Shown here piece by piece: positions 1 through 64,000 of a stretch of DNA of 64,000 nt. The stretch's first letter is position 1. Each line of letters begins with the position of its first letter. Source of the DNA: Desulfomarina profundi (GTDB lineage: Bacteria > Desulfobacterota > Desulfobulbia > Desulfobulbales > Desulfocapsaceae); NCBI RefSeq assembly GCF_019703855.1, contig NZ_AP024086.1, positions 2,314,501 to 2,378,500 on the forward strand, in the 5' to 3' direction. Made by a program: the position numbers and the translations under genes. Below the pieces are notes generated by a model, which ran no database searches, was not told the origin of the DNA, and saw only the letters and a program-made list of their open reading frames with translations.

Positions 1-1
1 G

Positions 2-1120
2 ACAAAGAATGAAGTACCTTTTACTTCTGTCTGTATCGAAAATCCGCAGACTGTATTTTTACAGGATATGAGCAGAATAATTGAAAAAGCTACTGCGGAA
101 AAACCTGAAAATCGATATCAGACCATCCATGAGCTGCGAAATGATATTAAACAGGCCCTTGCAGAGAATGTTGGAGACGTAATAAATATATCACCCAAAA
201 GTGAGATAACAGCCAGCCCTGGAAAAATGGTTACAGACAGACAGATAAAGCTGTTTGGCCTGGGAATTGTTATTGTGATAATTCTGGTTATAGCGGTTGA
301 TCTCTATGATTTTTTCTATAAAACTGAGTCGCCTGTCAGCGTGGAAGAAAAAACGTATGCAGGAATAACTGAAAAACCGATTGCAAAACACGTCATTACC
401 GTTGCCAAAGGTGGCAAGCTGGAAAAAACAATACATGGCAAAGATGGCAGCACCCTGCTTCTTACCGGAGATCTTCGGGATACAAAAGAGGGGCGATTCC
501 TCTTCTACATGGATGACAGAAAGATAACAAATTTTCTCTTTTTAGAATTTCTTCACAATGTCGAAAGCCAGGTTGTCGTGAAAAACGGCATTGTTCGGCA
601 TGGCAATAAAATTGTCATTTATATCGGCGACGGCTCCGCTCCTGAAGATTCAATTCTTTTTGAGCACAATACTTTTCATCTGAAAAATCAAGATTTGGGG
701 AGTAAACCTGTTCTGCGTGTTACATATCACGGTGCACAGATGTATGCAAAACAATACGGCAAGGAGCTTCTAACCGATAAAGAGTGGCTGTTCGGATATC
801 GATATCACCTGGTAAATACTCTGTTGGCGGAGTCTGTAAAACCTGTGAGCTGGGATCAGATGGAAAACAATATGATGTTTAACAGTAACCCCTCTGTGAA
901 AACCGTACTGGATGGCATGGGACAAAAGCTCAAGGAATGGATTACTATGACTGGCTCCACGACGGACAGCGCAAACCTCTCCCCGACTGCTGATAGACCT
1001 GTTTCAGGGGTTATGGATGCCAGCAGAGCCCATAATGATGGAAAGCCGATAATGCGTTTTCCCTGGGAAGGGTTTGAAGATGTCGGGTTTCGCACCAAAA
1101 TTCCTGTAGTCAGGAAATAA
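2..1120 (+). CDS. Ser/Thr protein kinase, C-terminal part, with FGE-sulfatase-like domain (5' end outside window)
   Basis: The open frame runs in from the left edge; the first in-window ATG at 68 is internal. Counting from that ATG, residues 1-32 match the end of a PknB-type kinase domain (IIEKATAEKPENRYQTIHEL, the conserved Arg helix). A single membrane helix lies at about 61-84. The extracytoplasmic part (about 218-346) resembles a degenerate formylglycine-generating-enzyme (SUMF1) fold: GKELLTDKEW stands for the usual G-K-R-L-P-T-E-A-E-W, and it ends in VGFR. No catalytic Cys pair is obvious, so this domain is more likely a binding or sensor module than an oxidase. The PP2C gene follows 50 bp downstream, a normal kinase/phosphatase pairing. 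The kinase tail and membrane helix are clear; the FGE-like call rests on motif resemblance. Confidence 0.8.
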   Translation, partial: TKNEVPFTSVCIENPQTVFLQDMSRIIEKATAEKPENRYQTIHELRNDIKQALAENVGDVINISPKSEITASPGKMVTDRQIKLFGLGIVIVIILVIAVDLYDFFYKTESPVSVEEKTYAGITEKPIAKHVITVAKGGKLEKTIHGKDGSTLLLTGDLRDTKEGRFLFYMDDRKITNFLFLEFLHNVESQVVVKNGIVRHGNKIVIYIGDGSAPEDSILFEHNTFHLKNQDLGSKPVLRVTYHGAQMYAKQYGKELLTDKEWLFGYRYHLVNTLLAESVKPVSWDQMENNMMFNSNPSVKTVLDGMGQKLKEWITMTGSTTDSANLSPTADRPVSGVMDASRAHNDGKPIMRFPWEGFEDVGFRTKIPVVRK

Positions 1121-1170
1121 TCTGTTATCACAATATTCATACCTGAACACTCTTCAATGAATTAATACAA

Positions 1171-1887
1171 ATGAGAAAACCCCTTGCCAGTGGAATATCA
1201 CGTACCGGGATAAATCGCCCGAAGAATGATGACCGTTTTATCACGATCGATCTTGACGAAAACTACCTCCTCCTTGCCGTGTGTGATGGACTGGGAGGAC
1301 ACCCCGATGGTGATATTGCCGCCGAAGATATAATAGGCTGCCTGAAGAGAATGAAATTTGACAGGATTGAAAATGCCACTCCTCTGTCCGATGCCATACA
1401 TCAGGCTGATTTGATAATTAGAAAAAAAATAACAGCCGCTCCTGATCTGGAAGGGATGGGTGCAACGGTAACTGCTGCTGTTATTGGGCCCAAAAGAGTA
1501 TACTGGGCTCACATCGGGGACAGCCGGATGTACCTCATGAGAAATAACATTATACGGCAGGTCACACGAGACCACACTTTTTTACAGGATCTGATTGACT
1601 GGGGAGATGTCCCGTTGGAAACGGCATCAAAACATCCCATGAGTCACGTCCTGGATCAATGTGTAGGCTGTATTGACAATGGTATCGACAGCGGTGATTT
1701 TGAGAGAGCGGACGGCGATATCCTCATTCTCTGCACAGATGGCCTGCATGGTGTTGTTTCAGAAGAGCAGATGGCGGAAATAATACTGTCATCAAAACAA
1801 CTTTCCCGTTGTAGTGCAGGACTGTTTGAAGCAGCTGTACATGGCGGGAGCCTCGATGATATAACAATTGTGCTTGCCTCTTCTTAA
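1171..1887 (+). CDS. PP2C-family Ser/Thr protein phosphatase
   Basis: A 238-residue soluble protein with the PP2C metal-binding motifs in order: an N-terminal R-x-x-N-D-D segment (NRPKNDDRF), VCDGLGGH, GMGATVTAA, WAHIGDSRMYL, TRDHT and the late DGLHGVVS and DDITIVL blocks. It covers a whole stand-alone bacterial PP2C domain (usually 230-260 residues), with no membrane segment. By family it hydrolyses phospho-Ser/Thr using two metal ions. Its place directly behind the membrane kinase suggests that it reverses that kinase's phosphorylations and that the two are co-transcribed. The ATG at 1171 gives the conserved N-terminus, although no strong ribosome-binding site precedes it. Confidence 0.93.
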   Translation: MRKPLASGISRTGINRPKNDDRFITIDLDENYLLLAVCDGLGGHPDGDIAAEDIIGCLKRMKFDRIENATPLSDAIHQADLIIRKKITAAPDLEGMGATVTAAVIGPKRVYWAHIGDSRMYLMRNNIIRQVTRDHTFLQDLIDWGDVPLETASKHPMSHVLDQCVGCIDNGIDSGDFERADGDILILCTDGLHGVVSEEQMAEIILSSKQLSRCSAGLFEAAVHGGSLDDITIVLASS

Positions 1888-1987
1888 AAGGGCTGTGAAC
1901 TGGAATCCAACACCCCACAGACAGGCACCTTCAAGGGCACAAGTGTCTTGTTGCATGCGGGGTATCGGACAGAAAAGAAGATATCGC

Positions 1988-2488
1988 TTATTTTGTCTGC
2001 AGGTTCTCCATTTTGCTTATCATTTGTGAACGAATATCGAGCATCTGTTTTTCTATTTCAGCCAGATCTTTTGGATCAGTATTGGGGTTACGCATTGCTT
2101 CCCTGTAAGCAAAGCGAAGATCAATCATTTTCTGTCGCAATTCAGCAGTGGCATCCATAAATGACTGCTGCTGATTCGGGGTCATCTGATTCATCATCGC
2201 ACCACCCATCATGCCGTTGCAGCCCATGTTGTTCCAGTTACCCTGGCCCATCATGTTGCCACCCATCATACCACCACCCATCATGCCACGTCCCATCATT
2301 CCGCCGCCCTGCATACCTTGACCCATCATACCGCCACCCATCATGCCGTTACCCTGCATACCTTGGCCCATCATGTTACTGTTCATTTGTTGCTGTGAAG
2401 TGTTTGTATTATGAGCAAACACCGGGACTGCAAAAAGTCCGAGAACCAGAATTGAGATGATTGCAGTTTTTTTCATTTCCTTTTTCAT
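1988..2488 (-). CDS. Met-rich periplasmic protein, ZraP/CpxP-like
   Basis: A 166-residue exported protein. A signal peptide (about residues 1-25, cleavage near VFAH) is followed by a low-complexity tract of about 80 residues built from GMMGGGMMGQ-like units. The C-terminal helical part (about 105-160) resembles periplasmic metal-binding chaperones of the ZraP/CpxP/Spy type (QQSFMDATAELRQKMIDLR, then EIEKQMLDIRSQM). The repeated Met pairs could bind Cu(I) or another soft metal; that is inference. The start at 2488 has a good ribosome-binding site (CAGGAGA). It is the second gene after the SHOCT gene on the same strand, 154 bp away. The repeat also leaves an open frame on the opposite strand, which is not a gene. 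Confidence 0.82.
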   Translation of the reverse strand: MKKEMKKTAIISILVLGLFAVPVFAHNTNTSQQQMNSNMMGQGMQGNGMMGGGMMGQGMQGGGMMGRGMMGGGMMGGNMMGQGNWNNMGCNGMMGGAMMNQMTPNQQQSFMDATAELRQKMIDLRFAYREAMRNPNTDPKDLAEIEKQMLDIRSQMISKMENLQTK

Positions 2489-2615
2489 TGTATTCTCCTG
2501 TTGTTTCCCCTTGCGGGATGTATTGTAGCAGACGCCTGCCTGCGTTTTTAGAATATGTCTGTATTATTGTATTTATAAGTTTCGTTTGGCCGAAGAAATA
2601 TGTGGCTATACTCTA

Positions 2616-2632
2616 TGTCCAGAATCTGGACA
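2616..2632. promoter_or_regulatory. 17-bp palindrome between the SHOCT and Met-rich genes
   Basis: TGTCCAGAATCTGGACA is a near-perfect palindrome of two TGTCCAG half sites. A related copy, TGTCCAGTTTTTAGACA, lies at 3105-3121 upstream of the sigma-54-type promoter of the same gene pair. Two related sites around one operon suggest binding of a dimeric regulator. The regulator is unknown; a ZraR-like activator would fit the ZraP-like product. Confidence 0.5.
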
Positions 2633-2642
2633 GGGTGAATGG

Positions 2643-2906
2643 CTAACGAATTTCAACTTTCATCCTGTTGTATTCGTCTTCACTTATCTCACCCTGTGCA
2701 TACCGTTCTTTCAATCTTTCAAGTCGGGATACGTTTTTACTTGATTTGTCGGAAAAAACTGCTCTAAAAATTTTGACCGCCAGATAGATAAGCAACGCCC
2801 AGAAAAGAAGTGTGACTATCCAGCCAATAGGACCTGGAAAAAAGGCTCCGGGGCCACACAACCAGTTTCCATTGTAACCAAAACCCGAATATCCTGAATG
2901 CATCAT
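2643..2906 (-). CDS. small SHOCT-domain membrane protein
   Basis: An 87-residue protein. The start is set at the ATG at 2906, because AAGGAG lies 6 nt upstream of it; a TTG at 2921 would include that ribosome-binding site in the coding region. After a Gly/Tyr-rich N-terminus there is one membrane helix (PIGWIVTLLFWALLIYLAVK), a short linker and a C-terminal SHOCT motif (RLERLKERYAQGEISEDEY). SHOCT motifs are short helical oligomerisation segments common in small membrane proteins. It is the first gene after the sigma-54-type promoter at 2949-2965 and precedes the Met-rich gene, which suggests an envelope-stress or metal-response pair. No specific function is known. Confidence 0.85.
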   Translation of the reverse strand: MMHSGYSGFGYNGNWLCGPGAFFPGPIGWIVTLLFWALLIYLAVKIFRAVFSDKSSKNVSRLERLKERYAQGEISEDEYNRMKVEIR

Positions 2907-2948
2907 TTTTTTCTCCTTCAAAAAAATAGTTAGTTGTCATCGCAATTA

Positions 2949-2965
2949 AAGCAAAAGAGATGCCA
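2949..2965 (-). promoter_or_regulatory. predicted sigma-54 promoter of the SHOCT/Met-rich pair
   Basis: Read on the minus strand, TGGCATCTCTTTTGCTT matches the -24/-12 consensus TGGCAC-N5-TTGC, with the required 10 nt between GG and GC. It lies about 45 bp upstream of the SHOCT start. E. coli zraP is transcribed by sigma-54 under ZraR, so the match fits the ZraP-like product. A palindrome about 150 bp further upstream is in the usual place for an activator site. Confidence 0.7.
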
Positions 2966-3104
2966 TAATGACAAAATATTTATAACTACCACACAAGACA
3001 CTGTAACTACATTAATTATTCAAAAAAGAATAACTCCAAGCCCATGTGTTGTTTGTATATCGTCTCGTTTAAAGACAGGGCAGAAGAAGGTATTGACGCA
3101 CAAT

Positions 3105-3121
3105 TGTCCAGTTTTTAGACA
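3105..3121. promoter_or_regulatory. candidate upstream activator site (palindrome)
   Basis: TGTCCAGTTTTTAGACA shares the outer TGTC/GACA arms and the spacing of the palindrome at 2616-2632. It lies about 140-155 bp upstream of the -24/-12 element, where sigma-54 activators typically bind. The rest of 2966-3331 is AT-rich and shows no gene; the ribosome-binding site for the next gene (GGAG) is at its right edge. Confidence 0.45.
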
Positions 3122-3331
3122 GGTACATTTCCAGGCTCATAAGTATCAAACTGAGTTTCAGACGTAAACAGGGAAGCAAAATCATTAAACTGCCACAAAT
3201 TGAGGAATTATACTGTTTATTGTGAATAGGGAAGTATTTCACCTTGTTCTTTACAAGGCTTGTTGCCATAATAACAGAATGACCTGTTGGAAGAAGAAAT
3301 CAATAACGCGGTCTGATTATGGAGAATAACA

Positions 3332-4393
3332 ATGAAGTTGATTTTCATAGGAATCATCTGGCTTGGAATTACCGCCTGGCAGGGTACTGTTTTCGGCGAA
3401 GGTTGTGGAGGATGTGGAACCTGCACTGACAGTACCGGTTGTTCAGTAAACGGCGGGAAATATAATACATTCTGTACAAGTGGCCATAAGAAGGAGTTGA
3501 AAAAACTCTTGCAGGAACTGTACGAAATATCCCTTCAAACCGGGAGAAGAACAGGGGATAGATCAGAAGTACGTAGAAAATATCGCATAGCAAGAAAATT
3601 ACGCAAATTTGATGATTGCTGTGCCCGGGAGGCTCTCCGGAAACTTATAAAGGAAAATTCATGTGAAGATCTGGGTGAAGGAGAAGTATTTTGTGTGAAA
3701 TGGGGAGCAGAGTTGAGCCTGTTCGAGGTTGAGTCGAAAAAGGATCTAAAAAAACTAACTCCCGATGCCTCAATTGCTGACCAGGTGACAATAATAAAAA
3801 AATATGGACGTCATCCCCATAAAAATGAATTTGCCAGTCACGAAGTAAAAAAATACCTGGTTCAGCAGATGGAAAAGGATCCAGATTTTTATGTACCTTT
3901 CCTGGTTGAATATTTTCCCCATTGCCATGAGCTTTCTGAAATTGCGGAAGAATACCCGGATTCTTTTGATATCGGTTTGAAAAGATCGTTTTATTCACCG
4001 GATCCCACGGTAGTCTGGAATACTATATATTTGGCCAGAAAGACCGGCAGGGTTCGATTCCTGAAAACCGTATATGGAGTTGCATTTGAGGAAATCGGCC
4101 CTCTTGATTATTCAAAAACTGACGACATTGAAGAAATTCAAAATGCGGCAATCGGTTTTTTCAGAATGTTTGAAAAAAACGCAGTTCCCTATTATCGCGC
4201 TATTCTTTATTCACAATACGAAAGTAAAAAGGAATATGTTATCAGTGGCATCAAGGATTCTGGTAACAACGAAATAATGACCATGTTGAAAGAGTTTTCC
4301 TCCTACCTGGCATCGAATCCGGAAAAAGCAGGTGGCTTACTGGCGAGTCGTGTTCAGAAAAAAATAGCCGAAATGGAGGGTGTTCAGCGATGA
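3332..4393 (+). CDS. Cys-rich exported protein of unknown function
   Basis: I do not recognise this family. The 353-residue protein has a signal peptide (about 1-22, cleavage near VFGEG) followed at once by a dense Cys/Gly segment (GCGGCGTCTDSTGC) and further cysteines near positions 47, 97-98, 110 and 121. The remaining two thirds is charged and helical, resembling HEAT- or TPR-like folding without a clear repeat. The ATG at 3332 follows TATGGAGAATAACA. The stop overlaps the start of the M14 peptidase gene by 4 bp, so the two were translated together and may have worked together outside the cytoplasm, for example as peptidase plus partner. That pairing is inference. Confidence 0.72.
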   Translation: MKLIFIGIIWLGITAWQGTVFGEGCGGCGTCTDSTGCSVNGGKYNTFCTSGHKKELKKLLQELYEISLQTGRRTGDRSEVRRKYRIARKLRKFDDCCAREALRKLIKENSCEDLGEGEVFCVKWGAELSLFEVESKKDLKKLTPDASIADQVTIIKKYGRHPHKNEFASHEVKKYLVQQMEKDPDFYVPFLVEYFPHCHELSEIAEEYPDSFDIGLKRSFYSPDPTVVWNTIYLARKTGRVRFLKTVYGVAFEEIGPLDYSKTDDIEEIQNAAIGFFRMFEKNAVPYYRAILYSQYESKKEYVISGIKDSGNNEIMTMLKEFSSYLASNPEKAGGLLASRVQKKIAEMEGVQR

Positions 4394-5210
4394 AACAGAC
4401 ATTCTTCATCTGGATAATGCTTTGTGTCACTGTATCCAGCGCCTTTGCCGGATATTGTGTCAATGCAAAAAGAGGTGTGAAGAGTAGTGCAATGATCAGG
4501 AACTATCTCCAGGATCTTGCAGATAATTCATCCGGTTTTGCTGTAACAGGTGTTGCAGGAGGAGGAAAAAACAGCAAAACCACTGATGGCAAAGAAATAG
4601 CTGCTCTCCTGATAGGCAGAGAAGCTTCCTGGGACAACGGAAATAAACCGACAGTCATTATTACCGGAGCAATCCACGGAAACGAGTGGGCAACACCGGA
4701 GGTGTGTTTAGGTATCGCCGAGTACCTGCTGCTCAATAAGGATAACGATGCTCCCGCAGAGGATGACAAAGGTGCCTTGATAAATGAAGGTTCAGCAGAC
4801 GTTGATAAAAATGGCACTGGAGAGGTTATCCTGCCACACATAACTACAGTTAAAAAACTCCTCGAGACCATACAGGTGATCATCATTCCCGTACTGAACC
4901 CGGACGGTTATGATTACAGTCAGACCGAGAATGGTAAGATGTCTTATTTTGGTTCGGGATGGCGACCAAATCGCAGTAAGTTAAGCAGCAGGGAGACTGG
5001 AGAAACCTGTTTCAGACAGAATGGTACTGCATACCAGGCACCGCCAGAAGATGCCGAGCACTGTTTTCTTGCAGACTATGATGATACTGCGGAAGGTGGT
5101 GATATCGAAGAAGAGCAGCTGGTTGTCTGTGAAAATATAGAAAAAACCAGTGTCAGTCTTTTTCAGCCATCTCTTCAAGTCGCCTCCGGGGAGATGGTTG
5201 ATGCTATCTA

Positions 5211-6848
5211 TAGAGTATCCTCAAAAAGTCATCTGTTTGGCACAAGGATCGTACTCCAGCGCATAACCTGAAATACAAAAACGGATAATGCTTCGGCCAG
5301 CAAGTTGGCAAATAGGTCTTGTTGGACCTTTTTTGATACACCTGTTAGCAGAGCACAGCAAAACCTGAGCAGAACCATCAGGTTCATCACCAGGAAAATG
5401 CTATTAATCCATGCTTCTGATGTTTTCAGTGTTCTGGCACGGATATAGTTGAGCCGATAGCCATTTTTACCTTGGCCAAACTTGCCCTCTATCGGAATTC
5501 GATCAAGGGCATCTTGTCTTCGTTGCAGTTTCTCCTGCTTGAGTTGCTCTGCATTCCCTGCTGTTTGTCTCTTGGGACGACCAAGAGGTTTACCGCCAAA
5601 CCGGATATTGTTTTGCTTCATGTATTTCCGATTAGCTCTGGTGCCATAGATGCCATCGGCAAGAACAACTTCCGGGAAACACCCATATCGCCTTTTGTAC
5701 GCTTCAATCTGCGTGATCAAGTCAGTACTTTCATTAAAGGCATCCCATCCGAAATGGTCGACCAGGGCAATACCATCAACCATGCTGACACTCAGTTTCG
5801 AGCCGAACTCTACCTTATGGCTTGCTTTGCCGCGAACAATAGGACGAACATGCGGCTGAGAAATACTAACGATGCGGTCATCACAACGTCGTTTCTTCTC
5901 TTTGTACATCCTGTACTGCTGTCCATACAAATGGTGGATGATCCAATACTGCCGCTGCCGGTTATGGTGCAGCGGGAAGGACCTGCCACCGATCATGTCG
6001 AGCAGCATCTCTATATGTCGAAAGTTTCTGCGCAAATACTGCAACTGCTCCCTGGTAGCTTTCCGGCGCAGCTTGCCGCCTGGATTTCGTTTCTTTGAAA
6101 TTGCCAGGTATCGTTTTCGTGCCTGTTGACGGTATGTTCTCGGTTTCTTGGTCAAAGAGCTGATAGCGTAAAGCTCATCTATCAGTTGTTCAGATATCTC
6201 TCTTGCCTCATTCAGCAGACTGATGTCTGTGGGATAACGAATGGCCTGCTCAGCAACAGTCGCATCAACCACCATTTTGCCATGGTTCTCAGGATCATCA
6301 GAGCCTGGTAATTTCGATGTTTTCCGGTGCCTTTTTTTCTCAATACTGCTGAGAATGGTCTCTTCAAAAGATAAAAAAACTTTTCTGCCCATCCTTTTTC
6401 GGATCTCGACAAACAAACTTGCGGTGAAGGGAGGTTCGTCCTTGTATGAGGACAAACCTACAAAATATTGCAGATACGGATTCTCCTGGATCTGCAACAC
6501 TGTTTCCTCATCACTCAAGTTCAGCTTGTGCTTTATAATCACTGCTCCAATCACAAGACGGGCGTCCTTGCCAGGACGTCCTTGAGTAGAGCTCATGCTC
6601 TTGTAATAGCCGGATGCGAGTTCATCCCAGGGAATCGCAAGGCTCCATTTGACCCAGCGATTTTCAGGATTAAGTTTGCCGCCAAAGGGAAGGCTGAAAC
6701 CTTCCAAGCCCAGTTGCCGCGTGCTTTTGTATCGAATCATGTGCAAGCCTTTTAGTGTAGTTTACCGCATAAGCTTACACATTATACCATTATTTCACCA
6801 CATTTAGTTCATAATAACAACGTGTTGAGACTTTTTAAGGGCAATCTA
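5211..6848 (-). mobile_element. insertion sequence copy 1 (IS5/IS1182-like), 1,638 bp
   Basis: The ends were found by comparison with the second copy at 10481-12118, which matches it to the same last base on both sides. Terminal inverted repeats of about 20 bp are imperfect (16 of 20): TAGAGTATCCTCAAAAAGTC at one end and TAGATTGCCCTTAAAAAGTC at the other. TCTA flanks both sides and completes the broken M14 reading frame, so it is the target duplication. One transposase gene fills the element. Confidence 0.93.
5229..6740 (-). CDS. IS5/IS1182-like transposase, copy 1
   Basis: A 503-residue DDE transposase from the ATG at 6740. The N-terminal region resembles the DUF772 domain (DEETVLQIQENPYLQYFVGL, then FVEIRKRMG). 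The DDE part includes VVDATVAEQAIRYPTD, VVLADGIYGTRANRKY and, near the C-terminus, a run typical of these enzymes (PIEGKFGQGKNGYRL). An in-frame TTG 6 nt upstream gives 505 residues but is less likely. The protein is identical along its full length to the copy at 10589-12100, so both copies are probably active or very recently moved. Family placement is by motif; IS5 versus IS1182 was not resolved. Confidence 0.93.
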   Translation of the reverse strand: MIRYKSTRQLGLEGFSLPFGGKLNPENRWVKWSLAIPWDELASGYYKSMSSTQGRPGKDARLVIGAVIIKHKLNLSDEETVLQIQENPYLQYFVGLSSYKDEPPFTASLFVEIRKRMGRKVFLSFEETILSSIEKKRHRKTSKLPGSDDPENHGKMVVDATVAEQAIRYPTDISLLNEAREISEQLIDELYAISSLTKKPRTYRQQARKRYLAISKKRNPGGKLRRKATREQLQYLRRNFRHIEMLLDMIGGRSFPLHHNRQRQYWIIHHLYGQQYRMYKEKKRRCDDRIVSISQPHVRPIVRGKASHKVEFGSKLSVSMVDGIALVDHFGWDAFNESTDLITQIEAYKRRYGCFPEVVLADGIYGTRANRKYMKQNNIRFGGKPLGRPKRQTAGNAEQLKQEKLQRRQDALDRIPIEGKFGQGKNGYRLNYIRARTLKTSEAWINSIFLVMNLMVLLRFCCALLTGVSKKVQQDLFANLLAEALSVFVFQVMRWSTILVPNR

Positions 6849-7602
6849 TCTACAATGCATCCAATCCGAAACGGGTTTTTTGCAGCTCAGGCAAAAGGCG
6901 GGTCTGGAAAGATGAGTGGTCAACAGATGATGGTGATACCATTGCACTTTCAAAGGCCAGGTCAGAGGGTTATCTGCAGGATGCTTTTGGTGTCGATATC
7001 AATAGAAATTTTCAGTATAAATGGGATGTTTTCCGAGACCAGAAACACCTGTTCATCAGAAGCCGGTCACCATCTTCGAGAATTTACCGAGGTTCAGGAA
7101 AACTGTCTGAAAAAGAAACAGGAGCAATGGAACAACTGGTTTCTCAGAAAAATGTGGTGGCTCTTATCGATTACCACTCCGGTTCGACTCAGGTCCTTTA
7201 CCCTTATGCCTATTCAACCAAGGTGCGAGTAGCTGAAAATATTCTTGGTGGCTCGAATGATTATGCTGTTTTCCGACAGGTTTCTGAAAAAATTGCTTCT
7301 CTATTGAATCGACATGACAGGGGAGATGAAACAATTGTCAATTATACGGCCGCTCAAAATTACAATGATACCAGCGTGGGAAGTGGAGTAGCCCGGGATT
7401 GCTACTACCAGACCGAAGGCATTGCAGCAATTAATATTGAAGTTCATGACAAACAGTTTACCTATAATGCCGCGGATTTTATCAAAGTTGTCCCGAAAAT
7501 TTGTAAGATAAATGTGCCGGGTGCAATATGGTTTCTTTTCTGGGCAGCTGAGCTTCCCCCCGTCAGGAATACCTGGAAATAATGGCCCTCCTGCAAAAAA
7601 GA

Positions 7603-7634
7603 AGGAGGTTACGCCACAAAATGACGTAACTCCT
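7603..7634 (-). terminator. hairpin terminator beyond the tRNA-Phe fragment
   Basis: AGGAGGTTACG and CGTAACTCCT pair around an 11-nt loop; on the minus strand the hairpin is followed by TCTTTTTT. It sits just beyond the 3' end of the partial tRNA-Phe copy, in the same place as the different hairpin beyond the intact tRNA. It would originally have ended transcription of tRNA-Phe before the island entered. Confidence 0.65.
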
Positions 7635-7641
7635 AAAATCT

Positions 7642-7690
7642 CAAATTGTGCCGAGACCAGGAATCAAACCAGGGACACACGGATTTTCAG
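7642..7690 (-). repeat. 3' half of tRNA-Phe, predicted attachment-site copy
   Basis: 46 of 49 bases match 12224-12272. The match covers the tRNA from C32 in the anticodon loop through the T arm, acceptor strand and CCA, plus 4 bp beyond, and stops abruptly at the anticodon loop. This is the usual core left when an integrative element enters a tRNA gene. The three substitutions fit loss of selection on the displaced copy. Downstream, 7691-7891 has no recognisable gene. Confidence 0.8.
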
Positions 7691-7891
7691 GAATAACCTC
7701 TACGTCTTCGCAACCTCATCAATTGCAGTAACTTAGTGAATTTATAATAAATAAAAATTCTAATTTTTTTTGTTTTCATTCATTTTTGCAGGTTTTGGAA
7801 CCTTTTTCTCACACAAATCCGTACACAGACAAGATAAGATAACCGCCAAGCAGATGCGTTTTAAAAAGGTATTATTCTTGACAAAAAGTAA

Positions 7892-8550
7892 CTACTCACC
7901 CCCATCATTCACCCTGGGGGAAATTTGTCCTGCCAGAGCAATCTGAATAGCAACAAGCAGATTAACTCCATCGGCAGCCATAGTTTGCAGATAGCTTGAG
8001 ATCCTGCAATATGCATGAGCATATTGTTGCTTTCGAAAACAGCCTGATACTTTCTGTTTCACTTTTGCCATACGAAGATCCCTTTCGGCTCGGTTATTCG
8101 TGAACGGTACATGTCTCTCTTTTGCAAAAAGCAGTACTGCAGTTTCGTATTTCTGCAACCTCTCCAATAAATTATGAGCATCCGATTTGGCGATCTTTCC
8201 CCGTTGGTTTTTGGGTTTCGGCGGAATCTCCGGTAATTCCTTGCATCCTCGGGTCAGATTATTACGATAACGTTTTTGCAGATTGGCGTACTCCTTTTCA
8301 GTAAGACATTTATCTTCCCGCTTCGACACGATATGACACGTCTCCGATAGCAACTTCTTTATATTACGAGCCCACCGATACTGATTTGAGTCGACAACGA
8401 ACGTAAGTTCCCGTAAAAGGTGAGATCCGCAAAGACCGTGACCACAATGTTCGTACGACAAGTATGATGCCCAGCAATCATGGATTATCACCCCACCATA
8501 TCGGGGGATGATGTTTACCTCCTCAATGGCCCAGAGGTCATGCTTTTGTC
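7892..8550 (-). pseudogene. IS66-family transposase, C-terminal fragment
   Basis: The open frame matches the C-terminal catalytic half of IS66 transposases: IIPRYGGVIIHDCWASY, CGSHLLRELTF, then NNRAERDLRMAKVKQKVSGC and AYCRISSYLQT. The frame begins without a proper start and matches nothing upstream of about 8540, where an IS1634-type fragment on the other strand takes over. It carries less than half of the usual ~500 residues and lacks the N-terminal zinc-finger and leucine-zipper parts, so it is a remnant. Neither companion gene (tnpA, tnpB) is present. Confidence 0.87.
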
Positions 8551-8817
8551 GTGATGCTTGCCTATAGGCTCTACTTAAAGCTAAAGAAAGCCTGGCGCGA
8601 TTTTGATATTACTGTTGAAGAAGGTCTCAAGCAATTATCGACCCATTGTGCTATAGAAAATATTATTAATGGTGAGGTTTCTTTTCTTTCTATTCCAGCA
8701 CCACGCCGGAACATTCATCAACTTTATAGTGCGTTGGGCATTGTTCCACCAACCACGCTACCAAAACAAATGGTAAATGTAGTCACTAGACGAAAATCAC
8801 AGAGCAGGAAAATATAA
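8530..8817 (+). pseudogene. IS1634-family transposase, C-terminal fragment
   Basis: Residues reading RGHAFVVMLAYRLYLKLK, TVEEGLKQLSTHC and IPAPRRNIHQLY match the extreme C-terminus of IS1634-type (IS4-superfamily) transposases. The frame is open leftward only to the junction with the IS66 fragment, and the N-terminal ~450 residues are absent. The right end of the old element may reach about 8900, where a 21-bp sequence also found at 63430 occurs. Confidence 0.78.
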
Positions 8818-8978
8818 TTTTAATTTCAATATGTTACCCTGACTGATAAGCTCATTCTGATAAGGGAACATCCGTTAAAAAGCGATTACCTATCACCAAG
8901 CGGAACAGCTTTGCAGCCGCTGGGATGAACTGGAAGAACAGCTCAGCGGCTGAGGATGTGAACTACAGGGTTCTGGCT

Positions 8979-9809
8979 TTATTTTTTTCTGCGAATCTGA
9001 AAACCGGACAGGCCAGCAAGGCCAACCCCAAAAAGAATAAGTGTGGATGGTTCGGGTACTGCTTGAAAATTGTCCAGTGCCCAAAGAGCATCGTCATTAT
9101 TATTAGAGTAGGCACCGTAATGGAGTAGTTGGGATGAATTTGACCAGGTTCCCTCTCCACCGTCAATATTGCTGAGTGTATCCGTTCCACTGAAAAGATA
9201 CAGCCCGATGCTGGTGTAATCTGTCAATAATTGGGCGAAATTTTGAGTGCCTGCGTCATAATTCGGCCAACGAATAAAATTCTCCTCCTCTAGCGAGATT
9301 GAATGGGTTTCCCATCCTTGCAGTGCATTGATGTCAATACTGTTGGATCGGTCAGAGATAAACATATTGTATTCGTTAAATCCGTCGTTATCTGTGTCAC
9401 CAACATTGTTGGCAATGACCCAGCGAGCGTACACATTGCCATCATCGCCACCAGCGCCATTGGCGATAGTCTGCCAGTTGTTGGTGCTGAAAATATCAGT
9501 TTGCAGGCTCATTCCCGTAATATCGCCCAACGAATTGTTCCCAACATGTCCCATCCAATAAGCACGTTGATCAATTCCATTTGCTGTCTGGTAGATATTA
9601 CCATCGGGATTACCACTGTTTGCACGCCAATCCGCTGAGTTTACGGAAAAGAGCTGGTCGTAGGTTGCTCCTGTCGGTCTGCCGATATAGGACTGTTGCC
9701 ACCCCTCGTTATTGGAATCAAATGAATAAGGGAGGGCAAACGAAAGACCGCTTGTCCCCAAAACGATAATTCCTGCAACAGCACTTAAAATATTGCGCTT
9801 TATGTTCAT
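8979..9809 (-). CDS. PEP-CTERM sorted exported protein
   Basis: A 276-residue protein with a signal peptide (about 1-26, FALPYSF) and, at the C-terminus, the exosortase sorting tag: VPEPSTLILFGVGLAGLSG followed by the basic tail FQIRRKK. The ~220-residue middle is rich in Asn, Asp and Trp, with possible Ca-binding segments (NVGDTDNDGFNEYN), and resembles lectin-like or extracellular-matrix proteins. By family it is exported, cleaved by an exosortase (EpsH/XrtA type, not in the window) and released or anchored with extracellular polysaccharide. The ATG at 9809 is preceded by GAGGAG. It is the only intact non-transposase gene in the predicted island, and a sigma-54-type promoter lies 64 bp upstream. 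Confidence 0.93.
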   Translation of the reverse strand: MNIKRNILSAVAGIIVLGTSGLSFALPYSFDSNNEGWQQSYIGRPTGATYDQLFSVNSADWRANSGNPDGNIYQTANGIDQRAYWMGHVGNNSLGDITGMSLQTDIFSTNNWQTIANGAGGDDGNVYARWVIANNVGDTDNDGFNEYNMFISDRSNSIDINALQGWETHSISLEEENFIRWPNYDAGTQNFAQLLTDYTSIGLYLFSGTDTLSNIDGGEGTWSNSSQLLHYGAYSNNNDDALWALDNFQAVPEPSTLILFGVGLAGLSGFQIRRKK

Positions 9810-9872
9810 TTATAACTCCTCAGACATGTGTTAAAGAATGTAATACTACGGTTTCGTGGCTGGGAAAAGTGT

Positions 9873-9889
9873 TAGCAAAAAATGTGCCT
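9873..9889 (-). promoter_or_regulatory. predicted sigma-54 promoter of the PEP-CTERM gene
   Basis: On the minus strand AGGCACATTTTTTGCTA fits the -24/-12 consensus, with GGCAC, TTGCT and exactly 10 nt between GG and GC. It lies 64 bp upstream of the PEP-CTERM start. PEP-CTERM genes in other bacteria are commonly controlled by the sigma-54 activator PrsR; no prsR is in the window. Confidence 0.7.
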
Positions 9890-10480
9890 TCTGGGAAGAT
9901 AAGAGGTATTGATTCTAGATCACTGTATTTTGGTAAAATCTAACACCCCACAAGGGGGTATTAGCTCATTGGAAGTAAACCTAACCATGTAATTTCAAAA
10001 CACTTTCCCTGGTTTCTTGTTTTTTATGACAGGAACTTAGGAATAAGTCACTAAAATGGTCTGTTAGGAGGCAGAGTACATTTTTTCCGCATTTTGGTTT
10101 TTTGCGATCCGTAATTACGGAAAAACGGAGGTGATAAGTCAACCATATATTAACGCACCCTAACTTTTCCACAAAATCCTGCCAACCGCCCATAATTTTG
10201 AGTAACCTATCCTTTTCCATCCGTCCTGTGGAGCAATTTTGTGCGTTTCAAGATATTTCCTAACAGCTGATGTGGAAAATCCGTATTCTCACCGTTATTT
10301 CCACCAATTTTGGACAAACACATCCATTAGCGGTCGTTGAGTTTTAAAAATCAAAAAGGCTATAAACAAAAAACAGGACACTGATGAGGCACTACCTTAT
10401 TTCTCAGTGTTTATTGTCTTGACAATGGGGTCCACTTTAGAATGCTCTTCACTCAGGAACGATAGGTAACCATAATTAAT
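9890..10480. other. 591-bp stretch without a recognisable gene
   Basis: Between the PEP-CTERM promoter and IS copy 2 there is a minus-strand open frame at 9981-10220 (79 codons) with no family resemblance and no good ribosome-binding site. There is also a short palindrome (ATCCGTAATTACGG near 10103). The 10370-10450 part, with TTGACAATGGGGTCCACTTT, looks like debris of another mobile element. I see no gene I can support. Confidence 0.4.
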
Positions 10481-12118
10481 TAGATTGCCCTTAAAAAGTC
10501 TCAACACGTTGTTATTATGAACTAAATGTGGTGAAATAATGGTATAATGTGTAAGCTTATGCGGTAAACTACACTAAAAGGCTTGCACATGATTCGATAC
10601 AAAAGCACGCGGCAACTGGGCTTGGAAGGTTTCAGCCTTCCCTTTGGCGGCAAACTTAATCCTGAAAATCGCTGGGTCAAATGGAGCCTTGCGATTCCCT
10701 GGGATGAACTCGCATCCGGCTATTACAAGAGCATGAGCTCTACTCAAGGACGTCCTGGCAAGGACGCCCGTCTTGTGATTGGAGCAGTGATTATAAAGCA
10801 CAAGCTGAACTTGAGTGATGAGGAAACAGTGTTGCAGATCCAGGAGAATCCGTATCTGCAATATTTTGTAGGTTTGTCCTCATACAAGGACGAACCTCCC
10901 TTCACCGCAAGTTTGTTTGTCGAGATCCGAAAAAGGATGGGCAGAAAAGTTTTTTTATCTTTTGAAGAGACCATTCTCAGCAGTATTGAGAAAAAAAGGC
11001 ACCGGAAAACATCGAAATTACCAGGCTCTGATGATCCTGAGAACCATGGCAAAATGGTGGTTGATGCGACTGTTGCTGAGCAGGCCATTCGTTATCCCAC
11101 AGACATCAGTCTGCTGAATGAGGCAAGAGAGATATCTGAACAACTGATAGATGAGCTTTACGCTATCAGCTCTTTGACCAAGAAACCGAGAACATACCGT
11201 CAACAGGCACGAAAACGATACCTGGCAATTTCAAAGAAACGAAATCCAGGCGGCAAGCTGCGCCGGAAAGCTACCAGGGAGCAGTTGCAGTATTTGCGCA
11301 GAAACTTTCGACATATAGAGATGCTGCTCGACATGATCGGTGGCAGGTCCTTCCCGCTGCACCATAACCGGCAGCGGCAGTATTGGATCATCCACCATTT
11401 GTATGGACAGCAGTACAGGATGTACAAAGAGAAGAAACGACGTTGTGATGACCGCATCGTTAGTATTTCTCAGCCGCATGTTCGTCCTATTGTTCGCGGC
11501 AAAGCAAGCCATAAGGTAGAGTTCGGCTCGAAACTGAGTGTCAGCATGGTTGATGGTATTGCCCTGGTCGACCATTTCGGATGGGATGCCTTTAATGAAA
11601 GTACTGACTTGATCACGCAGATTGAAGCGTACAAAAGGCGATATGGGTGTTTCCCGGAAGTTGTTCTTGCCGATGGCATCTATGGCACCAGAGCTAATCG
11701 GAAATACATGAAGCAAAACAATATCCGGTTTGGCGGTAAACCTCTTGGTCGTCCCAAGAGACAAACAGCAGGGAATGCAGAGCAACTCAAGCAGGAGAAA
11801 CTGCAACGAAGACAAGATGCCCTTGATCGAATTCCGATAGAGGGCAAGTTTGGCCAAGGTAAAAATGGCTATCGGCTCAACTATATCCGTGCCAGAACAC
11901 TGAAAACATCAGAAGCATGGATTAATAGCATTTTCCTGGTGATGAACCTGATGGTTCTGCTCAGGTTTTGCTGTGCTCTGCTAACAGGTGTATCAAAAAA
12001 GGTCCAACAAGACCTATTTGCCAACTTGCTGGCCGAAGCATTATCCGTTTTTGTATTTCAGGTTATGCGCTGGAGTACGATCCTTGTGCCAAACAGATGA
12101 CTTTTTGAGGATACTCTA
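10481..12118 (+). mobile_element. insertion sequence copy 2 (IS5/IS1182-like), 1,638 bp
   Basis: Same length and end points as copy 1 but in the opposite orientation, with the same imperfect ~20-bp terminal inverted repeats. Upstream of the transposase is a perfect TATAAT (10543-10548), a likely internal promoter. The target duplication is unclear: AATT flanks the element if the boundary is moved one base inward, which does not match the register seen for copy 1. It lies between the island's PEP-CTERM gene and tRNA-Phe. Confidence 0.93.
10589..12100 (+). CDS. IS5/IS1182-like transposase, copy 2
   Basis: 503 residues from the ATG at 10589, with AAAAGG a few bases upstream. It is identical over its whole length to the transposase at 5229-6740, with the same DUF772-like N-terminus and DDE motifs. 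Several open frames on its opposite strand (up to 208 codons) occur at matching places in both copies and are shadows. Confidence 0.93.
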   Translation: MIRYKSTRQLGLEGFSLPFGGKLNPENRWVKWSLAIPWDELASGYYKSMSSTQGRPGKDARLVIGAVIIKHKLNLSDEETVLQIQENPYLQYFVGLSSYKDEPPFTASLFVEIRKRMGRKVFLSFEETILSSIEKKRHRKTSKLPGSDDPENHGKMVVDATVAEQAIRYPTDISLLNEAREISEQLIDELYAISSLTKKPRTYRQQARKRYLAISKKRNPGGKLRRKATREQLQYLRRNFRHIEMLLDMIGGRSFPLHHNRQRQYWIIHHLYGQQYRMYKEKKRRCDDRIVSISQPHVRPIVRGKASHKVEFGSKLSVSMVDGIALVDHFGWDAFNESTDLITQIEAYKRRYGCFPEVVLADGIYGTRANRKYMKQNNIRFGGKPLGRPKRQTAGNAEQLKQEKLQRRQDALDRIPIEGKFGQGKNGYRLNYIRARTLKTSEAWINSIFLVMNLMVLLRFCCALLTGVSKKVQQDLFANLLAEALSVFVFQVMRWSTILVPNR

Positions 12119-12173
12119 ATTATAGGGAGATCTATTTTCGGCAAATTTTGGGCAAGACAAGCCTGAAAAGAAA

Positions 12174-12207
12174 AAACGGTTAAGCCAACTTAATGACTTA
12201 ACCGTTT
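12174..12207 (-). terminator. rho-independent terminator after tRNA-Phe
   Basis: AAACGGTTAAG and CTTAACCGTTT form a perfect 11-bp stem with a 12-nt loop. On the minus strand the stem runs into TTTTTTCTTTT. It lies 21 bp beyond the CCA of tRNA-Phe. Since it is on the island side of the attachment core, it was probably brought in by the element. Confidence 0.85.
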
Positions 12208-12227
12208 GATATCTTTCTCCAAACAAA

Positions 12228-12303
<76 letters not shown>

Positions 12304-12410
12304 ACCGTTATGGAGACGCTTTTTTACCCGACTTCGCATCGAGTGTCAACACCTTTTCTTTTTCTTTTCAAATCTTTTTCGCTTTTACCGATATACTGCC
12401 CTGGTCTCTT

Positions 12411-13280
12411 CTACAAATCATCATGAATGGATAATCCACCCAGGTCGAGATCAAAATCAAGATCAGCATCCATATCCATCATTTTTGCATGAGGATCCTT
12501 TTTCACATCATCTAATGCATCGGAAAAATCTATCTCATCCAAAGAGAGAACTATCTCCTCCTCATCTGTTGACAGGACTTGCTTTACAGCAGGTTTTTCC
12601 GCTTCCAGATCCAGTTCAAGCCCATCAAGACTTATTTCAAGAGAGTCAAGGTCAGTAACGGCATCCATTTCTTCAGCAGGTACGGGAGGGGCCAGGTCGG
12701 ACAAATCAGCCAACTCATCTGGGAGCTCTATTGCAAACTCGTCCTCTTCCCCAAGATCAAGTTCCAGTTCATCCTCATCAGCATCATCAACGAACTGGAA
12801 ATCCGGAGATCTTTCCTGGTCTTGTTTATTATCTTCAATCTCACTTAATTCAGCCACGATTTCCTCTTCATCAGTGCTGAAATCAAGTGAAACATCTTCC
12901 TCGTCATCAAGATCGATACTCAAACCGTCTTCATCAGCATCAAGAGATATTTCGAATCCGTCTTCCCCCTCCGCCCCTGTTTCAGGTTCAGGTAGCTCCA
13001 GTCCCTCTTCCTGATCAGAGTCCTCTTCGAAAAGAACTTCAAGATCCGCATCAAGAAAATCATCCTGTTCGGTCAGTTCTTCGCTGGAATCACTGTATTC
13101 CTCTGTAAAATTATCGGTAGATTCCCTGTCGGAGTCCAGATCCAGATTCAAAAAAGAAGGTGGATCTACTGCCAGAACTCCTCCCTGCAATTGATCAGCA
13201 ACTTCTTTTATATTTTTTTTACATTTCTGGCAAACTTCGAGATAATCAAATGAAATATATCCACATTTAGGACAACGCAT
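12411..13280 (-). CDS. zinc-ribbon protein with long acidic region
   Basis: 289 residues. The N-terminus is a zinc ribbon (MRCPKCGYISFDYLEVCQKC, two CxxC pairs), followed by about 240 residues dominated by Asp, Glu, Leu and Ser (runs such as SLDFSTDEEEIVAELSEIED), probably disordered. There is no membrane segment. Such proteins occur in Desulfobacterota with no assigned function. The gene ends about 105 bp from tRNA-Phe and starts 275 bp beyond the end of nadC, so it may have its own promoter. The region 13281-13555 contains no gene that I can support. Confidence 0.75.
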   Translation of the reverse strand: MRCPKCGYISFDYLEVCQKCKKNIKEVADQLQGGVLAVDPPSFLNLDLDSDRESTDNFTEEYSDSSEELTEQDDFLDADLEVLFEEDSDQEEGLELPEPETGAEGEDGFEISLDADEDGLSIDLDDEEDVSLDFSTDEEEIVAELSEIEDNKQDQERSPDFQFVDDADEDELELDLGEEDEFAIELPDELADLSDLAPPVPAEEMDAVTDLDSLEISLDGLELDLEAEKPAVKQVLSTDEEEIVLSLDEIDFSDALDDVKKDPHAKMMDMDADLDFDLDLGGLSIHDDL

Positions 13281-13555
13281 CAGTCAGAACCTCTTGAGAA
13301 AACGGCTTGTGTTTTATTATCGGGATAGCCGTGCCAGCCTGCAGCCTGAAGGTGAACAAACACCCGCAACTGTCCCCCGTATCAGTCAGTATTCATCATC
13401 TGTCCGTTATTATCACACATTCAGAGCGAAAAAATCAAGAAGTATTCATAATACTTTTTCTCTTAACACCCTGTATCAACAGAAACTTTCGAAATCCGGC
13501 TCCAACCGATGTCTGCAAAACAGTTATCAGAAGAGGACCAGAAGAGGAGAACAGG

Positions 13556-14398
13556 TCAGAACGACCAGTCCATACCGATATCACATGAAGGTGCGGAATG
13601 GGTAAGTGCCCCAATTGAAATAATATCCACTCCACAGGCGGCAATGCTTTCTACACTGTTAAGGTTCACCCCTCCCGATGCTTCCACCATGGCCCTGCCA
13701 TCAATGAGCTGAACAGCATTTTTCATCATTTCCGGCGACATATTGTCAAGCATGATGATATCCACTCCGCAATCAAGACACTCTCTGACCTGATCAAGGG
13801 TATCCGTTTCCACTTCGATGCGTATCGTATGAGGAGCCATTTCCCGCGCCCTGGCCACCGCTTCCCGGATCGAGCCACAGGCGGCTATATGATTATCCTT
13901 TATGAGAACACCATCAGTAAGATTAAACCGATGGTTCGTGCCGCCACCAACCCTGACCGCATATTTTTCCAGCACACGCAATCCCGGTGTTGTTTTCCTG
14001 GTATCAGTGATCCGCACGGGATACGCCTGCACCTTCTCAACAAAACGAGCCGTCAATGTGGCAATTCCGGAAAGACGCTGAAACAGGTTCAGGGCAACCC
14101 GTTCCGCCTTCAGAAGATCAATGACCGGTCCACTCACCGTCAGCAGAATATCTCCCGCCAAAACCCGTTTTCCGTCAACCACCGGATCTGCAGTTATTAT
14201 TGCCGGGTTCTGTACACAAAACACCTCCGCGGCCACCCTGCCCGCTCCAGCCACGACAAAACTTTCCCGTGCCACCAGCCTGGCACTGCCCTGATCAGCG
14301 GGAGAAAAAATAGCCTCAGAAGTGAGGTCTCCCCGACCCACATCCTCTGCAAGAAAGGACCTGATCATCCCGTGCAGCAGGTTTCTATCCATTTCCAT
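13556..14398 (-). CDS. nadC: nicotinate-nucleotide pyrophosphorylase (carboxylating)
   Basis: 280 residues from the ATG at 14398. It converts quinolinate and PRPP to nicotinate mononucleotide, CO2 and PPi in de novo NAD synthesis. Diagnostic motifs: AEDVGRGDLTSE, ERVALNLFQRLSGIAT, ITDTRKTTPGLRVLEKYAV, GGGTNHRFNLTDGVLIKDNH, IEVETDTLDQ, and VEASGGVNLNSV with ISIGALTHS at the C-terminus. The length is normal for NadC. The frame is open further upstream (to 14515), but that part overlaps the valS tail; the 14398 start places it 10 bp after the valS stop, suggesting one transcript. Confidence 0.96.
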   Translation of the reverse strand: MEMDRNLLHGMIRSFLAEDVGRGDLTSEAIFSPADQGSARLVARESFVVAGAGRVAAEVFCVQNPAIITADPVVDGKRVLAGDILLTVSGPVIDLLKAERVALNLFQRLSGIATLTARFVEKVQAYPVRITDTRKTTPGLRVLEKYAVRVGGGTNHRFNLTDGVLIKDNHIAACGSIREAVARAREMAPHTIRIEVETDTLDQVRECLDCGVDIIMLDNMSPEMMKNAVQLIDGRAMVEASGGVNLNSVESIAACGVDIISIGALTHSAPSCDIGMDWSF

Positions 14399-14408
14399 CT
14401 CTCTTACC

Positions 14409-17077
14409 CTATACCAATGACTGCAGCCGTTCAACAGCTTCCCTGATCCTGGCAATCTTGCCATCGAGGACCGATTTCTTCTCACGTTCTCCCGCCACAA
14501 TCTTTTCAGGGGCATTCGCCAGGAATTTTTCGTTATTCAGTTTTCCCTCAACCTGCCTCAGTTTCACCTCAACCTTTTTTCGCTCCCGTGCCAGTTTTTC
14601 CAGTTCACTTTCAATATCCACCAGTCCTTTCAGGGGAACAAAGATTTCTATATCATTATAAATATACGTTGCGGCATCCGCCGGTTTTTCTGATTCAGTA
14701 CGTACGGTGAGACTGGATAATCTCGTCATATCTGCAATCGCCGACTCATAGGAAGAAATGAGTTCAGCCTGTGTTTTCTCGGGCAGATGACATAGGCATC
14801 AATTTTGGTAGATGGATGAACTTCCGCTTCAGAACGAATATTTCGGATTCCACTGATTATTCCCATCAGCAACTCCATTTTTGCAACAGCCTCATCGTCT
14901 TTCCATTCTTCATGGGCAACCGGAAAAGGACTGAGGGTCAGAAACTCCCGTTCACCCGGCAACACTGACCATATCTCTTCTGTGACAAAGGGAGTTATAG
15001 GATGAATAAGACCGAGAAACGTCTCCAGAACAACCAGCAGAACTCCTTTGGCCTGCTTTTTCGCCAGTTCATCACTGGAAAAAAGATCAGCCTTGATCCA
15101 CTCCAGATACCAATCACAGAATTCATGCCAGATAAACTGATAATTTGCCGAAGCCACATCATTGAACCTGTACTCATCGAGACCAGCCCGAACTTCTCTT
15201 ACGGTATCGGCGGTTCTGCTGAGAATCCATCTGTGGGCAAGGCCCAGTTTTTCCGGAGACCGAACAACGTCTCTTGCCGAGTCACTGCAGTCACTGACAT
15301 GCATCAGGGCAAAACGGGCCGCATTCCAGATCTTGTTGATAAAATAGCGATAGCCCTCGATCCTGTCCTCATCAAGCTTGATTTCCCTGCCCTGTGCAGC
15401 AAAAGCAGTGAGGGTGAACCGCATGGCGTCCGTACCGTACCTGGCCATTACCTCCAGAGGGTCAATCACATTGCCCGTGGATTTGGACATTTTCTTTCCA
15501 TGCTTGTCCCTTACAAGAGCGTGCAGATACACATCCCTGAACGGTACCTCGTCCATGAAATGCAGTCCCATCATCATCATTCTGGCCACCCAGAAAAAGA
15601 GAATATCAAAACTGGTGATCAGGACGGAAGTCGGGTAAAAAGTTGCAAGTTCTCTGGTGTTCTCCGGCCAACCCATGGTGGAAAACGGCCAGAGTGCCGA
15701 AGAAAACCATGTATCAAGCACATCGGTTTCCTGGACAAGATTTTCGGAAGAACACTCCGGACATGAGGTCGGATCCACCGACTCCACGATCAACGCACCA
15801 CATTCCTCACATGTCCAGGCGGGAATCCTGTGTCCCCACCAGATCTGCCGGGAAATACACCAGTCCCTGATATTGTCCATCCAACCATAAAAGGTATTGT
15901 ACCAGGTCTTGGGGTAAATGGTGATCCGTCCCTCACGAACGACATCCACAGCTTTTTTCGCCAATGGTTTTACCGAGACAAACCATTGCAGGGAAGTAAT
16001 CGGTTCAATAACCGTGCTGCAACGATAACAATGACCAACAGCATGGTCATATTCCTCTATTTTCTCCAAAAAACCCTGTTCCTCCAGATCAGCCACAACA
16101 GCCTTTCTGCAGGCAAAACGATCCAGACCAAAGTATTTACCGGCGGCTTCATTCATCACTCCCTTGTCATCCATGACTTTGAGCTGCTCCAGAGAATGAC
16201 GCAGACCGATTTCATAATCATCGCGATCATGGGACGGAGTTACTTTCAGGGCCCCTGTACCAAATTCCCGTTGAACATGATGATCAAAAACCACGGGGAT
16301 AACCCTGTCGGTCAGCGGTAACCTGATACCCACATCCGCCAGGTGGCTGTAGCGCTCATCATCGGGATGCACCGCCACCCCTGTATCTCCCAGCATCGTC
16401 TCGGGTCGTGTTGTGGCAACCACCACGTGTCCTGAACCGTCGGCATAGGGATAGCGGATATGGTAGAGCTTTCCCCTGGTATCTTCATGATCTACTTCGT
16501 CGTCTGCCAGAGCGGTGTGGCAGCGCGGGCACCAGTTAACAATATAATCACCTTTGTAGATCAGCCCCTCTTTATACAACCTGACAAAAACCTCCCGAAC
16601 CGCCGTGGACAAGCCCTCGTCCATAGTGAATCGCTCACGCTCCCAGTCACAGGAAGAACCGAGTTTCTTCAACTGGTTGATGATGGCTCCACCCTTTTCC
16701 CGACGCCACTCCCACACCTTTTCGATGAATTTTTCACGCCCCAGATCATGTCGGCTTTTCCCCTCCGTTGCCAACTGACGCTCAACAACATTTTGTGTGG
16801 CGATCCCGGCATGATCAGTGCCGGGCACCCAGACACAGTTATCACCGCACATACGGTGATAACGTGCCAGAATATCCTGCAGGGTATTATTCAGGGCATG
16901 ACCCACGTGGAGAACTCCGGTTACATTTGGTGGCGGTATCACGATGGAAAATGATTCTTTCCCCTCTTCCATCTTAGCGGAAAAACAGTTGTTCTCCTGC
17001 CAGTGACGAAGCCACTTCTCTTCCACTTCGGCAAACTCATATCCCTTGCTCAATTCTTTTTCGTTTTGCGTAGTCAT
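14409..17077 (-). CDS. valS: valyl-tRNA synthetase, with a one-base frameshift near the 3' end
   Basis: Class I synthetase charging tRNA-Val. Seen in order: PPNVTGVLHVGHALN (HIGH region), the editing domain (ATTRPETMLGDTGVAVHP), a zinc-binding CxxC segment (VNWCPRCHTALADDEVDH), ITSLQWFVSVKPL, KKMSKSTGN (KMSKS loop) and the anticodon-binding domain. The frame breaks after KIDAYVICP. The C-terminal coiled-coil arm continues in another frame from about 14773 to the stop at 14409 (LKGLVDIESELEKLARERKK). One extra A in the AAAA run (T run at 14774-14777 on the plus strand) would join them into a normal enzyme of about 888 residues. Because the gene is essential, a sequencing or assembly error is more likely than a real mutation. 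nadC follows 10 bp downstream. Confidence 0.93.
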
Positions 17078-17402
17078 AAAAAAATTATAGTTATATTTTC
17101 AGCTGTTTATTCTGCAGCATATCTTTTTCACAGATAAGTGCCGGGCTGCTGTCAGGTCTGTTTTCACCAGATAATGAAACACAATTTTGAAAACTAACTG
17201 TGACGAGAGTTTAATTCAACCAAAATCCTGAACTTGAGGAAATGAGATATTTTTTTTAATCCCCATAAAACTCAGCCTGACACTCTTTTTCTTCCCCTGT
17301 AAACAGAAATGCTCTCTTTGCTCACCCGAAAAACATCACATTTCTGTTTACAAGCGGTTATAATTTTCCTATATCTTCTTGTACTGCACCCGCCTTATGG
17401 GT

Positions 17403-17535
17403 ACTTTGAAAAATTAGAATTTTCGTTCGAGATCAAGGAATAGAAAAATTAAAAAGCGCAGCATATTGAGCATATGTAAGCATTTTTCATTTTTCTGTGA
17501 CGCAGAGATCGGACGAAAAAGCAATTTTTCAAAGT
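17403..17535. repeat. 133-bp imperfect inverted-repeat element
   Basis: The arms begin ACTTTGAAAAATT and continue with TTTTCGT-CGA-ATC on both sides, pairing over about 28 bases around a central AT-rich part. The element is MITE-like and lies 55 bp upstream of the start of the next exported protein. The preceding 17078-17402 is AT-rich and shows no gene. Confidence 0.6.
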
Positions 17536-17590
17536 GGCCTTATGTCAGTCTTTTCTTTTTTCACACATTCTTTTTGTTATGAGGTACTGT

Positions 17591-18454
17591 ATGAAACCAC
17601 ACCGTTTCAAGCATTTGATTCTCTCTGTTCTGATTCTTTTTTTCCTGTCTTCAACCGGCAGTGCAACGGAAGTTTCAACCCCAGACCCGGTAAAGGATGC
17701 GATCTGGACATGGGCCGACAGGTCTGAAGATCAGTACGCCATATTTCTCTCAAGACAGAACGGAACTGAATGGGAAAAGCCGGTCAAAATTTCCAATAAT
17801 GAAGCCTTGAATGTTGTTCCCTCTGTCACCAGAACAGCAAATGGAAACCTCTGGGTAGTATGGTCGGCTTTTGACGGACAGCAATCATTTCTACTGTATA
17901 AAAGATTTACAGATAACGAATGGACTGAAGAAACGACCTATTACACTGGCTTGAGTTCAAACACAGCCCCATCAGTCATCGTTGACAATTCCGGAAAAAT
18001 CTGGCTGGTATGGGCAGGATTTGACGGCATCAGTGATGAAATCTTCTATGCCACCTGGAATGGAACCGAATTCAGTCCGGGAGTATCAATCACCTCCAAT
18101 ACTATTCCGGACATCCTTCCCGTTATCGGATTTAACCAAGAGACCAATTCCCTGTGGATTAAATGGAAACAATTCAGAAAAGACGGCTACATCTCCTACT
18201 CCAGCAGCTGGACCGGAACTGAATGGAGTGAACCGAAACCTGTCTCGCCTGAACCTGAATCCATGACACCAATTAAAAAAATTATTTTCAGGACAGCAGT
18301 AGAAGGCGTTGAGTCGACAACAGTTTCGTCAGAAAACCAGCAGGAGATTGAGATTCCTTCTTTTATTGCAAGTCCAGAATCGGCCTCCATTCACATCCCC
18401 GGATACGAAATCCAATCTCTCCCCGTAAGAGAAATGGATATTATTGCTGATTAA
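17591..18454 (+). CDS. exported beta-propeller-like protein
   Basis: 287 residues from the ATG at 17591, which has GAGG 6 nt upstream; earlier in-frame ATGs lack a site. The signal peptide spans about 1-24 (LILSVLILFFLSSTGSATE). The body holds four or so repeats with the pattern I-W-x-V-W-(S/A)-(A/G)-F-D-G and W-N-G-T-E-(W/F): GNLWVVWSAFDGQQ, GKIWLVWAGFDGISDE and NSLWIKWKQFRKDG. These resemble sialidase/BNR-type propeller blades. A full propeller would need more blades, so the fold is uncertain. It probably acts outside the cytoplasm, perhaps in carbohydrate or protein binding. The stop lies 58 bp before the GDSL hydrolase start chosen here. Confidence 0.7.
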   Translation: MKPHRFKHLILSVLILFFLSSTGSATEVSTPDPVKDAIWTWADRSEDQYAIFLSRQNGTEWEKPVKISNNEALNVVPSVTRTANGNLWVVWSAFDGQQSFLLYKRFTDNEWTEETTYYTGLSSNTAPSVIVDNSGKIWLVWAGFDGISDEIFYATWNGTEFSPGVSITSNTIPDILPVIGFNQETNSLWIKWKQFRKDGYISYSSSWTGTEWSEPKPVSPEPESMTPIKKIIFRTAVEGVESTTVSSENQQEIEIPSFIASPESASIHIPGYEIQSLPVREMDIIAD

Positions 18455-18512
18455 TGGAACCTCAATGTTGAACTTCAGAAAAATGAAAACTACTATGGAC
18501 ACCGGACAAAAG

Positions 18513-19517
18513 ATGAATACAAAATTACTCTTCTGCCTCATTACACTGACTCTGTCATCCATCTCCTGCTTGACAACTGCCAGCAACAGTGCAACCATCA
18601 TTGCCTTCGGGGACTCCATCACCGCCGGTCACAGCAGCCGTTCCGGCGGATATCCTCCCAAACTCAGCAGCCTGCTGAACGAAAACAATAAACCTTCCAT
18701 AGTCATCAACAAAGGTGTTTCCGGGGAAAAAACATTGGCGGGTGTCGGTAGAATAGGCAGAGTTTTGGCAGGCACACCATCCAATCTCATTCTGATCATG
18801 GAAGGCACAAACGATATTCGAGGCGGCCTCTCGCTGGAAACGACAAGACACAACCTTGAATCCATGATTAATCAGAGCAAGGCTGCCGGAGTAACTCCGA
18901 TACTTGCCACCCTGACCCCCAGTGACAGAAACGGATCAGCTACGGTCATCCCCAATTACTGGAATCCCATGATAAAAAATCTTGCTTCCAGTACAAGTAT
19001 CCCTCTTGCCGATCAATATGCGGCAATTCTTCCCACGTGGGGTTCATCGAATGCCGACGGACTTCATCCCAATGACACCGGCTACTGGACTGTTGCCAGA
19101 ACCTGGTACGGCGTTATCGCTCCCATGATTTCTTCCACCGGAGAGGTCAATGCTGACAGCAGTGGAGGGGGCGGCAGCTCCGGCCCCTGCTTTATCGCCA
19201 CGGCAGCTTTTGGTTCACCGGTAGAAAAGCATGTCATTCTGCTGAAAGAGTTCAGGGATAATTTTCTCCTGACAAATGCCCCTGGAAAACTCTTTGTTAA
19301 AACCTATTATGCTCTCTCCCCGCCGGTAGCACATTTTATCAGTCAACATGAGAATGTAAAACGGGTTATAAGGATATTGCTCTACCCTCTGATAGGATTG
19401 AGTTATGTTCTGCTCAAACTTAATCTGACAGCGCAGCTTTTCATCGCAGTCATGCTTGCAGGAGGACTGGGATTCTCGATGCTCTTTCTGAAACGGAAAA
19501 ACCTTACAGTACAGTAA
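18513..19517 (+). CDS. GDSL/SGNH hydrolase with C-terminal CFI-box domain
   Basis: 334 residues from the ATG at 18513, the start giving a compact signal peptide (NTKLLFCLITLTLSS); ATGs at 18444-18495 remain possible. The SGNH domain shows block I IIAFGDSITAG (nucleophile Ser), block III MEGTNDIRGG and block V ADGLHPND (catalytic Asp and His), as in esterases and lipases. A Gly/Ser linker (SSGGGGSSG) leads into a separate tail beginning CFIATAAFGSPVEKHV, containing LLTNAPGKLFVKTYY and ending in hydrophobic helices. This matches the CFI-box-CTERM type, thought to be a surface or membrane-attachment module. It is a membrane- or surface-attached esterase of unknown substrate. Confidence 0.88.
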   Translation: MNTKLLFCLITLTLSSISCLTTASNSATIIAFGDSITAGHSSRSGGYPPKLSSLLNENNKPSIVINKGVSGEKTLAGVGRIGRVLAGTPSNLILIMEGTNDIRGGLSLETTRHNLESMINQSKAAGVTPILATLTPSDRNGSATVIPNYWNPMIKNLASSTSIPLADQYAAILPTWGSSNADGLHPNDTGYWTVARTWYGVIAPMISSTGEVNADSSGGGGSSGPCFIATAAFGSPVEKHVILLKEFRDNFLLTNAPGKLFVKTYYALSPPVAHFISQHENVKRVIRILLYPLIGLSYVLLKLNLTAQLFIAVMLAGGLGFSMLFLKRKNLTVQ

Positions 19518-19533
19518 AGCAAGGCGATCAACT

Positions 19534-19580
19534 CCTGGAACATCACCTGGAACCATCATGGGTTCAGGTGATGTTCCAGG
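19534..19580. terminator. bidirectional terminator between convergent genes
   Basis: A long, nearly perfect hairpin (CCTGGAACATCACCTG pairing with CAGGTGATGTTCCAGG, with an inner AACC/GGTT) lies between the convergent GDSL and dGTPase genes, followed by AAAAAATTGTT on the plus strand. Confidence 0.85.
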
Positions 19581-19589
19581 AAAAAATTG

Positions 19590-20681
19590 TTACTTCACAC
19601 TCCACGGCTCGGGCAGAAAAATCGTTTCATAAACAGACAACGCATAGCGATCAGTCATACCGGCAATATAATCGCATACCCTGCGGTGGGCATCTTTTTC
19701 GTCCAGCCATTCTCCGTTTGCATTTTTTTCAATCCGTCCACCACGTATCCGAACAATCCCATTCTCCATAAAATAATTATACAGGTCGCGGATAATACGT
19801 CGGGCCTTTTCGAACTCGGCATGTACCTTGTAATAGGTATACACATTATCATAGAGAAAAGTGCGCAGATCTGAAATGGCTTCCAGCATGGTATCACTGA
19901 TATGCAGGTCACCGTCATCGGCAGTGAGTGTCTCAACAATCAGATCACGGACCATTGCCTCTATCCTTTTGGAATGCCTGTCCCCGACAATGTTTTTTAT
20001 TCTGACAGGAAGATCCCCCTCTGTAAGAATTCCTGCACGAAGAGCATCATCCAGGTCATGGTTTACATAAGCGATAATATCCGCAAGCCTGACGACCTGT
20101 CCCTCCAGTGTCACCGCTGTTTCCGATTTCTGTTTCGGCAGGATATCGGCCCTCCCCTTGGAATGTCGAACAATACCGTTACGAACTTCAAAGGTAAGAT
20201 TCAATCCCTTGCCATCATTTTCCAGAAAATCAACAACCCGAAGACTGTGAACATAGTGACGAAAACCTCCCGGATGCAGTTCATTCAGAGTTGCCTCTCC
20301 AGCATGACCAAAGGGTGTATGCCCCAGATCATGCCCCAGGGCAATGGCCTCGGTCAAAGGTTCATTGAGGCAGAGGGCGGAAGCGATAGTTCTGGCAATC
20401 TGTGATACCTCAAGGACATGAGTCAACCTCGTCCGGTAGTGGTCTCCCGTAGGAGCAAGAAATACCTGGGTCTTGTGTTTCAGTCGCCTGAAGGTCTTTG
20501 AATGGGTTATTCGATCCCGATCCCGCTGAAAGGGCAGACGGATATCGCACATATCCTCTTCCTCCTCGACTTGACGGCCTGAGGAGTTCTTATTCAGTGC
20601 TGCAAAAGGAGAAAGTATGTTTTCTTCTCTTTCTTCCAATTGTTTTTTTATTGATCTCCCTATCACTGGTATAAATGACAT
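19590..20681 (-). CDS. dGTPase-like HD-domain triphosphohydrolase
   Basis: 363 residues from the ATG at 20681, which has AGGAGAGAG just upstream; the open frame extends further but without a site. Motifs: [38 protein letters not shown], then [16 protein letters not shown] (the H...HD metal ligands) and [18 protein letters not shown] with the final HD-family Asp. This is the deoxyguanosinetriphosphate triphosphohydrolase-like group, which removes triphosphate from dNTPs to give deoxynucleosides. Length is typical for the shorter bacterial form, so dGTP specificity is not assured. No operon partner. Confidence 0.93.
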
Positions 20682-20934
20682 ATTCTCTCTCCTTATACTG
20701 CTCAGTGCAAATGTCTTTTTCTTCCTGCGCATACGGTTAATGAAGAAAACATATATAATACGTAATTTCAATGGTTTGAGCAGATAGTCACTAACCTGAC
20801 TCACAAATACCCATAAACCAGCCATCAAGACAGCCGGAAAGAGTTTAATTCTTTACAGCCTTGTGTTTTATGTTTTATACTGCTTATCTTTGTCTTTCTT
20901 TTTTCATTCAATGAAGTCAGGCCAGGAGCAAAAT

Positions 20935-21363
20935 ATGAACAAAAAACCCCTTCTCCTTTTTCTCATTCTGCTCATGTTTTTCCTGGGGAATATTTTCACC
21001 AGGAACAATAAAGACTCTCCTGTCACCGCACCGTCTTCCACAATACTGGCAGCATGGAATAATCACACCGATAATATTCAAGTCAGCGGCAGTGGCAGGG
21101 TCATCAAACTGCTCCCGGATGACAACCGGGGAACAAGACATCAGAAATTCATTGTGAGAATAGACAAGGACCTGACCGTACTCGTTGCCCATAATATTGA
21201 TCTTGCACCCCGTGTAAAAGGATTGAAGAAAGGTGATACCATCTCCTTTTACGGTGAATATGAATGGAATCAAAAGGGTGGTGTCATTCATTGGACCCAC
21301 CGAGACCCTGGGAGAAAGCACCCGGATGGCTGGCTGCAACATAACGGAAAGAAGTACCGGTGA
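20935..21363 (+). CDS. DUF3465-family exported protein
   Basis: 142 residues from the ATG at 20935, preceded by AGGAG. An N-terminal membrane or signal segment (LLLFLILLMFFLGNIF) is followed by a small OB-like beta domain with DUF3465 features: VSGSGRVIKLLPDDNRGTRHQKFIV, LVAHNIDLAPRV, GDTISFYGEYEWN and the tail VIHWTHRDPGRKHPDGWL. Proteins of this family are small and secreted or periplasmic, of unknown function; the conserved HQKF and HDP-like residues hint at ligand or metal binding. It is followed 47 bp later by ogt. Confidence 0.85.
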   Translation: MNKKPLLLFLILLMFFLGNIFTRNNKDSPVTAPSSTILAAWNNHTDNIQVSGSGRVIKLLPDDNRGTRHQKFIVRIDKDLTVLVAHNIDLAPRVKGLKKGDTISFYGEYEWNQKGGVIHWTHRDPGRKHPDGWLQHNGKKYR

Positions 21364-21410
21364 TCAAAGAGGAGGGCTTTCAACAACAATAACTCATACG
21401 AGGTACTCCA

Positions 21411-21896
21411 GTGAAACAGTATTGCTATCATGATTCACCCATCGGCACCCTGCTTCTTATCGGCAAAAACGGGGTTCTGGAAAAACTGCATTTTCCCCGC
21501 TCAGCCCGAAATATAACAATCGAACACAACTGGCAGGAAGACTGTAAATCCTTTTTACCCGTAACAGACCAGTTGACTGCCTACTTTGCAGGCAGTCTCC
21601 AGACATTTACTGTACAAATGCACCTTGAGGGTACTCCGTTTCAGCAACGGGTGTGGAAGGAACTCAGAAAAATCCCTTATGGCAAAACCGCCAGCTACGG
21701 TGAAATAGCCAGGCGAATCGGCAACCCGAAAGCCTGCAGGGCCGTTGGTGGTGCCAATAACAAAAATCCCATTCCCATTATCATTCCCTGCCATCGGGTC
21801 ATCGGCCATGATGGTTCCATGGCTGGATTCGGCGGCGGCCTTGATTTGAAAAAAACCCTGCTCCAACTTGAAAAAGCACCTGTAGTATCAGCCTGA
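21411..21896 (+). CDS. ogt: methylated-DNA-protein-cysteine methyltransferase
   Basis: 161 residues from a GTG start at 21411, with CGAGGT 7-8 nt upstream. It repairs O6-alkylguanine by transferring the alkyl group to its own Cys in a single-turnover reaction. The active-site motif IIIPCHRVIG is present, preceded by the helix-turn-helix/Arg-finger segment (GTPFQQRVWKELRKIPYGKTASYGEIA) and RAVGGANNKNP. An N-terminal ribonuclease-like domain is included; there is no Ada regulatory part. Length matches stand-alone Ogt. Confidence 0.95.
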   Translation: MKQYCYHDSPIGTLLLIGKNGVLEKLHFPRSARNITIEHNWQEDCKSFLPVTDQLTAYFAGSLQTFTVQMHLEGTPFQQRVWKELRKIPYGKTASYGEIARRIGNPKACRAVGGANNKNPIPIIIPCHRVIGHDGSMAGFGGGLDLKKTLLQLEKAPVVSA

Positions 21897-21924
21897 TAAA
21901 CAGAAAAACAGGGAGAAAAAAATA

Positions 21925-22737
21925 ATGCTGCAGTTCAACAATGTCATGGAAGTATTCAAACTGCTGGATAAAACCAATTGCAGAAAATGCCATGAAAAAA
22001 CATGCATGGCATTTGCGGCAGCTGTTTTCAAAGGTGAAAAACGATTGGAAGAATGCCCTTTTATCAGCAGAGACACAGCATCATTGTACGGCCCGCCAAA
22101 AGCAAGCAAAAACAGCCCGGAAATCGACCTGGAAGAAAGCATTGCAGCCATGCGCGAAACAATTCGGGGACTTGATCTCAAGTCCAGGGCGGAAATAATC
22201 CAGGCAGTTTTCCACAATGAAAAACTTACCCTGAAAATAATGGGAAAAGATTTTTCCGTAGACAGTAATTCTACAATCTATACCGATCTCCATGTCAACA
22301 ACTGGGTTGTCATATCGAGCTTCAACTATATCATTCAATGCAAAGGTGTTCCGGTACGAAACGAATGGGTTCCCTTCAGGGAGTTGCCCGGCGGGCTGGA
22401 CTGGTACCGTCTTTTTGGCCAGCAATGTGAAAAACCACTGAAAAACCTGGGAGATACCTATCCTGACCTGCTCAAGGATCTCGTTGATCTTTTCAGTGGA
22501 AAACATGTAACCGAGCAATTTCAATCCGATATTTCCATGGTTCTCTTCCCACTCCCACTGGTTCCCATGCTCATCTGCTACTGGGAGCCGGAAGACGGTA
22601 TGGAATCAAGCCTGAACCTTTTCTTTGATGCAACAGCGGGTCACAACCTTGGAATAGAAGGGGTTTACCTCCTGGGTGTCGGTATAACCCAGATGTTTGA
22701 AAAACTGGCACTACTGCATGGATTTCAAAATCACTGA
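21925..22737 (+). CDS. DUF3786 protein with N-terminal Fe-S cluster motif
   Basis: 270 residues. The N-terminus carries a CxxC-x4-C...C arrangement (NCRKCHEKTCMAFAAAV, then EECPF), as in the 4Fe-4S domain of acetyl-CoA synthase/CO dehydrogenase-related and other anaerobe proteins. The rest is DUF3786: WVPFRELPGGLDWYRLF, FPLPLVPMLICYWEPEDGM and LFFDATAGHNLGIEGVYLLG. DUF3786 proteins are typical of strict anaerobes and have no known reaction. It starts 28 bp after ogt and may share a transcript, but a link to DNA repair is not evident. Confidence 0.85.
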   Translation: MLQFNNVMEVFKLLDKTNCRKCHEKTCMAFAAAVFKGEKRLEECPFISRDTASLYGPPKASKNSPEIDLEESIAAMRETIRGLDLKSRAEIIQAVFHNEKLTLKIMGKDFSVDSNSTIYTDLHVNNWVVISSFNYIIQCKGVPVRNEWVPFRELPGGLDWYRLFGQQCEKPLKNLGDTYPDLLKDLVDLFSGKHVTEQFQSDISMVLFPLPLVPMLICYWEPEDGMESSLNLFFDATAGHNLGIEGVYLLGVGITQMFEKLALLHGFQNH

Positions 22738-22739
22738 GC

Positions 22740-25022
22740 CTACGGAACAACTCTTGTCCTGTCAATGACGTCTCTGATTGTTGTCCTTAATGTTTCTGCC
22801 GAGACGGGTTTCATAAGAAAGGCGGATATACCTGTCTCCCTTGCCTTCTTTTCATCCAACAGAGAGCTATGCCCGGTACAGATAATAATTGGAATATCAC
22901 TGCGAATTGCCTTTATTTTTTCAGCGAACTCAGCACCTGTCATCTGCGGCATGGTCATGTCCGAAATGATTAGATCAAAAAAATCGGGATTATCTTCAAA
23001 CAATTCCAAAGCCTGCACGGGATCCGTTGTGCCCGTAACACTGTAACCCGATTTCTGGAGAACTCTTTCAGATATATCCAGAAGGGGTTTTTCATCATCC
23101 ACAAACAATATTTTTTCGTGACCATCAGCTCGAGGTTTATATTCACCGACCGCATTCTCAGGTGTGCCTGCCTCAGTAAAAGGAAAATAAACACACACGG
23201 TTGTTCCAATGTTTGGTGTACTCTCAATCTCTATACCGGCATTGTGGTTTTTGAGAATTCCATGCACCACTGCCAGCCCCATTCCTGTACCCTTGCCAAC
23301 CTCTTTAGTTGTAAAATATGGATCGAATATTTTGTCCTGCAGTTTTGGATCAATACCGACCCCGCTGTCCTTTACTTTGAGCAGAAGATACTCTCCCGAT
23401 TTCAGTTTATTCAGGTTGTCAACCGGTCTTTCCAGGAATGATACTTCCTCTAGAGATACCTCAATAACCCCCTTTTCATTAACAATCGCCTGTGCTGCAT
23501 TGGTACATAAGTTGATAACAACCTGGTGAATCTGGGTTGCATCAGCAAGAATTGCATGGGATGAAATGGGTATGAAATCTCTGATTTCTATCGTTGCGGG
23601 CATGGAAGACCGAAGCAGTTTCAAAGATTCCCTGATTACCGGAGAAATGTCGATCGGTTTCAACTCCTCCTTGCTTTTACGACTGTAGCTCAAGAGCTGT
23701 TTCACTACTTCCCTGGCTCTGAAGCTGGCTGTTTTTATTTCCTGTATATACTTATATGCAGGGTTCCAGACCGGGATGTCTTCCATAGCAAGTTCAGTAT
23801 TACCAATAATTATACCGAGTATATTATTGAAATCGTGAGCAATGCCACCAGTCAATGTGCCGATGGATTCCATCTTATGCGACTGTCTGAGATCTTCCTC
23901 CATTTTTTTAAAATCGGTAATATCCGTTGCAATCTGCAATTTCACGACCTTGCCATCGTTCCAGTGAATGGCACGGTCATAATTCATATACCATCTGCCT
24001 GTCACCGGATTTTTACCCTGCCAGATCTGCACACCGGACGGATTGCCCGCCTCATCAACAAGTTTTTCATTTGTACAGTGAGAACATGGTCTCTCTTCGT
24101 TTCGAAAAGCTTCCCAGCATATCTCACCTTTCAGATCCCGGCCAAAACTTTTCATCATGCATTTATTAACAAAAAGTATTTCATAGGTCTGCAGATCGGA
24201 CACATAGATAGTTGCGTCAATACTGTCCAATACGGAAAGAAGTGTTTCCCGGGATATTTTCAAAGCAGATTCCGCTTGAATTCTCTCTTCTATTTCTCTG
24301 CTGAGTTCCCTGTTTTTTTCCTTCAGCTGCTCTTCGACTTCAGTCCTTTTGGCCAGTTCTTCATTTATCCGTTTTGTTCGACCATTTAATGAATCAATCA
24401 GAAGTAGAATTTCATCGGCTCTTCCCTCCGGCCTCGGAATAAAAATGCCAGCCTCACTTTCTGCCCGGGATTCACTTTCTGTAAATTTGACAATATTCAA
24501 CAGACGATTCAACACACTTCTATAGAACAGAAGATATGATGATAAGAAAATTATGGTGACCAGTACACCATTAATAACAAATACATCAATCCATCTGCCC
24601 GCCAGAGTTTTATAAAATCCGGGCAGATATCCGCCGACCCGGACCCGGCCTATGAGATTAATTTTATTGTTATGGAAATAGGTCAGCGGAAACTGCCGAT
24701 CAATAAGATTTCCTTTTGCATCCGGTTTCCTGCTCCGGGCAATAGTATTACCGCGCAGATCAGTAATTGTTATTGTGTCAATAAATCTGCCGGTTGTCTG
24801 ATCTTCAGCAAATGCTTCAATTGAATCATATTCCATTGCCCATATTTTATTGGAAAGATACTGCCGATGGGAATGTTCGAAATGATTCAGTTCAGCATTG
24901 AGATTTTTTCTATAGGACCTGATGTCGATATTGATTTCAAAAACAGAAACCACTGCTGTCAGGATTATTGACAGAAGAATTGAGAAAAAAAGAAGTTTGT
25001 ATTTCAGGCTTAGAAAATTCAC
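22740..25022 (-). CDS. hybrid sensor histidine kinase (two TM, PAS, HisKA, HATPase, REC)
   Basis: 760 residues. Membrane helices at about 11-30 and 146-167 bracket a periplasmic sensor of about 115 residues. A coiled coil (210-260) and a PAS domain (about 258-372, containing CSHC) follow. The HisKA phospho-acceptor is H396 (GGIAHDFNN); the ATPase domain has INLCTNAAQAI, KDSGVGID and GTGMGLAVVHGI. A C-terminal receiver carries FVDDE, Asp688 (LIISDMTMPQ) and the Lys in LMKPVS. The protein could pass phosphate to a separate receiver or HPt protein not found nearby. The binding protein gene ends 7 bp upstream, so the two are co-transcribed and probably form one sensing unit. Confidence 0.95.
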   Translation of the reverse strand: MNFLSLKYKLLFFSILLSIILTAVVSVFEINIDIRSYRKNLNAELNHFEHSHRQYLSNKIWAMEYDSIEAFAEDQTTGRFIDTITITDLRGNTIARSRKPDAKGNLIDRQFPLTYFHNNKINLIGRVRVGGYLPGFYKTLAGRWIDVFVINGVLVTIIFLSSYLLFYRSVLNRLLNIVKFTESESRAESEAGIFIPRPEGRADEILLLIDSLNGRTKRINEELAKRTEVEEQLKEKNRELSREIEERIQAESALKISRETLLSVLDSIDATIYVSDLQTYEILFVNKCMMKSFGRDLKGEICWEAFRNEERPCSHCTNEKLVDEAGNPSGVQIWQGKNPVTGRWYMNYDRAIHWNDGKVVKLQIATDITDFKKMEEDLRQSHKMESIGTLTGGIAHDFNNILGIIIGNTELAMEDIPVWNPAYKYIQEIKTASFRAREVVKQLLSYSRKSKEELKPIDISPVIRESLKLLRSSMPATIEIRDFIPISSHAILADATQIHQVVINLCTNAAQAIVNEKGVIEVSLEEVSFLERPVDNLNKLKSGEYLLLKVKDSGVGIDPKLQDKIFDPYFTTKEVGKGTGMGLAVVHGILKNHNAGIEIESTPNIGTTVCVYFPFTEAGTPENAVGEYKPRADGHEKILFVDDEKPLLDISERVLQKSGYSVTGTTDPVQALELFEDNPDFFDLIISDMTMPQMTGAEFAEKIKAIRSDIPIIICTGHSSLLDEKKARETGISAFLMKPVSAETLRTTIRDVIDRTRVVP

Positions 25023-25029
25023 GATGTTC

Positions 25030-25797
25030 TTACTGGATAAAAGCTCCTACGATATCATCGTATTCTCCACCCTGCTTAATTTCCCGAAGTGCCTTCTCAA
25101 TCCTCGGTATAAGGTTTTCATGTTTTTTATGCACGTAAAGATACATACCCCTCACAGAGAGTGGGTTTTCCAGGGCAAATACATCTGAGATATGATTTTT
25201 ACTGAGAAAATCATATCCCCGCAATTTTTCATACAGAATAATATCGACACGATCTTTCAAAAGCATATTAAACAATTCAACTTCAGAAGAAACCACCTGA
25301 AGAGACCTGGTGTTTTTTACATTTATTTCATAAATTTTCCATCCTCTGATAAACCCCACATTATATTTCTTCAATCCATTCCACCCCGTTATCCTGATGC
25401 GTGGGTCTTTGGCAAAAGCTGTGAAAGAAAAATCTAACAGTTTTTCATTGACAGGGAGGATATTTTTAAACTTCTCATTGAGTCCTTTTATCCTCGCATA
25501 TTCCGCATCATCCAACCCTATATCAACATTTTCAATGGACCTTGCTGAAGGAAGATGGTTGATTTTGACTTTCAATCCAAGTGAATCAAATACCTTTAGA
25601 ATAATCTGATCGTAAATACCCGTGTTTAAAGGTGTTGAATAGGGAGAACTGTCAGCTGTATTGATGGTAAAGAGTTCCCGGGCAGATATGATCTGTCCGG
25701 GAAAACCAACAGACAGTAATAGCAGAGAAAAGAAAAAGACAGACCAGTTCAACTGTTTCCAGTATTGAATCATGCATTGATGAGTAGAATCGGGCAT
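25030..25797 (-). CDS. periplasmic solute-binding protein (SBP_bac_3-like), sensor partner
   Basis: 255 residues with an N-terminal signal or membrane segment (LNWSVFFFSLLLLSVGFPG). The mature part looks like a family 3 solute-binding protein: FTINTADSSPYSTPLNTGIYDQI, then VGFIRGWKIYEI and VEIFNMLLKDRVDIILYE-type segments. There is no transporter gene nearby. It ends 7 bp before the hybrid kinase on the same strand, so it more likely delivers a ligand signal to that kinase than feeds an ABC importer. The region 25798-26086 to its right and left of this unit has no gene that I can see. Confidence 0.8.
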   Translation of the reverse strand: MPDSTHQCMIQYWKQLNWSVFFFSLLLLSVGFPGQIISARELFTINTADSSPYSTPLNTGIYDQIILKVFDSLGLKVKINHLPSARSIENVDIGLDDAEYARIKGLNEKFKNILPVNEKLLDFSFTAFAKDPRIRITGWNGLKKYNVGFIRGWKIYEINVKNTRSLQVVSSEVELFNMLLKDRVDIILYEKLRGYDFLSKNHISDVFALENPLSVRGMYLYVHKKHENLIPRIEKALREIKQGGEYDDIVGAFIQ

Positions 25798-26086
25798 ATT
25801 AACGGTGAGATGGCAAATCCATTGAGCTGAACGCTCCCTGCAAACTCAAAACACGATCTAACAGATCAAAATTATCCCGGAACATTTGTCATTTATAACA
25901 ACTCCAATGTACACCGCCGGGTCAGGCTCTTCAATTATTATTTTATCTCTGCAAAGGTACAACCGGCTTCCTTCTCCCCCTTTCCGATGAATTCAAATAT
26001 TTATCAGATGTTAACAATGTGAAATTCCAGAAAACCTGACAGTATTTCTTCAATGTTGTTTTTTCTGACTACACAAACAACTTCTC

Positions 26087-27118
26087 CTACCGCTCTACCG
26101 GAATCTTTCGCCATCCTCCGCTGCCGGTAAAATCTCTGGCGGTAAAACACCAGATCAGCACTTTTTTGCCATTGAGATAGCCTCTGTCCTTTTTCACCCG
26201 TTGATACAGTTTGATCCGTGCGGGAGTCACTCCGGACCCCCTGACCCCCAGAAGATCAAGAGCAAAACCAAGACGGGCCGACAACAAATCAAACAGTCCA
26301 GCCCCCCTGGCATGCAGATCACCTCCACTGTGGAAAACCAGGGTGTGGCTGTCTCCCAGAAGAATCACAGGGCTTTGCGGATCACTCTTTTCCGGTTTAC
26401 CTGTTTCCTGCAGTGTAACCAGTGTAATTTCCAGCTTTTCGTACAGATCTTTCATTTCCGCCATCCCGGCAAGATCGCCATAGATGGATATTCCCTGTTT
26501 TTTCTGTACGTATTCCCTTTTTTTTACAGCGTCATACCAGCCAGATTTCCGAATCTCTTTCGCCGCAGCATCAACAAACAGTTCTATCCCTGCTGGAGAA
26601 AAATGACTGTCCGTCCTGCAATATAACTGTTTCCCCAAAGAGCGTTCTTTTCGCAATATGGGCAGAAGATCAATGATCCTCACATCGTCCTGCCGGAGAA
26701 GGGCATAAAACTCGTTATAAAGAGCAACCCGTTCCTCTCCTGCTTCGGCTGTCAGCCCGGCGTTCAGTTTATCCGGATAGATGAGACTTTTGGGAGGAAC
26801 AGGCATCAGGTAAAGGGTGATACCTTTTGCAGCCAGTGCTTTGTTATAGGCAAGAATTGCAGGAAGAGGATCAGCAAACTGCTTTTTCCTGGTTCGGGTG
26901 GCAGCTGCCGCACCATTGCCCCAGAATTTTCCGGCAGCAATATGGGCAAGCTCTTCTTTCAGGAACAGCCAGCCGTCAATCCCCTCCACCACACTTTTAT
27001 TTCCACCTGCAGCTACCAGCTCCCGTGCCACCTCAGTCAGCGTAGCAGAAGAAGATGTGGATACAAATATAAATCCCGCGGCAAGAAGCAGCAGGCTGTA
27101 ACACATTTTATTCATCAT
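26087..27118 (-). CDS. AlgJ/AlgX-like SGNH protein, second of two
   Basis: 343 residues from the ATG at 27118, inside the end of the preceding gene (11-bp overlap), with GGGGAG upstream. A signal peptide is followed by the AlgX/AlgJ-type fold: GIDGWLFLKEEL, LYLMPVPPKSLIYP, a catalytic Asp/His segment (CRTDSHFSPAG) and the nucleophile Ser in VILLGDSHTLVF. Proteins of this type move acetyl groups onto exopolysaccharides in the periplasm together with an MBOAT acetyl carrier. It is the last gene of the locus. The polysaccharide is unknown; alginate itself is not implied. Confidence 0.87.
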   Translation of the reverse strand: MMNKMCYSLLLLAAGFIFVSTSSSATLTEVARELVAAGGNKSVVEGIDGWLFLKEELAHIAAGKFWGNGAAAATRTRKKQFADPLPAILAYNKALAAKGITLYLMPVPPKSLIYPDKLNAGLTAEAGEERVALYNEFYALLRQDDVRIIDLLPILRKERSLGKQLYCRTDSHFSPAGIELFVDAAAKEIRKSGWYDAVKKREYVQKKQGISIYGDLAGMAEMKDLYEKLEITLVTLQETGKPEKSDPQSPVILLGDSHTLVFHSGGDLHARGAGLFDLLSARLGFALDLLGVRGSGVTPARIKLYQRVKKDRGYLNGKKVLIWCFTARDFTGSGGWRKIPVER

Positions 27119-28790
27119 GAATGAGTTCTCCCCAGTTGGGTGTTTCAAGTTCAATCATATCATCAGCCAGGGGGCTGCGACGAAAGCCTCCATATTCACT
27201 CTCTTTTTCTTCCCATGGAGAAAGAGCAAGCCGTATTTCATCCCCCGGTCGTACAGTGGCCAGTGGCTTCAACTTATTGCTTCTCATTCCCCATCCATAA
27301 ACAAGGGCCTGATCCGGATCAATACGCGTACCATCTCTGTCACGTAAATCAACAAGCTGAAGAGTTATCAGGTTATCAATATACGGCACTGATCCGGGTT
27401 TCGGTGATGAGGAAATTGACGCGACCCGACCAATAACAACTGTGTTTTCTCCATTCTCCACTGCAAAAAACCCGTTATCCAACGGTTCCTGCAGCTCCAT
27501 GGGCAGGATCTTCCAATCACCCGATGAAAGCTCTCTTTCAGAAAACTCCCAGATAACCAGCCGTTTGCCGGCCAACCGGTCGCGCCCCCTGGCAAGATCT
27601 GCGGCAAGCAGCTCTCTTGTGGCATAGGCCCCGGAATCGTTTCTAGCAAGACAATCAACCACCTGCCCGAGATGATAACTGAGATGCTCCGCCAGTCCAC
27701 CGGCAAAGGACCAGTGCAAACCTCTGAACGAAAAAATATTCGTAAAGGAATCGCCCAGTAACAATATGGAATTTTCCGGATCAGCCTTCACGTAAGCGCC
27801 CTCCTCCCCCAGTACCTGATTGACAACAACCTCCTGCTCATTCAACACTGCCACGCTCTCCGGCAGGGTCAGCATGCGGGCGATATCCCCTGAGTTGTGC
27901 ACTGTAACAGGCTGCAACGAAAAATCATTTTTTCCAGGTGAAAGAGTATATGTTTCCTTTATAAAATCTGCCAGTTTCCCGGCAACAGCCTCCATGGCCC
28001 CCGGCTGCCAGTGAGTATCGGATTGCAGAAACGCCCCATCTTTTCTCCGGGAATAGTCTACCAGTACAGCTCCAGCATCAAAAACAGTTATATCTTCCGC
28101 AGACAGTTTTTCCATGAACCGGGACCAGGAGCGATTACGCAGGGGCCGGGAAAACGATTCTGTCGCCACAAGCCGTTCCGGTTCAATACCCGCCTTGACA
28201 GGAACGGGAACCACAAGCAGTTCAATGGACCTGGCCGCAAGCTGGTCTCGGAAATCGATAATGGCTGCCACTGGGTCCGGCTGAACTGCCCTTTCCCATA
28301 TCTCATGGCCCGTTGCACGTTTTTCCAGCTGGTCAGGGTGGAGAAAGGGCTGTCCTGTCAAATAATCAAGCCCCACTGTATAAAACAAAAACCGTGATGT
28401 ATCGTTGCCAACAACCACCTTCTCGTTCCCCTGTCCCAGGTACTGCAGAAAAACATACTGAATCGGTGGAAGAAACAACTTGCGAAGGAAAGACCCCTCT
28501 TCAAGAGAATTTTCCAGCTTTCGCATGTTTTGAATTATTTTTTTATCAAAACGATCAATTTTTTCCGGCAGCGACAATTCATCTCTCTTACCGGGCAGGG
28601 GCTCCGCCAGTTGCAGACGAAAAAACGGTCCGAAGTCTCCACCCCTGTTCAGACCAACCTGTATCAATGGAACCAAACAGATTATCAGGAGAAAAGAAAA
28701 CACCAGAAAAGTGGCTGTATTGCGACTGATATCGGTATACCCAATCTCTTTTCTTGCTCTTTCCTCTCTTGAGAGTCGCTTCTTTATCAT
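27108..28790 (-). CDS. AlgJ/AlgX-like SGNH protein with extra C-terminal domain
   Basis: 560 residues with one N-terminal membrane helix (TATFLVFSFLLIICLVPLIQV). The periplasmic SGNH part shows LLVVPVPVKAGIEP, LQSDTHWQPGAMEA (Asp/His) and SILLLGDSFTNIF (nucleophile Ser), as in AlgJ, AlgX and WssI. About 150 further residues at the C-terminus (from roughly 415) form a beta-rich domain not present in the second copy. It lies 61 bp after the MBOAT gene and overlaps the second AlgJ-like gene by 11 bp. Two paralogues in one locus may acetylate different positions or act in sequence; that is inference. Confidence 0.87.
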   Translation of the reverse strand: MIKKRLSREERARKEIGYTDISRNTATFLVFSFLLIICLVPLIQVGLNRGGDFGPFFRLQLAEPLPGKRDELSLPEKIDRFDKKIIQNMRKLENSLEEGSFLRKLFLPPIQYVFLQYLGQGNEKVVVGNDTSRFLFYTVGLDYLTGQPFLHPDQLEKRATGHEIWERAVQPDPVAAIIDFRDQLAARSIELLVVPVPVKAGIEPERLVATESFSRPLRNRSWSRFMEKLSAEDITVFDAGAVLVDYSRRKDGAFLQSDTHWQPGAMEAVAGKLADFIKETYTLSPGKNDFSLQPVTVHNSGDIARMLTLPESVAVLNEQEVVVNQVLGEEGAYVKADPENSILLLGDSFTNIFSFRGLHWSFAGGLAEHLSYHLGQVVDCLARNDSGAYATRELLAADLARGRDRLAGKRLVIWEFSERELSSGDWKILPMELQEPLDNGFFAVENGENTVVIGRVASISSSPKPGSVPYIDNLITLQLVDLRDRDGTRIDPDQALVYGWGMRSNKLKPLATVRPGDEIRLALSPWEEKESEYGGFRRSPLADDMIELETPNWGELIHDE

Positions 28791-28851
28791 ATCCAGGGAA
28801 CGGTTATTGGAATCATCACTTCAGGGAGCAAGACCATTCTCGAACAGCCTC

Positions 28852-30267
28852 CTAGAAGTTAAAATAGATAAACGGATTATAAGACTGCATACTGAGCACG
28901 GCAACAGAAACCAGCAGGACAAGCAGAACAGTGACGGCCTTAGCAGGCGTGAGTTTTCTCGACCAGTCCCAGCTCTGGGGCATCCACCAGATAACCAGAG
29001 CTCCAGCAGCCATGGCAAACAGGTAGTATGGAGTATAAATCATCCCCTTGAGCAGAAGTGAGGTTTGCGGTACCACGCCAATACCGAACATGGAAGCCAG
29101 ATAATCAAAGGCAATGGTAAAACTGTCCGCCCTGAAAAAGACCCAGGCAATCAGAACCAGGATAAAGGTGACCCCGACACGCAGAAATTTCGGCAGGAAA
29201 AAATAGAGCGGCTTTCTGCCAAAACCCCGTTCCACTCCGAGCAATATTCCATGAAAAGCACCCCATATGACAAAGTTCCAGGATGCACCATGCCACAATC
29301 CCCCAAGCAGCATGACAATGGCAAGGTTTATGGCGGTTCTCGTCGTTCCCCTGCGATTACCGCCAAGGGGAATATACAGGTATTGTTTCAGCCATGTGGA
29401 AAGGGATATATGCCAGCGACGCCAGAATTCGGTGATGGAAGCGGAACGATAGGGAGAGTCAAAATTCTTCGCAAAAACAAAGCCGAACATCAAACCGAGA
29501 CCGATTGCCATATCGGAATAGCCACTGAAATCAAAATAGATCTGAAAACTGTAGGCAACAATACCATACCAGCTGTCAAGCCAGTGCAGGGAACCAGCAG
29601 AAAAAGTGAGATCCGCAATTTTTCCACAGGGATTTGCCAGCAGTACTTTTTTGGCCATTCCCAGGCTGAAAAAGGCAACACCACGGGCAAACTTTTCACT
29701 GGAATGGACCCGGACCGCAAGTTGATCAGCCACCTCCTGGAAACGTATGATCGGCCCGGCCACCAGTTGGGGAAACATGGCCACAAAACAGGCAAAATCT
29801 GGAAAATTCCGAATAGCCCGAGCCTCCCCGCGATACACATCAATGGTATAGCTCATGGACTGGAAAGTATAAAAGCTGATACCCAGGGGTAACAGAAACC
29901 TGAGAACCGGAGCTGGATCGACATCTGCCGCACCCACAAGGGCAAACAACTGATTGTAGGATTCAAGGACAAAACCGGTGTATTTAAAAAATCCAAGCAG
30001 AGAGAGGTTGGAAACAATGGAAACCGACAAGGCAATTTTTCGGCGACTCTCCCGCCCCGTTTCCGAACTGCTTATGATCAGACCACAAAAATAATCCACC
30101 AGGGTTGAAGCAAACATCAACAGGGTAAAAAGCGGATTCGACCAGCCGTAAAAAACGTAACTGATCCCGGTAAGAATACTGTTTTTCCAGCGCACCGGAG
30201 TGCAATAATAAAAAAGAAGACTCAGGGGCAGGAAATAAAATAGAAATATATGGGAGGAAAAAACCAT
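28852..30267 (-). CDS. MBOAT-family O-acyltransferase (AlgI-like)
   Basis: 471 residues with about 11 membrane helices. AlgI-type signatures: FYGWSNPLFTLLM, LPLGISFYTFQSMSYTIDVYRGE, QLVAGPIIRF, FDFSGYSDMAIGLGLMFGF, FWRRWHISLSTWLKQYLYIPLGGNR, and the catalytic His in GGLWHGASWNFVIWGAFHG. By family it carries acetyl groups from a cytoplasmic donor across the inner membrane to periplasmic SGNH transferases, here the two AlgJ-like proteins downstream. It starts 31 bp after the propeller/LamG-like gene. Confidence 0.96.
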   Translation of the reverse strand: MVFSSHIFLFYFLPLSLLFYYCTPVRWKNSILTGISYVFYGWSNPLFTLLMFASTLVDYFCGLIISSSETGRESRRKIALSVSIVSNLSLLGFFKYTGFVLESYNQLFALVGAADVDPAPVLRFLLPLGISFYTFQSMSYTIDVYRGEARAIRNFPDFACFVAMFPQLVAGPIIRFQEVADQLAVRVHSSEKFARGVAFFSLGMAKKVLLANPCGKIADLTFSAGSLHWLDSWYGIVAYSFQIYFDFSGYSDMAIGLGLMFGFVFAKNFDSPYRSASITEFWRRWHISLSTWLKQYLYIPLGGNRRGTTRTAINLAIVMLLGGLWHGASWNFVIWGAFHGILLGVERGFGRKPLYFFLPKFLRVGVTFILVLIAWVFFRADSFTIAFDYLASMFGIGVVPQTSLLLKGMIYTPYYLFAMAAGALVIWWMPQSWDWSRKLTPAKAVTVLLVLLVSVAVLSMQSYNPFIYFNF

Positions 30268-30298
30268 GGAGATATCTGATCAATTATGAAAAAGCGAT

Positions 30299-32368
30299 CT
30301 ATTCCTGCCTGGGTTCTGAAATCAGTGCGTGATCTATCCTGTAATACATTTCCAGATCCGGCTCAAAAATATCCATCATCTGGCGTTCTCCCTCCAATTC
30401 AGGGTGATCATCAAATTTTTCCAGGATAAGGGTCTCCACCTGTTTCCTGTCAGAATATGTTTTGATTATCCTTCTGTCCAGCACTACCCATTCAGCAACA
30501 ACAATTTGATCTTCTGAGTATTGTCCTTCAAGCAGTTTTTTTATCTTATAACTGTTGACCACAAGAGCCCGGCGGTAGGCCCCGAGAGAGTCTGGTGACG
30601 GGATCTCTGTTCTTTCCAGCAGAACCGCTTTCATTTTCAATCGTTTTACCTGTTTTCTCTTCGCTGTTTTCTGTTTGAGCAGAAAGTAGTTACCGGCAAC
30701 TTCCGAGGTTTTTGCGACCCTGTTATAAAGAGCCAAGTTTTCAAAAAGTCCTCCATCCCTGTCACCCGCCATTCCCAAAACCAGATCAGTTTTCGTAAAT
30801 GCATTGAAATCAATAAAAAGATTTTGTTTCCCAAGGCTGATGCCATTGTTGAAGAGTTCAATAATCCGACCGTCATTGTTCACCACCAGGTACATGGGGC
30901 CGTGGGATTTAAAAATATTTCTCCAGCGAACTGTTTTAGAATTGTTCCCGCTAAAAGTTTCTGCAACCAGATCATTCTTTTCCTGCCTGAGACGATAAAC
31001 CGGTTTATTTTCATGAAGAAATGAAACCAGGGTGGCATCGCTGCCAAGGGGAGTATAGAGCAATTCAATGGACATCTGTCCCGAACGGTTGATTGCCTCT
31101 CCAGCCAGTCTGCCGGTCTCACCCGTTTCTCCCCAGCCACCACGGCTCATCAACTGAAGATTCCGGGTAAACAGGGCCTGCCCCCGCAACTGTACACTGC
31201 ACTGCTGAAAACCGACGGGACTGCCGGCAGGCAACTGATTGGTCCCTTTCATATTTTCCCAGACAAACAGTAAATTATCCCTGACTGTCGGCCATGCCTG
31301 TAGATGTTTGGTAGCCACAGCCTGAACCGCATCAGCCAGTCGTGCCTTTTCTCCACCTTCTATCCAGAGATCCGGATAAAAGTCAGCACGACTGTTATCT
31401 GTTACCTGCAACCAGTCCTCTACTGCTTTTGCCCCGGTATCAAGGCGGCCGATAAAGATCTCTACCTTCTCACCTCCACCACCGATCCTGTTGCCACCGT
31501 CCCCCTTTTCGTAGGGGCCGGTTACCACGAAAAACCTGGGGTGATTGCTCCATCTTGGATGATAAATCTCATAACCGTTGACTGCATCCGCACCATTAAT
31601 GGAGACCTTCCAGCTTCCCCCATTTACAACATCATGAATTTGTACATTGCGATGAAGCCCGTCAAAAATCCAGAGCAGTTTGGAGTTATCGGGACTGAGA
31701 GAAGTCCAGCATCCCCTGCCAAGTCTCTGCCATTTTTTATCCTTCATATGCAGTACACCCCCATGGGGCCAGGGGAATAGTCCTCCCAGGATCGTCCCAT
31801 CTTTTGAGAGTTGCATATTTGACCAGGCCATACGGGTTTTATCCCAGACACGTTCTTTCTTTTTCGGATTATCCAGGGAAACCCTGAAAAGAGGTTGGGA
31901 TGTACCGTATTTATTCTCGGGTTGATTACCGTCAAAATAATAAATCCAGGTTTCAGGTTTCCCGGAAAAAAAACTTTTCTCTTCCGCGGGCTCCTGCCAG
32001 ACCTCTACCGCTACACCGGAGCCCAGTTTCGTAACCCGACCACTTTCCCACTCAACCAGGTACATTTGACGGGTTCTGCGATCTGAGAAAACCACATGGC
32101 TGCCATCAGGGGTAAAAAGAGGTTTAAAAAAATTCCCCATGTCAGGCACCAGTGGTCTCTCGCCTTTTCCGTCCAGAGAGTCATATCCATAGAGCATCAA
32201 CTGCAGCCCTCGGGCAAAGGTATCTGCTCCCTTTCCCTGGTCCTGAACCCAGACCAGCCTGGTATGTTTTCCTGTCCACTGCCCGACAACAGAACTGTCA
32301 GCCGACATCGCAAACGTTGAAAACAGTACTAAATAAAGACCAGCCATAAAAATTTTATTCACTGCCAT
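30299..32368 (-). CDS. exported propeller plus LamG-like protein in the acetylation locus
   Basis: 689 residues with a signal peptide (FMAGLYLVLFSTFAMSAD). The N-terminal ~330 residues contain TolB/WD-like blades (LFTPDGSHVVFSDRRTRQMYLV, SLSPDNSKLLWIFDG, YEIYHPRWSNHPRFFVVTG). The middle (about 405-560) resembles a concanavalin/LamG jelly roll (SIELLYTPLGSDATLVSFL, GMAGDRDGGLFENLALYNR). A charged C-terminal domain ends the protein. No catalytic residues are obvious, so a glycan-binding role in polysaccharide export or modification is the best guess. Its start overlaps the end of the hexapeptide acyltransferase gene by 14 bp. Confidence 0.75.
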   Translation of the reverse strand: MAVNKIFMAGLYLVLFSTFAMSADSSVVGQWTGKHTRLVWVQDQGKGADTFARGLQLMLYGYDSLDGKGERPLVPDMGNFFKPLFTPDGSHVVFSDRRTRQMYLVEWESGRVTKLGSGVAVEVWQEPAEEKSFFSGKPETWIYYFDGNQPENKYGTSQPLFRVSLDNPKKKERVWDKTRMAWSNMQLSKDGTILGGLFPWPHGGVLHMKDKKWQRLGRGCWTSLSPDNSKLLWIFDGLHRNVQIHDVVNGGSWKVSINGADAVNGYEIYHPRWSNHPRFFVVTGPYEKGDGGNRIGGGGEKVEIFIGRLDTGAKAVEDWLQVTDNSRADFYPDLWIEGGEKARLADAVQAVATKHLQAWPTVRDNLLFVWENMKGTNQLPAGSPVGFQQCSVQLRGQALFTRNLQLMSRGGWGETGETGRLAGEAINRSGQMSIELLYTPLGSDATLVSFLHENKPVYRLRQEKNDLVAETFSGNNSKTVRWRNIFKSHGPMYLVVNNDGRIIELFNNGISLGKQNLFIDFNAFTKTDLVLGMAGDRDGGLFENLALYNRVAKTSEVAGNYFLLKQKTAKRKQVKRLKMKAVLLERTEIPSPDSLGAYRRALVVNSYKIKKLLEGQYSEDQIVVAEWVVLDRRIIKTYSDRKQVETLILEKFDDHPELEGERQMMDIFEPDLEMYYRIDHALISEPRQE

Positions 32369-33122
32369 CCCCTTTTCTTATCCGAAGCAGCCTGGCCGGA
32401 ACACCTGCGACGACCCCAAAGTCGGGCACATCTTTTGTTACAACAGAGCCGGCACCGACTATCACACCTTTCCCCAGAGTCACACCATCCAGTATGACTG
32501 CTCCGGCACCGATCCAACTCATTGGTCCTATGGAAACGGGTCCGTGGGAACAACCACCCTGATCCATTATCGGCACATCCAGTTCATCATGGTAATATCT
32601 GCCTCCACCGACGTAACAGTTTCCGGCTATAATTGTCGCCTGTCCCACAAAAATTCCTGCGACCGAGGAAAACACGGTATTACACCCCACATCCACCCGA
32701 TTATCCAAAACAACAGGACCTGCTTTTCCCTGGACAACACAGTTTCTGGAAAGAATAACATTATCTCCCAGACGAACACCTTTCTCTCCACTGCCGCTGG
32801 CATCAAGAAACACATAATCATCAATGGCAACACTGTTACCTATCCTGATCTTCCCGGGATGTCGGATCACCAGACCACGTCCGAGAATAAGGCTGCTGCC
32901 GACCTCTTTAAAGAATGAACCGGCAAAGATTTTTCGCATCAGATACCCTGCAGCCCCGCCGAGATTGGCAAGAACTACATGATAAAATTCATACCCCAGT
33001 AATTTCACAAAGGAGACTTCCCCCGCGGCCTTGTTTTTATACCTGGAAAAAGCGGATCCGCCACCACTGTGCAACTGCTCAACCAAGGGAATCTTTTCTA
33101 TTTTTGACTCTTCTGAAACCAT
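32355..33122 (-). CDS. hexapeptide-repeat (LbH) acyltransferase
   Basis: 255 residues from the ATG at 33122 (MVSEESK). The open frame reaches 33164, but those 14 codons come from the end of a repeat element and its flank. Many hexapeptide turns ([LIV]-G-x-x-x-x) are visible: LILGRGLVIRHPGKIRIGN, GVRLGDNVILSRN, GPVSIGPMSWIGAGAVILDG, VIVGAGSVVTKDVPDFGVVA. The catalytic-type His is in IRHPGK. The pattern resembles serine acetyltransferase-like and polysaccharide acetyltransferases that form left-handed beta-helix trimers in the cytoplasm. It opens the acetylation operon and overlaps the next gene by 14 bp. Confidence 0.9.
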   Translation of the reverse strand: MVSEESKIEKIPLVEQLHSGGGSAFSRYKNKAAGEVSFVKLLGYEFYHVVLANLGGAAGYLMRKIFAGSFFKEVGSSLILGRGLVIRHPGKIRIGNSVAIDDYVFLDASGSGEKGVRLGDNVILSRNCVVQGKAGPVVLDNRVDVGCNTVFSSVAGIFVGQATIIAGNCYVGGGRYYHDELDVPIMDQGGCSHGPVSIGPMSWIGAGAVILDGVTLGKGVIVGAGSVVTKDVPDFGVVAGVPARLLRIRKGDGSE

Positions 33123-33157
33123 ATTTTTCTTCTCACTTACGAAACAGACCCTGCTAA

Positions 33158-33270
33158 CCCGCATTTCTCATGAACATTGTGGCAATTTTGATAATAACTG
33201 TAAAATACAAACAGTTAGCCAACTGTTAGAAATTGAACAAAATTTACACAATGTTCATGAGAAATGCGGG
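33158..33270. repeat. 113-bp MITE-like element with perfect 24-bp terminal inverted repeats
   Basis: The two ends are exact inverted copies of each other over 24 bp, starting CCCGCATTTCTCATGAAC. The same tetranucleotide CTAA flanks both sides, consistent with a 4-bp target duplication. The element codes for nothing and lies 35 bp upstream of the start codon of the O-acetylation operon. A second, rearranged copy is at 36272-36507. Confidence 0.85.
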
Positions 33271-33342
33271 CTAAAATGGATACGAATTATAATGTAACTG
33301 ATCACAGGACTAGCAACATCGCTGTATCAAACATCGTATTTA

Positions 33343-33450
33343 TAACAGGTTACAGGGTGCCGGAGATTTTCGCAAGCAGCCCGGCGCAGCGTATTGGTCA
33401 TACGTAAGCAGGGCTGATCGCGGTAAGATTCGGTACCCTGTGACCTGTTA
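33343..33450. repeat. 108-bp inverted-repeat element
   Basis: The outer 20 bp pair with 18 matches (TAACAGGTTACAGGGTGCCG versus TAACAGGTCACAGGGTACCG read from the other end). The central 68 bp is GC-richer than the surroundings. It lies between the MITE at 33158 and the end of the GT-C gene; it may act as a terminator, or be another miniature element. No TSD was seen. Confidence 0.6.
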
Positions 33451-33526
33451 CGAATTAATTATCAACAATCATCTTGACAAGTACTACAGCCGTAAATACT
33501 GCAGTTCCAACAGTTATTGCAGATTT

Positions 33527-35386
33527 TCAGTGAAACACGACTTTAGGGATTCGCAGCAGGGCCTCAAAGATAAAGGCATATACGCCAAGCATATACATGC
33601 AGGTTACCCCCAGAAGCAGAACAGGCTGGTAAATGACCCGGTACGTTCTGGCATACAGAATACCAAGCATAGGAATAATGGGGAAGAGATACCTTCCCTG
33701 GGCCTGAAAATCGACAGTCCAGGAATGGTAAAGGGAAACAGCTATCAGGGCTGAAGACAGGCAAAGTACTGAGAGTGCAAGACCACTTTCCACGACTCCA
33801 CCCCGCAAAAAAATTGATCCGAAAACAAAAACCAGCAAGGCTGCACCTGTCCAGCGCACCAGGTCATAATATGGCAGGGGAGCAGAAATGGTAAAATACC
33901 CGAACACCCCGAATGCGCTCTGGAATGAACGCTCAAACCAACGCTCAACAGTCACCATCTCTTTCAGGGTCGTACCCCTGGCTTTTCGATACAGGGAAAC
34001 ATGTTTATTATGCAATTCAGTGCTCGGTTTATACCATGGATGAGCCCGCTCTTCCTGTAATACCCTTATTTTTTCATTGCGATCAAGACCATTGACGACA
34101 TAGTCGGCTCCCACTCTCATGCCAAACAGAATGAGACCCACAACAGAAATTGCAAGCAGCCTTTTCATGGCTCTTTTCCTCGTCTCCGCAGATAAGGTAA
34201 AAAAGAGCTGTGCTCCAAGGCACAGATAAAAAAAGGCGACAAAAGGGTAATAATTTTTCTTCAGCAGAAAAAGGCACCCCAGAAGACTGCCGAGGAGAAC
34301 CAGACCACAAAGATAGGGACAGCGTCGTTTTTCCAGGAATCGTCGCATAAAACTGGATGGGCTGACAAGCTCACAACCAACAAGAAAAGTAACAAAAAGA
34401 GCAAAAGCATCCGAGTCACAGTAGCTGAAAACATACCAGATCTGCGGTGACAGCAGCAATGGTATTGCTACCAATCTCGCACACCTGCTCCCGACTGTGT
34501 AGAGAAGAATCAAGCCGAAAAGCAGAACATTGAACAGCCTCAGGGAAAAATATTCCGGGATTTTAAATCCTTCCAGCAGCTTATGGAACTTACCTGAAAA
34601 AAAGTAATAGACTTCTCCATTATTCAGTCTGGACACCCCATAAACACTGTAAGTCTGCCGGACAGACTCATCCTCAAGATGGGGCGGTAACCAGTGATCA
34701 TCATAATATTGAGTTGCATAGAGGTGTACATATTCATCGGGGTGGACATTACGCTCACTTATGCCGGCCATGGTGATAATGAGAATCCACGCACCAAAAA
34801 GAAAAAGAGGAACAAAAAGAAAATTACGGGAAAGGTGAGTACCACCCCGATAAACAAGAAAAACAAAAAAACTGATGACCAGAAAGCGAACCGCAACACT
34901 GAAATAAGAAATCCCCCTGTACTCCGGTTGGATACGCAACTCAAAATTCGGGTCTTCCCCGGTTGAGACAACCCTTATTCCATTCCTGTCAATCGTAAAT
35001 TCTTCTATCTGAGCCAGCGGAACCAACTGCCTGAAGTCCCGGGGAGCTGCAAAAACATAAGAAGCGTACCCTTCCTGTTCTATTTTCAGGCGTCGCAGGG
35101 TCGCCTCTCCTTTGTATCGATGTGTATCGATCCGCAGTCGCGCAAGCTTTCCTATGTCCGTCAGAAAAAAACTGTAGTGATTTCTCCCAGGCCGGGCAAT
35201 GACCATGGACATGTGTTCCTCTGAATATGGTTGCCCGGCCCTGGCCCAGTATATTTTAAAATCGGTTTTTTCTGTGACGACAAGATCGACCACCACATGG
35301 GCTGTCTTTATAAAAAACAGATAATACAGTCCCATGGCAAGCAGACACAGGATAAGGATATTCACATACTGCATCCGCCGATTCAT
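33527..35386 (-). CDS. GT-C-like polytopic membrane protein (DUF2142/PMT-like)
   Basis: 619 residues. One N-terminal membrane helix is followed by a periplasmic beta-rich domain of about 130 residues and then about 10-11 helices. The first loop after the second helix carries the acidic motif NVHPDEYVHLYATQYYDD, the position of the catalytic Asp/Glu in GT-C glycosyltransferases that use polyprenyl-phosphate sugars; a long loop with HPWYKP follows later. The best guess is a lipid-linked-sugar transferase or a DUF2142 protein; the exact family is not certain. It lies 122 bp after the exported protein and ends 405 bp before the acetylation operon on the same strand, so it may modify the same polysaccharide. 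Confidence 0.72.
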   Translation of the reverse strand: MNRRMQYVNILILCLLAMGLYYLFFIKTAHVVVDLVVTEKTDFKIYWARAGQPYSEEHMSMVIARPGRNHYSFFLTDIGKLARLRIDTHRYKGEATLRRLKIEQEGYASYVFAAPRDFRQLVPLAQIEEFTIDRNGIRVVSTGEDPNFELRIQPEYRGISYFSVAVRFLVISFFVFLVYRGGTHLSRNFLFVPLFLFGAWILIITMAGISERNVHPDEYVHLYATQYYDDHWLPPHLEDESVRQTYSVYGVSRLNNGEVYYFFSGKFHKLLEGFKIPEYFSLRLFNVLLFGLILLYTVGSRCARLVAIPLLLSPQIWYVFSYCDSDAFALFVTFLVGCELVSPSSFMRRFLEKRRCPYLCGLVLLGSLLGCLFLLKKNYYPFVAFFYLCLGAQLFFTLSAETRKRAMKRLLAISVVGLILFGMRVGADYVVNGLDRNEKIRVLQEERAHPWYKPSTELHNKHVSLYRKARGTTLKEMVTVERWFERSFQSAFGVFGYFTISAPLPYYDLVRWTGAALLVFVFGSIFLRGGVVESGLALSVLCLSSALIAVSLYHSWTVDFQAQGRYLFPIIPMLGILYARTYRVIYQPVLLLGVTCMYMLGVYAFIFEALLRIPKVVFH

Positions 35387-35508
35387 CCATCACCCTCCAC
35401 CCACATATCTATTCAAATTCCCACCTGGAAACCTGTCCGAAAATGTCTTTTCCCTTCAATCGCTCTTCCTGAAAGAAAACGTCTATTCCCGGACAGATTT
35501 CCAGATCC

Positions 35509-36210
35509 TCATATTTTGTCCAGCACAACCTTCCATCGTCCATTTGTTGTTTTCAACAGGATATGTCTGAAATCTTCCCCTTCAAATTCTCCGACATAAT
35601 GGGATCCGGTATCATTTCGGACATGTAGAATTTTGGTTCCTTCTTCAAGAAACCAGGTTCCCCTACCTCTCTTGTGTTCACCTGTACTGACGACAATATC
35701 ATAGATATGGTTGCCAATGGCATAAAAATCATACGTTCCCCTGTAGGTACGATGATCAACCAGGCTCGTTCCGGTTGAACGCCAGACTCCCACCAGCTCC
35801 TCAGAAGTCGGCATGGCTGGTTCATCAGAACTACTGATTCCCCCGCCCAGTGCGGCCGCTGCCACGCCAACCACGGCAACTACCCCCACTCCGAGACCGA
35901 CCTTCTGCAAGGTTGACCATCCTTCCTTTTCTTCACTCTGACCAACAGCTTCCCCACTGGATTCAACCTTGCTTTCTTTCAGTACCGACTCTTTTTCCGG
36001 CAAGGTCGCATCCAGCACAACATCTTTTTTGTGATCCCCAAGAACAGGAACAGATGCCGCCTGTTCGGCAACTTTCATTTGAATTGCCTGAATTTTTACC
36101 TCCTCCGCTGCACATACTGACAACATGGGAGAAAAAGCTACAGCAATTGCCAACAGCAAGACACCAACATACGGGGACAATGTTCCGAAAAGTGTACTAC
36201 GATTTCCCAT
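35509..36210 (-). CDS. exported protein with glycine-zipper helix, unknown function
   Basis: 233 residues. Signal peptide (LLLAIAVAFSPMLSVCAAEE), a charged linker of about 60 residues, a Gly/Ala-rich hydrophobic helix (VGLGVGVVAVVGVAAAALGG, glycine-zipper-like) at about 105-125, then a small C-terminal beta domain (VGVWRSTGTS...RGTYDFYAIG...GRGTWFLEEG) shaped like a lipocalin or DUF-type barrel. I do not recognise the family. It could sit in a membrane through the zipper helix. The start is 61 bp from a nested repeat element on the upstream side. It is probably the first gene of the leftward group that includes the GT-C protein. Confidence 0.65.
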   Translation of the reverse strand: MGNRSTLFGTLSPYVGVLLLAIAVAFSPMLSVCAAEEVKIQAIQMKVAEQAASVPVLGDHKKDVVLDATLPEKESVLKESKVESSGEAVGQSEEKEGWSTLQKVGLGVGVVAVVGVAAAALGGGISSSDEPAMPTSEELVGVWRSTGTSLVDHRTYRGTYDFYAIGNHIYDIVVSTGEHKRGRGTWFLEEGTKILHVRNDTGSHYVGEFEGEDFRHILLKTTNGRWKVVLDKI

Positions 36211-36271
36211 TCGAATCTCCTTTAAAAGACCTGATTACATACGGAACTCAAACTCAACCTGATATTTCCAA

Positions 36272-36507
36272 CCCGCATTTCTCATGAACATTGTGTCAAT
36301 TTAGAGAATGCCCGTAGAATACAAACAATGAGCTAACTCTCAGTGATTGAACAAAATTTACACAATGTTCACCCAAGGTCAGTCCAGGCGACGCCATCTA
36401 CTTCAGTATTTCAGCAGTAAATACAGGTCACTATAAATTACTGCCAGGTAAGTGAAGACTCCGGGGACTTTGAAGCTGACGCCGCCTGAACTGATAGGAA
36501 ATGCGGG
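36272..36507. repeat. composite miniature element: second copy of the 33158 MITE with another palindrome inserted
   Basis: The left part (36272-36371) follows the 113-bp element at 33158, starting CCCGCATTTCTCATGAAC and running to CACAATGTTCA. There the sequence breaks off. About 125 bp follow, with their own paired ends (TCAGTCCAGGCGACGCCA against TCAGTTCAGGCGGCGTCA), before the terminal GGAAATGCGGG appears at 36498-36507. A fragment of the inserted palindrome also occurs at 40159-40206. Confidence 0.75.
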
Positions 36508-36809
36508 CTGACAGCTCGTGAATAAACATGGACAAGACAATTTTTCTACACCTTCATTCTTCCCATTGCAACTACTATTTTTTTGTTTTTCAGGCCGCTT
36601 TTCCCGGATATTTCCCAAAGCAGTACCAGCAATATACTTTTCTGGATACCAGTGAAAATCAGCCAGGCCAAAAATTTCGGCACAATTCAGCCCCACCTGC
36701 ATCAGGCTCGGTTTTGAATCTCAACGGATATGCATTTGACCCAAGGCCCTGAGTGATTACTGTTTTTCTGCAATATCCCTCAATTCAACTTCCATCCTGC
36801 GAGGAAAAC

Positions 36810-38087
36810 ATGACAACTGTAATCACATCCGTCAGTGCCCTGGAAATTCTGGACTCCCGTGGCAATCCGACTGTAAGAGTTTTTGTGGAAACCGATTCCG
36901 GTACCAGAGTTTCCGCTTCGGTTCCTTCTGGCGCCAGTACCGGCGAAAACGAAGCAATTGAGCTGCGTGATAAGGACAATAGCCGATATAATGGTAAGGG
37001 AGTGTTGGATGCCGTCAATAATGTTAACAGGATTATCGCTCCTGCAATAACAGGGCAACCTGTTTCAGAACAGGTCCATATCGATAGAATAATGAAAAAA
37101 CTTGACGGTACGGAAAATAAATCAAATCTCGGGGCAAATGCTATCCTCGGCGTTTCAATGGCTGTGGCCAGAGCTGGCGCAGAATCAGCCGGACTGCCTT
37201 TGTACAGGTACCTCGGCGGTAATACTGCCAGGCGTATTCCAGTCCCTGCCATGAATATCATTAATGGTGGAGAACATGCTGACAATAATGTTGATTTTCA
37301 GGAATTTATGGCTGTTCCCATCGGTGCACCAAGCTTTAGAGAAGGATTGCGATCCATTGCCGAAACTTTCCACAGATTGAAAACGCTGCTGAAAAACAGA
37401 AACCTGGCCACTGGAGTGGGAGACGAAGGAGGTTTCGCTCCAGATCTCGAAAACAATGAAGCCGCAATGGATATCATCATGGAAGCCATTGAGCAGGCTG
37501 GATACAAACCAGGGAAAGATATCTCCATCTCTCTTGACAGTGCTGCCAGCTCGTTTTCCCCCGACCTGACATCGAAGTATGAACTGAAATGGTCTGGAGA
37601 AGGGAAGATGAATTCGGACGAGATGATCTCCCTCTGCAGGGACTGGATCAAAAAATATCCCATTGTCTCCTGGGAAGATCCTCTGGCAGAAAATGACTGG
37701 AATGGTTTTCGAAAACTGACTGAAAAAGTTGGTCAGTCTATTGATATAGTAGGGGATGATATCTTTGTAACAAATACAAAATACATCGCAAAAGGTATCA
37801 AGGAAAAAACTGCTAACTCTGTTCTCATCAAGCTCAATCAGATTGGAACTGTTACTGAAGCCATTGATGCTGTTCAAATGTGCAGGGAAGCCGGCTGGCG
37901 ATACTTCATTTCCCACCGTTCCGGAGAAACCGAGGATACATTTCTGGCTGACTTTGCCGTAGCCATGGGTGGCGGCCAGTTAAAAACCGGCTCAGCTTCA
38001 AGAAGTGAACGTATTGCCAAATATAACCGACTCCTTGAAATAGAAATGGAACTTGGGGCAATGCGTTGTATTATTGGTAGGAAGTAA
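36810..38087 (+). CDS. eno: enolase
   Basis: 425 residues from the ATG at 36810 (GCGAGGAAAAC upstream); the longer frame from 36753 is not supported. It interconverts 2-phosphoglycerate and phosphoenolpyruvate. Visible: ALEILDSRGNPTV, VPSGASTGENEAIELRD (loop that closes on substrate), GANAILGVSMA, MNIINGGEHADN, ATGVGDEGGFAP, the metal ligand set beginning ISLDSAAS (usually A-L-D-x-A-A-S), SWEDPLAENDW, LIKLNQIGT (catalytic Lys) and ISHRSGETEDTFLADFAVA. Length is normal. It appears to be monocistronic. Confidence 0.97.
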   Translation: MTTVITSVSALEILDSRGNPTVRVFVETDSGTRVSASVPSGASTGENEAIELRDKDNSRYNGKGVLDAVNNVNRIIAPAITGQPVSEQVHIDRIMKKLDGTENKSNLGANAILGVSMAVARAGAESAGLPLYRYLGGNTARRIPVPAMNIINGGEHADNNVDFQEFMAVPIGAPSFREGLRSIAETFHRLKTLLKNRNLATGVGDEGGFAPDLENNEAAMDIIMEAIEQAGYKPGKDISISLDSAASSFSPDLTSKYELKWSGEGKMNSDEMISLCRDWIKKYPIVSWEDPLAENDWNGFRKLTEKVGQSIDIVGDDIFVTNTKYIAKGIKEKTANSVLIKLNQIGTVTEAIDAVQMCREAGWRYFISHRSGETEDTFLADFAVAMGGGQLKTGSASRSERIAKYNRLLEIEMELGAMRCIIGRK

Positions 38088-38214
38088 GATCCGTCGAGAA
38101 AGTATAACCTGGAGCATGGCTGAATCTGGAGCCCCAGCTGTTTATGCCTTTTGGGAACAACAATGGCATCACTTCGCTATTATGGATGCCTTATGAAAAT
38201 CTATTGATACTGTC

Positions 38215-38685
38215 ATGAAAAGAATAGGTACAATTCACACCCCTTTTACTGTTTTACAGGATATGCCAATTCAGCCTAAAGGGGCAAAAGAAGTAATCGG
38301 CACAATTGACTTGGAAGAGCGCTACCGGGAAGGATTGGACGACCTGGAAGGATTCAGTCATATCTATCTTCTCTATGAATTTCACATGGCAAAACGAACC
38401 GCCTTGAAGGTTACTCCTTTCATGGATAAGACTGAAAGGGGTGTTTTTGCTACACGATCACCTCTTCGCCCGAATCATATTGGTCTCTCCATTGTCAGGT
38501 TAATAAAAATTGAGGGTCGGACTTTGACAATCCAGGGAATAGATGTCCTCGACGGGACACCTCTACTTGATATAAAACCTTATATCGCACCCTTCGACGA
38601 AGTGAAAGAGAGTACTTCCGGATGGATGAAGGCTTCGGCGGAAGAAGTTTCAAGGAAAAGATCCGATGATCGATTTGTAGGTTGA
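38215..38685 (+). CDS. trmO: tRNA (N6-threonylcarbamoyladenosine37-N6)-methyltransferase
   Basis: 156 residues. TrmO methylates t6A37 in tRNA-Thr using SAM; the older name is TsaA/YaeB. Family motifs: IGTIHTPF, PIQPKGAKEVIGTI, GFSHIYLLYEFH, then GVFATRSPLRPNHIGLS (SAM site; the usual form is RSPxRPNPIG) and IDVLDGTPLLDIKPYI. The length matches the short bacterial form without the C-terminal extension. Note that Pro in RPNPIG is His here (RPNHIG), seen also in many archaeal and bacterial members. Confidence 0.93.
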   Translation: MKRIGTIHTPFTVLQDMPIQPKGAKEVIGTIDLEERYREGLDDLEGFSHIYLLYEFHMAKRTALKVTPFMDKTERGVFATRSPLRPNHIGLSIVRLIKIEGRTLTIQGIDVLDGTPLLDIKPYIAPFDEVKESTSGWMKASAEEVSRKRSDDRFVG

Positions 38686-38801
38686 CAGAACATGAAAAAC
38701 GACAAACTAATGCTATATTGTAGTATAAAAATAAAAAGTTAAGTCTCAAGGTCCGGCCATACCGCCGGTTCATTCGTATTAAAAGTTAAAGGAGAACGTA
38801 A

Positions 38802-38975
38802 ATGAGCGAAGAAAAACGTACCCCATGTCCAACCTGCCAGGGGAAAAAAATCATTGAAGGTGTCTGTGAAACAAGCTCAGAGTGGAGCGGAACACAGGAC
38901 GAACAAGGGGATGAAATGCAGTGTACCCCCGATCAGGTATGTCCGACCTGCAACGGAAAAGGATACGAGGAGTAA
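38802..38975 (+). CDS. small DnaJ-type CxxCxGxG zinc-binding protein
   Basis: A 57-residue gene, missed by any 60-codon cut-off. It has a good ribosome-binding site (AAAGGAG, 8 nt from the ATG). Two half motifs are present: PCPTCQGKKIIEG near the start and VCPTCNGKGYEE at the end, that is CxxCxG twice, as in one DnaJ zinc site. It is flanked by trmO and the selenoprotein gene on the same strand, 97 bp before the latter. It presumably binds one zinc; the role is unknown, perhaps a chaperone- or redox-related adaptor. Confidence 0.8.
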   Translation: MSEEKRTPCPTCQGKKIIEGVCETSSEWSGTQDEQGDEMQCTPDQVCPTCNGKGYEE

Positions 38976-39072
38976 AAAGTAACGGCCCACGTCCGGGGCA
39001 CCCGAAGGCGTTTTAACCCGCAGCCGGGTCAATGGTGCCCCGCCATGTTTGTTTCTTTAAGGAGGATGGACC

Positions 39073-39687
39073 ATGGCACAGAAGACATTGGAAATTTTCT
39101 CCGACTATATCTGACCCTGGTGCTACTTCATTACCGGGAGTATTGAACGCTTACGACAAGAATACGAAATCACCATCCGCTGGCGTGCCTTTCCCCTCCA
39201 TCCGGAAACTCCCGAAGAGGGACAGCTTCTGACAGACCTTTTCCGCGTCACCTCAGAAAAAATTGGTATCATGGTCGGTAACCTGAAAAATATTGCCGAT
39301 GAACTGAATCTTCCATTCGGGGAAAGAGACAAGACCTGCAACAGTCGACTGGCACAGGAACTTGGTCTCTGGGCAGATAGCATGGGAAAAGGGGAAGAAT
39401 TTCATTCCCTCGCTTTCAGGGCTTATTTCGGAGATGGTGTTAATCTCGCCCACATTCCCATCCTACTGCAACTCGCTGAAAATGCAGGACTCCCAAAAAA
39501 TGAGGCCGAAAAAGTCCTGAACATGCGTTCCTTTAAAGAAGTCGTTGACAGGGATTGGGCAGAATCGAGATGTAAAGGTGTTGCCGCCATACCAACCTTC
39601 GTTTTAGATGATTACAAAATGGTTGGGGCCCAAAGCTATGAAGCCCTTGCCCGAATGCTCAGGGAGAACGGAGTAAAAACAAGATGA
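39073..39687 (+). CDS. DsbA/FrnE-family selenoprotein (UGA read as selenocysteine)
   Basis: Reading from the ATG at 39073 (AAGGAGG upstream), codon 14 is TGA (39112-39114), after which the same frame continues to 39687. If the TGA is selenocysteine the protein has 204 residues with the active site SDYI-U-PWCYF. In ordinary FrnE/DsbA-like oxidoreductases the matching site is SDYICPWC, so Sec replaces the first Cys of CxxC. The cis-Pro loop is seen as AAIPTFVLDD. The rest matches 2-hydroxychromene isomerase/FrnE length and helices. A stem-loop fitting a bacterial SECIS follows the TGA at once. The protein lacks a signal peptide, so it is cytoplasmic. The macro-domain gene starts on its stop codon (ATGA). 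Confidence 0.9.
39112..39138 (+). promoter_or_regulatory. predicted bacterial SECIS stem-loop
   Basis: Immediately 3' of the TGA, CCC-T-GGT (39115-39121) pairs with ACC-GGG (39133-39138): two 3-bp helices with a single bulged T at 39118, and an 11-nt loop beginning with G (GCTACTTCATT). Bacterial SECIS elements recognised by SelB sit just after the UGA, often with a bulged U and a G at the start of the apical loop. The structure was drawn by eye. Confidence 0.72.
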
Positions 39688-40139
39688 AAACAATGAAAGG
39701 GGATCTTCTCCAACTGGCAGTTGATGGCCATTTCGATGTTATTGTCCACGGTTGCAACTGTTTCTGCCGTATGGGGGCAGGGATTGCCAGATCAATAAAA
39801 ACCGTGTTTCCAGAAGCGTTCCAGGCTGATCTGGCCACGAAGGAAGGTGACGAGAAAAAGCTTGGTTCGTTCAGCTCAGCAACTGTCAGGCAGAACGGTC
39901 ATACAATCACAGTTGTAAACGGCTATACCCAGTATAACTCTTTTGGAGAAGGTGTTCTTGTTGATTACAAGGCCGTCAGAAAACTGTTCTCCCGCCTGAA
40001 AAAAGAGTATGGAGGAAAGCGTATCGGCTACCCAAAAATAGGTGCCGGTCTGGCCGGCGGGAATTGGAAGAAGATCAGCGCAATCATTGATGAGGAACTC
40101 CAAGGAGAAGATCACACCCTGGTTATTTTTGGTCCATGA
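39684..40139 (+). CDS. macro-domain (ADP-ribose-binding) protein
   Basis: 151 residues. Motifs of the Appr-1-p-processing macro fold: VIVHGCNCFCRMGAGIARSI (the ligand-binding N and G run), NGYTQYNSFGEG and RIGYPKIGAGLAGGNWKKI. These proteins bind ADP-ribose and some hydrolyse ADP-ribose-1''-phosphate or O-acetyl-ADP-ribose; the short length suggests the stand-alone YmdB/Poa1-like type. The ATG overlaps the stop of the selenoprotein gene (ATGA), so translation is coupled and the two may share a stress-related role. That link is inference. Confidence 0.92.
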   Translation: MKTMKGDLLQLAVDGHFDVIVHGCNCFCRMGAGIARSIKTVFPEAFQADLATKEGDEKKLGSFSSATVRQNGHTITVVNGYTQYNSFGEGVLVDYKAVRKLFSRLKKEYGGKRIGYPKIGAGLAGGNWKKISAIIDEELQGEDHTLVIFGP

Positions 40140-40158
40140 CAAACTTGTGCCCGACTAA

Positions 40159-40206
40159 CCCATATTTTTCATCAGTTCAGGTGGCATCAGCTTCAAAGTT
40201 ATCGGC
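40159..40206. repeat. fragment of the palindromic element found inside 36272-36507
   Basis: Reading CCCATATTTTTCATCAG then TTCAGGTGGCATCAGCTTC, it parallels the right end of the composite element at 36440-36507 on the opposite strand (CCCGCATTTCCTATCAG, TTCAGGCGGCGTCAGCTTC). One arm only is recognisable. Confidence 0.5.
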
Positions 40207-40221
40207 AGTGACCAGTTGGAT

Positions 40222-41043
40222 TTATCTTATCCTGTCCAGGATATCATTCCAGATATCATTCCAGCATCCCTGATGAAAATGATCTTTCGCGTTTTCCATG
40301 AAAACAACCGGAATATTAAATGTATCCGCTGCCTGTCTGGTAGTGGACACAGGGTACCATCTATCGACCGTTGACAGATAAAAAACCAGCCTGTCCCGCA
40401 TACGGTGAATGTGATCAATGGTCTCAAATCCCGGAATATAAAAATCCTCCAGGAAATCTCCCAACTTCAAATTCACTGAAATTGCATTTATCTTTTGTCG
40501 CAGCCTGTCCCTGTACCAGACTGCAGGTTCAAGCCACCTCTTTGAATACAGGTACTTTTCCAGCTGCTCTCTGTCTGATGTCCATCGGGAAATGGCATCC
40601 AGGAATTCCCTGTCAGTTCCGATTTCATACATGTATTCCATTGATTCAGCAAAGTTGAATACCGGCTGGACAAAAAACACCTTCTCAAGATGGAGTGCCG
40701 AAAGATTGACCTGGAGAAGTGCATTGCAACCGGCACTATGGGCAACCGCAGTTATCGGGTATTCGCTCAACCCGGTGGAAAACAGCAGATAGTAAAGATC
40801 TTTCAGTGAAGAGGCCATGGCCATCTGGCCTTCCGATCTGCCGTGGGCCCGAGGATGGAATTCCACAACCGTATAACCACGGGCGGTCAATTCCCCATGG
40901 GGAACCATGTACATTCTCGAGGTTCCTCCAATGCATGGATAGACCAGAATAACCCCGGAGATTGCACTTTCGGGAGACGAGATTATAACATCAAGAGCTG
41001 TTCCATCAGCAGCAGCAAACAATTTTTTCTTTTTTCGAGCCAT
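40222..41043 (-). CDS. alpha/beta-hydrolase family protein
   Basis: 273 residues from the ATG at 41043 (AGAAGGAAT upstream). The fold is suggested by GVILVYPCIGGTSRMY (oxyanion region), YTVVEFHPRAHGRSEG, the nucleophile elbow AVAHSAGCNAL (G-x-S-x-G variant A-H-S-A-G), a late Asp region near STVDRWYPVS, and a His in ENAKDHFHQGC. It resembles serine-aminopeptidase-type esterases and acyl-CoA or lipid hydrolases; the substrate is unknown. It is followed by the GNAT gene upstream on the same strand; gap of 33 bp suggests co-transcription. Confidence 0.8.
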   Translation of the reverse strand: MARKKKKLFAAADGTALDVIISSPESAISGVILVYPCIGGTSRMYMVPHGELTARGYTVVEFHPRAHGRSEGQMAMASSLKDLYYLLFSTGLSEYPITAVAHSAGCNALLQVNLSALHLEKVFFVQPVFNFAESMEYMYEIGTDREFLDAISRWTSDREQLEKYLYSKRWLEPAVWYRDRLRQKINAISVNLKLGDFLEDFYIPGFETIDHIHRMRDRLVFYLSTVDRWYPVSTTRQAADTFNIPVVFMENAKDHFHQGCWNDIWNDILDRIR

Positions 41044-41076
41044 TATTCCTTCTCTGGAGGACATCTGAAATGCGGA

Positions 41077-41493
41077 CTAATCTCTCTCCAACCGCCTACC
41101 GAGGCTGACCACTTCGTCTATTGCGAAACCGATTGATCTGTAAAACCGGATCACAGCCGAATTAGCAGCTCTGACCTGCAGATTAATCTTCGGGCAACCC
41201 AGCTCCCTCAGTAACGCCTCCGCCCGCAACATCATTTCTGCACCGTACCCCCGACGTCGGTAGACTGGAGATACAGCCAGGTAGTTGATCCACCCCCTGT
41301 GTCCCTCATAGCCGACCATACAGGTGGCAATAAGAAGACCGGACAACTCACCCACCAGGAAGTTTTCTCTGTCTCTTTTTACTTTTCGCTCTATATCTTT
41401 TAAAGGATCATTCTGGGGAGCAACAAGACCGCACTCCTGCCAGAGGGAAAGGATCCGTGCCTCATCTCCCTGCGCAAAACACCTTATTTTCAT
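41077..41493 (-). CDS. GNAT acetyltransferase, YpeA-like
   Basis: 138 residues from the ATG at 41493, chosen because its N-terminus (MKIRCFAQGDEARILSLWQE) aligns with E. coli YpeA; the frame is open to 41514. It shows ERKVKRDRENFLVGE, YEGHRGWINYLAVSP, the acetyl-CoA loop YRRRGYGAEMM (R/Q-x-x-G-x-G/A), CPKINLQVRAANSAVIRFYRSIGF and SLGRRLERD. The substrate is unknown; YpeA is a lysine-acetyltransferase candidate in E. coli. It overlaps or nearly abuts the GGDEF gene (41499). Confidence 0.9.
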   Translation of the reverse strand: MKIRCFAQGDEARILSLWQECGLVAPQNDPLKDIERKVKRDRENFLVGELSGLLIATCMVGYEGHRGWINYLAVSPVYRRRGYGAEMMLRAEALLRELGCPKINLQVRAANSAVIRFYRSIGFAIDEVVSLGRRLERD

Positions 41494-41498
41494 AGCTT

Positions 41499-43895
41499 TC
41501 AATTGGTAACCCATGAACCCGTACAGACAACCCGGTTACGCCCTTTTGCCTTCGCTCTGTAAAGGGCAATATCACACATTTTCACCATATTTTCAAAACT
41601 TTCCACATCTTTCTCACACTCAAAAACACCACAGCTCAAGGTGACAACCAACCCTTCACCATCGGTTACCACCCGTTCTTTCTCCTGAGCTTTTCTCAAT
41701 CTCTCGGCAATAACACAGGCATCAGCAAGAGCAGTTGCGGGAAGAAGAACAGCAAACTCTTCACCACCGAGACGTGCAAAAATATCCGATTCTCTGACAA
41801 TAGCAGAGCCAAGTTTTGTAAACCCTGCCAGAACCCTGTCTCCAACATCATGGCCATATCGATCATTGACAGATTTAAACCGATCAATATCTATCATGAT
41901 AATTGATAATCCCTGGCCATAACGACGTTGTCGTTCAAATTCAACTTTCCCCTGTTCCATGAAATATCTTCTATTGAAAATTCCGGTTAAAGGATCTTTA
42001 ACCGCAAGTTCCCGCAATTTTTCTTCATTCTTCTTCTTTTCGGTTATATCATCAAACATCCATACCACCCCTTTATCCAGATCAGGCGGCGTATTTGAAT
42101 CAATGGCCTTACCGGACAGATTTGCCCAGAAAACAGTACCATCCCGACGTTTCAATTCGTATTCCACCCGGATCATTTCCCCGCTGAGAAGAGAATCATA
42201 ATAGTTTCTGCCAAACTCACTATATCTTTCTTCCGAAACATGAATTTTCCTCATCGAGAGCCCTTTTGCCTCTTCCATAGAGCCATAACCAAGCAGTTCA
42301 AGGGCCCTTTTGTTTGCACGAACAAGGTAGCGGCCACCCCTGAGAAACATTATACCTACGGCACCATTCTCAAAAATGGTCGTCAATTCCCTGTGGACCC
42401 TCTTCAGTTCCTCTTCCACTTTTTTTCGCAGGGTAATATCCCGCGATTCAGTTATCCGGACCGTTCTGCCATAGTAAGGAATAGCCTTCCCCTGTACTTC
42501 CAGTGGAAAAACAGTTCCATCCTTTTTCAATCCCTCAACATCATAAGGATTTTCATCGCCTGATCGTATTTTCTCCCTCACCATTTCCCGCCACCGGGGA
42601 GCGATGAGCTGCAGACCGTCCATACCCAGCAATTCATCAAATTCATATCCGGTCATCTCAGCAAGCGTCTTGTTTGCATCCAGGATTATGCCGTCATCAT
42701 GAATCCCGATACCGCCAAAAGAGGCATCATGTAGAATACGAAAGCGCTCCTCGCTTTCCCTGAGCTTTTTTTCTGTCTCCCTGCGAATAGTTATATCGCG
42801 TTTGAGGTCTTCATTCGCTTCAAGCAATTCCTCCGCACGGTGTTCCAACATGAGAACCATTCGTTCAAACTCAGCTGCCAGGGCTCCTATTTCATCATGC
42901 CTGTCAGGTATCGGGTTGAAAAAACGGGTGCCGTTTTTTCCAGCTGTCAGAACATGATCCGTCAGCCGGGTCAACGGACCTGCTATATTTTTATTCAGAA
43001 TCCAGACCAACGCCAGGAGAGAAGCCAAGGCGGATACAAAAGTCAAAACCAGGGACAACCTCAGGGCTGCGGCCCCCCTGGCCGTTATTTCACGGGAAAT
43101 TGACGCTTTTACAAGCAGTGCTTTTTTCCCTTCAACATCACGCAGCAGAGAATAACCGAATAGGATATCTTTATCTTTTTTCTGGAAATAATAAGGTGTT
43201 TCAGAAGACAGCTTTTGCAGAATGGACTGGACGGAAGGACTTGTTTTTTCTGCAGTGATGTCGATCAGGGTAAAATCCACATGGGTTTGATTGACAAGAT
43301 CGTGAATAAAAAACCTATCGAAAAAACGCCCGAAGATAAGCGTCCCCAGCATGGGTCCTCGATTGTCACTGGTCAATACAGGTCTGGAACTGATAAAAAT
43401 CGGCCCCGTTTCGCCCATATAAATACCACTGAGCTTCCACTCCGACAGACCACCCTGTCGTGCAAAATTGATCAGCGGGTGTTCTTTGAGAATTCTGTTT
43501 TCAATGAATTCTCTGGAATCAAGCTGTTTTCTGGAATGCAGATCCCAGGCTTGACTGTAGACTATTTTTCCCTTTCTGTTAACTATGGTTATCAGGTTCA
43601 GTCTGTTGTTGGAATAGGTGTGATAGCCAAGATTATTTTTTTTGTACTCATCCGTGGGCGATTTTACAAAATCGTAGGTTTCGTTCCAGGCGGACCAGTC
43701 ATGACAGAGGGAATCAAGATAACTCAGCTCTTTCTTTACCGCTTTTTTTATGCGATCCACATTTTGCCTGGCATGACGACGCTCAATCCTTTCCAGCCCG
43801 GGAAACAGGATAAACAGATGTACTGCTAGAATAATAAGTGACGATACTATAAAAACCGTACAGAGATAGACCGCCACTTTTGATCGTAAAGACAT
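41499..43895 (-). CDS. sensor diguanylate cyclase (CHASE4, HAMP, two PAS, GGDEF)
   Basis: 798 residues. N-terminal membrane helix (VAVYLCTVFIVSSLIILAV), a periplasmic CHASE4 domain (LCHDWSAWNETYDFV, then SNNRLNLITIVNRKGKIVYS), a second helix (LVLTFVSALASLLALVWIL), HAMP and coiled coil, two PAS/PAC units, and a C-terminal GGDEF domain. The active motif is intact (ARLGGEEFAVLLP) and an inhibitory I-site RESD lies five residues before it. The enzyme makes c-di-GMP from GTP in response to a periplasmic signal. No EAL domain is attached. c-di-GMP control would fit the exopolysaccharide locus 10 kb away, but no link is visible. Confidence 0.95.
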   Translation of the reverse strand: MSLRSKVAVYLCTVFIVSSLIILAVHLFILFPGLERIERRHARQNVDRIKKAVKKELSYLDSLCHDWSAWNETYDFVKSPTDEYKKNNLGYHTYSNNRLNLITIVNRKGKIVYSQAWDLHSRKQLDSREFIENRILKEHPLINFARQGGLSEWKLSGIYMGETGPIFISSRPVLTSDNRGPMLGTLIFGRFFDRFFIHDLVNQTHVDFTLIDITAEKTSPSVQSILQKLSSETPYYFQKKDKDILFGYSLLRDVEGKKALLVKASISREITARGAAALRLSLVLTFVSALASLLALVWILNKNIAGPLTRLTDHVLTAGKNGTRFFNPIPDRHDEIGALAAEFERMVLMLEHRAEELLEANEDLKRDITIRRETEKKLRESEERFRILHDASFGGIGIHDDGIILDANKTLAEMTGYEFDELLGMDGLQLIAPRWREMVREKIRSGDENPYDVEGLKKDGTVFPLEVQGKAIPYYGRTVRITESRDITLRKKVEEELKRVHRELTTIFENGAVGIMFLRGGRYLVRANKRALELLGYGSMEEAKGLSMRKIHVSEERYSEFGRNYYDSLLSGEMIRVEYELKRRDGTVFWANLSGKAIDSNTPPDLDKGVVWMFDDITEKKKNEEKLRELAVKDPLTGIFNRRYFMEQGKVEFERQRRYGQGLSIIMIDIDRFKSVNDRYGHDVGDRVLAGFTKLGSAIVRESDIFARLGGEEFAVLLPATALADACVIAERLRKAQEKERVVTDGEGLVVTLSCGVFECEKDVESFENMVKMCDIALYRAKAKGRNRVVCTGSWVTN

Positions 43896-43991
43896 TTTTT
43901 ATCCTGTAACTTTATTCTCCATCCCCTTGACTTTTCGTCACTGTCGCCTATCGTTAAAAGAATAGCAATCATTCCTAAAAGGAGGTGAACC

Positions 43992-44399
43992 ATGGAAAAC
44001 AGAAGAACCTTTTTAAAAACATCTGCAGTTGCCGTATCTCTTATTGCCCTGGGGCAGGCCGTTCCTTTGAAAGCCTCGGAGAATAACTATTCCGGCATCA
44101 TTTATACTGGTAACAATCCCGGAAAGTGGGGAAAAAAAGTTGGATCACATTTGCCGGTAATTTCCAACAACCAGGGAAAAATTACTATCAAGACCAACCA
44201 CCCCATGAGTGAGCAGCATTACATCGTCAGACATACACTGGTACTGGCTGACGGCTCTGTCATTGGCAGCAGAACCTTTCATCCTGATACACCTGAAGCT
44301 GTTTCCGAACATACACTGCCAACCGGTTATTCAGGAAAAATTTATGCCACAAGTTTCTGCAACCTGCATGATTTCTGGGTAAACGAAACTACCGTCTGA
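43992..44399 (+). CDS. Tat-exported superoxide-reductase-like (desulfoferrodoxin-type) protein
   Basis: 135 residues with a perfect ribosome-binding site (AGGAGGTGA). Tat signal NRRTFLKTSAVAVSLIAL. The mature part has the five Fe ligands of superoxide reductase: His53 (GSHLPVI), His70 and His76 (HPMSEQHYI), Cys123 and His126 (FCNLHDFW). It lacks the rubredoxin-like N-terminal domain. The Glu-Lys lid beside the first His (normally E-K-H) is replaced by Gly-Ser, so the canonical superoxide chemistry may be altered. It would reduce superoxide to peroxide in the periplasm, or bind iron for another role. A likely promoter is TTGACT with TATCGT downstream near 43927-43955. Confidence 0.9.
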   Translation: MENRRTFLKTSAVAVSLIALGQAVPLKASENNYSGIIYTGNNPGKWGKKVGSHLPVISNNQGKITIKTNHPMSEQHYIVRHTLVLADGSVIGSRTFHPDTPEAVSEHTLPTGYSGKIYATSFCNLHDFWVNETTV

Positions 44400-44513
44400 C
44401 CAACATAGCTGAACCAAATGGCTCAGACACAGAATGCAAATGAAAATCCGACTGCGGCAGAACAACCTCCGGTGACAGGATTATCAGATAAATAGAAACC
44501 AGTAAAACTCCAT

Positions 44514-45092
44514 TCACTTTCCACTACAGTCAGGACAGATTGTATGGATAAAATGCGGGTCATTCTGCCTGGTTACTGTTTCCTCAATTGAATACCAGCA
44601 ATCATCGTCATTGTTGAAAATTTTATGACATGACGGGCACACAGTCATCCCGCCCTGGATCATTTCAAGCTGATTGAGTACTTCTTTCAGTTCAGCCACA
44701 GTTTCTGTAAGAGATGTCTGTGTACGAACCAGCCTTTCCGCCACACGCACACGGGCTCTTAATTCGTTGTCATCAAAAGGCTTTGTCATATAGTCGTCCG
44801 CGCCCGCGTCAAATCCCTCCACTATATCCTTTTTACTGTCTCTGGCCGTCAACAGAATGATGTAAGGTGGATTTTCCCTTTCCATCTCCTTGACCATCCG
44901 GCAGACCTCGACCCCGTCCAGTTCAGGCATTTCCCAATCAAGTATCGCTATATGCGGGGCTTCCCTTCGCTGAAGGATTTCCCATGCCTGATTACCGTCC
45001 ACAACACTTTCGACCCGGTACCCCCAGTTTTCAAGACTGACCTGGACAAGCATTCTTGTCGTAAATTCATCTTCCGCAATTAAAATCTTCAC
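44514..45092 (-). CDS. response regulator with C-terminal zinc-binding domain
   Basis: 192 residues. N-terminal receiver: ILIAEDEFTTRML, phospho-acceptor Asp in HIAILDWEMPELDG, Thr in ILLTARDSKK, Lys in MTKPFDDNEL. A short helix (about 118-140) links it to a zinc-ribbon-like tail: VCPSCHKIFNNDDDCWYS... and a final TICPDCSGK, with two CxxC pairs. Such tails (C-x2-C...C-x2-C) are seen on stand-alone receivers in many environmental bacteria; the output is unknown. There is no kinase gene beside it. Confidence 0.93.
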   Translation of the reverse strand: MKILIAEDEFTTRMLVQVSLENWGYRVESVVDGNQAWEILQRREAPHIAILDWEMPELDGVEVCRMVKEMERENPPYIILLTARDSKKDIVEGFDAGADDYMTKPFDDNELRARVRVAERLVRTQTSLTETVAELKEVLNQLEMIQGGMTVCPSCHKIFNNDDDCWYSIEETVTRQNDPHFIHTICPDCSGK

Positions 45093-45296
45093 TCTCTTTC
45101 TCCATTACAGATATATAACCCGAATACAGCAAATTACCTGTGAGCAATGCCTAAACGGTCTTCTAATATCTTTATTATCCTGATATTTTATCCCTTTGTC
45201 CAATAAAAAGTTTCTCCCCGTCACTTGACATTTTTCCCTGAAACTGTTCAGTAGATTGATCATATGGTTATTTTTTCCTCATTCTGATTACGGAAC

Positions 45297-46126
45297 ATGT
45301 CTTCTCCCTTTTCCCTGCCACACCCATTTTACTCGGGTTCCTCACCTGACTCCAGACCGGTGACGGATGAAATCTGGTTTAGTTTTCACCGGAAAAAACT
45401 TCTGATAATGAGAAAAAATAACTGTGTAAAAATCTGCAAAACCAATCCCTTGTTGCTAGGAATCAAAACACGGTTCAAACAATATATCGGCGCATACGGC
45501 AATACCAGGATCTATATTGCTGACCTGGAGGATATCCCCGGGAAAGAATCCTATGAAATTACCAGCCTGCGATCTCTTTACGGAAGAGTTGATGATGAGC
45601 TCTTTGCCCTGGCCAGCCGGGCGATACAGATATTCCACTGGTATACAAATCATCTGTTCTGTGGACGATGCGGTACCCGAATGCGCGTTCGCCACCACGA
45701 ACTGGCCAAAATCTGCCCTTCCTGCAATTTTACCAGCTTCCCCCGTCTTTCACCGGCTGTCATCATGTCCGTTATCGATGAAGACAGAATCCTCCTGGCA
45801 AGATCACCGCATTTTCCAAAAGGCATGTATTCAACCCTCGCGGGATTTGTTGAACCGGGGGAAACATTCGAAGGAGCGGTTGCAAGGGAAGTCAAGGAGG
45901 AAGTTGGGCTGGACATCTGCAATATTCACTACGAAGGAAGTCAACCATGGCCCTTTCCTCATTCTATAATGGCCGCTTTTTCCAGCAGTTACAAAGATGG
46001 ATCAATCCAGATGGATGAAAGGGAGCTTGAAGATGCCGCCTGGTTTTCCCGGGACAACCTCCCCCACTGCCGAGCAGGATAAGTATAGCCAGACATCTCA
46101 TTGAACTTTTTCTCCATAAAAAATAG
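45297..46126 (+). CDS. nudC: NADH pyrophosphatase (NudC), with one-base frameshift near the 3' end
   Basis: Nudix enzyme that hydrolyses NAD(H) to NMN(H) and AMP and can remove NAD caps from RNA. Zinc site: FCGRCGTRMRVRHHELAKICPSC (two CxxC pairs). Nudix box: GFVEPGETFEGAVAREVKEE, followed by GL; the NudC-specific SQPWPFPHSIM comes next. The frame breaks at DNLPHCRAG (stop at 46082). One extra C in the CCCCC run at 46061-46065 restores LPPLPSRISIARHLIELFLHKK and a normal C-terminus ending at 46126. The same kind of homopolymer break occurs in valS. The long N-terminus before residue ~35 is uncertain, and a later start is possible. Confidence 0.88.
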
Positions 46127-46141
46127 TACACTTCTACACCA

Positions 46142-47026
46142 ATGAAAATCCTGACCTGTTCCTCCCTGATACTCACAACCCTTTTCTGGGGCGGAACCTT
46201 TATTGCCGGTCGTCTGCTTTCGGCTGATCTTTCTCCGGCAAATTCCAGTTTCCTCCGCTTTGCCATCGCCTCTCTCTCATTACTCGCAATCATAAAACTG
46301 TCAGGGAAAAAACTGCCAATCCCGCAAAAAGGACAGTGGATTACTCTTTTTCTGCTCGGGCTGACCGGTGTATTTGGTTACAATATATGTTTTTTCACAG
46401 GATTAAAATATATAAGCGCCGGAAGAGCGGCCCTGATTATCGCCTTTACCCCTCTCACTATCACCCTGCTGGCTGCTCTGTTCACAAATGAACGTTTAAA
46501 CTTCAAGCAGTTCGGCGGCATTCTCATTTCCCTGTTCGGCGCCCTGCTTGTTATCAGCAACGGCAGACTTCATCTCCTCTTCCATGGTGGAATAGGCCCC
46601 GGAGAAAAAGCCCTCCTCGGCTGTGTGTTGAGCTGGGCACTCTATTCTATCGTCGGGAGATCCATCCTGACCAGGCTCTCCCCCCTTGTCACAGTCTGCT
46701 ATTCCTCCATAGCCGGGACATTGCTCCTGGCAATCCCTGCAGCACGGGACAACCTGGCCGGTGCTCTTTATTCCATCACCATTTTGAACTGGTTCAGTTT
46801 AGCTTATCTTGGTATTTTCGGCACAGCAATAGGTTTTTCTCTCTACTACAGGGGAATAAAAATAATCGGCCCCAGCCGTACGGCGGTCTTTATTAACCTC
46901 GTACCATTTTTTGCTCTTCTTCTGGCCTATCTTCTGCTGGATGAAACAATTCAGCCTGTGGTTCTTGCAGGAGGTTTTCTGATCATAATCGGTATCTCCG
47001 CAACCAATATGGCAGGGAATACATAA
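46142..47026 (+). CDS. EamA/DMT-superfamily transporter
   Basis: 294 residues with ten predicted membrane helices in two five-helix EamA repeats. Typical features: LFWGGTFIAGRLLSADLSP at the start, FTGLKYISAGRAALIIAFTPLT, then in the second half LAYLGIFGTAIGFSLYYRGI and AVFINLVPFFALLLAYLLL. DMT proteins of this sort export amino acids or metabolites. The substrate cannot be told. It begins 15 bp after the restored nudC stop, so the two may be one transcript, and the small gene at 47043 follows 16 bp later. Confidence 0.92.
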   Translation: MKILTCSSLILTTLFWGGTFIAGRLLSADLSPANSSFLRFAIASLSLLAIIKLSGKKLPIPQKGQWITLFLLGLTGVFGYNICFFTGLKYISAGRAALIIAFTPLTITLLAALFTNERLNFKQFGGILISLFGALLVISNGRLHLLFHGGIGPGEKALLGCVLSWALYSIVGRSILTRLSPLVTVCYSSIAGTLLLAIPAARDNLAGALYSITILNWFSLAYLGIFGTAIGFSLYYRGIKIIGPSRTAVFINLVPFFALLLAYLLLDETIQPVVLAGGFLIIIGISATNMAGNT

Positions 47027-47042
47027 CGAAACGGAAAGAATC

Positions 47043-47351
47043 ATGGCACTTGTCAATATCGACACTGTTTTTCACGAAATCAAACGGATTCTGCTTCGCA
47101 GCAAGGAAAAGGGTGGTGTGGAGATTTTATCCTATAAGCGTAACCGTACCGTTGCAATAATCAAGGAAGGGAACGGCAAAGTCACCGTCAGGGAAAAAGG
47201 GTACAGAAATAATGAGTGGGTGCTTACTGAAGAAGAACTGCCCAAAAAGCTTAAATCCATTTTTAAAAGAGAATTTCCCCGAAGCCGTAAACTGAGACTT
47301 TTTAAATTTTCCGATCCGACACAGCTTGAACGGATTCATCAAAAAATATGA
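47043..47351 (+). CDS. small conserved protein of unknown function
   Basis: 102 residues, basic, without signal peptide or membrane helix. Sequence ILSYKRNRTVAIIKEGNG looks like a beta hairpin, and the C-terminal third (LPKKLKSIFKREFPRSRKLRLFKF) is helical and Lys/Arg-rich. This could be a nucleic-acid-binding or ribosome-associated protein, but I do not recognise it. It follows the EamA gene by 16 bp and ends just before the shared repeat sequence at 47349, so it is probably the last gene of that transcript. Confidence 0.65.
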   Translation: MALVNIDTVFHEIKRILLRSKEKGGVEILSYKRNRTVAIIKEGNGKVTVREKGYRNNEWVLTEEELPKKLKSIFKREFPRSRKLRLFKFSDPTQLERIHQKI

Positions 47352-47466
47352 CCGGAATCCCGGCCGAAAACTGAAAAGATTGAGGTTTTACATCTTCGAG
47401 TTTCAGGAAACATAATAGATGAAAAAAACGATTACTTTTGGTTCACTTTCGTGTAATAATTCTGGA
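47349..47466 (+). repeat. dispersed repeat, copy A
   Basis: Shares a 49-bp identical core (47394-47442, CTTCGAGTTTCAGG to ACTTTTGGT) with 63520-63568, plus similar flanks. The core leads into a sequence like an extended -10 box (TGTAATAAT, 47452-47460). In copy B the same position (TGTTATAGT) precedes lemA by 33 bp. Here no gene follows on the plus strand. The rest of 47352-47563 holds no other gene. Confidence 0.8.
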
Positions 47467-47563
47467 TGATCACTTTGTGGTGGTAACCAGGTACAGGCGG
47501 CAACTCTTCTCGACAGTAACCTGATGACCCTGCAAAAAAACTGTGGTCTGCTTAAAGGTTGAA

Positions 47564-48250
47564 TTATCCAGCCGTCCTAAAGCGACTAAGGCTTAATTCA
47601 ATGAGTTTAAAACCCCAGATCATTATTGTTGAAAGGATCATGTAAATCACTCCAGCAAGAAAGAAGAGTTCTACAGGCATAAATGTCTCGGCTATGAGAT
47701 TTCTAGTAATACCGGTTACCTCCAAAAGGGCAACTGTACTGGCAAGGGATGTTCCCTTCATCATAAGTACACTTTCGTTAGAGTATCCGGGTAATGCTAT
47801 GAGAGCGGCCTGCGGCAAAATAATTCTGGTATAGAGCTTAACAGGTGACATGCCAACTGACAGGGCGGCCTCAATTTGACCCTGCGGGACTGATTTAATA
47901 GCACCACGGAGGATTTCAGCAGTGTAGGCAGCTGTATTTAGCGTAAAAGCAATTATTGAACACCAGTAGGAATCCGCAAGAAAATTCCAAAGAAAGCTTT
48001 CACGTACACTTTCAAACTGGGAAAAACCGTAATAGATGATAAAGAGCTGTACCAGTAGTGGTGTGCCACGAAAAAAATAGATATATCCGTAAACAGGAAT
48101 ACTCAACCACCTGGATTTAGAATTGCGGCAAAGGGCAAGGGGCACTGCCAGCAACAGTCCGAGAATCATAGTTACCACAACAAGTTTTATGGTGATAACA
48201 ACACCAGTCATTATTTCAGGCGCGTACTCCATAACTATTTGAAGATCCAT
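47564..48250 (-). CDS. polar amino acid ABC transporter permease (HisM-type)
   Basis: 228 residues with about five membrane helices. The inner-membrane-protein signature is present: YAPEIMTGVVITIKLVV, FRGTPLLVQLFIIYYGFSQFE, TAAYTAEILRGAIKSVPQGQIEAALSVGMSP (the EAA loop that docks the ATPase), LPGYSNESVLMMKGTSL. This is the PAAT (His/Glu/Gln/Arg) subfamily. It shares its last base with the HisQ-like gene upstream (48250). It is the last gene of an eight-gene operon running from 55891. Confidence 0.96.
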   Translation of the reverse strand: MDLQIVMEYAPEIMTGVVITIKLVVVTMILGLLLAVPLALCRNSKSRWLSIPVYGYIYFFRGTPLLVQLFIIYYGFSQFESVRESFLWNFLADSYWCSIIAFTLNTAAYTAEILRGAIKSVPQGQIEAALSVGMSPVKLYTRIILPQAALIALPGYSNESVLMMKGTSLASTVALLEVTGITRNLIAETFMPVELFFLAGVIYMILSTIMIWGFKLIELSLSRFRTAG

Positions 48251-48942
48251 TACGAAGCTCTCCCTACCCCACGGTTTGCTCTTTTTTCCAGAACCTGCAG
48301 GATGAATGTTGTGATGGTGGTAATTGCAAGATAAATCAGTGATGCCGCAATGTAAAAAACAAATGGTTTTTTCGTAAATGCCACTGCCTGTGCGGTGTTC
48401 CGCATGAGTTCATTGAGTCCAATGACTGAAACCAGCGCAGTATCTTTTTGCAAAATCATAAAGAGATTACCTAGGCCCGGCAGGGCATAACGCCAGATCT
48501 GCGGGATGAGAATGCGGCGCAGTACCATTATCTTCTTCATGCCGATAGATCTTGCCGCTTCTATCTCCCCTTTGGGAACTGCAAGGATTGAAACTCGAAA
48601 GACGTCTGTTGCATATGCTCCGAAGACAATGCCAAGTGTGACCACCGCTGCCAAAAGAGGATTAATCTCAATATAGATATCGTACCCCAGAAATGAGGCG
48701 AAACGCCCAAGAACGATACTTCCGCCGAAATAGACAAAGAGGATCAGAATGAGCTCGGGTACCCCCCTTATAACAAGGGTCCATAATTCGGTGAACCAGA
48801 CAAAAGGACGAATGCCGGAGAGTTTTGCCCAGGCTCCAAACAGTCCACTGACAAGCCCTATCCCCAAAGCGTACACCATTATTTTTATGGTACCCCAGGT
48901 ACCAAGGGCCAATGCCCCGCCAAAGCCGTATAAATCAAACAC
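48250..48942 (-). CDS. polar amino acid ABC transporter permease (HisQ-type)
   Basis: 230 residues, about five membrane helices. Signature features: GALALGTWGTIKIMVYA, RGVPELILILFVYFGGS, YATDVFRVSILAVPKGEIEAARSIGMKK (EAA loop), LPGLGNLFMILQKDTALVSVIGLNE. Together with the HisM-type partner it would form the heterodimeric channel of a polar amino acid importer. Its start overlaps nothing; the binding-protein gene ends 126 bp upstream. Confidence 0.96.
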   Translation of the reverse strand: MFDLYGFGGALALGTWGTIKIMVYALGIGLVSGLFGAWAKLSGIRPFVWFTELWTLVIRGVPELILILFVYFGGSIVLGRFASFLGYDIYIEINPLLAAVVTLGIVFGAYATDVFRVSILAVPKGEIEAARSIGMKKIMVLRRILIPQIWRYALPGLGNLFMILQKDTALVSVIGLNELMRNTAQAVAFTKKPFVFYIAASLIYLAITTITTFILQVLEKRANRGVGRAS

Positions 48943-49067
48943 AATAACCTCTCTTCGTATAGGGCAATTATAGAACAGACCTGTAGAACCGAAACATCAA
49001 TACCAAGTTTGTCTGATCGAAATATTATTTCATTCAGACAAGCCTGATCCTGCAGAGGACGACAAAA

Positions 49068-49820
49068 TCACATAAACCATTTGTTATAGATTTTATCGTA
49101 GGTACCGTTGGATTTGATTGTATCCAGAGCCTTGTTGAAATTTTCGAGAAGCTCTTTGTCCTGTTTCCTAACAGCAATGCCGACACCATCACCGATATAT
49201 TTTTTATCCTTTACCGGAGAACCTACGATGGCAAGCTTTTCTCCATCTTTTGTTTTAATTGTTTTATGTACAAACACGTCAGAGGCAAGAATAAGATCCA
49301 CTCGCCCGGAAAGGAGGTCAAGTATCTGAGAAGCCGGAGTCTCATAGTATTTAATATCAACAGAGGATCCGTAAATTCCCTTAATATAGTTGGCAAAGGT
49401 GGTTGCTCTTTGCACCGCAACTTTTTTCCCTTTCATCCCATCAACAGAAAAATCGATGTTCTCACCTTTGCGAGCGAGAAACAGCCCCTGTTCGTCATAG
49501 TAGGATTGGGAAAAATTGACAACTTTGAGTCTTTTGTCGGTGATAGACATATCGGAGATGATAGCATCGAATTTTTTAGCGATGAGGCCGGGGATCATGC
49601 CGTCCCAGTCCTGGATTACATCCACTTTCTTAACCCCCATCACGTCACACAGGGCAGCAGCAATTTCAACATCAAATCCCTGAACCTTGCCGTTGCCATC
49701 AACAAAATTAAACGGGGGAGTAGCAGTCTCGTTGGCAATTCGGACAATATCCTGGGCAGACACCGAACTAAAAACGGCGCATAAACCGATCACAATTAAG
49801 ACACAGATAGTTTTTCTCAT
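49068..49820 (-). CDS. periplasmic polar amino acid-binding protein (SBP_bac_3)
   Basis: 250 residues from the ATG at 49820 (AAGGAGAATGAG upstream); the frame is open 32 codons further, without a ribosome-binding site. Signal peptide about 1-22 (FSSVSAQ). Family 3 motifs: IANETATPPFNFVDGNGKVQGFDVEIAAALCDVMG, IIPGLIAKKFDAIISDMSITDKRLKVVNFSQSYY, AVQRATTFANYIKG, YETPASQILDLLSGRVDLILASD, IAVRKQDKELLENFNKAL. This binds the ligand for the permeases downstream. The ligand is probably a small polar amino acid or related compound, given the GcvP-like genes upstream; its exact identity is not evident. Confidence 0.95.
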   Translation of the reverse strand: MRKTICVLIVIGLCAVFSSVSAQDIVRIANETATPPFNFVDGNGKVQGFDVEIAAALCDVMGVKKVDVIQDWDGMIPGLIAKKFDAIISDMSITDKRLKVVNFSQSYYDEQGLFLARKGENIDFSVDGMKGKKVAVQRATTFANYIKGIYGSSVDIKYYETPASQILDLLSGRVDLILASDVFVHKTIKTKDGEKLAIVGSPVKDKKYIGDGVGIAVRKQDKELLENFNKALDTIKSNGTYDKIYNKWFM

Positions 49821-50056
49821 CTCATTCTCCTTGTTGAAATATGTTTGGTGGTTTTTCTTCTTTTGCCCTACCGGGACAGGACTTGCATCCTGGGCAGCAA
49901 GGCTGCCTAACCTCATCTTTTGTTACGCAGACAACCTGCAAGTAAATACCTTGGAGTTGGCTATTTGATTTTATAGTAAATACCAATCTCCATTTTCTTG
50001 TTTTTCTTTACAGCTTTTACGACGTAAGGTACTAAATAGAATGGTTTATTTTTCCT
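49821..50056 (-). other. 236-bp intergenic stretch with hairpins inside the operon
   Basis: Between the ATPase stop and the binding-protein start, the minus strand folds as GGCAGC-CTT-GCTGCC followed directly by CAGGA-TGCAAG-TCCTG; an alternative pairs TGCCC with GGGCA around the second hairpin. Such hairpins could attenuate or stabilise the downstream binding-protein mRNA, which is needed in excess. No known riboswitch class is recognised. Confidence 0.35.
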
Positions 50057-50851
50057 TCAACATTCTTTGTTTTGTTGAGTATTTCTGACCTGAGCGAAAA
50101 AATTGGAAAATTTCTCAGATGATTTGTTCCTGAAAACTTCTTCAGGCGGCCCGCTTATTTCTATAACACCCTGATTGAGAAATATTATTTCGGAGGATAC
50201 CTGTCTGGCGAACTCCATTTCATGGGTGACGATCAGCATCGTTCGACCCTCCGCAGCCAGTAGTTCAATAACCTGCAGTACTTCATTCACCAGCTCAGGA
50301 TCAAGAGCTGAAGTCGGTTCATCAAAGAGCAGGATATCAGGTTCCATTGCAAGGGCGCGGGCGATGGCCACCCGCTGCATTTGACCACCGGAGAGCTGAC
50401 TTGGATAACAATCGTATTTATCCGCCAACCCGACCTTGTCGAGATAGGCCATGGCACTCTCTTTGGCCTCTGCTTTCTGCACCTTAAGTACCTGAACTGG
50501 CCCCTCCATAATGTTTTCCTGCACGGTCATATGGGTCCAGAGATTAAAACTTTGAAAGACCATGCTGAGTCGGCTTCTGATCCTCTCCACCTGTCTTTTG
50601 TCAGCTGCTTTACGTTTATGCCCGGTACCCTTCATTTTTATGAGTTCATCATTAATATAGACATCCCCCTGTTGCGGAATTTCAAGGAGGTTGATACATC
50701 TGAGTAGAGTACTTTTGCCGGAACCACTACTCCCGAGAATAGAGATAACATCCCCTCTATTCGCATACATGCTGGTCCCATTCAATACCTCAAGATCACC
50801 AAAACTTTTATGCAGGTTGTCAATTGTCAGGACATGTGATTCACTGTTCAT
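50057..50851 (-). CDS. polar amino acid ABC transporter ATPase (HisP-type)
   Basis: 264 residues from the ATG at 50851 (AGAGGAACGAG upstream); an ATG at 50872 is possible. Walker A GSSGSGKST, Q loop region SMVFQSFNLWTHMTV, signature LSGGQMQRVAIARAL, Walker B ILLFDEPTSALDPE, switch His in LIVTHEM. It hydrolyses ATP to drive uptake by the two permeases. It is the fifth gene in the operon, between the NAD-kinase-like gene and the binding protein, with no close partner gene other than those. Confidence 0.97.
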   Translation of the reverse strand: MNSESHVLTIDNLHKSFGDLEVLNGTSMYANRGDVISILGSSGSGKSTLLRCINLLEIPQQGDVYINDELIKMKGTGHKRKAADKRQVERIRSRLSMVFQSFNLWTHMTVQENIMEGPVQVLKVQKAEAKESAMAYLDKVGLADKYDCYPSQLSGGQMQRVAIARALAMEPDILLFDEPTSALDPELVNEVLQVIELLAAEGRTMLIVTHEMEFARQVSSEIIFLNQGVIEISGPPEEVFRNKSSEKFSNFFAQVRNTQQNKEC

Positions 50852-50897
50852 CTCGTTCCTCTTGTTTTTCATTTGTGTTAGCTGGTCGGGTGTTCGT

Positions 50898-52004
50898 TCA
50901 TCGAACCCTGGTGATCATCTGCTGCTTATATCCTGTGGTAACGCGGATATAGCCTCCAAGCATTTGATCAACAGAGATATCCCCGGTATCCACCAATAAA
51001 GGTTCTCCCCGGAGTCGTATAAGCTTTTCCCGGGTAGCAATGACAATGATATTTTCCTTCCCCGCAAGCCTCAAAACCCTGTGGCTGAGCTGGTGATTGC
51101 CACGGCCAAAGATATATCCTTGGCCGCCGATGGGCGTGACAATGATTTTAAAATTTCTCTGTTTTGTGGCTTTGAGAATTGTTTTTTCAGTTGCATCCGC
51201 TGCGATGAGCTGACCATCCATGACCAGATCCACTCCAAGAAGTGTACAGGGCAATCCCAGATTTTCCATAATGGGTCTTGTGGTAGAGCCAGGGCCCACA
51301 AGGTACATGACTCCTTTAGCCATATTGTCTATGATATCGAGGGCAATACTGTTCTGAGAGACTTTTTCCGTAAGTGGTGTACCGGATTTACGGTTTTGCA
51401 TTCGCAAACGTTCCACCGGGACATTCAGATAACCGTGAAGCCGTGTTTTAACCTGGCCATTTCGGTATGCCTCTTCATCAATATCTAAAACTTCTGCCAG
51501 ATCAAAATGGTGAAGCTGCCCTGCAAGAAAGAGTTTTGCCAGCTCTCCTGCCTTTTGCGCTGTTTGCGCAAAGACAGGGGAGTGAATTTTAACGCCTGCC
51601 GGTATACCGATTACCGGGACTTTTTCACCAATAGCTGAATAGATGTCTCTTGCCGTACCATCGCCACCGGCAAAGAGAATCAGCTCTACTCCCTGCTGTA
51701 CCATCTCTTTGGCAGCATAACGTGTATCGGCGGCACCCGTTTCTCCGGTGGTGTGTCGGCCGATCACCGTTGGGGCAAAACCCTCCCGTTTCGCTTCGGC
51801 TTCTCCCATTTCTTTTGCCGGTGTAAAGATCTGTAGTTCAGATTCAAAATTGCGCAATGGAATCAGGCCTTTTTGCCCCCGTGCAGGAGCCAGGGGCAGG
51901 GCGCCACGTTGTCTGGCCTCTTCTGCGAGGCCGTCGGTGCCCTTCAAACCAACTCTCCCGCCCATCCCGGCGATAGGATTAACTATAAAACCGATGCTTT
52001 TCAT
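50898..52004 (-). CDS. ATP-NAD kinase-like protein (AcoX/COG3199 type)
   Basis: 368 residues. Motifs: IGFIVNPIAGMGGRVGLKGTDG at the N-terminus, LILFAGGDGTARDIYSAI (the NAD-kinase/diacylglycerol-kinase nucleotide site) and GIPAGVKIHSPVFA. This is the family containing AcoX of acetoin operons; its activity is not well established but NAD phosphorylation is inferred by homology. In this operon it could supply NADP for the SDR. It starts 10 bp after the GcvPB-like stop and ends 47 bp before the ABC ATPase start, so it is well inside the transcript. Confidence 0.88.
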   Translation of the reverse strand: MKSIGFIVNPIAGMGGRVGLKGTDGLAEEARQRGALPLAPARGQKGLIPLRNFESELQIFTPAKEMGEAEAKREGFAPTVIGRHTTGETGAADTRYAAKEMVQQGVELILFAGGDGTARDIYSAIGEKVPVIGIPAGVKIHSPVFAQTAQKAGELAKLFLAGQLHHFDLAEVLDIDEEAYRNGQVKTRLHGYLNVPVERLRMQNRKSGTPLTEKVSQNSIALDIIDNMAKGVMYLVGPGSTTRPIMENLGLPCTLLGVDLVMDGQLIAADATEKTILKATKQRNFKIIVTPIGGQGYIFGRGNHQLSHRVLRLAGKENIIVIATREKLIRLRGEPLLVDTGDISVDQMLGGYIRVTTGYKQQMITRVR

Positions 52005-52013
52005 GGTCAGGAC

Positions 52014-53588
52014 TCAGTTAGGCCTAGTCTTCTTGAGATAACTTCTCCAGGTGATACACCACTGCCTGGGATCATCGACTCCGGAATCATCAACACGGTG
52101 ACAAACGCTTTTGTTGGGCGCACTTCGTATGATTTCAGGGTTTTCGTACGCTTCTTTGAAGACCTGGGTCAGGGTCGCTATATACTCATCGAGATCTTCT
52201 TTTGATGGAGTCTCTGTGGGCTCAAGAGTCATAGGTTCTGCCACATGGAAGGGATGATGACTGGACCAGTAATGCATACCGAAATCCATCATTCTTCGTT
52301 GTATATCGCCTGTAGTTATGCCAGTGTCACTGGTCATTTTTTCAAGAGTGTATCTGACCTGTTCGATACGCTGTTTACCGATAATATAGGGTGCATCCAC
52401 ACATTCTATCTCCATCAGTTTTTTGTACATGTAGTTGTTATTAAGCACTGCCACTTTAGCCACTTCGTAGAGCCCCTCTGCCCCCATGCTCATAATCCAG
52501 CTATATGCCTTCAAAACAACCGGAGCTACGCCAAGAAATGAACGGACTTTTCCAACACTTACCGGATCATAGGTAGTAGTATTATTAAGAACAAATTTAT
52601 CACCCCGCTGTTCTACCAGTGGGCCGGGGAGATATTTTACCAGTTTTGCAGTAACACCTGTTGCACCACACGCCGGGCCGCCACAACCATGAGGTGTTGA
52701 AAATGTTTTATGGAGATTGAAAAAACACATATCAAAGCCGGCGTCAGCTGCTCTGGTCACACCAAGAAGACCGTTGGCATTTGCCTGATCATAACCACAG
52801 AGGCCTCCCTTTTTGTGTACTAACGCAGTAAACTCCCTTACCCGTGGATTATACACTCCTGTGTCTTCGGGGTTTGCGACAATAAAGGCCGCTGTTTTTT
52901 CACTGACCGCAAGTTTAAACGCTTCAAAATCAGGGTAGCCATTTTCATCCGGTAGTATATGGATAATTTTATACCCTTTTACAGCAGGTGCCGCTGAGTC
53001 TGAAGGGTGTGAGAAAAGAGTTGTTATTATTTCATTTCGTTGTTCACTTTCTCCTTTTTCCTCAAAATACTTTTCAATAATCGAGGCCATGGTCAGGATC
53101 CCCTGACTTCCGCTTCCAGGTTGAAAAGTAAAGCTGTCCAGACCGGATATCTCCCGCATGATACAGTCGGTTTTGTAGATGATCTCAAGGATTCCCTGGA
53201 CGGTCTCTTCGGCCTGAGAAGGATGGAGTGCCGTCATCCCGGGAAGTCTGGCCAAAGCGTCATTAATCTTGGGGCTGTATTTCACCGTGCAGGTTCCCTG
53301 GCCGATTTCAATGTTTACATCCGCCCCCAGAGTCTCCTGGGAAAGGCGCATGAAATGGCGTAACACTCCAGGCTGGGATATTTCCGGGAGCAAAGGTGGT
53401 ACTCGACGTTTCATACCGGTGGGAATTGCAGAGATTCCATCTCCCACCCGTGCGGAAATTTCCTCTTCTGCACGGGGAACCTGGATTCCCCGCTCTCCTT
53501 TTCGACTTAATTCAAAGATGATCGGTTCATCCCATTTGGCCTGGTGAAAACCATTTCTGACCTTGTCACTTCTATCGATACGTTTCAT
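52014..53588 (-). CDS. glycine decarboxylase P-protein beta-subunit homologue (GcvPB-like)
   Basis: 524 residues. The PLP-binding core is clear: FMCFFNLHKTFSTPHGCGGPA-type segment with the Schiff-base Lys in NLHKTFSTPHG, GQGTCTVKYSPKIN, HPSQAEETVQGILEIIY, NPEDTGVYNPRVREF, and the C-terminal EPTETPSKEDLDEYI. It is longer than most GcvPB (about 480), and some positions differ from true GcvPB: the usual THGGGGPG is HGCGGPACG and SCTMKYNPK is TCTVKYSPK. There is no GcvH or GcvT in the window. The protein may thus decarboxylate, or otherwise act on, a different amino acid. It lies 27 bp after the GcvPA-like gene. Confidence 0.9.
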   Translation of the reverse strand: MKRIDRSDKVRNGFHQAKWDEPIIFELSRKGERGIQVPRAEEEISARVGDGISAIPTGMKRRVPPLLPEISQPGVLRHFMRLSQETLGADVNIEIGQGTCTVKYSPKINDALARLPGMTALHPSQAEETVQGILEIIYKTDCIMREISGLDSFTFQPGSGSQGILTMASIIEKYFEEKGESEQRNEIITTLFSHPSDSAAPAVKGYKIIHILPDENGYPDFEAFKLAVSEKTAAFIVANPEDTGVYNPRVREFTALVHKKGGLCGYDQANANGLLGVTRAADAGFDMCFFNLHKTFSTPHGCGGPACGATGVTAKLVKYLPGPLVEQRGDKFVLNNTTTYDPVSVGKVRSFLGVAPVVLKAYSWIMSMGAEGLYEVAKVAVLNNNYMYKKLMEIECVDAPYIIGKQRIEQVRYTLEKMTSDTGITTGDIQRRMMDFGMHYWSSHHPFHVAEPMTLEPTETPSKEDLDEYIATLTQVFKEAYENPEIIRSAPNKSVCHRVDDSGVDDPRQWCITWRSYLKKTRPN

Positions 53589-53615
53589 TGTAGCTATCCT
53601 ATTATCCTGAAATAT

Positions 53616-55019
53616 TTATGAGCAGACGATTCTGGTAATAGCCTGGACAAGACTGTCGATCTCTTCTCTGGTGTGAATTTCTGTAACACAGAAAAGTGCG
53701 CACTGACCAAGTGTCGGGAAATCTCTAGATAAATCCTTGCCACCAAAGATCTTATTACCCAGCAATCTTTTATTAATCTCTGCTACAGATTTTCCAGTAT
53801 CATTGAAATCCACCACGAATTCCTTGAACCCCTGGGATGTGAAACGTGAACCCCTCACTCCTGCTATCTGGTCGATTTCCGCTATTGCGTATTGATTTTT
53901 CTGTAGAATGGTTTGACCAAGTTCTTTCATCCCGGCAGGTCCCATAGTGGCGAGATATACTCCGGCAGTTATGCCCCAGAGAGCGGCTTGAGTACCGACA
54001 TATTCTTTCCCGTGTTCCCGGTGATGACCAAAGGATGTTCTGTCATAGGCAATGTCGTCAAAACCGTATTCACCTTCAACGCGGGTAGGAACGATGCCAA
54101 AAAGCCGTGAAGGGAATTCCATCACAAACTTTTCCTCATCCGGAGTTGCAATAAACCCTGCCTGTCCGCCACCGTAATTCATGTGCATCCCAAGTGGCTG
54201 TAGATCGCCGCAGACAATATCAGCACCGTAACTGGATGGCGGGGCCAGCACTCCAAGAGAGCTGGGATCAACTCCAACCACGCTGAGACCACCAACTGCG
54301 TGAACCATTTCCGCAATAGCTTTTCCCTGTTGTTCAATGAAACCCAAAAAAGAGGGGTTTTCAAAATAGATACCAGCAGTATCAGGAGTGAGTTTGGATC
54401 GTAAGTCCTCCAGATCAAGCTGTCCAGAGGCTGCATCATGGCCCACTCTGATTAAGGTTATATCCGGGCCACAATAATTTTTCATAATCAGGAATTTTTC
54501 CAGATCCATCAATTCCGGAATCAGAAATTCTTTACGGTCAGTGATTCGGGAAGCCATGCGCAGTGAGGTGGCAGCGGCCTGGGCCCAATCCATGGTCGGC
54601 ACGTTCACCACGTCCATATCCAGAAGCTCTGCCATCATGCTCTGGTATTCGAACAGGGCCTGGAATCTACCGAAATCGTTATACATCTCACCCCCGTAGG
54701 CGGTAAGAAACTCTCCTCTTGAATTGATTTCGTCACAGATAGCAGGAACATAGTGCTGCCAGCATCCGGCACCGAGAAAATTTAGATTTTCCGTACAATT
54801 ACTATTTTTAGCCAACAGTTTTTCAACATGCTTTCGCAATTCGAATTCCGAAGGTATTGCTTTAGGGAGACTCATATTGTCTTTTAACTTAAGAGCCTCC
54901 GGAACCTCTGCATGCAAATCCTCAAGACTCTCAAGCCCTAATTCAGCAAGCATCTGTTGCTGAACCTCAGGTACCGAATTCGGTATATAAGGATGATTTT
55001 TGAATCCATTTATTGCCAT
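53616..55019 (-). CDS. glycine decarboxylase P-protein alpha-subunit homologue (GcvPA-like)
   Basis: 467 residues, close to GcvPA length. GcvPA-type features: HPYIPNSVPEVQQQMLAELGLES, LPKAIPSEFELRKHVEKL, NFLGAGCWQHYVPAICDEI, GEFLTAYGGEMYNDFGRFQALFEYQSMMAELLDMDV. The usual Y-x-P-Y-Q-x-E-I-S-Q-G-T motif is here YGGEMYNDFGRF, so the substrate-binding loop has changed. It forms the PLP enzyme with the GcvPB-like partner just downstream. No ribosome-binding site problem is seen. It starts 77 bp after the SDR gene. Confidence 0.9.
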   Translation of the reverse strand: MAINGFKNHPYIPNSVPEVQQQMLAELGLESLEDLHAEVPEALKLKDNMSLPKAIPSEFELRKHVEKLLAKNSNCTENLNFLGAGCWQHYVPAICDEINSRGEFLTAYGGEMYNDFGRFQALFEYQSMMAELLDMDVVNVPTMDWAQAAATSLRMASRITDRKEFLIPELMDLEKFLIMKNYCGPDITLIRVGHDAASGQLDLEDLRSKLTPDTAGIYFENPSFLGFIEQQGKAIAEMVHAVGGLSVVGVDPSSLGVLAPPSSYGADIVCGDLQPLGMHMNYGGGQAGFIATPDEEKFVMEFPSRLFGIVPTRVEGEYGFDDIAYDRTSFGHHREHGKEYVGTQAALWGITAGVYLATMGPAGMKELGQTILQKNQYAIAEIDQIAGVRGSRFTSQGFKEFVVDFNDTGKSVAEINKRLLGNKIFGGKDLSRDFPTLGQCALFCVTEIHTREEIDSLVQAITRIVCS

Positions 55020-55096
55020 GACTACTTCCTCCGTGGAGCTATTTACCTATTTTATTTATTCTGATCATGCTGTTTATCTAATTCTCGGACAAGCTC

Positions 55097-55891
55097 CTAA
55101 GCAATACCACCGCCATCGACTACCAGAGCACCACCTGTTACCCAGCCAGATAAATCACTGGCCAGGTAAAGCACCGCCTGGGCAATATCCACCGGCATCC
55201 CGATACGCTTTAGAGGCCGGTCGGCACCACATTCTTCCAGATATTTTTTCTCACTTGCCGAATCGCTTACATCGCCAGTCTGAACACCTTCGTCCCTCAG
55301 CATTGAGGTGTCTGTGTCGCCGGGATTAACGCTATTGACTCGAATATTGTCAGGTCCATGGTCGATTGCCATTGCCCTGGTCAAATTGACAATCCCACCC
55401 TTTACGGCACAGTATGCAGCAGCGAGATTACCACCTTTCAGTCCCCAGCCGGAACCGGTATTCACAATTGATCCACCACCCTGGGCAGTCATGATCGGGA
55501 TAACGTATTTCGAGAGCAAAAATGTTCCTTTAAGCCCCACATCCAGAACAAAATCCCATTCTTTTTCTGTGAGATCCACAACAGTTTTGCGTACTGTAAC
55601 TCCAGCATTGTTAAAGAGAATATCAATCCGCCCCCAGGTATTCATAACGGCTTCCACAGTCTTTTGTACGCTATCTGTCAAAGTTACATCACATTTAAAG
55701 AACTTGGCATCCCGGCCTCTATTGCAAATGTTGTCAGCTTCTTCCTGACCCTGTGGGTTTACGTCCAAAAGAGCAATCTTTGCTCCATGGGCAGAGAGCA
55801 ACTGGGCTGTGGCAAGTCCGATTCCGGAAGCACCACCGGTGATAATCGCGACTTTTCCAGTGAGGGATAACAGGTCTTGTTTTTGTATCAT
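55097..55891 (-). CDS. short-chain dehydrogenase/reductase
   Basis: 264 residues, classical SDR. Cofactor motif TGGASGIGLATA, NNAGVTVRKTV, catalytic Ser in VNTGSGWGLKG, Tyr and Lys in AYCAVKGG, and PGDTDTSMLRDE. The Asp in LLDVNPQG at the end of the second strand points to NAD(H) rather than NADP(H). It is the first gene of the operon and would oxidise or reduce an alcohol/carbonyl intermediate. Distance from the sigma-54-type promoter to its start is about 70 bp. Confidence 0.95.
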   Translation of the reverse strand: MIQKQDLLSLTGKVAIITGGASGIGLATAQLLSAHGAKIALLDVNPQGQEEADNICNRGRDAKFFKCDVTLTDSVQKTVEAVMNTWGRIDILFNNAGVTVRKTVVDLTEKEWDFVLDVGLKGTFLLSKYVIPIMTAQGGGSIVNTGSGWGLKGGNLAAAYCAVKGGIVNLTRAMAIDHGPDNIRVNSVNPGDTDTSMLRDEGVQTGDVSDSASEKKYLEECGADRPLKRIGMPVDIAQAVLYLASDLSGWVTGGALVVDGGGIA

Positions 55892-55960
55892 GAGCGAGGT
55901 TCTCCGTTTTTTAAAAATTCCTGATGAGAAATGGTTTCTTGTGTAGATGAATTTCTTGAT

Positions 55961-55976
55961 AGCAGAATTTATGCCA
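55961..55976 (-). promoter_or_regulatory. predicted sigma-54 promoter of the SDR/GcvP-like/ABC operon
   Basis: On the minus strand TGGCATAAATTCTGCT fits the consensus with GG and GC exactly 10 nt apart (TGGCAT, CTGCT). It lies 70 bp upstream of the SDR start. A divergent sigma-54 activator gene begins 261 bp away, and TGTCAA repeats lie 120-195 bp upstream, so all three parts of a sigma-54 control unit are present. Confidence 0.78.
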
Positions 55977-56095
55977 TTTTATAGTTCGTCCACATTTTCA
56001 CGACAGGTATTTATAATACATCCAATTAATACAAATATATATACGATATTGAATTCAGTTCACTGCATTTGAATTTATCTGCTGGAAAAATGTTT

Positions 56096-56156
56096 ATGTC
56101 AAATTTGTCAAATTTTGTTGTCAATGTGTCATATCTCTTGTCAAGTTGACACATTC
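56096..56156. promoter_or_regulatory. cluster of TGTCAA repeats, candidate activator binding site
   Basis: The stretch holds four TGTCAA and one TGTCAT within 60 bp. It also has an inverted pair, AATGTGTCA (56123-56131) and TGACACATT (56147-56155), and the small palindrome TGTCAAGTTGACA. It is 120-195 bp upstream of the -24/-12 element and 80-140 bp from the activator's own start, so the regulator may control both directions. Confidence 0.65.
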
Positions 56157-56236
56157 AGAATAGGTTAAAACACCAAATCAGGTTATCAATATTTCAGACA
56201 TCCAAATATGCTACATGTGTACGCGAGGAAAATACA

Positions 56237-57991
56237 ATGACTTTGCTGCAAAAATACGAGCCGGAACTCAACCGGATGACCCGGATTGTCTCCACAATTT
56301 TTGATATAGATGTCGCTGTCTTTGACCTTAAAAGTCGACTGATTTCCTGCACTGATGGCTACCTCAAACAGAAAGGAAAAACTGTTCATGCACCATCAAT
56401 TGAAGAAGTGATGGCCCATGGCAATGTGTTGGTAAACAAACCAGGACATATGAAATCCTGCATCGGATGCAGGTTTAAAGGGCAATGTCCATCAACCATT
56501 GAAATCCTGAAAAGTATAAGCTTGGAAGATTCTGCGATTGGGGCTGTGACCTTTACCTCTTTTTCCAAACAGGGCCACGAGCGTATTACCCGAGATACTG
56601 AGGTGTACACATATGCCGTTGATAGTTTTTCTGAGTGGGTGACAGATACGGTACTGAATAAGGAACAAAAAAGGCTATTTGATACCAATGCCAGGATGTT
56701 GCAATGCACTCTGGATCTTTCCCGATCGGCTGTTTTCACCGTTAATTCTACAGGCGCTATTGTTCAGTGCAACAGTTTGACTCTAGAGCTTTTTTCGTTC
56801 TGTGATCTCTATACCAGATCAATCTATCATATTCTCCCGGAACCTATTGTCGACAAAATTCTTGAAGGCCATCCCCTTGTGGATATCCGTGTCCGTATTG
56901 ATGATTCTCAAGCTTTTGTTTCCTCAGTGCCTGTAAATGGCAGAGAAATATTTGACGGTGCTGTTATCTACATCCGTCTGGAGAAAAATCTGCAGGAATA
57001 TTCTTTAAAGAAAAAGCTGCCAGGAAGCAATATAACTCTAGAAAGTATCAAAGGCCAAAGCCAGGGAGTAAGAAGGATAAGAAAACAGGCGGAAAAAATA
57101 GCAGACTCGCTTTCAACAGTTCTTATCACCGGGGAAACCGGGACAGGAAAAGGACTTCTCGCTAAAGCCATCCATTCAACTGGTAAACGTCGGAACGCTC
57201 CTTTTGTTTCGGTCAACTGTGCAAGTATTCCGGAAACGCTCTTTGAAAGCGAGCTCTTTGGGTATGAGGAAGGAGCCTTCAGTGGAGCACAGAAAGGTGG
57301 AAAACCAGGACGCTTCGAACTGGCAGAGGGAGGAACGTTGTTTTTGGATGAAATTGGTGAAATGCCACTGCATTTGCAGGTCAAACTTCTTAATGTTCTG
57401 CAGGACTACTCGCTGCAACGGGTCGGAGGGGTCACGCAGGTCCCCATTGACGTACGTATTATCGCCGCGACCAATCAGGACATAGAAAGACTCGTTCAGA
57501 CCGGAAAATTCCGCTCCGATCTTTTTTATCGACTTAATGTCATTCCAATTGATATCCCCCCCCTTTGCACCAGAAAAGACGATATAGAAATACTTGCAAA
57601 GCAATTCCTCGAAGAATATAGCCAAAAATTGAATAAAAAAATTGATGGGATATCAGATGAAATGATTTCTCTTCTAGGCTGCCATGACTGGCCCGGAAAT
57701 ATCAGAGAGCTGCAAAACATTATAGAATATTGCGTAAATATGACTGAGGACAAAATCCTCACAACCAGGAGTCTTCCTGAAAGATTTGTTACTGTTCAGA
57801 CGAAAACTGCAGTTCCTCATGCCGAAGTACGGCCTGATCTTGCCAACGCTGAGCTGGCAACCATTATCTCAACACTTGATCGTCACGGTTGGTCGGTTAA
57901 AGGAAAAACATCTGCAGCAAAAGAGTTGGGTATCGGTATCCGAACCCTCTATAGACGGTTGAAACAGCTGGAAGCACCTGCCTCAAATTAG
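56237..57991 (+). CDS. sigma-54-dependent transcriptional activator
   Basis: 584 residues. The N-terminal sensor (about 1-140) carries a Cys cluster MKSCIGCRFKGQCPS (C75, C78, C84), suggesting an Fe-S or metal-linked sensor. A PAS-like segment follows (about 150-250). The AAA+ domain has Walker A GETGTGKG, the loop GAFSGA (variant of GAFTGA), GGTLFLDEIGEM (Walker B) and RLNVIPI. A Fis-type HTH is at the C-terminus (AAKELGIGIRTLYRRLKQL). By family it binds upstream sites and remodels the sigma-54 holoenzyme. It is divergent from the operon and would respond to the compound imported or metabolised by it. CGAGGAAAA precedes the ATG. Confidence 0.94.
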   Translation: MTLLQKYEPELNRMTRIVSTIFDIDVAVFDLKSRLISCTDGYLKQKGKTVHAPSIEEVMAHGNVLVNKPGHMKSCIGCRFKGQCPSTIEILKSISLEDSAIGAVTFTSFSKQGHERITRDTEVYTYAVDSFSEWVTDTVLNKEQKRLFDTNARMLQCTLDLSRSAVFTVNSTGAIVQCNSLTLELFSFCDLYTRSIYHILPEPIVDKILEGHPLVDIRVRIDDSQAFVSSVPVNGREIFDGAVIYIRLEKNLQEYSLKKKLPGSNITLESIKGQSQGVRRIRKQAEKIADSLSTVLITGETGTGKGLLAKAIHSTGKRRNAPFVSVNCASIPETLFESELFGYEEGAFSGAQKGGKPGRFELAEGGTLFLDEIGEMPLHLQVKLLNVLQDYSLQRVGGVTQVPIDVRIIAATNQDIERLVQTGKFRSDLFYRLNVIPIDIPPLCTRKDDIEILAKQFLEEYSQKLNKKIDGISDEMISLLGCHDWPGNIRELQNIIEYCVNMTEDKILTTRSLPERFVTVQTKTAVPHAEVRPDLANAELATIISTLDRHGWSVKGKTSAAKELGIGIRTLYRRLKQLEAPASN

Positions 57992-58055
57992 TGTCTTGTG
58001 GGGTGTTAGCATCGTACTGATTGACAGAGTAAAGACAAAAAACCGGTAATTCATT

Positions 58056-58081
58056 CTGTGGTGGATTTATAGTTGTTCTTG
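58056..58081 (+). repeat. 26-bp direct repeat at the left end of the rve/AAA+ transposon
   Basis: Starts CTGTGGTGGATTTATAG and ends GTTCTTG. The identical 26 bp is at 61441-61466. The two copies abut the transposon ends exactly (TGAG on the left, CTCA on the right). Confidence 0.9.
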
Positions 58082-58213
58082 TGAGAGTGGCCAAAATAAA
58101 TGATGGAAAATAGAGTTAAAATGTGCAAGATAAGTGATGGAAAGGTAAGGAACCCCCTCACGTATCGCGCAAATACCCGAGAGGGTTCCTGCCTAAAACA
58201 CTAAGGCAGGAAA

Positions 58214-58783
58214 ATGATACCAGAATTACTTCAAAGCACCAACCTTTTTAAGCTTCTTCACCATATAGACATAGATTTGGCTGATCAGCAGCATAAAGCC
58301 GGTTGTCCCTATTGTGGTAGCCCTCAGCATTATTCCAATTACCAACGTCAGCCACGCGGTGGGCCTGATCTTCCTGAAGAGTACTCTGTACGGTTCAGTC
58401 TCTGTTGCAGTAAAGAGAATTGTCGTCGTAGAACCTTACCGAAATCGACTCTATTCATGGATCGGCGGGTGTATTTCAGAGTAGTTATATTGATTGTAAC
58501 CACACTAAACCAAAGCAAACCACAGGAATACAGTAAAAACATGGTGTCAAAAATGCTTGGAGCAGACAGGAAAACAATCAGCAAGTGGTTGACGTATTTT
58601 CGTGAGATTTTCCCTAAAAGTCAACTCTGGCAAACAATACGTGGTTCTATTCATCCTGCTGTTACAAATCACACTTTGCCTGGATCTTTGGTGGGTCATT
58701 ATCTCGAAACCAAAAAATCCTCCTCAAACGCAATTCTCAATTGTCTCGTACTGCTGGCGACAGGAACAGTGATGGAGCAGTAA
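58214..58783 (+). CDS. zinc-ribbon/HTH accessory protein of the transposon
   Basis: 189 residues from the ATG at 58214 (GGCAGGAAAA upstream). Zinc-ribbon-like N-terminus: AGCPYCGSPQHYSNYQ with a second Cys group FSLCCSKENCRRRTLPKST. A helix-turn-helix-like part (NMVSKMLGADRKTISKWLTYFREIFP) follows. Such proteins accompany rve/ExeA-type transposons and presumably bind the ends or the target; the role is not established. It ends about 105 bp before the transposase start. Confidence 0.75.
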   Translation: MIPELLQSTNLFKLLHHIDIDLADQQHKAGCPYCGSPQHYSNYQRQPRGGPDLPEEYSVRFSLCCSKENCRRRTLPKSTLFMDRRVYFRVVILIVTTLNQSKPQEYSKNMVSKMLGADRKTISKWLTYFREIFPKSQLWQTIRGSIHPAVTNHTLPGSLVGHYLETKKSSSNAILNCLVLLATGTVMEQ

Positions 58784-58887
58784 CTCCCCGCAAAAGTTGG
58801 GGACTTCTTCTTTTGTCCTCTCCCTGTAAATTGGTTTTTGTCCAAAAACGAGCAGACTATGCTCATAAACCAGACAGGAGCCATATC

Positions 58888-60333
58888 ATGAACAAGAATA
58901 GCGAGTCCCGCCTGCATTCCTGGGCACAACTCCGTTTTTCCATCATAGGAGGACTGCTTGCCAGTCCTCCCGAGCCGGGAGAACTTGGCAGAAAACTTAA
59001 AATACTTGCGAGCCGACGGTATCAGCACCCATGCAAAGATGGGTTTGTTACCTTTGGTGCTTCCACCATTGAGCGTTGGTACTACAAAGCGTTGAACGGT
59101 AACGATCCTGTGGGAGATATGGAACGAAAACCCCGTTCAGATCTCGGGAAGAAAACAGCTCTTTCTGCGCAGATGCTGATCGAACTCGGGAAACAGTATT
59201 GCAGCTTTCCCCATTGGAGTTATCGGCTCCATACCGACAATCTTCTGGCATTAATTGAAGAAAAGCCAGAGCTGGGTAAACCTCCATCTTATGCCAGTGT
59301 TCGCCGACGCATGAAAGAAAGAGGGTGGTACAAGAAGCGGTCACCCCGTAACAAAACCAAAGGACAATACAAGGCAGAAGAACATCTTGAACAGATGGAA
59401 GTAAGAAGTTACGAGGCGTCCCATGTCCACGGACTTTGGCATCTGGATTTCCATAAGGGCAAACTACGGGTAGCTGATAGTAACGGAGAATGGCATACTC
59501 CGATAGCACTCTGCATACTTGATGACTGTTCCCGATTATGTTGCCATATCCAGTGGTATTATCAGGAAACAGCGGAAGTGTTGCATCATGGTATGTTGCA
59601 GGCCTTTATGAAACGGGGATTACCCCGCAGTTTAATGACGGATAATGGTGCGGCAATGATCGCCCGCGAAACAACAAATGGCCTACTGGGCTTGAGCATA
59701 AAACACGACCGGACATTGCCGTATAGTCCTTATCAAAATGGCAAACAGGAATCCTTCTGGGGACAGTTGGAAGGACGGCTGATGTCCATGCTGTCACGGG
59801 TAGAACCCTTGACGCTTGAGACGTTGAATTATGCCACACAGGCCTGGTCGGAGATGGAGTATAACCGAAAACGCCACCAGGAGATCAACTGTTCCCCTGT
59901 GGAGAAAATGCTGGCGGGACCAGATGGTGCACGCCCTGCTCCTGAGCGTGAAAAGATGGTTTTTTCTTTTACTGTTCAGGAAAATCGTGCCCAGCGAAAA
60001 AGTGACTCTACTTTACAGATCAAAGGTGTTCGATTTGAAGTTCCATCCAGGTTCCGCCACTTTGACCGACTATATGTACGATATCAAAGCTGGAATCTTT
60101 GCCACGCCTGGCTGGTAGACGAGAGAGATTCAACTTTGCTTGCGAAAATTTACCCTCAGGACAAGATCAAAAACAGTGACGGATTGCGAAGAACACTGGC
60201 TCCTCTTGTGGCCTTGCCTGAAGCTGATATCGACACAGACCCCTATCCACCGCTATTGCGTAAATTACTGGCTGATTATGCAGCCACCGGACTCCCTCCT
60301 GCCTTTATTCCAATGGAGGCAGACCATGAATAA
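58888..60333 (+). CDS. DDE transposase/integrase (rve type) of the transposon
   Basis: 481 residues from the ATG at 58888 (CAGGAG upstream; the open frame extends earlier). The rve core has Asp in WHLDFHKGKL, Asp in LMTDNGAAM and Glu in PYQNGKQESFWGQLE. A helix-turn-helix N-terminus and a C-terminal Mu-type beta barrel (FTVQENRAQRKSDSTLQIKG) flank it. Together with the AAA+ protein it fits the Mu/Tn7/IS21-like group of transposases that cut and paste or copy in with an ATPase. Its end overlaps the ATPase start by 8 bp (ATGAATAA). Confidence 0.93.
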   Translation: MNKNSESRLHSWAQLRFSIIGGLLASPPEPGELGRKLKILASRRYQHPCKDGFVTFGASTIERWYYKALNGNDPVGDMERKPRSDLGKKTALSAQMLIELGKQYCSFPHWSYRLHTDNLLALIEEKPELGKPPSYASVRRRMKERGWYKKRSPRNKTKGQYKAEEHLEQMEVRSYEASHVHGLWHLDFHKGKLRVADSNGEWHTPIALCILDDCSRLCCHIQWYYQETAEVLHHGMLQAFMKRGLPRSLMTDNGAAMIARETTNGLLGLSIKHDRTLPYSPYQNGKQESFWGQLEGRLMSMLSRVEPLTLETLNYATQAWSEMEYNRKRHQEINCSPVEKMLAGPDGARPAPEREKMVFSFTVQENRAQRKSDSTLQIKGVRFEVPSRFRHFDRLYVRYQSWNLCHAWLVDERDSTLLAKIYPQDKIKNSDGLRRTLAPLVALPEADIDTDPYPPLLRKLLADYAATGLPPAFIPMEADHE

Positions 60334-61156
60334 TAAGCGTCTTCTTGCACTGTTCGGTCTGAAATGGAATCCGTTTCTTCCCAACATTCCAGTACACTCT
60401 TTATGGCCGGCACCGGGAATAGATACCTTCCTCTTTCAAATTGAAAATCTGGTCATGGATGGCGGATTCGCACTCATGGCCGGAGAACCCGGGCTTGGTA
60501 AATCAAAAAATCTTCAATATCTTTCCCATAAACTTGAACGGTTGGAAAACGTCGTGGTTGGTGTTATGGAAAGACCTCAATCAAGTATTGCAGACTTTTA
60601 CCGTGAGATGGGGGATCTCTTTGGTGTCAATCTTACCCCATCCAACAGATACGGTGGATTTAAAGCTCTCCGGGAAAGGTGGCGACAGCATATTACATCA
60701 ACTTTGTTCAGACCAATACTCCTGATTGACGAGGCTCAGGAAATGGTGACCTGTAACCTCAATGAATTGCGGTTGATGGGGAGTGCTCAGTTTGATTCAG
60801 AATGTTTACTGACTGTTATTCTTTGCGGGGATCTCACTCTTCCTGAACGTTTTCGGAGCAATAATCTTCTTGCTCTGGGAAGTCGTATCAGGTTTAGAAG
60901 AATACTTTCACCATATGACAAAAAAGAACTGAGAAATTATCTGGAGTATTGTCTGAAACAAGCCGGAGCACCTCAGTTAATGACAAAACCACTTATGTCG
61001 GCACTTGTGGAACATAGTGCCGGCAATTTGAGACTACTCAATGTCATGGCAGCAGAACTGCTTACCACCGCAGCGCAACGTGAGCTTACTCAGCTTGATG
61101 AACAACTCTTTCTGGAAATGTATTCCCCCACACCACAAAAAAAAAGATCACGTTAA
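60326..61156 (+). CDS. ExeA-type AAA+ ATPase of the transposon
   Basis: 276 residues from the ATG at 60326 (GGAGG upstream), inside the end of the transposase gene. Features: GLKWNPFLPNIP at the N-terminus, Walker A GEPGLGKS, Walker B ILLIDEAQEM, sensor ILCGDLTLPERF and RIRFRRILSPYDKKEL. It resembles ExeA/TniB/TnsC proteins that choose the target site and stimulate the transposase. There is no sign that it is a secretion ATPase; its place in the transposon decides the call. Confidence 0.93.
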   Translation: MNNKRLLALFGLKWNPFLPNIPVHSLWPAPGIDTFLFQIENLVMDGGFALMAGEPGLGKSKNLQYLSHKLERLENVVVGVMERPQSSIADFYREMGDLFGVNLTPSNRYGGFKALRERWRQHITSTLFRPILLIDEAQEMVTCNLNELRLMGSAQFDSECLLTVILCGDLTLPERFRSNNLLALGSRIRFRRILSPYDKKELRNYLEYCLKQAGAPQLMTKPLMSALVEHSAGNLRLLNVMAAELLTTAAQRELTQLDEQLFLEMYSPTPQKKRSR

Positions 61157-61280
61157 ATTAACAAAAGTCACTCCTGCTTTTGGCAGGTACAAAGGTCTGG
61201 CGAAACGGAGGCGGGCTCTGCTGAGGAGCAACCCGCCAAGGGATAGCCAGATGGGAGCGACGGATTAGAAAATACCGTCC

Positions 61281-61310
61281 GGGGAGTCTTCGGGCTCCCC
61301 ATCTTTTTCT
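61281..61310 (+). terminator. terminator hairpin after the transposon genes
   Basis: GGGGAG (61281-61286) pairs with CTCCCC (61295-61300) around TCTTCGGG, followed by ATCTTTTTCT. It lies about 125 bp after the ATPase gene, still inside the transposon. The remainder, 61157-61440, has no gene. Confidence 0.78.
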
Positions 61311-61440
61311 AAGCCCGAGCTTCCCCCATGCCTTAAAAAACCTACAAACCCAAGGCGTAGCCGAGGGGTTATATATTTACTACGGCACCAAACATCAAAT
61401 AACTCGAAAAACGCTCCATCATTAATCGTGCTTCAGCTCA

Positions 61441-61466
61441 CTGTGGTGGATTTATAGTTGTTCTTG
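61441..61466 (+). repeat. 26-bp direct repeat at the right end of the rve/AAA+ transposon
   Basis: Identical to 58056-58081. It begins directly after the terminal CTCA of the transposon. A 26-bp target duplication would be unusually long for this group. Confidence 0.9.
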
Positions 61467-61606
61467 GACCGTCTCCTGGGAGGGGTGACGTAAAGAGCCG
61501 GCGATTTCCTTTTTCATGCCCCCATCCATGTTAAAAGAGACACATTGCAAACCTGTATAATTCGTATTATGCCTACGTTTTTTTCGTAGAATGATAACGG
61601 AGCAGA

Positions 61607-61783
61607 ATGTACAAACGGAACAGTGAAAAATTAATCAAAGAATTGTTGCAGGATTTTCGGATTCTCTATCTCACCGGACCCAGGCAGGCCAAGAAAACAA
61701 CTCTAACTGGATTTCTCATCAAGTCCAAAGTTGAGCAGCATTTTAAGATTCGGCCAGCTTTGGACCAGTGTCATCCTCTGTAA
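61607..61783 (+). pseudogene. fragment of a DUF4143-type AAA+ ATPase
   Basis: A 58-codon frame with YKRNSEKLIKELLQDFRILYL followed by TGPRQAKKTTL, the N-terminus and Walker A of DUF4143/AAA_14 proteins (usual form TGPRQAGKTTL; the Gly is replaced by Lys). The frame soon loses similarity and ends in a stop. The rest of the protein, about 330 residues, is missing. It is a remnant, possibly truncated by the mobile elements on both sides. Confidence 0.65.
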
Positions 61784-61962
61784 ATACCTTCCGACTATTT
61801 GATATTGATAACTTCCAGCTTGAAAAACCTACTCACTCTGTAAAATAAGCCGAAACCTGTATTTTTGGACACAGCTCCGCCATGGTTTTTTACGAAGCCG
61901 TTTTTTTAGCCTCGTACGGGTATCTCAGCTAATCGGTTGAAGATTGTATCCCAAAGCTCTTT

Positions 61963-62843
61963 TTATGGGTAGCCAGTTGCCAGGCTTATCCATATTTTCC
62001 GTACTGTGATTTTCAGTTTTTCTCCAATCTTCAATATTTTCAGCCTGATAGAATCACATTGAGCTTTTGATATCTCTGTCCCTGTCAGACAGAGCTGTCG
62101 CTGTGTTTGCAATAGAATGTATGCGATTGATGAGAAATAGAGCCGTATTTGATTGCTCCTCATTTTACTGGTACTGGTTCGCGCGGAAAAGAGCACTAAC
62201 TGCTGCTCTTTGATTCGATTCTCCATGTCTCCCCGAGCACAGTATATCTGCTCATATAAAACCTTCGCGTCGTACTGTGCCTCTGGCAACGATGTAACAA
62301 TAAACCGAGGATTTTCGCCTTTTGGCAAATACTCAGCTTTACCAATAACTCTCCGATACCAGCGCCAGGTATTCAAGGTCCTGCAACAAAAATCCTTGAA
62401 GACACGCGATGAATTACCACTGCATTGGAACAGAGCTTTGACCAAGGCCATTTCTTCTTCTATCTCGGCCTTCAATCGGCTGTTTTTTTTGCGACACCAA
62501 GAACGAAATCGACATCATTGTCTTCGCACCAACTCATCAGTTCTTCACGGCAAAAACCACTATCACCTCGAACAACTATTTGGGTATTCGGCCACCTGTT
62601 ACGAATACATTCAACAATCGGTGCCAACTCTTCCACTGTCCTGGAAGCTGCATCATTATCTGCCGTGCGCAGTCGGGCACAGAGCAAGTGCTCACCACAG
62701 AAAATGTAGAGAGGCAAATAGCAATATGCCTTGTAGTAACCATGGAAAAAACGCCCCTCCTGGTTGCCGTGCAATGGATCGTCAGTTGCATCGACATCAA
62801 GGATGATCTGCGGTGGATCGGTGTGTGATGATTCGAGAAATAG
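61963..62843 (-). pseudogene. IS1380-family transposase, N-terminally truncated and frameshifted
   Basis: Two adjoining minus-strand frames make the C-terminal ~290 residues of an IS1380 transposase. The first has ILDVDATDDPLHGNQEGRFF and CYLPLYIFCGEHLL, then VVRGDSGFCREELMSWCE. The second has KAEIEEEMALVKAL, YLPKGENPRFIVTSL, YCARGDMENRIKEQQ and FSSIAYILLQTQR. The break lies in an 8-A run (62483-62490, T on the plus strand); seven A would restore VLGVAKNSRLKAEIEEE. The N-terminus is replaced by an IS91 fragment at about 62843. Confidence 0.88.
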
Positions 62844-63299
62844 TTCATGGTTGAGTTTACCAAGCAATTTCCAATCAAAGAGGAAGAACTTTCTTAATAT
62901 CTTGGGATGGAAAAAACTTATTGCCAGTGAGGTACGGGATAACGTACCGTTTCCTTGAGATGATGGCCGAACTGGACCACTTTTTTGTTATGGCAGCTTA
63001 GGCAGGTAAGCGACCGAAGGGAGACTCCGAAACCATCTTCCTCGACATGAAAATGCCAAAATAAATTCATGATGACAGTCAAGGCACTTGGTGCGAGCAA
63101 AGCCTTGATGGAGGTCACCACATTCAAGGTATTTATTCACTATATGCGAGATTACCGGACGGTAAAACCCATATTGCTCCTGAAAAAGCTCGTCATAGCG
63201 CTCTTCGAAATCAAAGAAGTGGCCATCCAGGAGTTTCCACAGGGAGGTTTCCTGAGGCTTTCTTCTTTTATAGACACCGGCAATGTCGCTGCATTCCAT
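62844..63299 (-). pseudogene. IS91-family transposase, N-terminal fragment with frameshifts
   Basis: The first part has QEQYGFYRPVISHIVNKYLE, CGDLHQGFARTKCLDCHHEFILAFSC, the zinc-finger start of IS91 transposases. A ~25-bp insertion shifts the frame; CLSCHNKKVVQFGHHLKETV then continues, and after another shift FFHPKILRKFFLFDWKLLGKL. All three match one IS91 protein in order. The remaining catalytic part is missing, cut off by the IS1380 fragment. Confidence 0.82.
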
Positions 63300-63452
63300 G
63301 CTATGCCCCTCTGGCTGGTAGAAGAGCTATGGGAGCAGCAGGTTCTTACATTTTTCCTATGTCATGGATATAGTTGTAGGAGTGCTGCGCGAAAATACCG
63401 AGAAAAAAGTTATCTTTTAGGTTGATCTAAAAAAGCGATTACCTATCACCTG

Positions 63453-63590
63453 ACCGGAATCTCGTCCGGAAACTGAAAATTTTTCTTTATTTTTGAAGTG
63501 CAGGATTGAGATTTAAATTCTTCGAGTTTCAGGAAACATAATAGATGAAAAAAACGATTACTTTTGGTCCACCTTCATGTTATAGTCCCG
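63453..63590 (+). repeat. dispersed repeat, copy B, with likely lemA promoter
   Basis: Carries the 49-bp core (63520-63568) identical to 47394-47442. Compared with copy A it has about 20 extra bp before the core. Just after the core is an extended -10-like TGTTATAGT (63578-63586), 33 bp upstream of the lemA ATG. A -35 box is weak. Confidence 0.75.
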
Positions 63591-63618
63591 GATTAATCAT
63601 TTCTTACCAGGAGAACTT

Positions 63619-64000
63619 ATGATCCGTTTAACTCGTTCCGTACTGCTGTTTTTTGTTATTATTTCTCTTGCAGGCTGTGGTTACAACTCTCTTCAGGTCA
63701 AAGAAGAGGCCGTTTTCAAAACCTGGGCCGACGTGGAATCGACCCTGCAGCGGCGTGCAGACCTTATTCCCAACCTGGTAGAGACTGTCAAGGGATACGC
63801 GAAACACGAGGCAGAAACCCTGGAAGCGGTGATCAATGCGCGCTCCAAAGCCGGTGCTGTCCAGCTCACTACCGACGACCTGAGTGATCCGGCCGCGATG
63901 CAGAAACTCCAGGCTGCCCAGGGAGGGCTGACCAGCGCACTCTCCAAACTCATGCTGGTTGTGGAACGATATCCCGACCTGAAGGCAAACCAGAATTTTC
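63619..64000 (+). CDS. lemA: LemA-family lipoprotein (runs off the right edge)
   Basis: 127 codons are in the window, still open at the edge. Ribosome-binding site CAGGAG 6 nt from the ATG. The signal peptide ends in a lipobox (ISLAGC, Cys at residue 20), so it is probably a membrane-anchored lipoprotein. LemA signatures: [40 protein letters not shown] and ARSKAG, then the long helical bundle. LemA is often next to HtpX/TPM-domain protein genes, which may lie outside the window. The function of LemA is not established; it is linked to membrane quality control. Confidence 0.95.

Follow-up and report, generated by a model that had tools for sequence, protein, structure and literature searches.

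The locus considered here raises the question of whether a TGA codon lying inside a conserved reading frame ends translation or specifies selenocysteine and, in the latter case, which element of the mRNA directs its decoding. The window, by which we mean the whole 64,000-nucleotide stretch of Desulfomarina profundi DNA that was analyzed, is part of a single 4.3-Mb contig, and the window features given with coordinates below lie on its forward (+) strand. An ATG at 39073, preceded at a distance of 7 nt by a Shine-Dalgarno-like AGGAGG (39060-39065), opens a frame that includes the TGA at 39112-39114 and terminates at a TGA stop at 39685-39687. Read through, this frame (39073-39687) would encode a thiol-disulfide oxidoreductase of the FrnE/DsbA type, 204 amino acids long and beginning MAQKTLEIFSDYI-U-PWCYF..., with selenocysteine (Sec) at residue 14 in a UPWC motif. 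The internal TGA occupies the position of the first Cys in the CPWC motif of FrnE/DsbA proteins. Under translation table 11, with a minimum length of 80 amino acids, the sole open reading frame at the locus starts at 39271 and spans 138 amino acids; standard annotation thus truncates or misses the gene.

Homology extends in this one frame across both sides of the TGA. The Pfam DSBA domain (PF01323) matches residues 5-196 (E 1.2e-31) and D. radiodurans FrnE matches residues 6-196 (E 1.2e-15); no NCBIfam model scored above cut-off against the protein. The best PDB matches of its AlphaFold model (mean pLDDT 96.8) are to D. radiodurans FrnE (DR_0659; PDB 5coh, 5cnw, 5xwh), with Z 26.4-27.5 over 202-203 residues; the shared fold is full-length and, at Z 27.5, has an rmsd of 1.9 over 202 residues at 25% identity. 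SCO1869 follows at Z 25.5, and then, near Z 20, come 2-hydroxychromene-2-carboxylate (HCCA) isomerase, GST kappa, and DsbM, which share the superfamily fold but score below FrnE in structure and match more weakly or not at all in sequence. The hallmarks of the FrnE subfamily are accordingly present: a DsbA fold with a helical insertion and FrnE as top match, a CP(W/F)C-type motif at the start of helix 1, here UPWC at residues 14-17 with Sec in place of the first Cys, and a cis-Pro position of the thioredoxin fold at Pro174 (39592-39594, in AIPTF), invariant in alignment A1 and assigned its role by homology to DsbA-fold proteins. The resolving Cys17 (TGC, 39121-39123) is retained by 96 of 97 aligned homologues, the other having a gap, and the remaining two Cys of the protein are not conserved. 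The features that the preliminary description had read from the DNA, namely the in-frame TGA at the first CxxC cysteine, same-frame homology on both flanks, and a gene that ordinary calling would truncate, miss, or start at 39271, all stand, and its assignment to the FrnE/DsbA family with a UxxC active site is upheld by the FrnE match together with the machinery and the codon pattern described next.

A homologue is present in 76 of 291 related genomes. When the DNA itself is read, TGA falls exactly at residue 14 in all 42 close homologues and in 18 more distant ones, a recurrence at one residue that is far beyond chance. Another 37 homologues, mostly more distant, carry TGC or TGT at this position; these are the Cys-containing forms aligning through position 14 that had been proposed as a check. 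Of the 36 close members that have Ile just before the UGA (39109-39111), 35 encode it as ATC, a bias that may reflect constraint on the 5′ base context as well. Judged from sequence, the frame at 39073-39687 is a genuine selenoprotein gene and one more member of the known DsbA-like UxxC family.

The D. profundi genome encodes selA, selB (over cut-off), a tRNA-Sec above the gathering score with anticodon TCA/UCA, and two selD genes (G000:C1:581421-582347 and 3598297-3599223). Each selD has one in-frame TGA, so the two gene products are probably selenoproteins as well. The selenoprotein reading had been made contingent on selA, selB, and selC, with a search for these and selD proposed, and all four were found. 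Among related genomes the picture is complicated by selA, for which four near-complete assemblies (G011, G019, G028, G049) gave no match despite selB, tRNA-Sec, and a TGA-containing selD; SepSecS was likewise not found in these four. In the single-contig genomes G011, G019, and G049 (loci L130-L132), however, a run of 5,000-7,500 Ns lies exactly at the place that selA holds beside the same conserved neighbors in G000 and G042. Because this run covers the conserved selA position, the absence of selA in those three genomes is very probably an artefact. Absence calls in genomes near such N stretches need care. Several draft genomes of the same genus also have the TGA-containing gene and no selA match, a lack that incompleteness and masking would probably explain. 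In two Desulfosediminicola genomes, 40 and 43 selenoproteins have been counted, the largest bacterial selenoproteomes known as of 2025 (PMC12013277).

The mRNA element that would recruit this machinery is best sought in the alignment of Sec forms. Across 49 distinct Sec sequences, a set picked after looking at the sequences and omitting the UPFCW group described below, whose register differs, RNAalifold picks a hairpin in which, counted from the UGA, columns 14-20 pair with columns 26-32. This corresponds to 39128-39146, a candidate bacterial SECIS composed of UCA-U-UAC, the loop CGGGA (39135-39139), and GUA-U-UGA. The stem consists of 3 bp, a U-U mismatch, and 3-4 bp, with six pairs conserved in the 49 sequences, and most close members gain a U-A pair at 39127-39147; another Sec group has G-C or G-U in place of the mismatch. 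The helix is 98.6% paired in the 49 sequences, as opposed to 15-52% when slid, and four of its six pairs show double compensatory changes. It decays in close Cys relatives, where pairing is 57%, against 98% among members of the close Sec clade. Synonymous sites tell the same story: at the conserved codons among residues 18-25, 90% of close-clade members share one synonymous codon, compared with 50% in the rest of the gene (p 4.5e-5), a figure that rises to 98% for codons such as TTC, ATT, ACC, and GGG within this stretch. The published bSECIS model prescribes a spacing of 16-37 nt, an upper stem of 4-16 bp, and a minimum free energy of at most -7.5 kcal/mol (PMC13188914). With its loop starting 20 nt after the UGA, the hairpin at 39128-39146 conforms in loop, spacing, and upper stem, but its energy of only -4.6 to -4.9 kcal/mol falls short of the rule, so its role as SECIS rests on conservation rather than energy. 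An Rfam search returned no SECIS match.

The preliminary description had placed the SECIS directly after the TGA, in a stem-loop formed by CCTGGTG and TACCGGG. This structure exists: the hairpin at 39116-39138, whose start lies 1 nt past the UGA, has the lowest energy of the local folds, at -8.6 to -9.4 kcal/mol, and it competes with 39128-39146. That it is the working SECIS of an otherwise identical selenoprotein, or that the two hairpins alternate, is nonetheless unlikely in our estimation, although it is the more stable fold of the two and has 90% of its cells paired across the 49 sequences. Its loop lies just ~7-10 nt from the UGA, outside the 16-37 nt range; 7-8 of the 42 close members lack pairs 5-21 and 6-20, breaks that occur in UPYC members; its covariation score is 0.123 versus 0.218 for 39128-39146; and its pairing is partly a consequence of the conserved Pro-Trp-Cys codons. 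Its stability does not exceed that of shuffled sequences (z -0.45 to -1.23), and folding energy by itself (z near 0 to -1.23) is unable to single out a SECIS here. The early stem-loop thus survives as a fold, and the conserved, covarying element is the one at 39128-39146.

Were the TGA instead a true stop, the locus would be a pseudogene, or a 13-amino-acid frame with translation restarting at 39271 to yield a second protein. Ordinary gene calling, which yields the 39271 frame only, speaks for this, but the evolutionary record makes it very improbable. About 60 genomes keep a TGA at this one residue, and coding constraint extends over residues 15-66, upstream of 39271. Purifying selection goes on past the TGA: of the seven pairs with estimable dS, six give a downstream dN/dS of 0.09-0.19 and the seventh, a close pair, gives 0.34, with an eighth pair (L018-L020) left out of these estimates because its synonymous sites are saturated. 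A product restarted at 39271 would, moreover, have neither the active-site motif nor the initial strands of the fold. Two other accounts have next to no probability: a sequencing or assembly error for TGC or TGT, to which the Cys codons of other homologues lend some color, is in effect refuted by the identical TGA in some 60 independent assemblies and by the loss of the hairpin in Cys homologues, and genome-wide reassignment of TGA (e.g., to Trp) or its suppression without a SECIS, for which no support was found, is at odds with the TGA at 39685-39687 that terminates this very gene, with the presence of selB and tRNA-Sec, and with homologues that have Cys rather than Trp.

We therefore assign a probability of about 95% to the reading of the locus as an FrnE-type Sec enzyme of the DsbA superfamily whose UGA is decoded via the hairpin at 39128-39146, with Sec insertion itself being what we infer. 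SelB and Sec-tRNA(UCA) would decode the UGA at 39112, recruited by this hairpin, which is itself also coding. In UxxC redox proteins, Sec attacks and Cys resolves. Here the selenolate of Sec14, ionized at neutral pH, would attack a substrate disulfide or become oxidized, and Cys17 would resolve the mixed selenenylsulfide, with disulfide exchange proceeding through U14-P-W-C17 in a substrate groove lined by Pro174. The enzyme is probably cytosolic, because its active site, at residue 14, comes too early in the chain for a signal peptide to precede it, a trait shared with D. radiodurans FrnE. FrnE is described as a cytoplasmic disulfide reductase/isomerase that carries a CP(W/F)C site and can reduce insulin, and its mutant shows sensitivity to both cadmium and diamide (PMC8945050). 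The D. profundi protein differs from it in having Sec where FrnE has Cys, and in the extra C-terminal CX4C of FrnE, of which its sequence contains none. Many FrnE proteins have this motif but some do without (PMC8945050), and it is not required for membership; its absence implies that recharging must differ, and thioredoxin-like systems of the cell may serve as electron donor. In an anaerobic cell, the enzyme would most likely reduce or isomerize disulfides or repair thiols, both the direction of the reaction and the substrates being conjectural.

DsbA-like UxxC selenoproteins (PF01323; COG2761) were first reported in 2005 from the Sargasso Sea metagenome, where nine sequences were assigned to COG2761 (PMC1088965); they were counted in genomes in 2006 (PMC1794560), and a 2026 table lists "DsbA-like protein form 1" (PF01323, UxxC) (PMC13188914). 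The present gene shares with form 1 the Pfam domain, the UxxC redox motif, a bacterial SECIS downstream of the UGA, and widespread Cys homologues. The clade to which it belongs, of Desulfocapsaceae type with a few relatives, differs in having a SECIS sequence and gene neighborhood of its own, a comparison in which the Sargasso sequences enter by their description. No sequence description of this clade was found in the text of the publications consulted on DsbA-like selenoproteins, to which it adds a well-supported branch whose SECIS is backed by covariation and synonymous-site constraint. The earlier view that FrnE/DsbA-like selenoproteins are reported but rare is right in its first half only; they have been in selenoprotein lists since 2005 and are common in this bacterial family. 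A second FrnE-like Sec group, marked by UPFCWLAEPA (L072, L074, L076, L078-L082, L084, L087), has a different hairpin, GGCUGGC-GGA-GCCGGCC, with 7 bp and a GGA loop that lies 17 nt beyond the UGA.

The gene neighborhood is conserved: enolase, trmO, a small CxxC protein, the selenoprotein gene, and a macro-domain gene are repeatedly found close together in relatives. In the window, trmO (tRNA m6t6A methyltransferase) lies at 38215-38685, the small protein, 57 amino acids with two CxxC motifs and no match in a Pfam search, at 38802-38975, and the macro-domain gene (PF01661, with a DarG-like match below cut-off) at 39684-40139. These accompany the selenoprotein gene in 13, 17, and 14 loci, respectively, and enolase in 7; the window itself and one duplicate record are among these counts, which the shortness of some loci limits. 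The start codon of the macro-domain gene and the stop codon of the selenoprotein gene share an ATGA (39684-39687), and the two genes are likely co-translated. We give little credence to the tentative idea that this neighborhood is an operon by which anaerobic Desulfocapsaceae carry out dedicated selenium-dependent stress repair, with the Sec FrnE and the ADP-ribose-binding protein acting together.

On a quick tree, the distribution of Sec and Cys forms requires at least seven changes, three of which well-supported branches make unavoidable, and one Cys clade with support is nested among Sec forms. Both forms occur together in single genomes, namely G027 (L053/L060), G041 (L054/L065), and G048 (L052/L062), and these pairs provide a natural comparison for the value of Sec over Cys.
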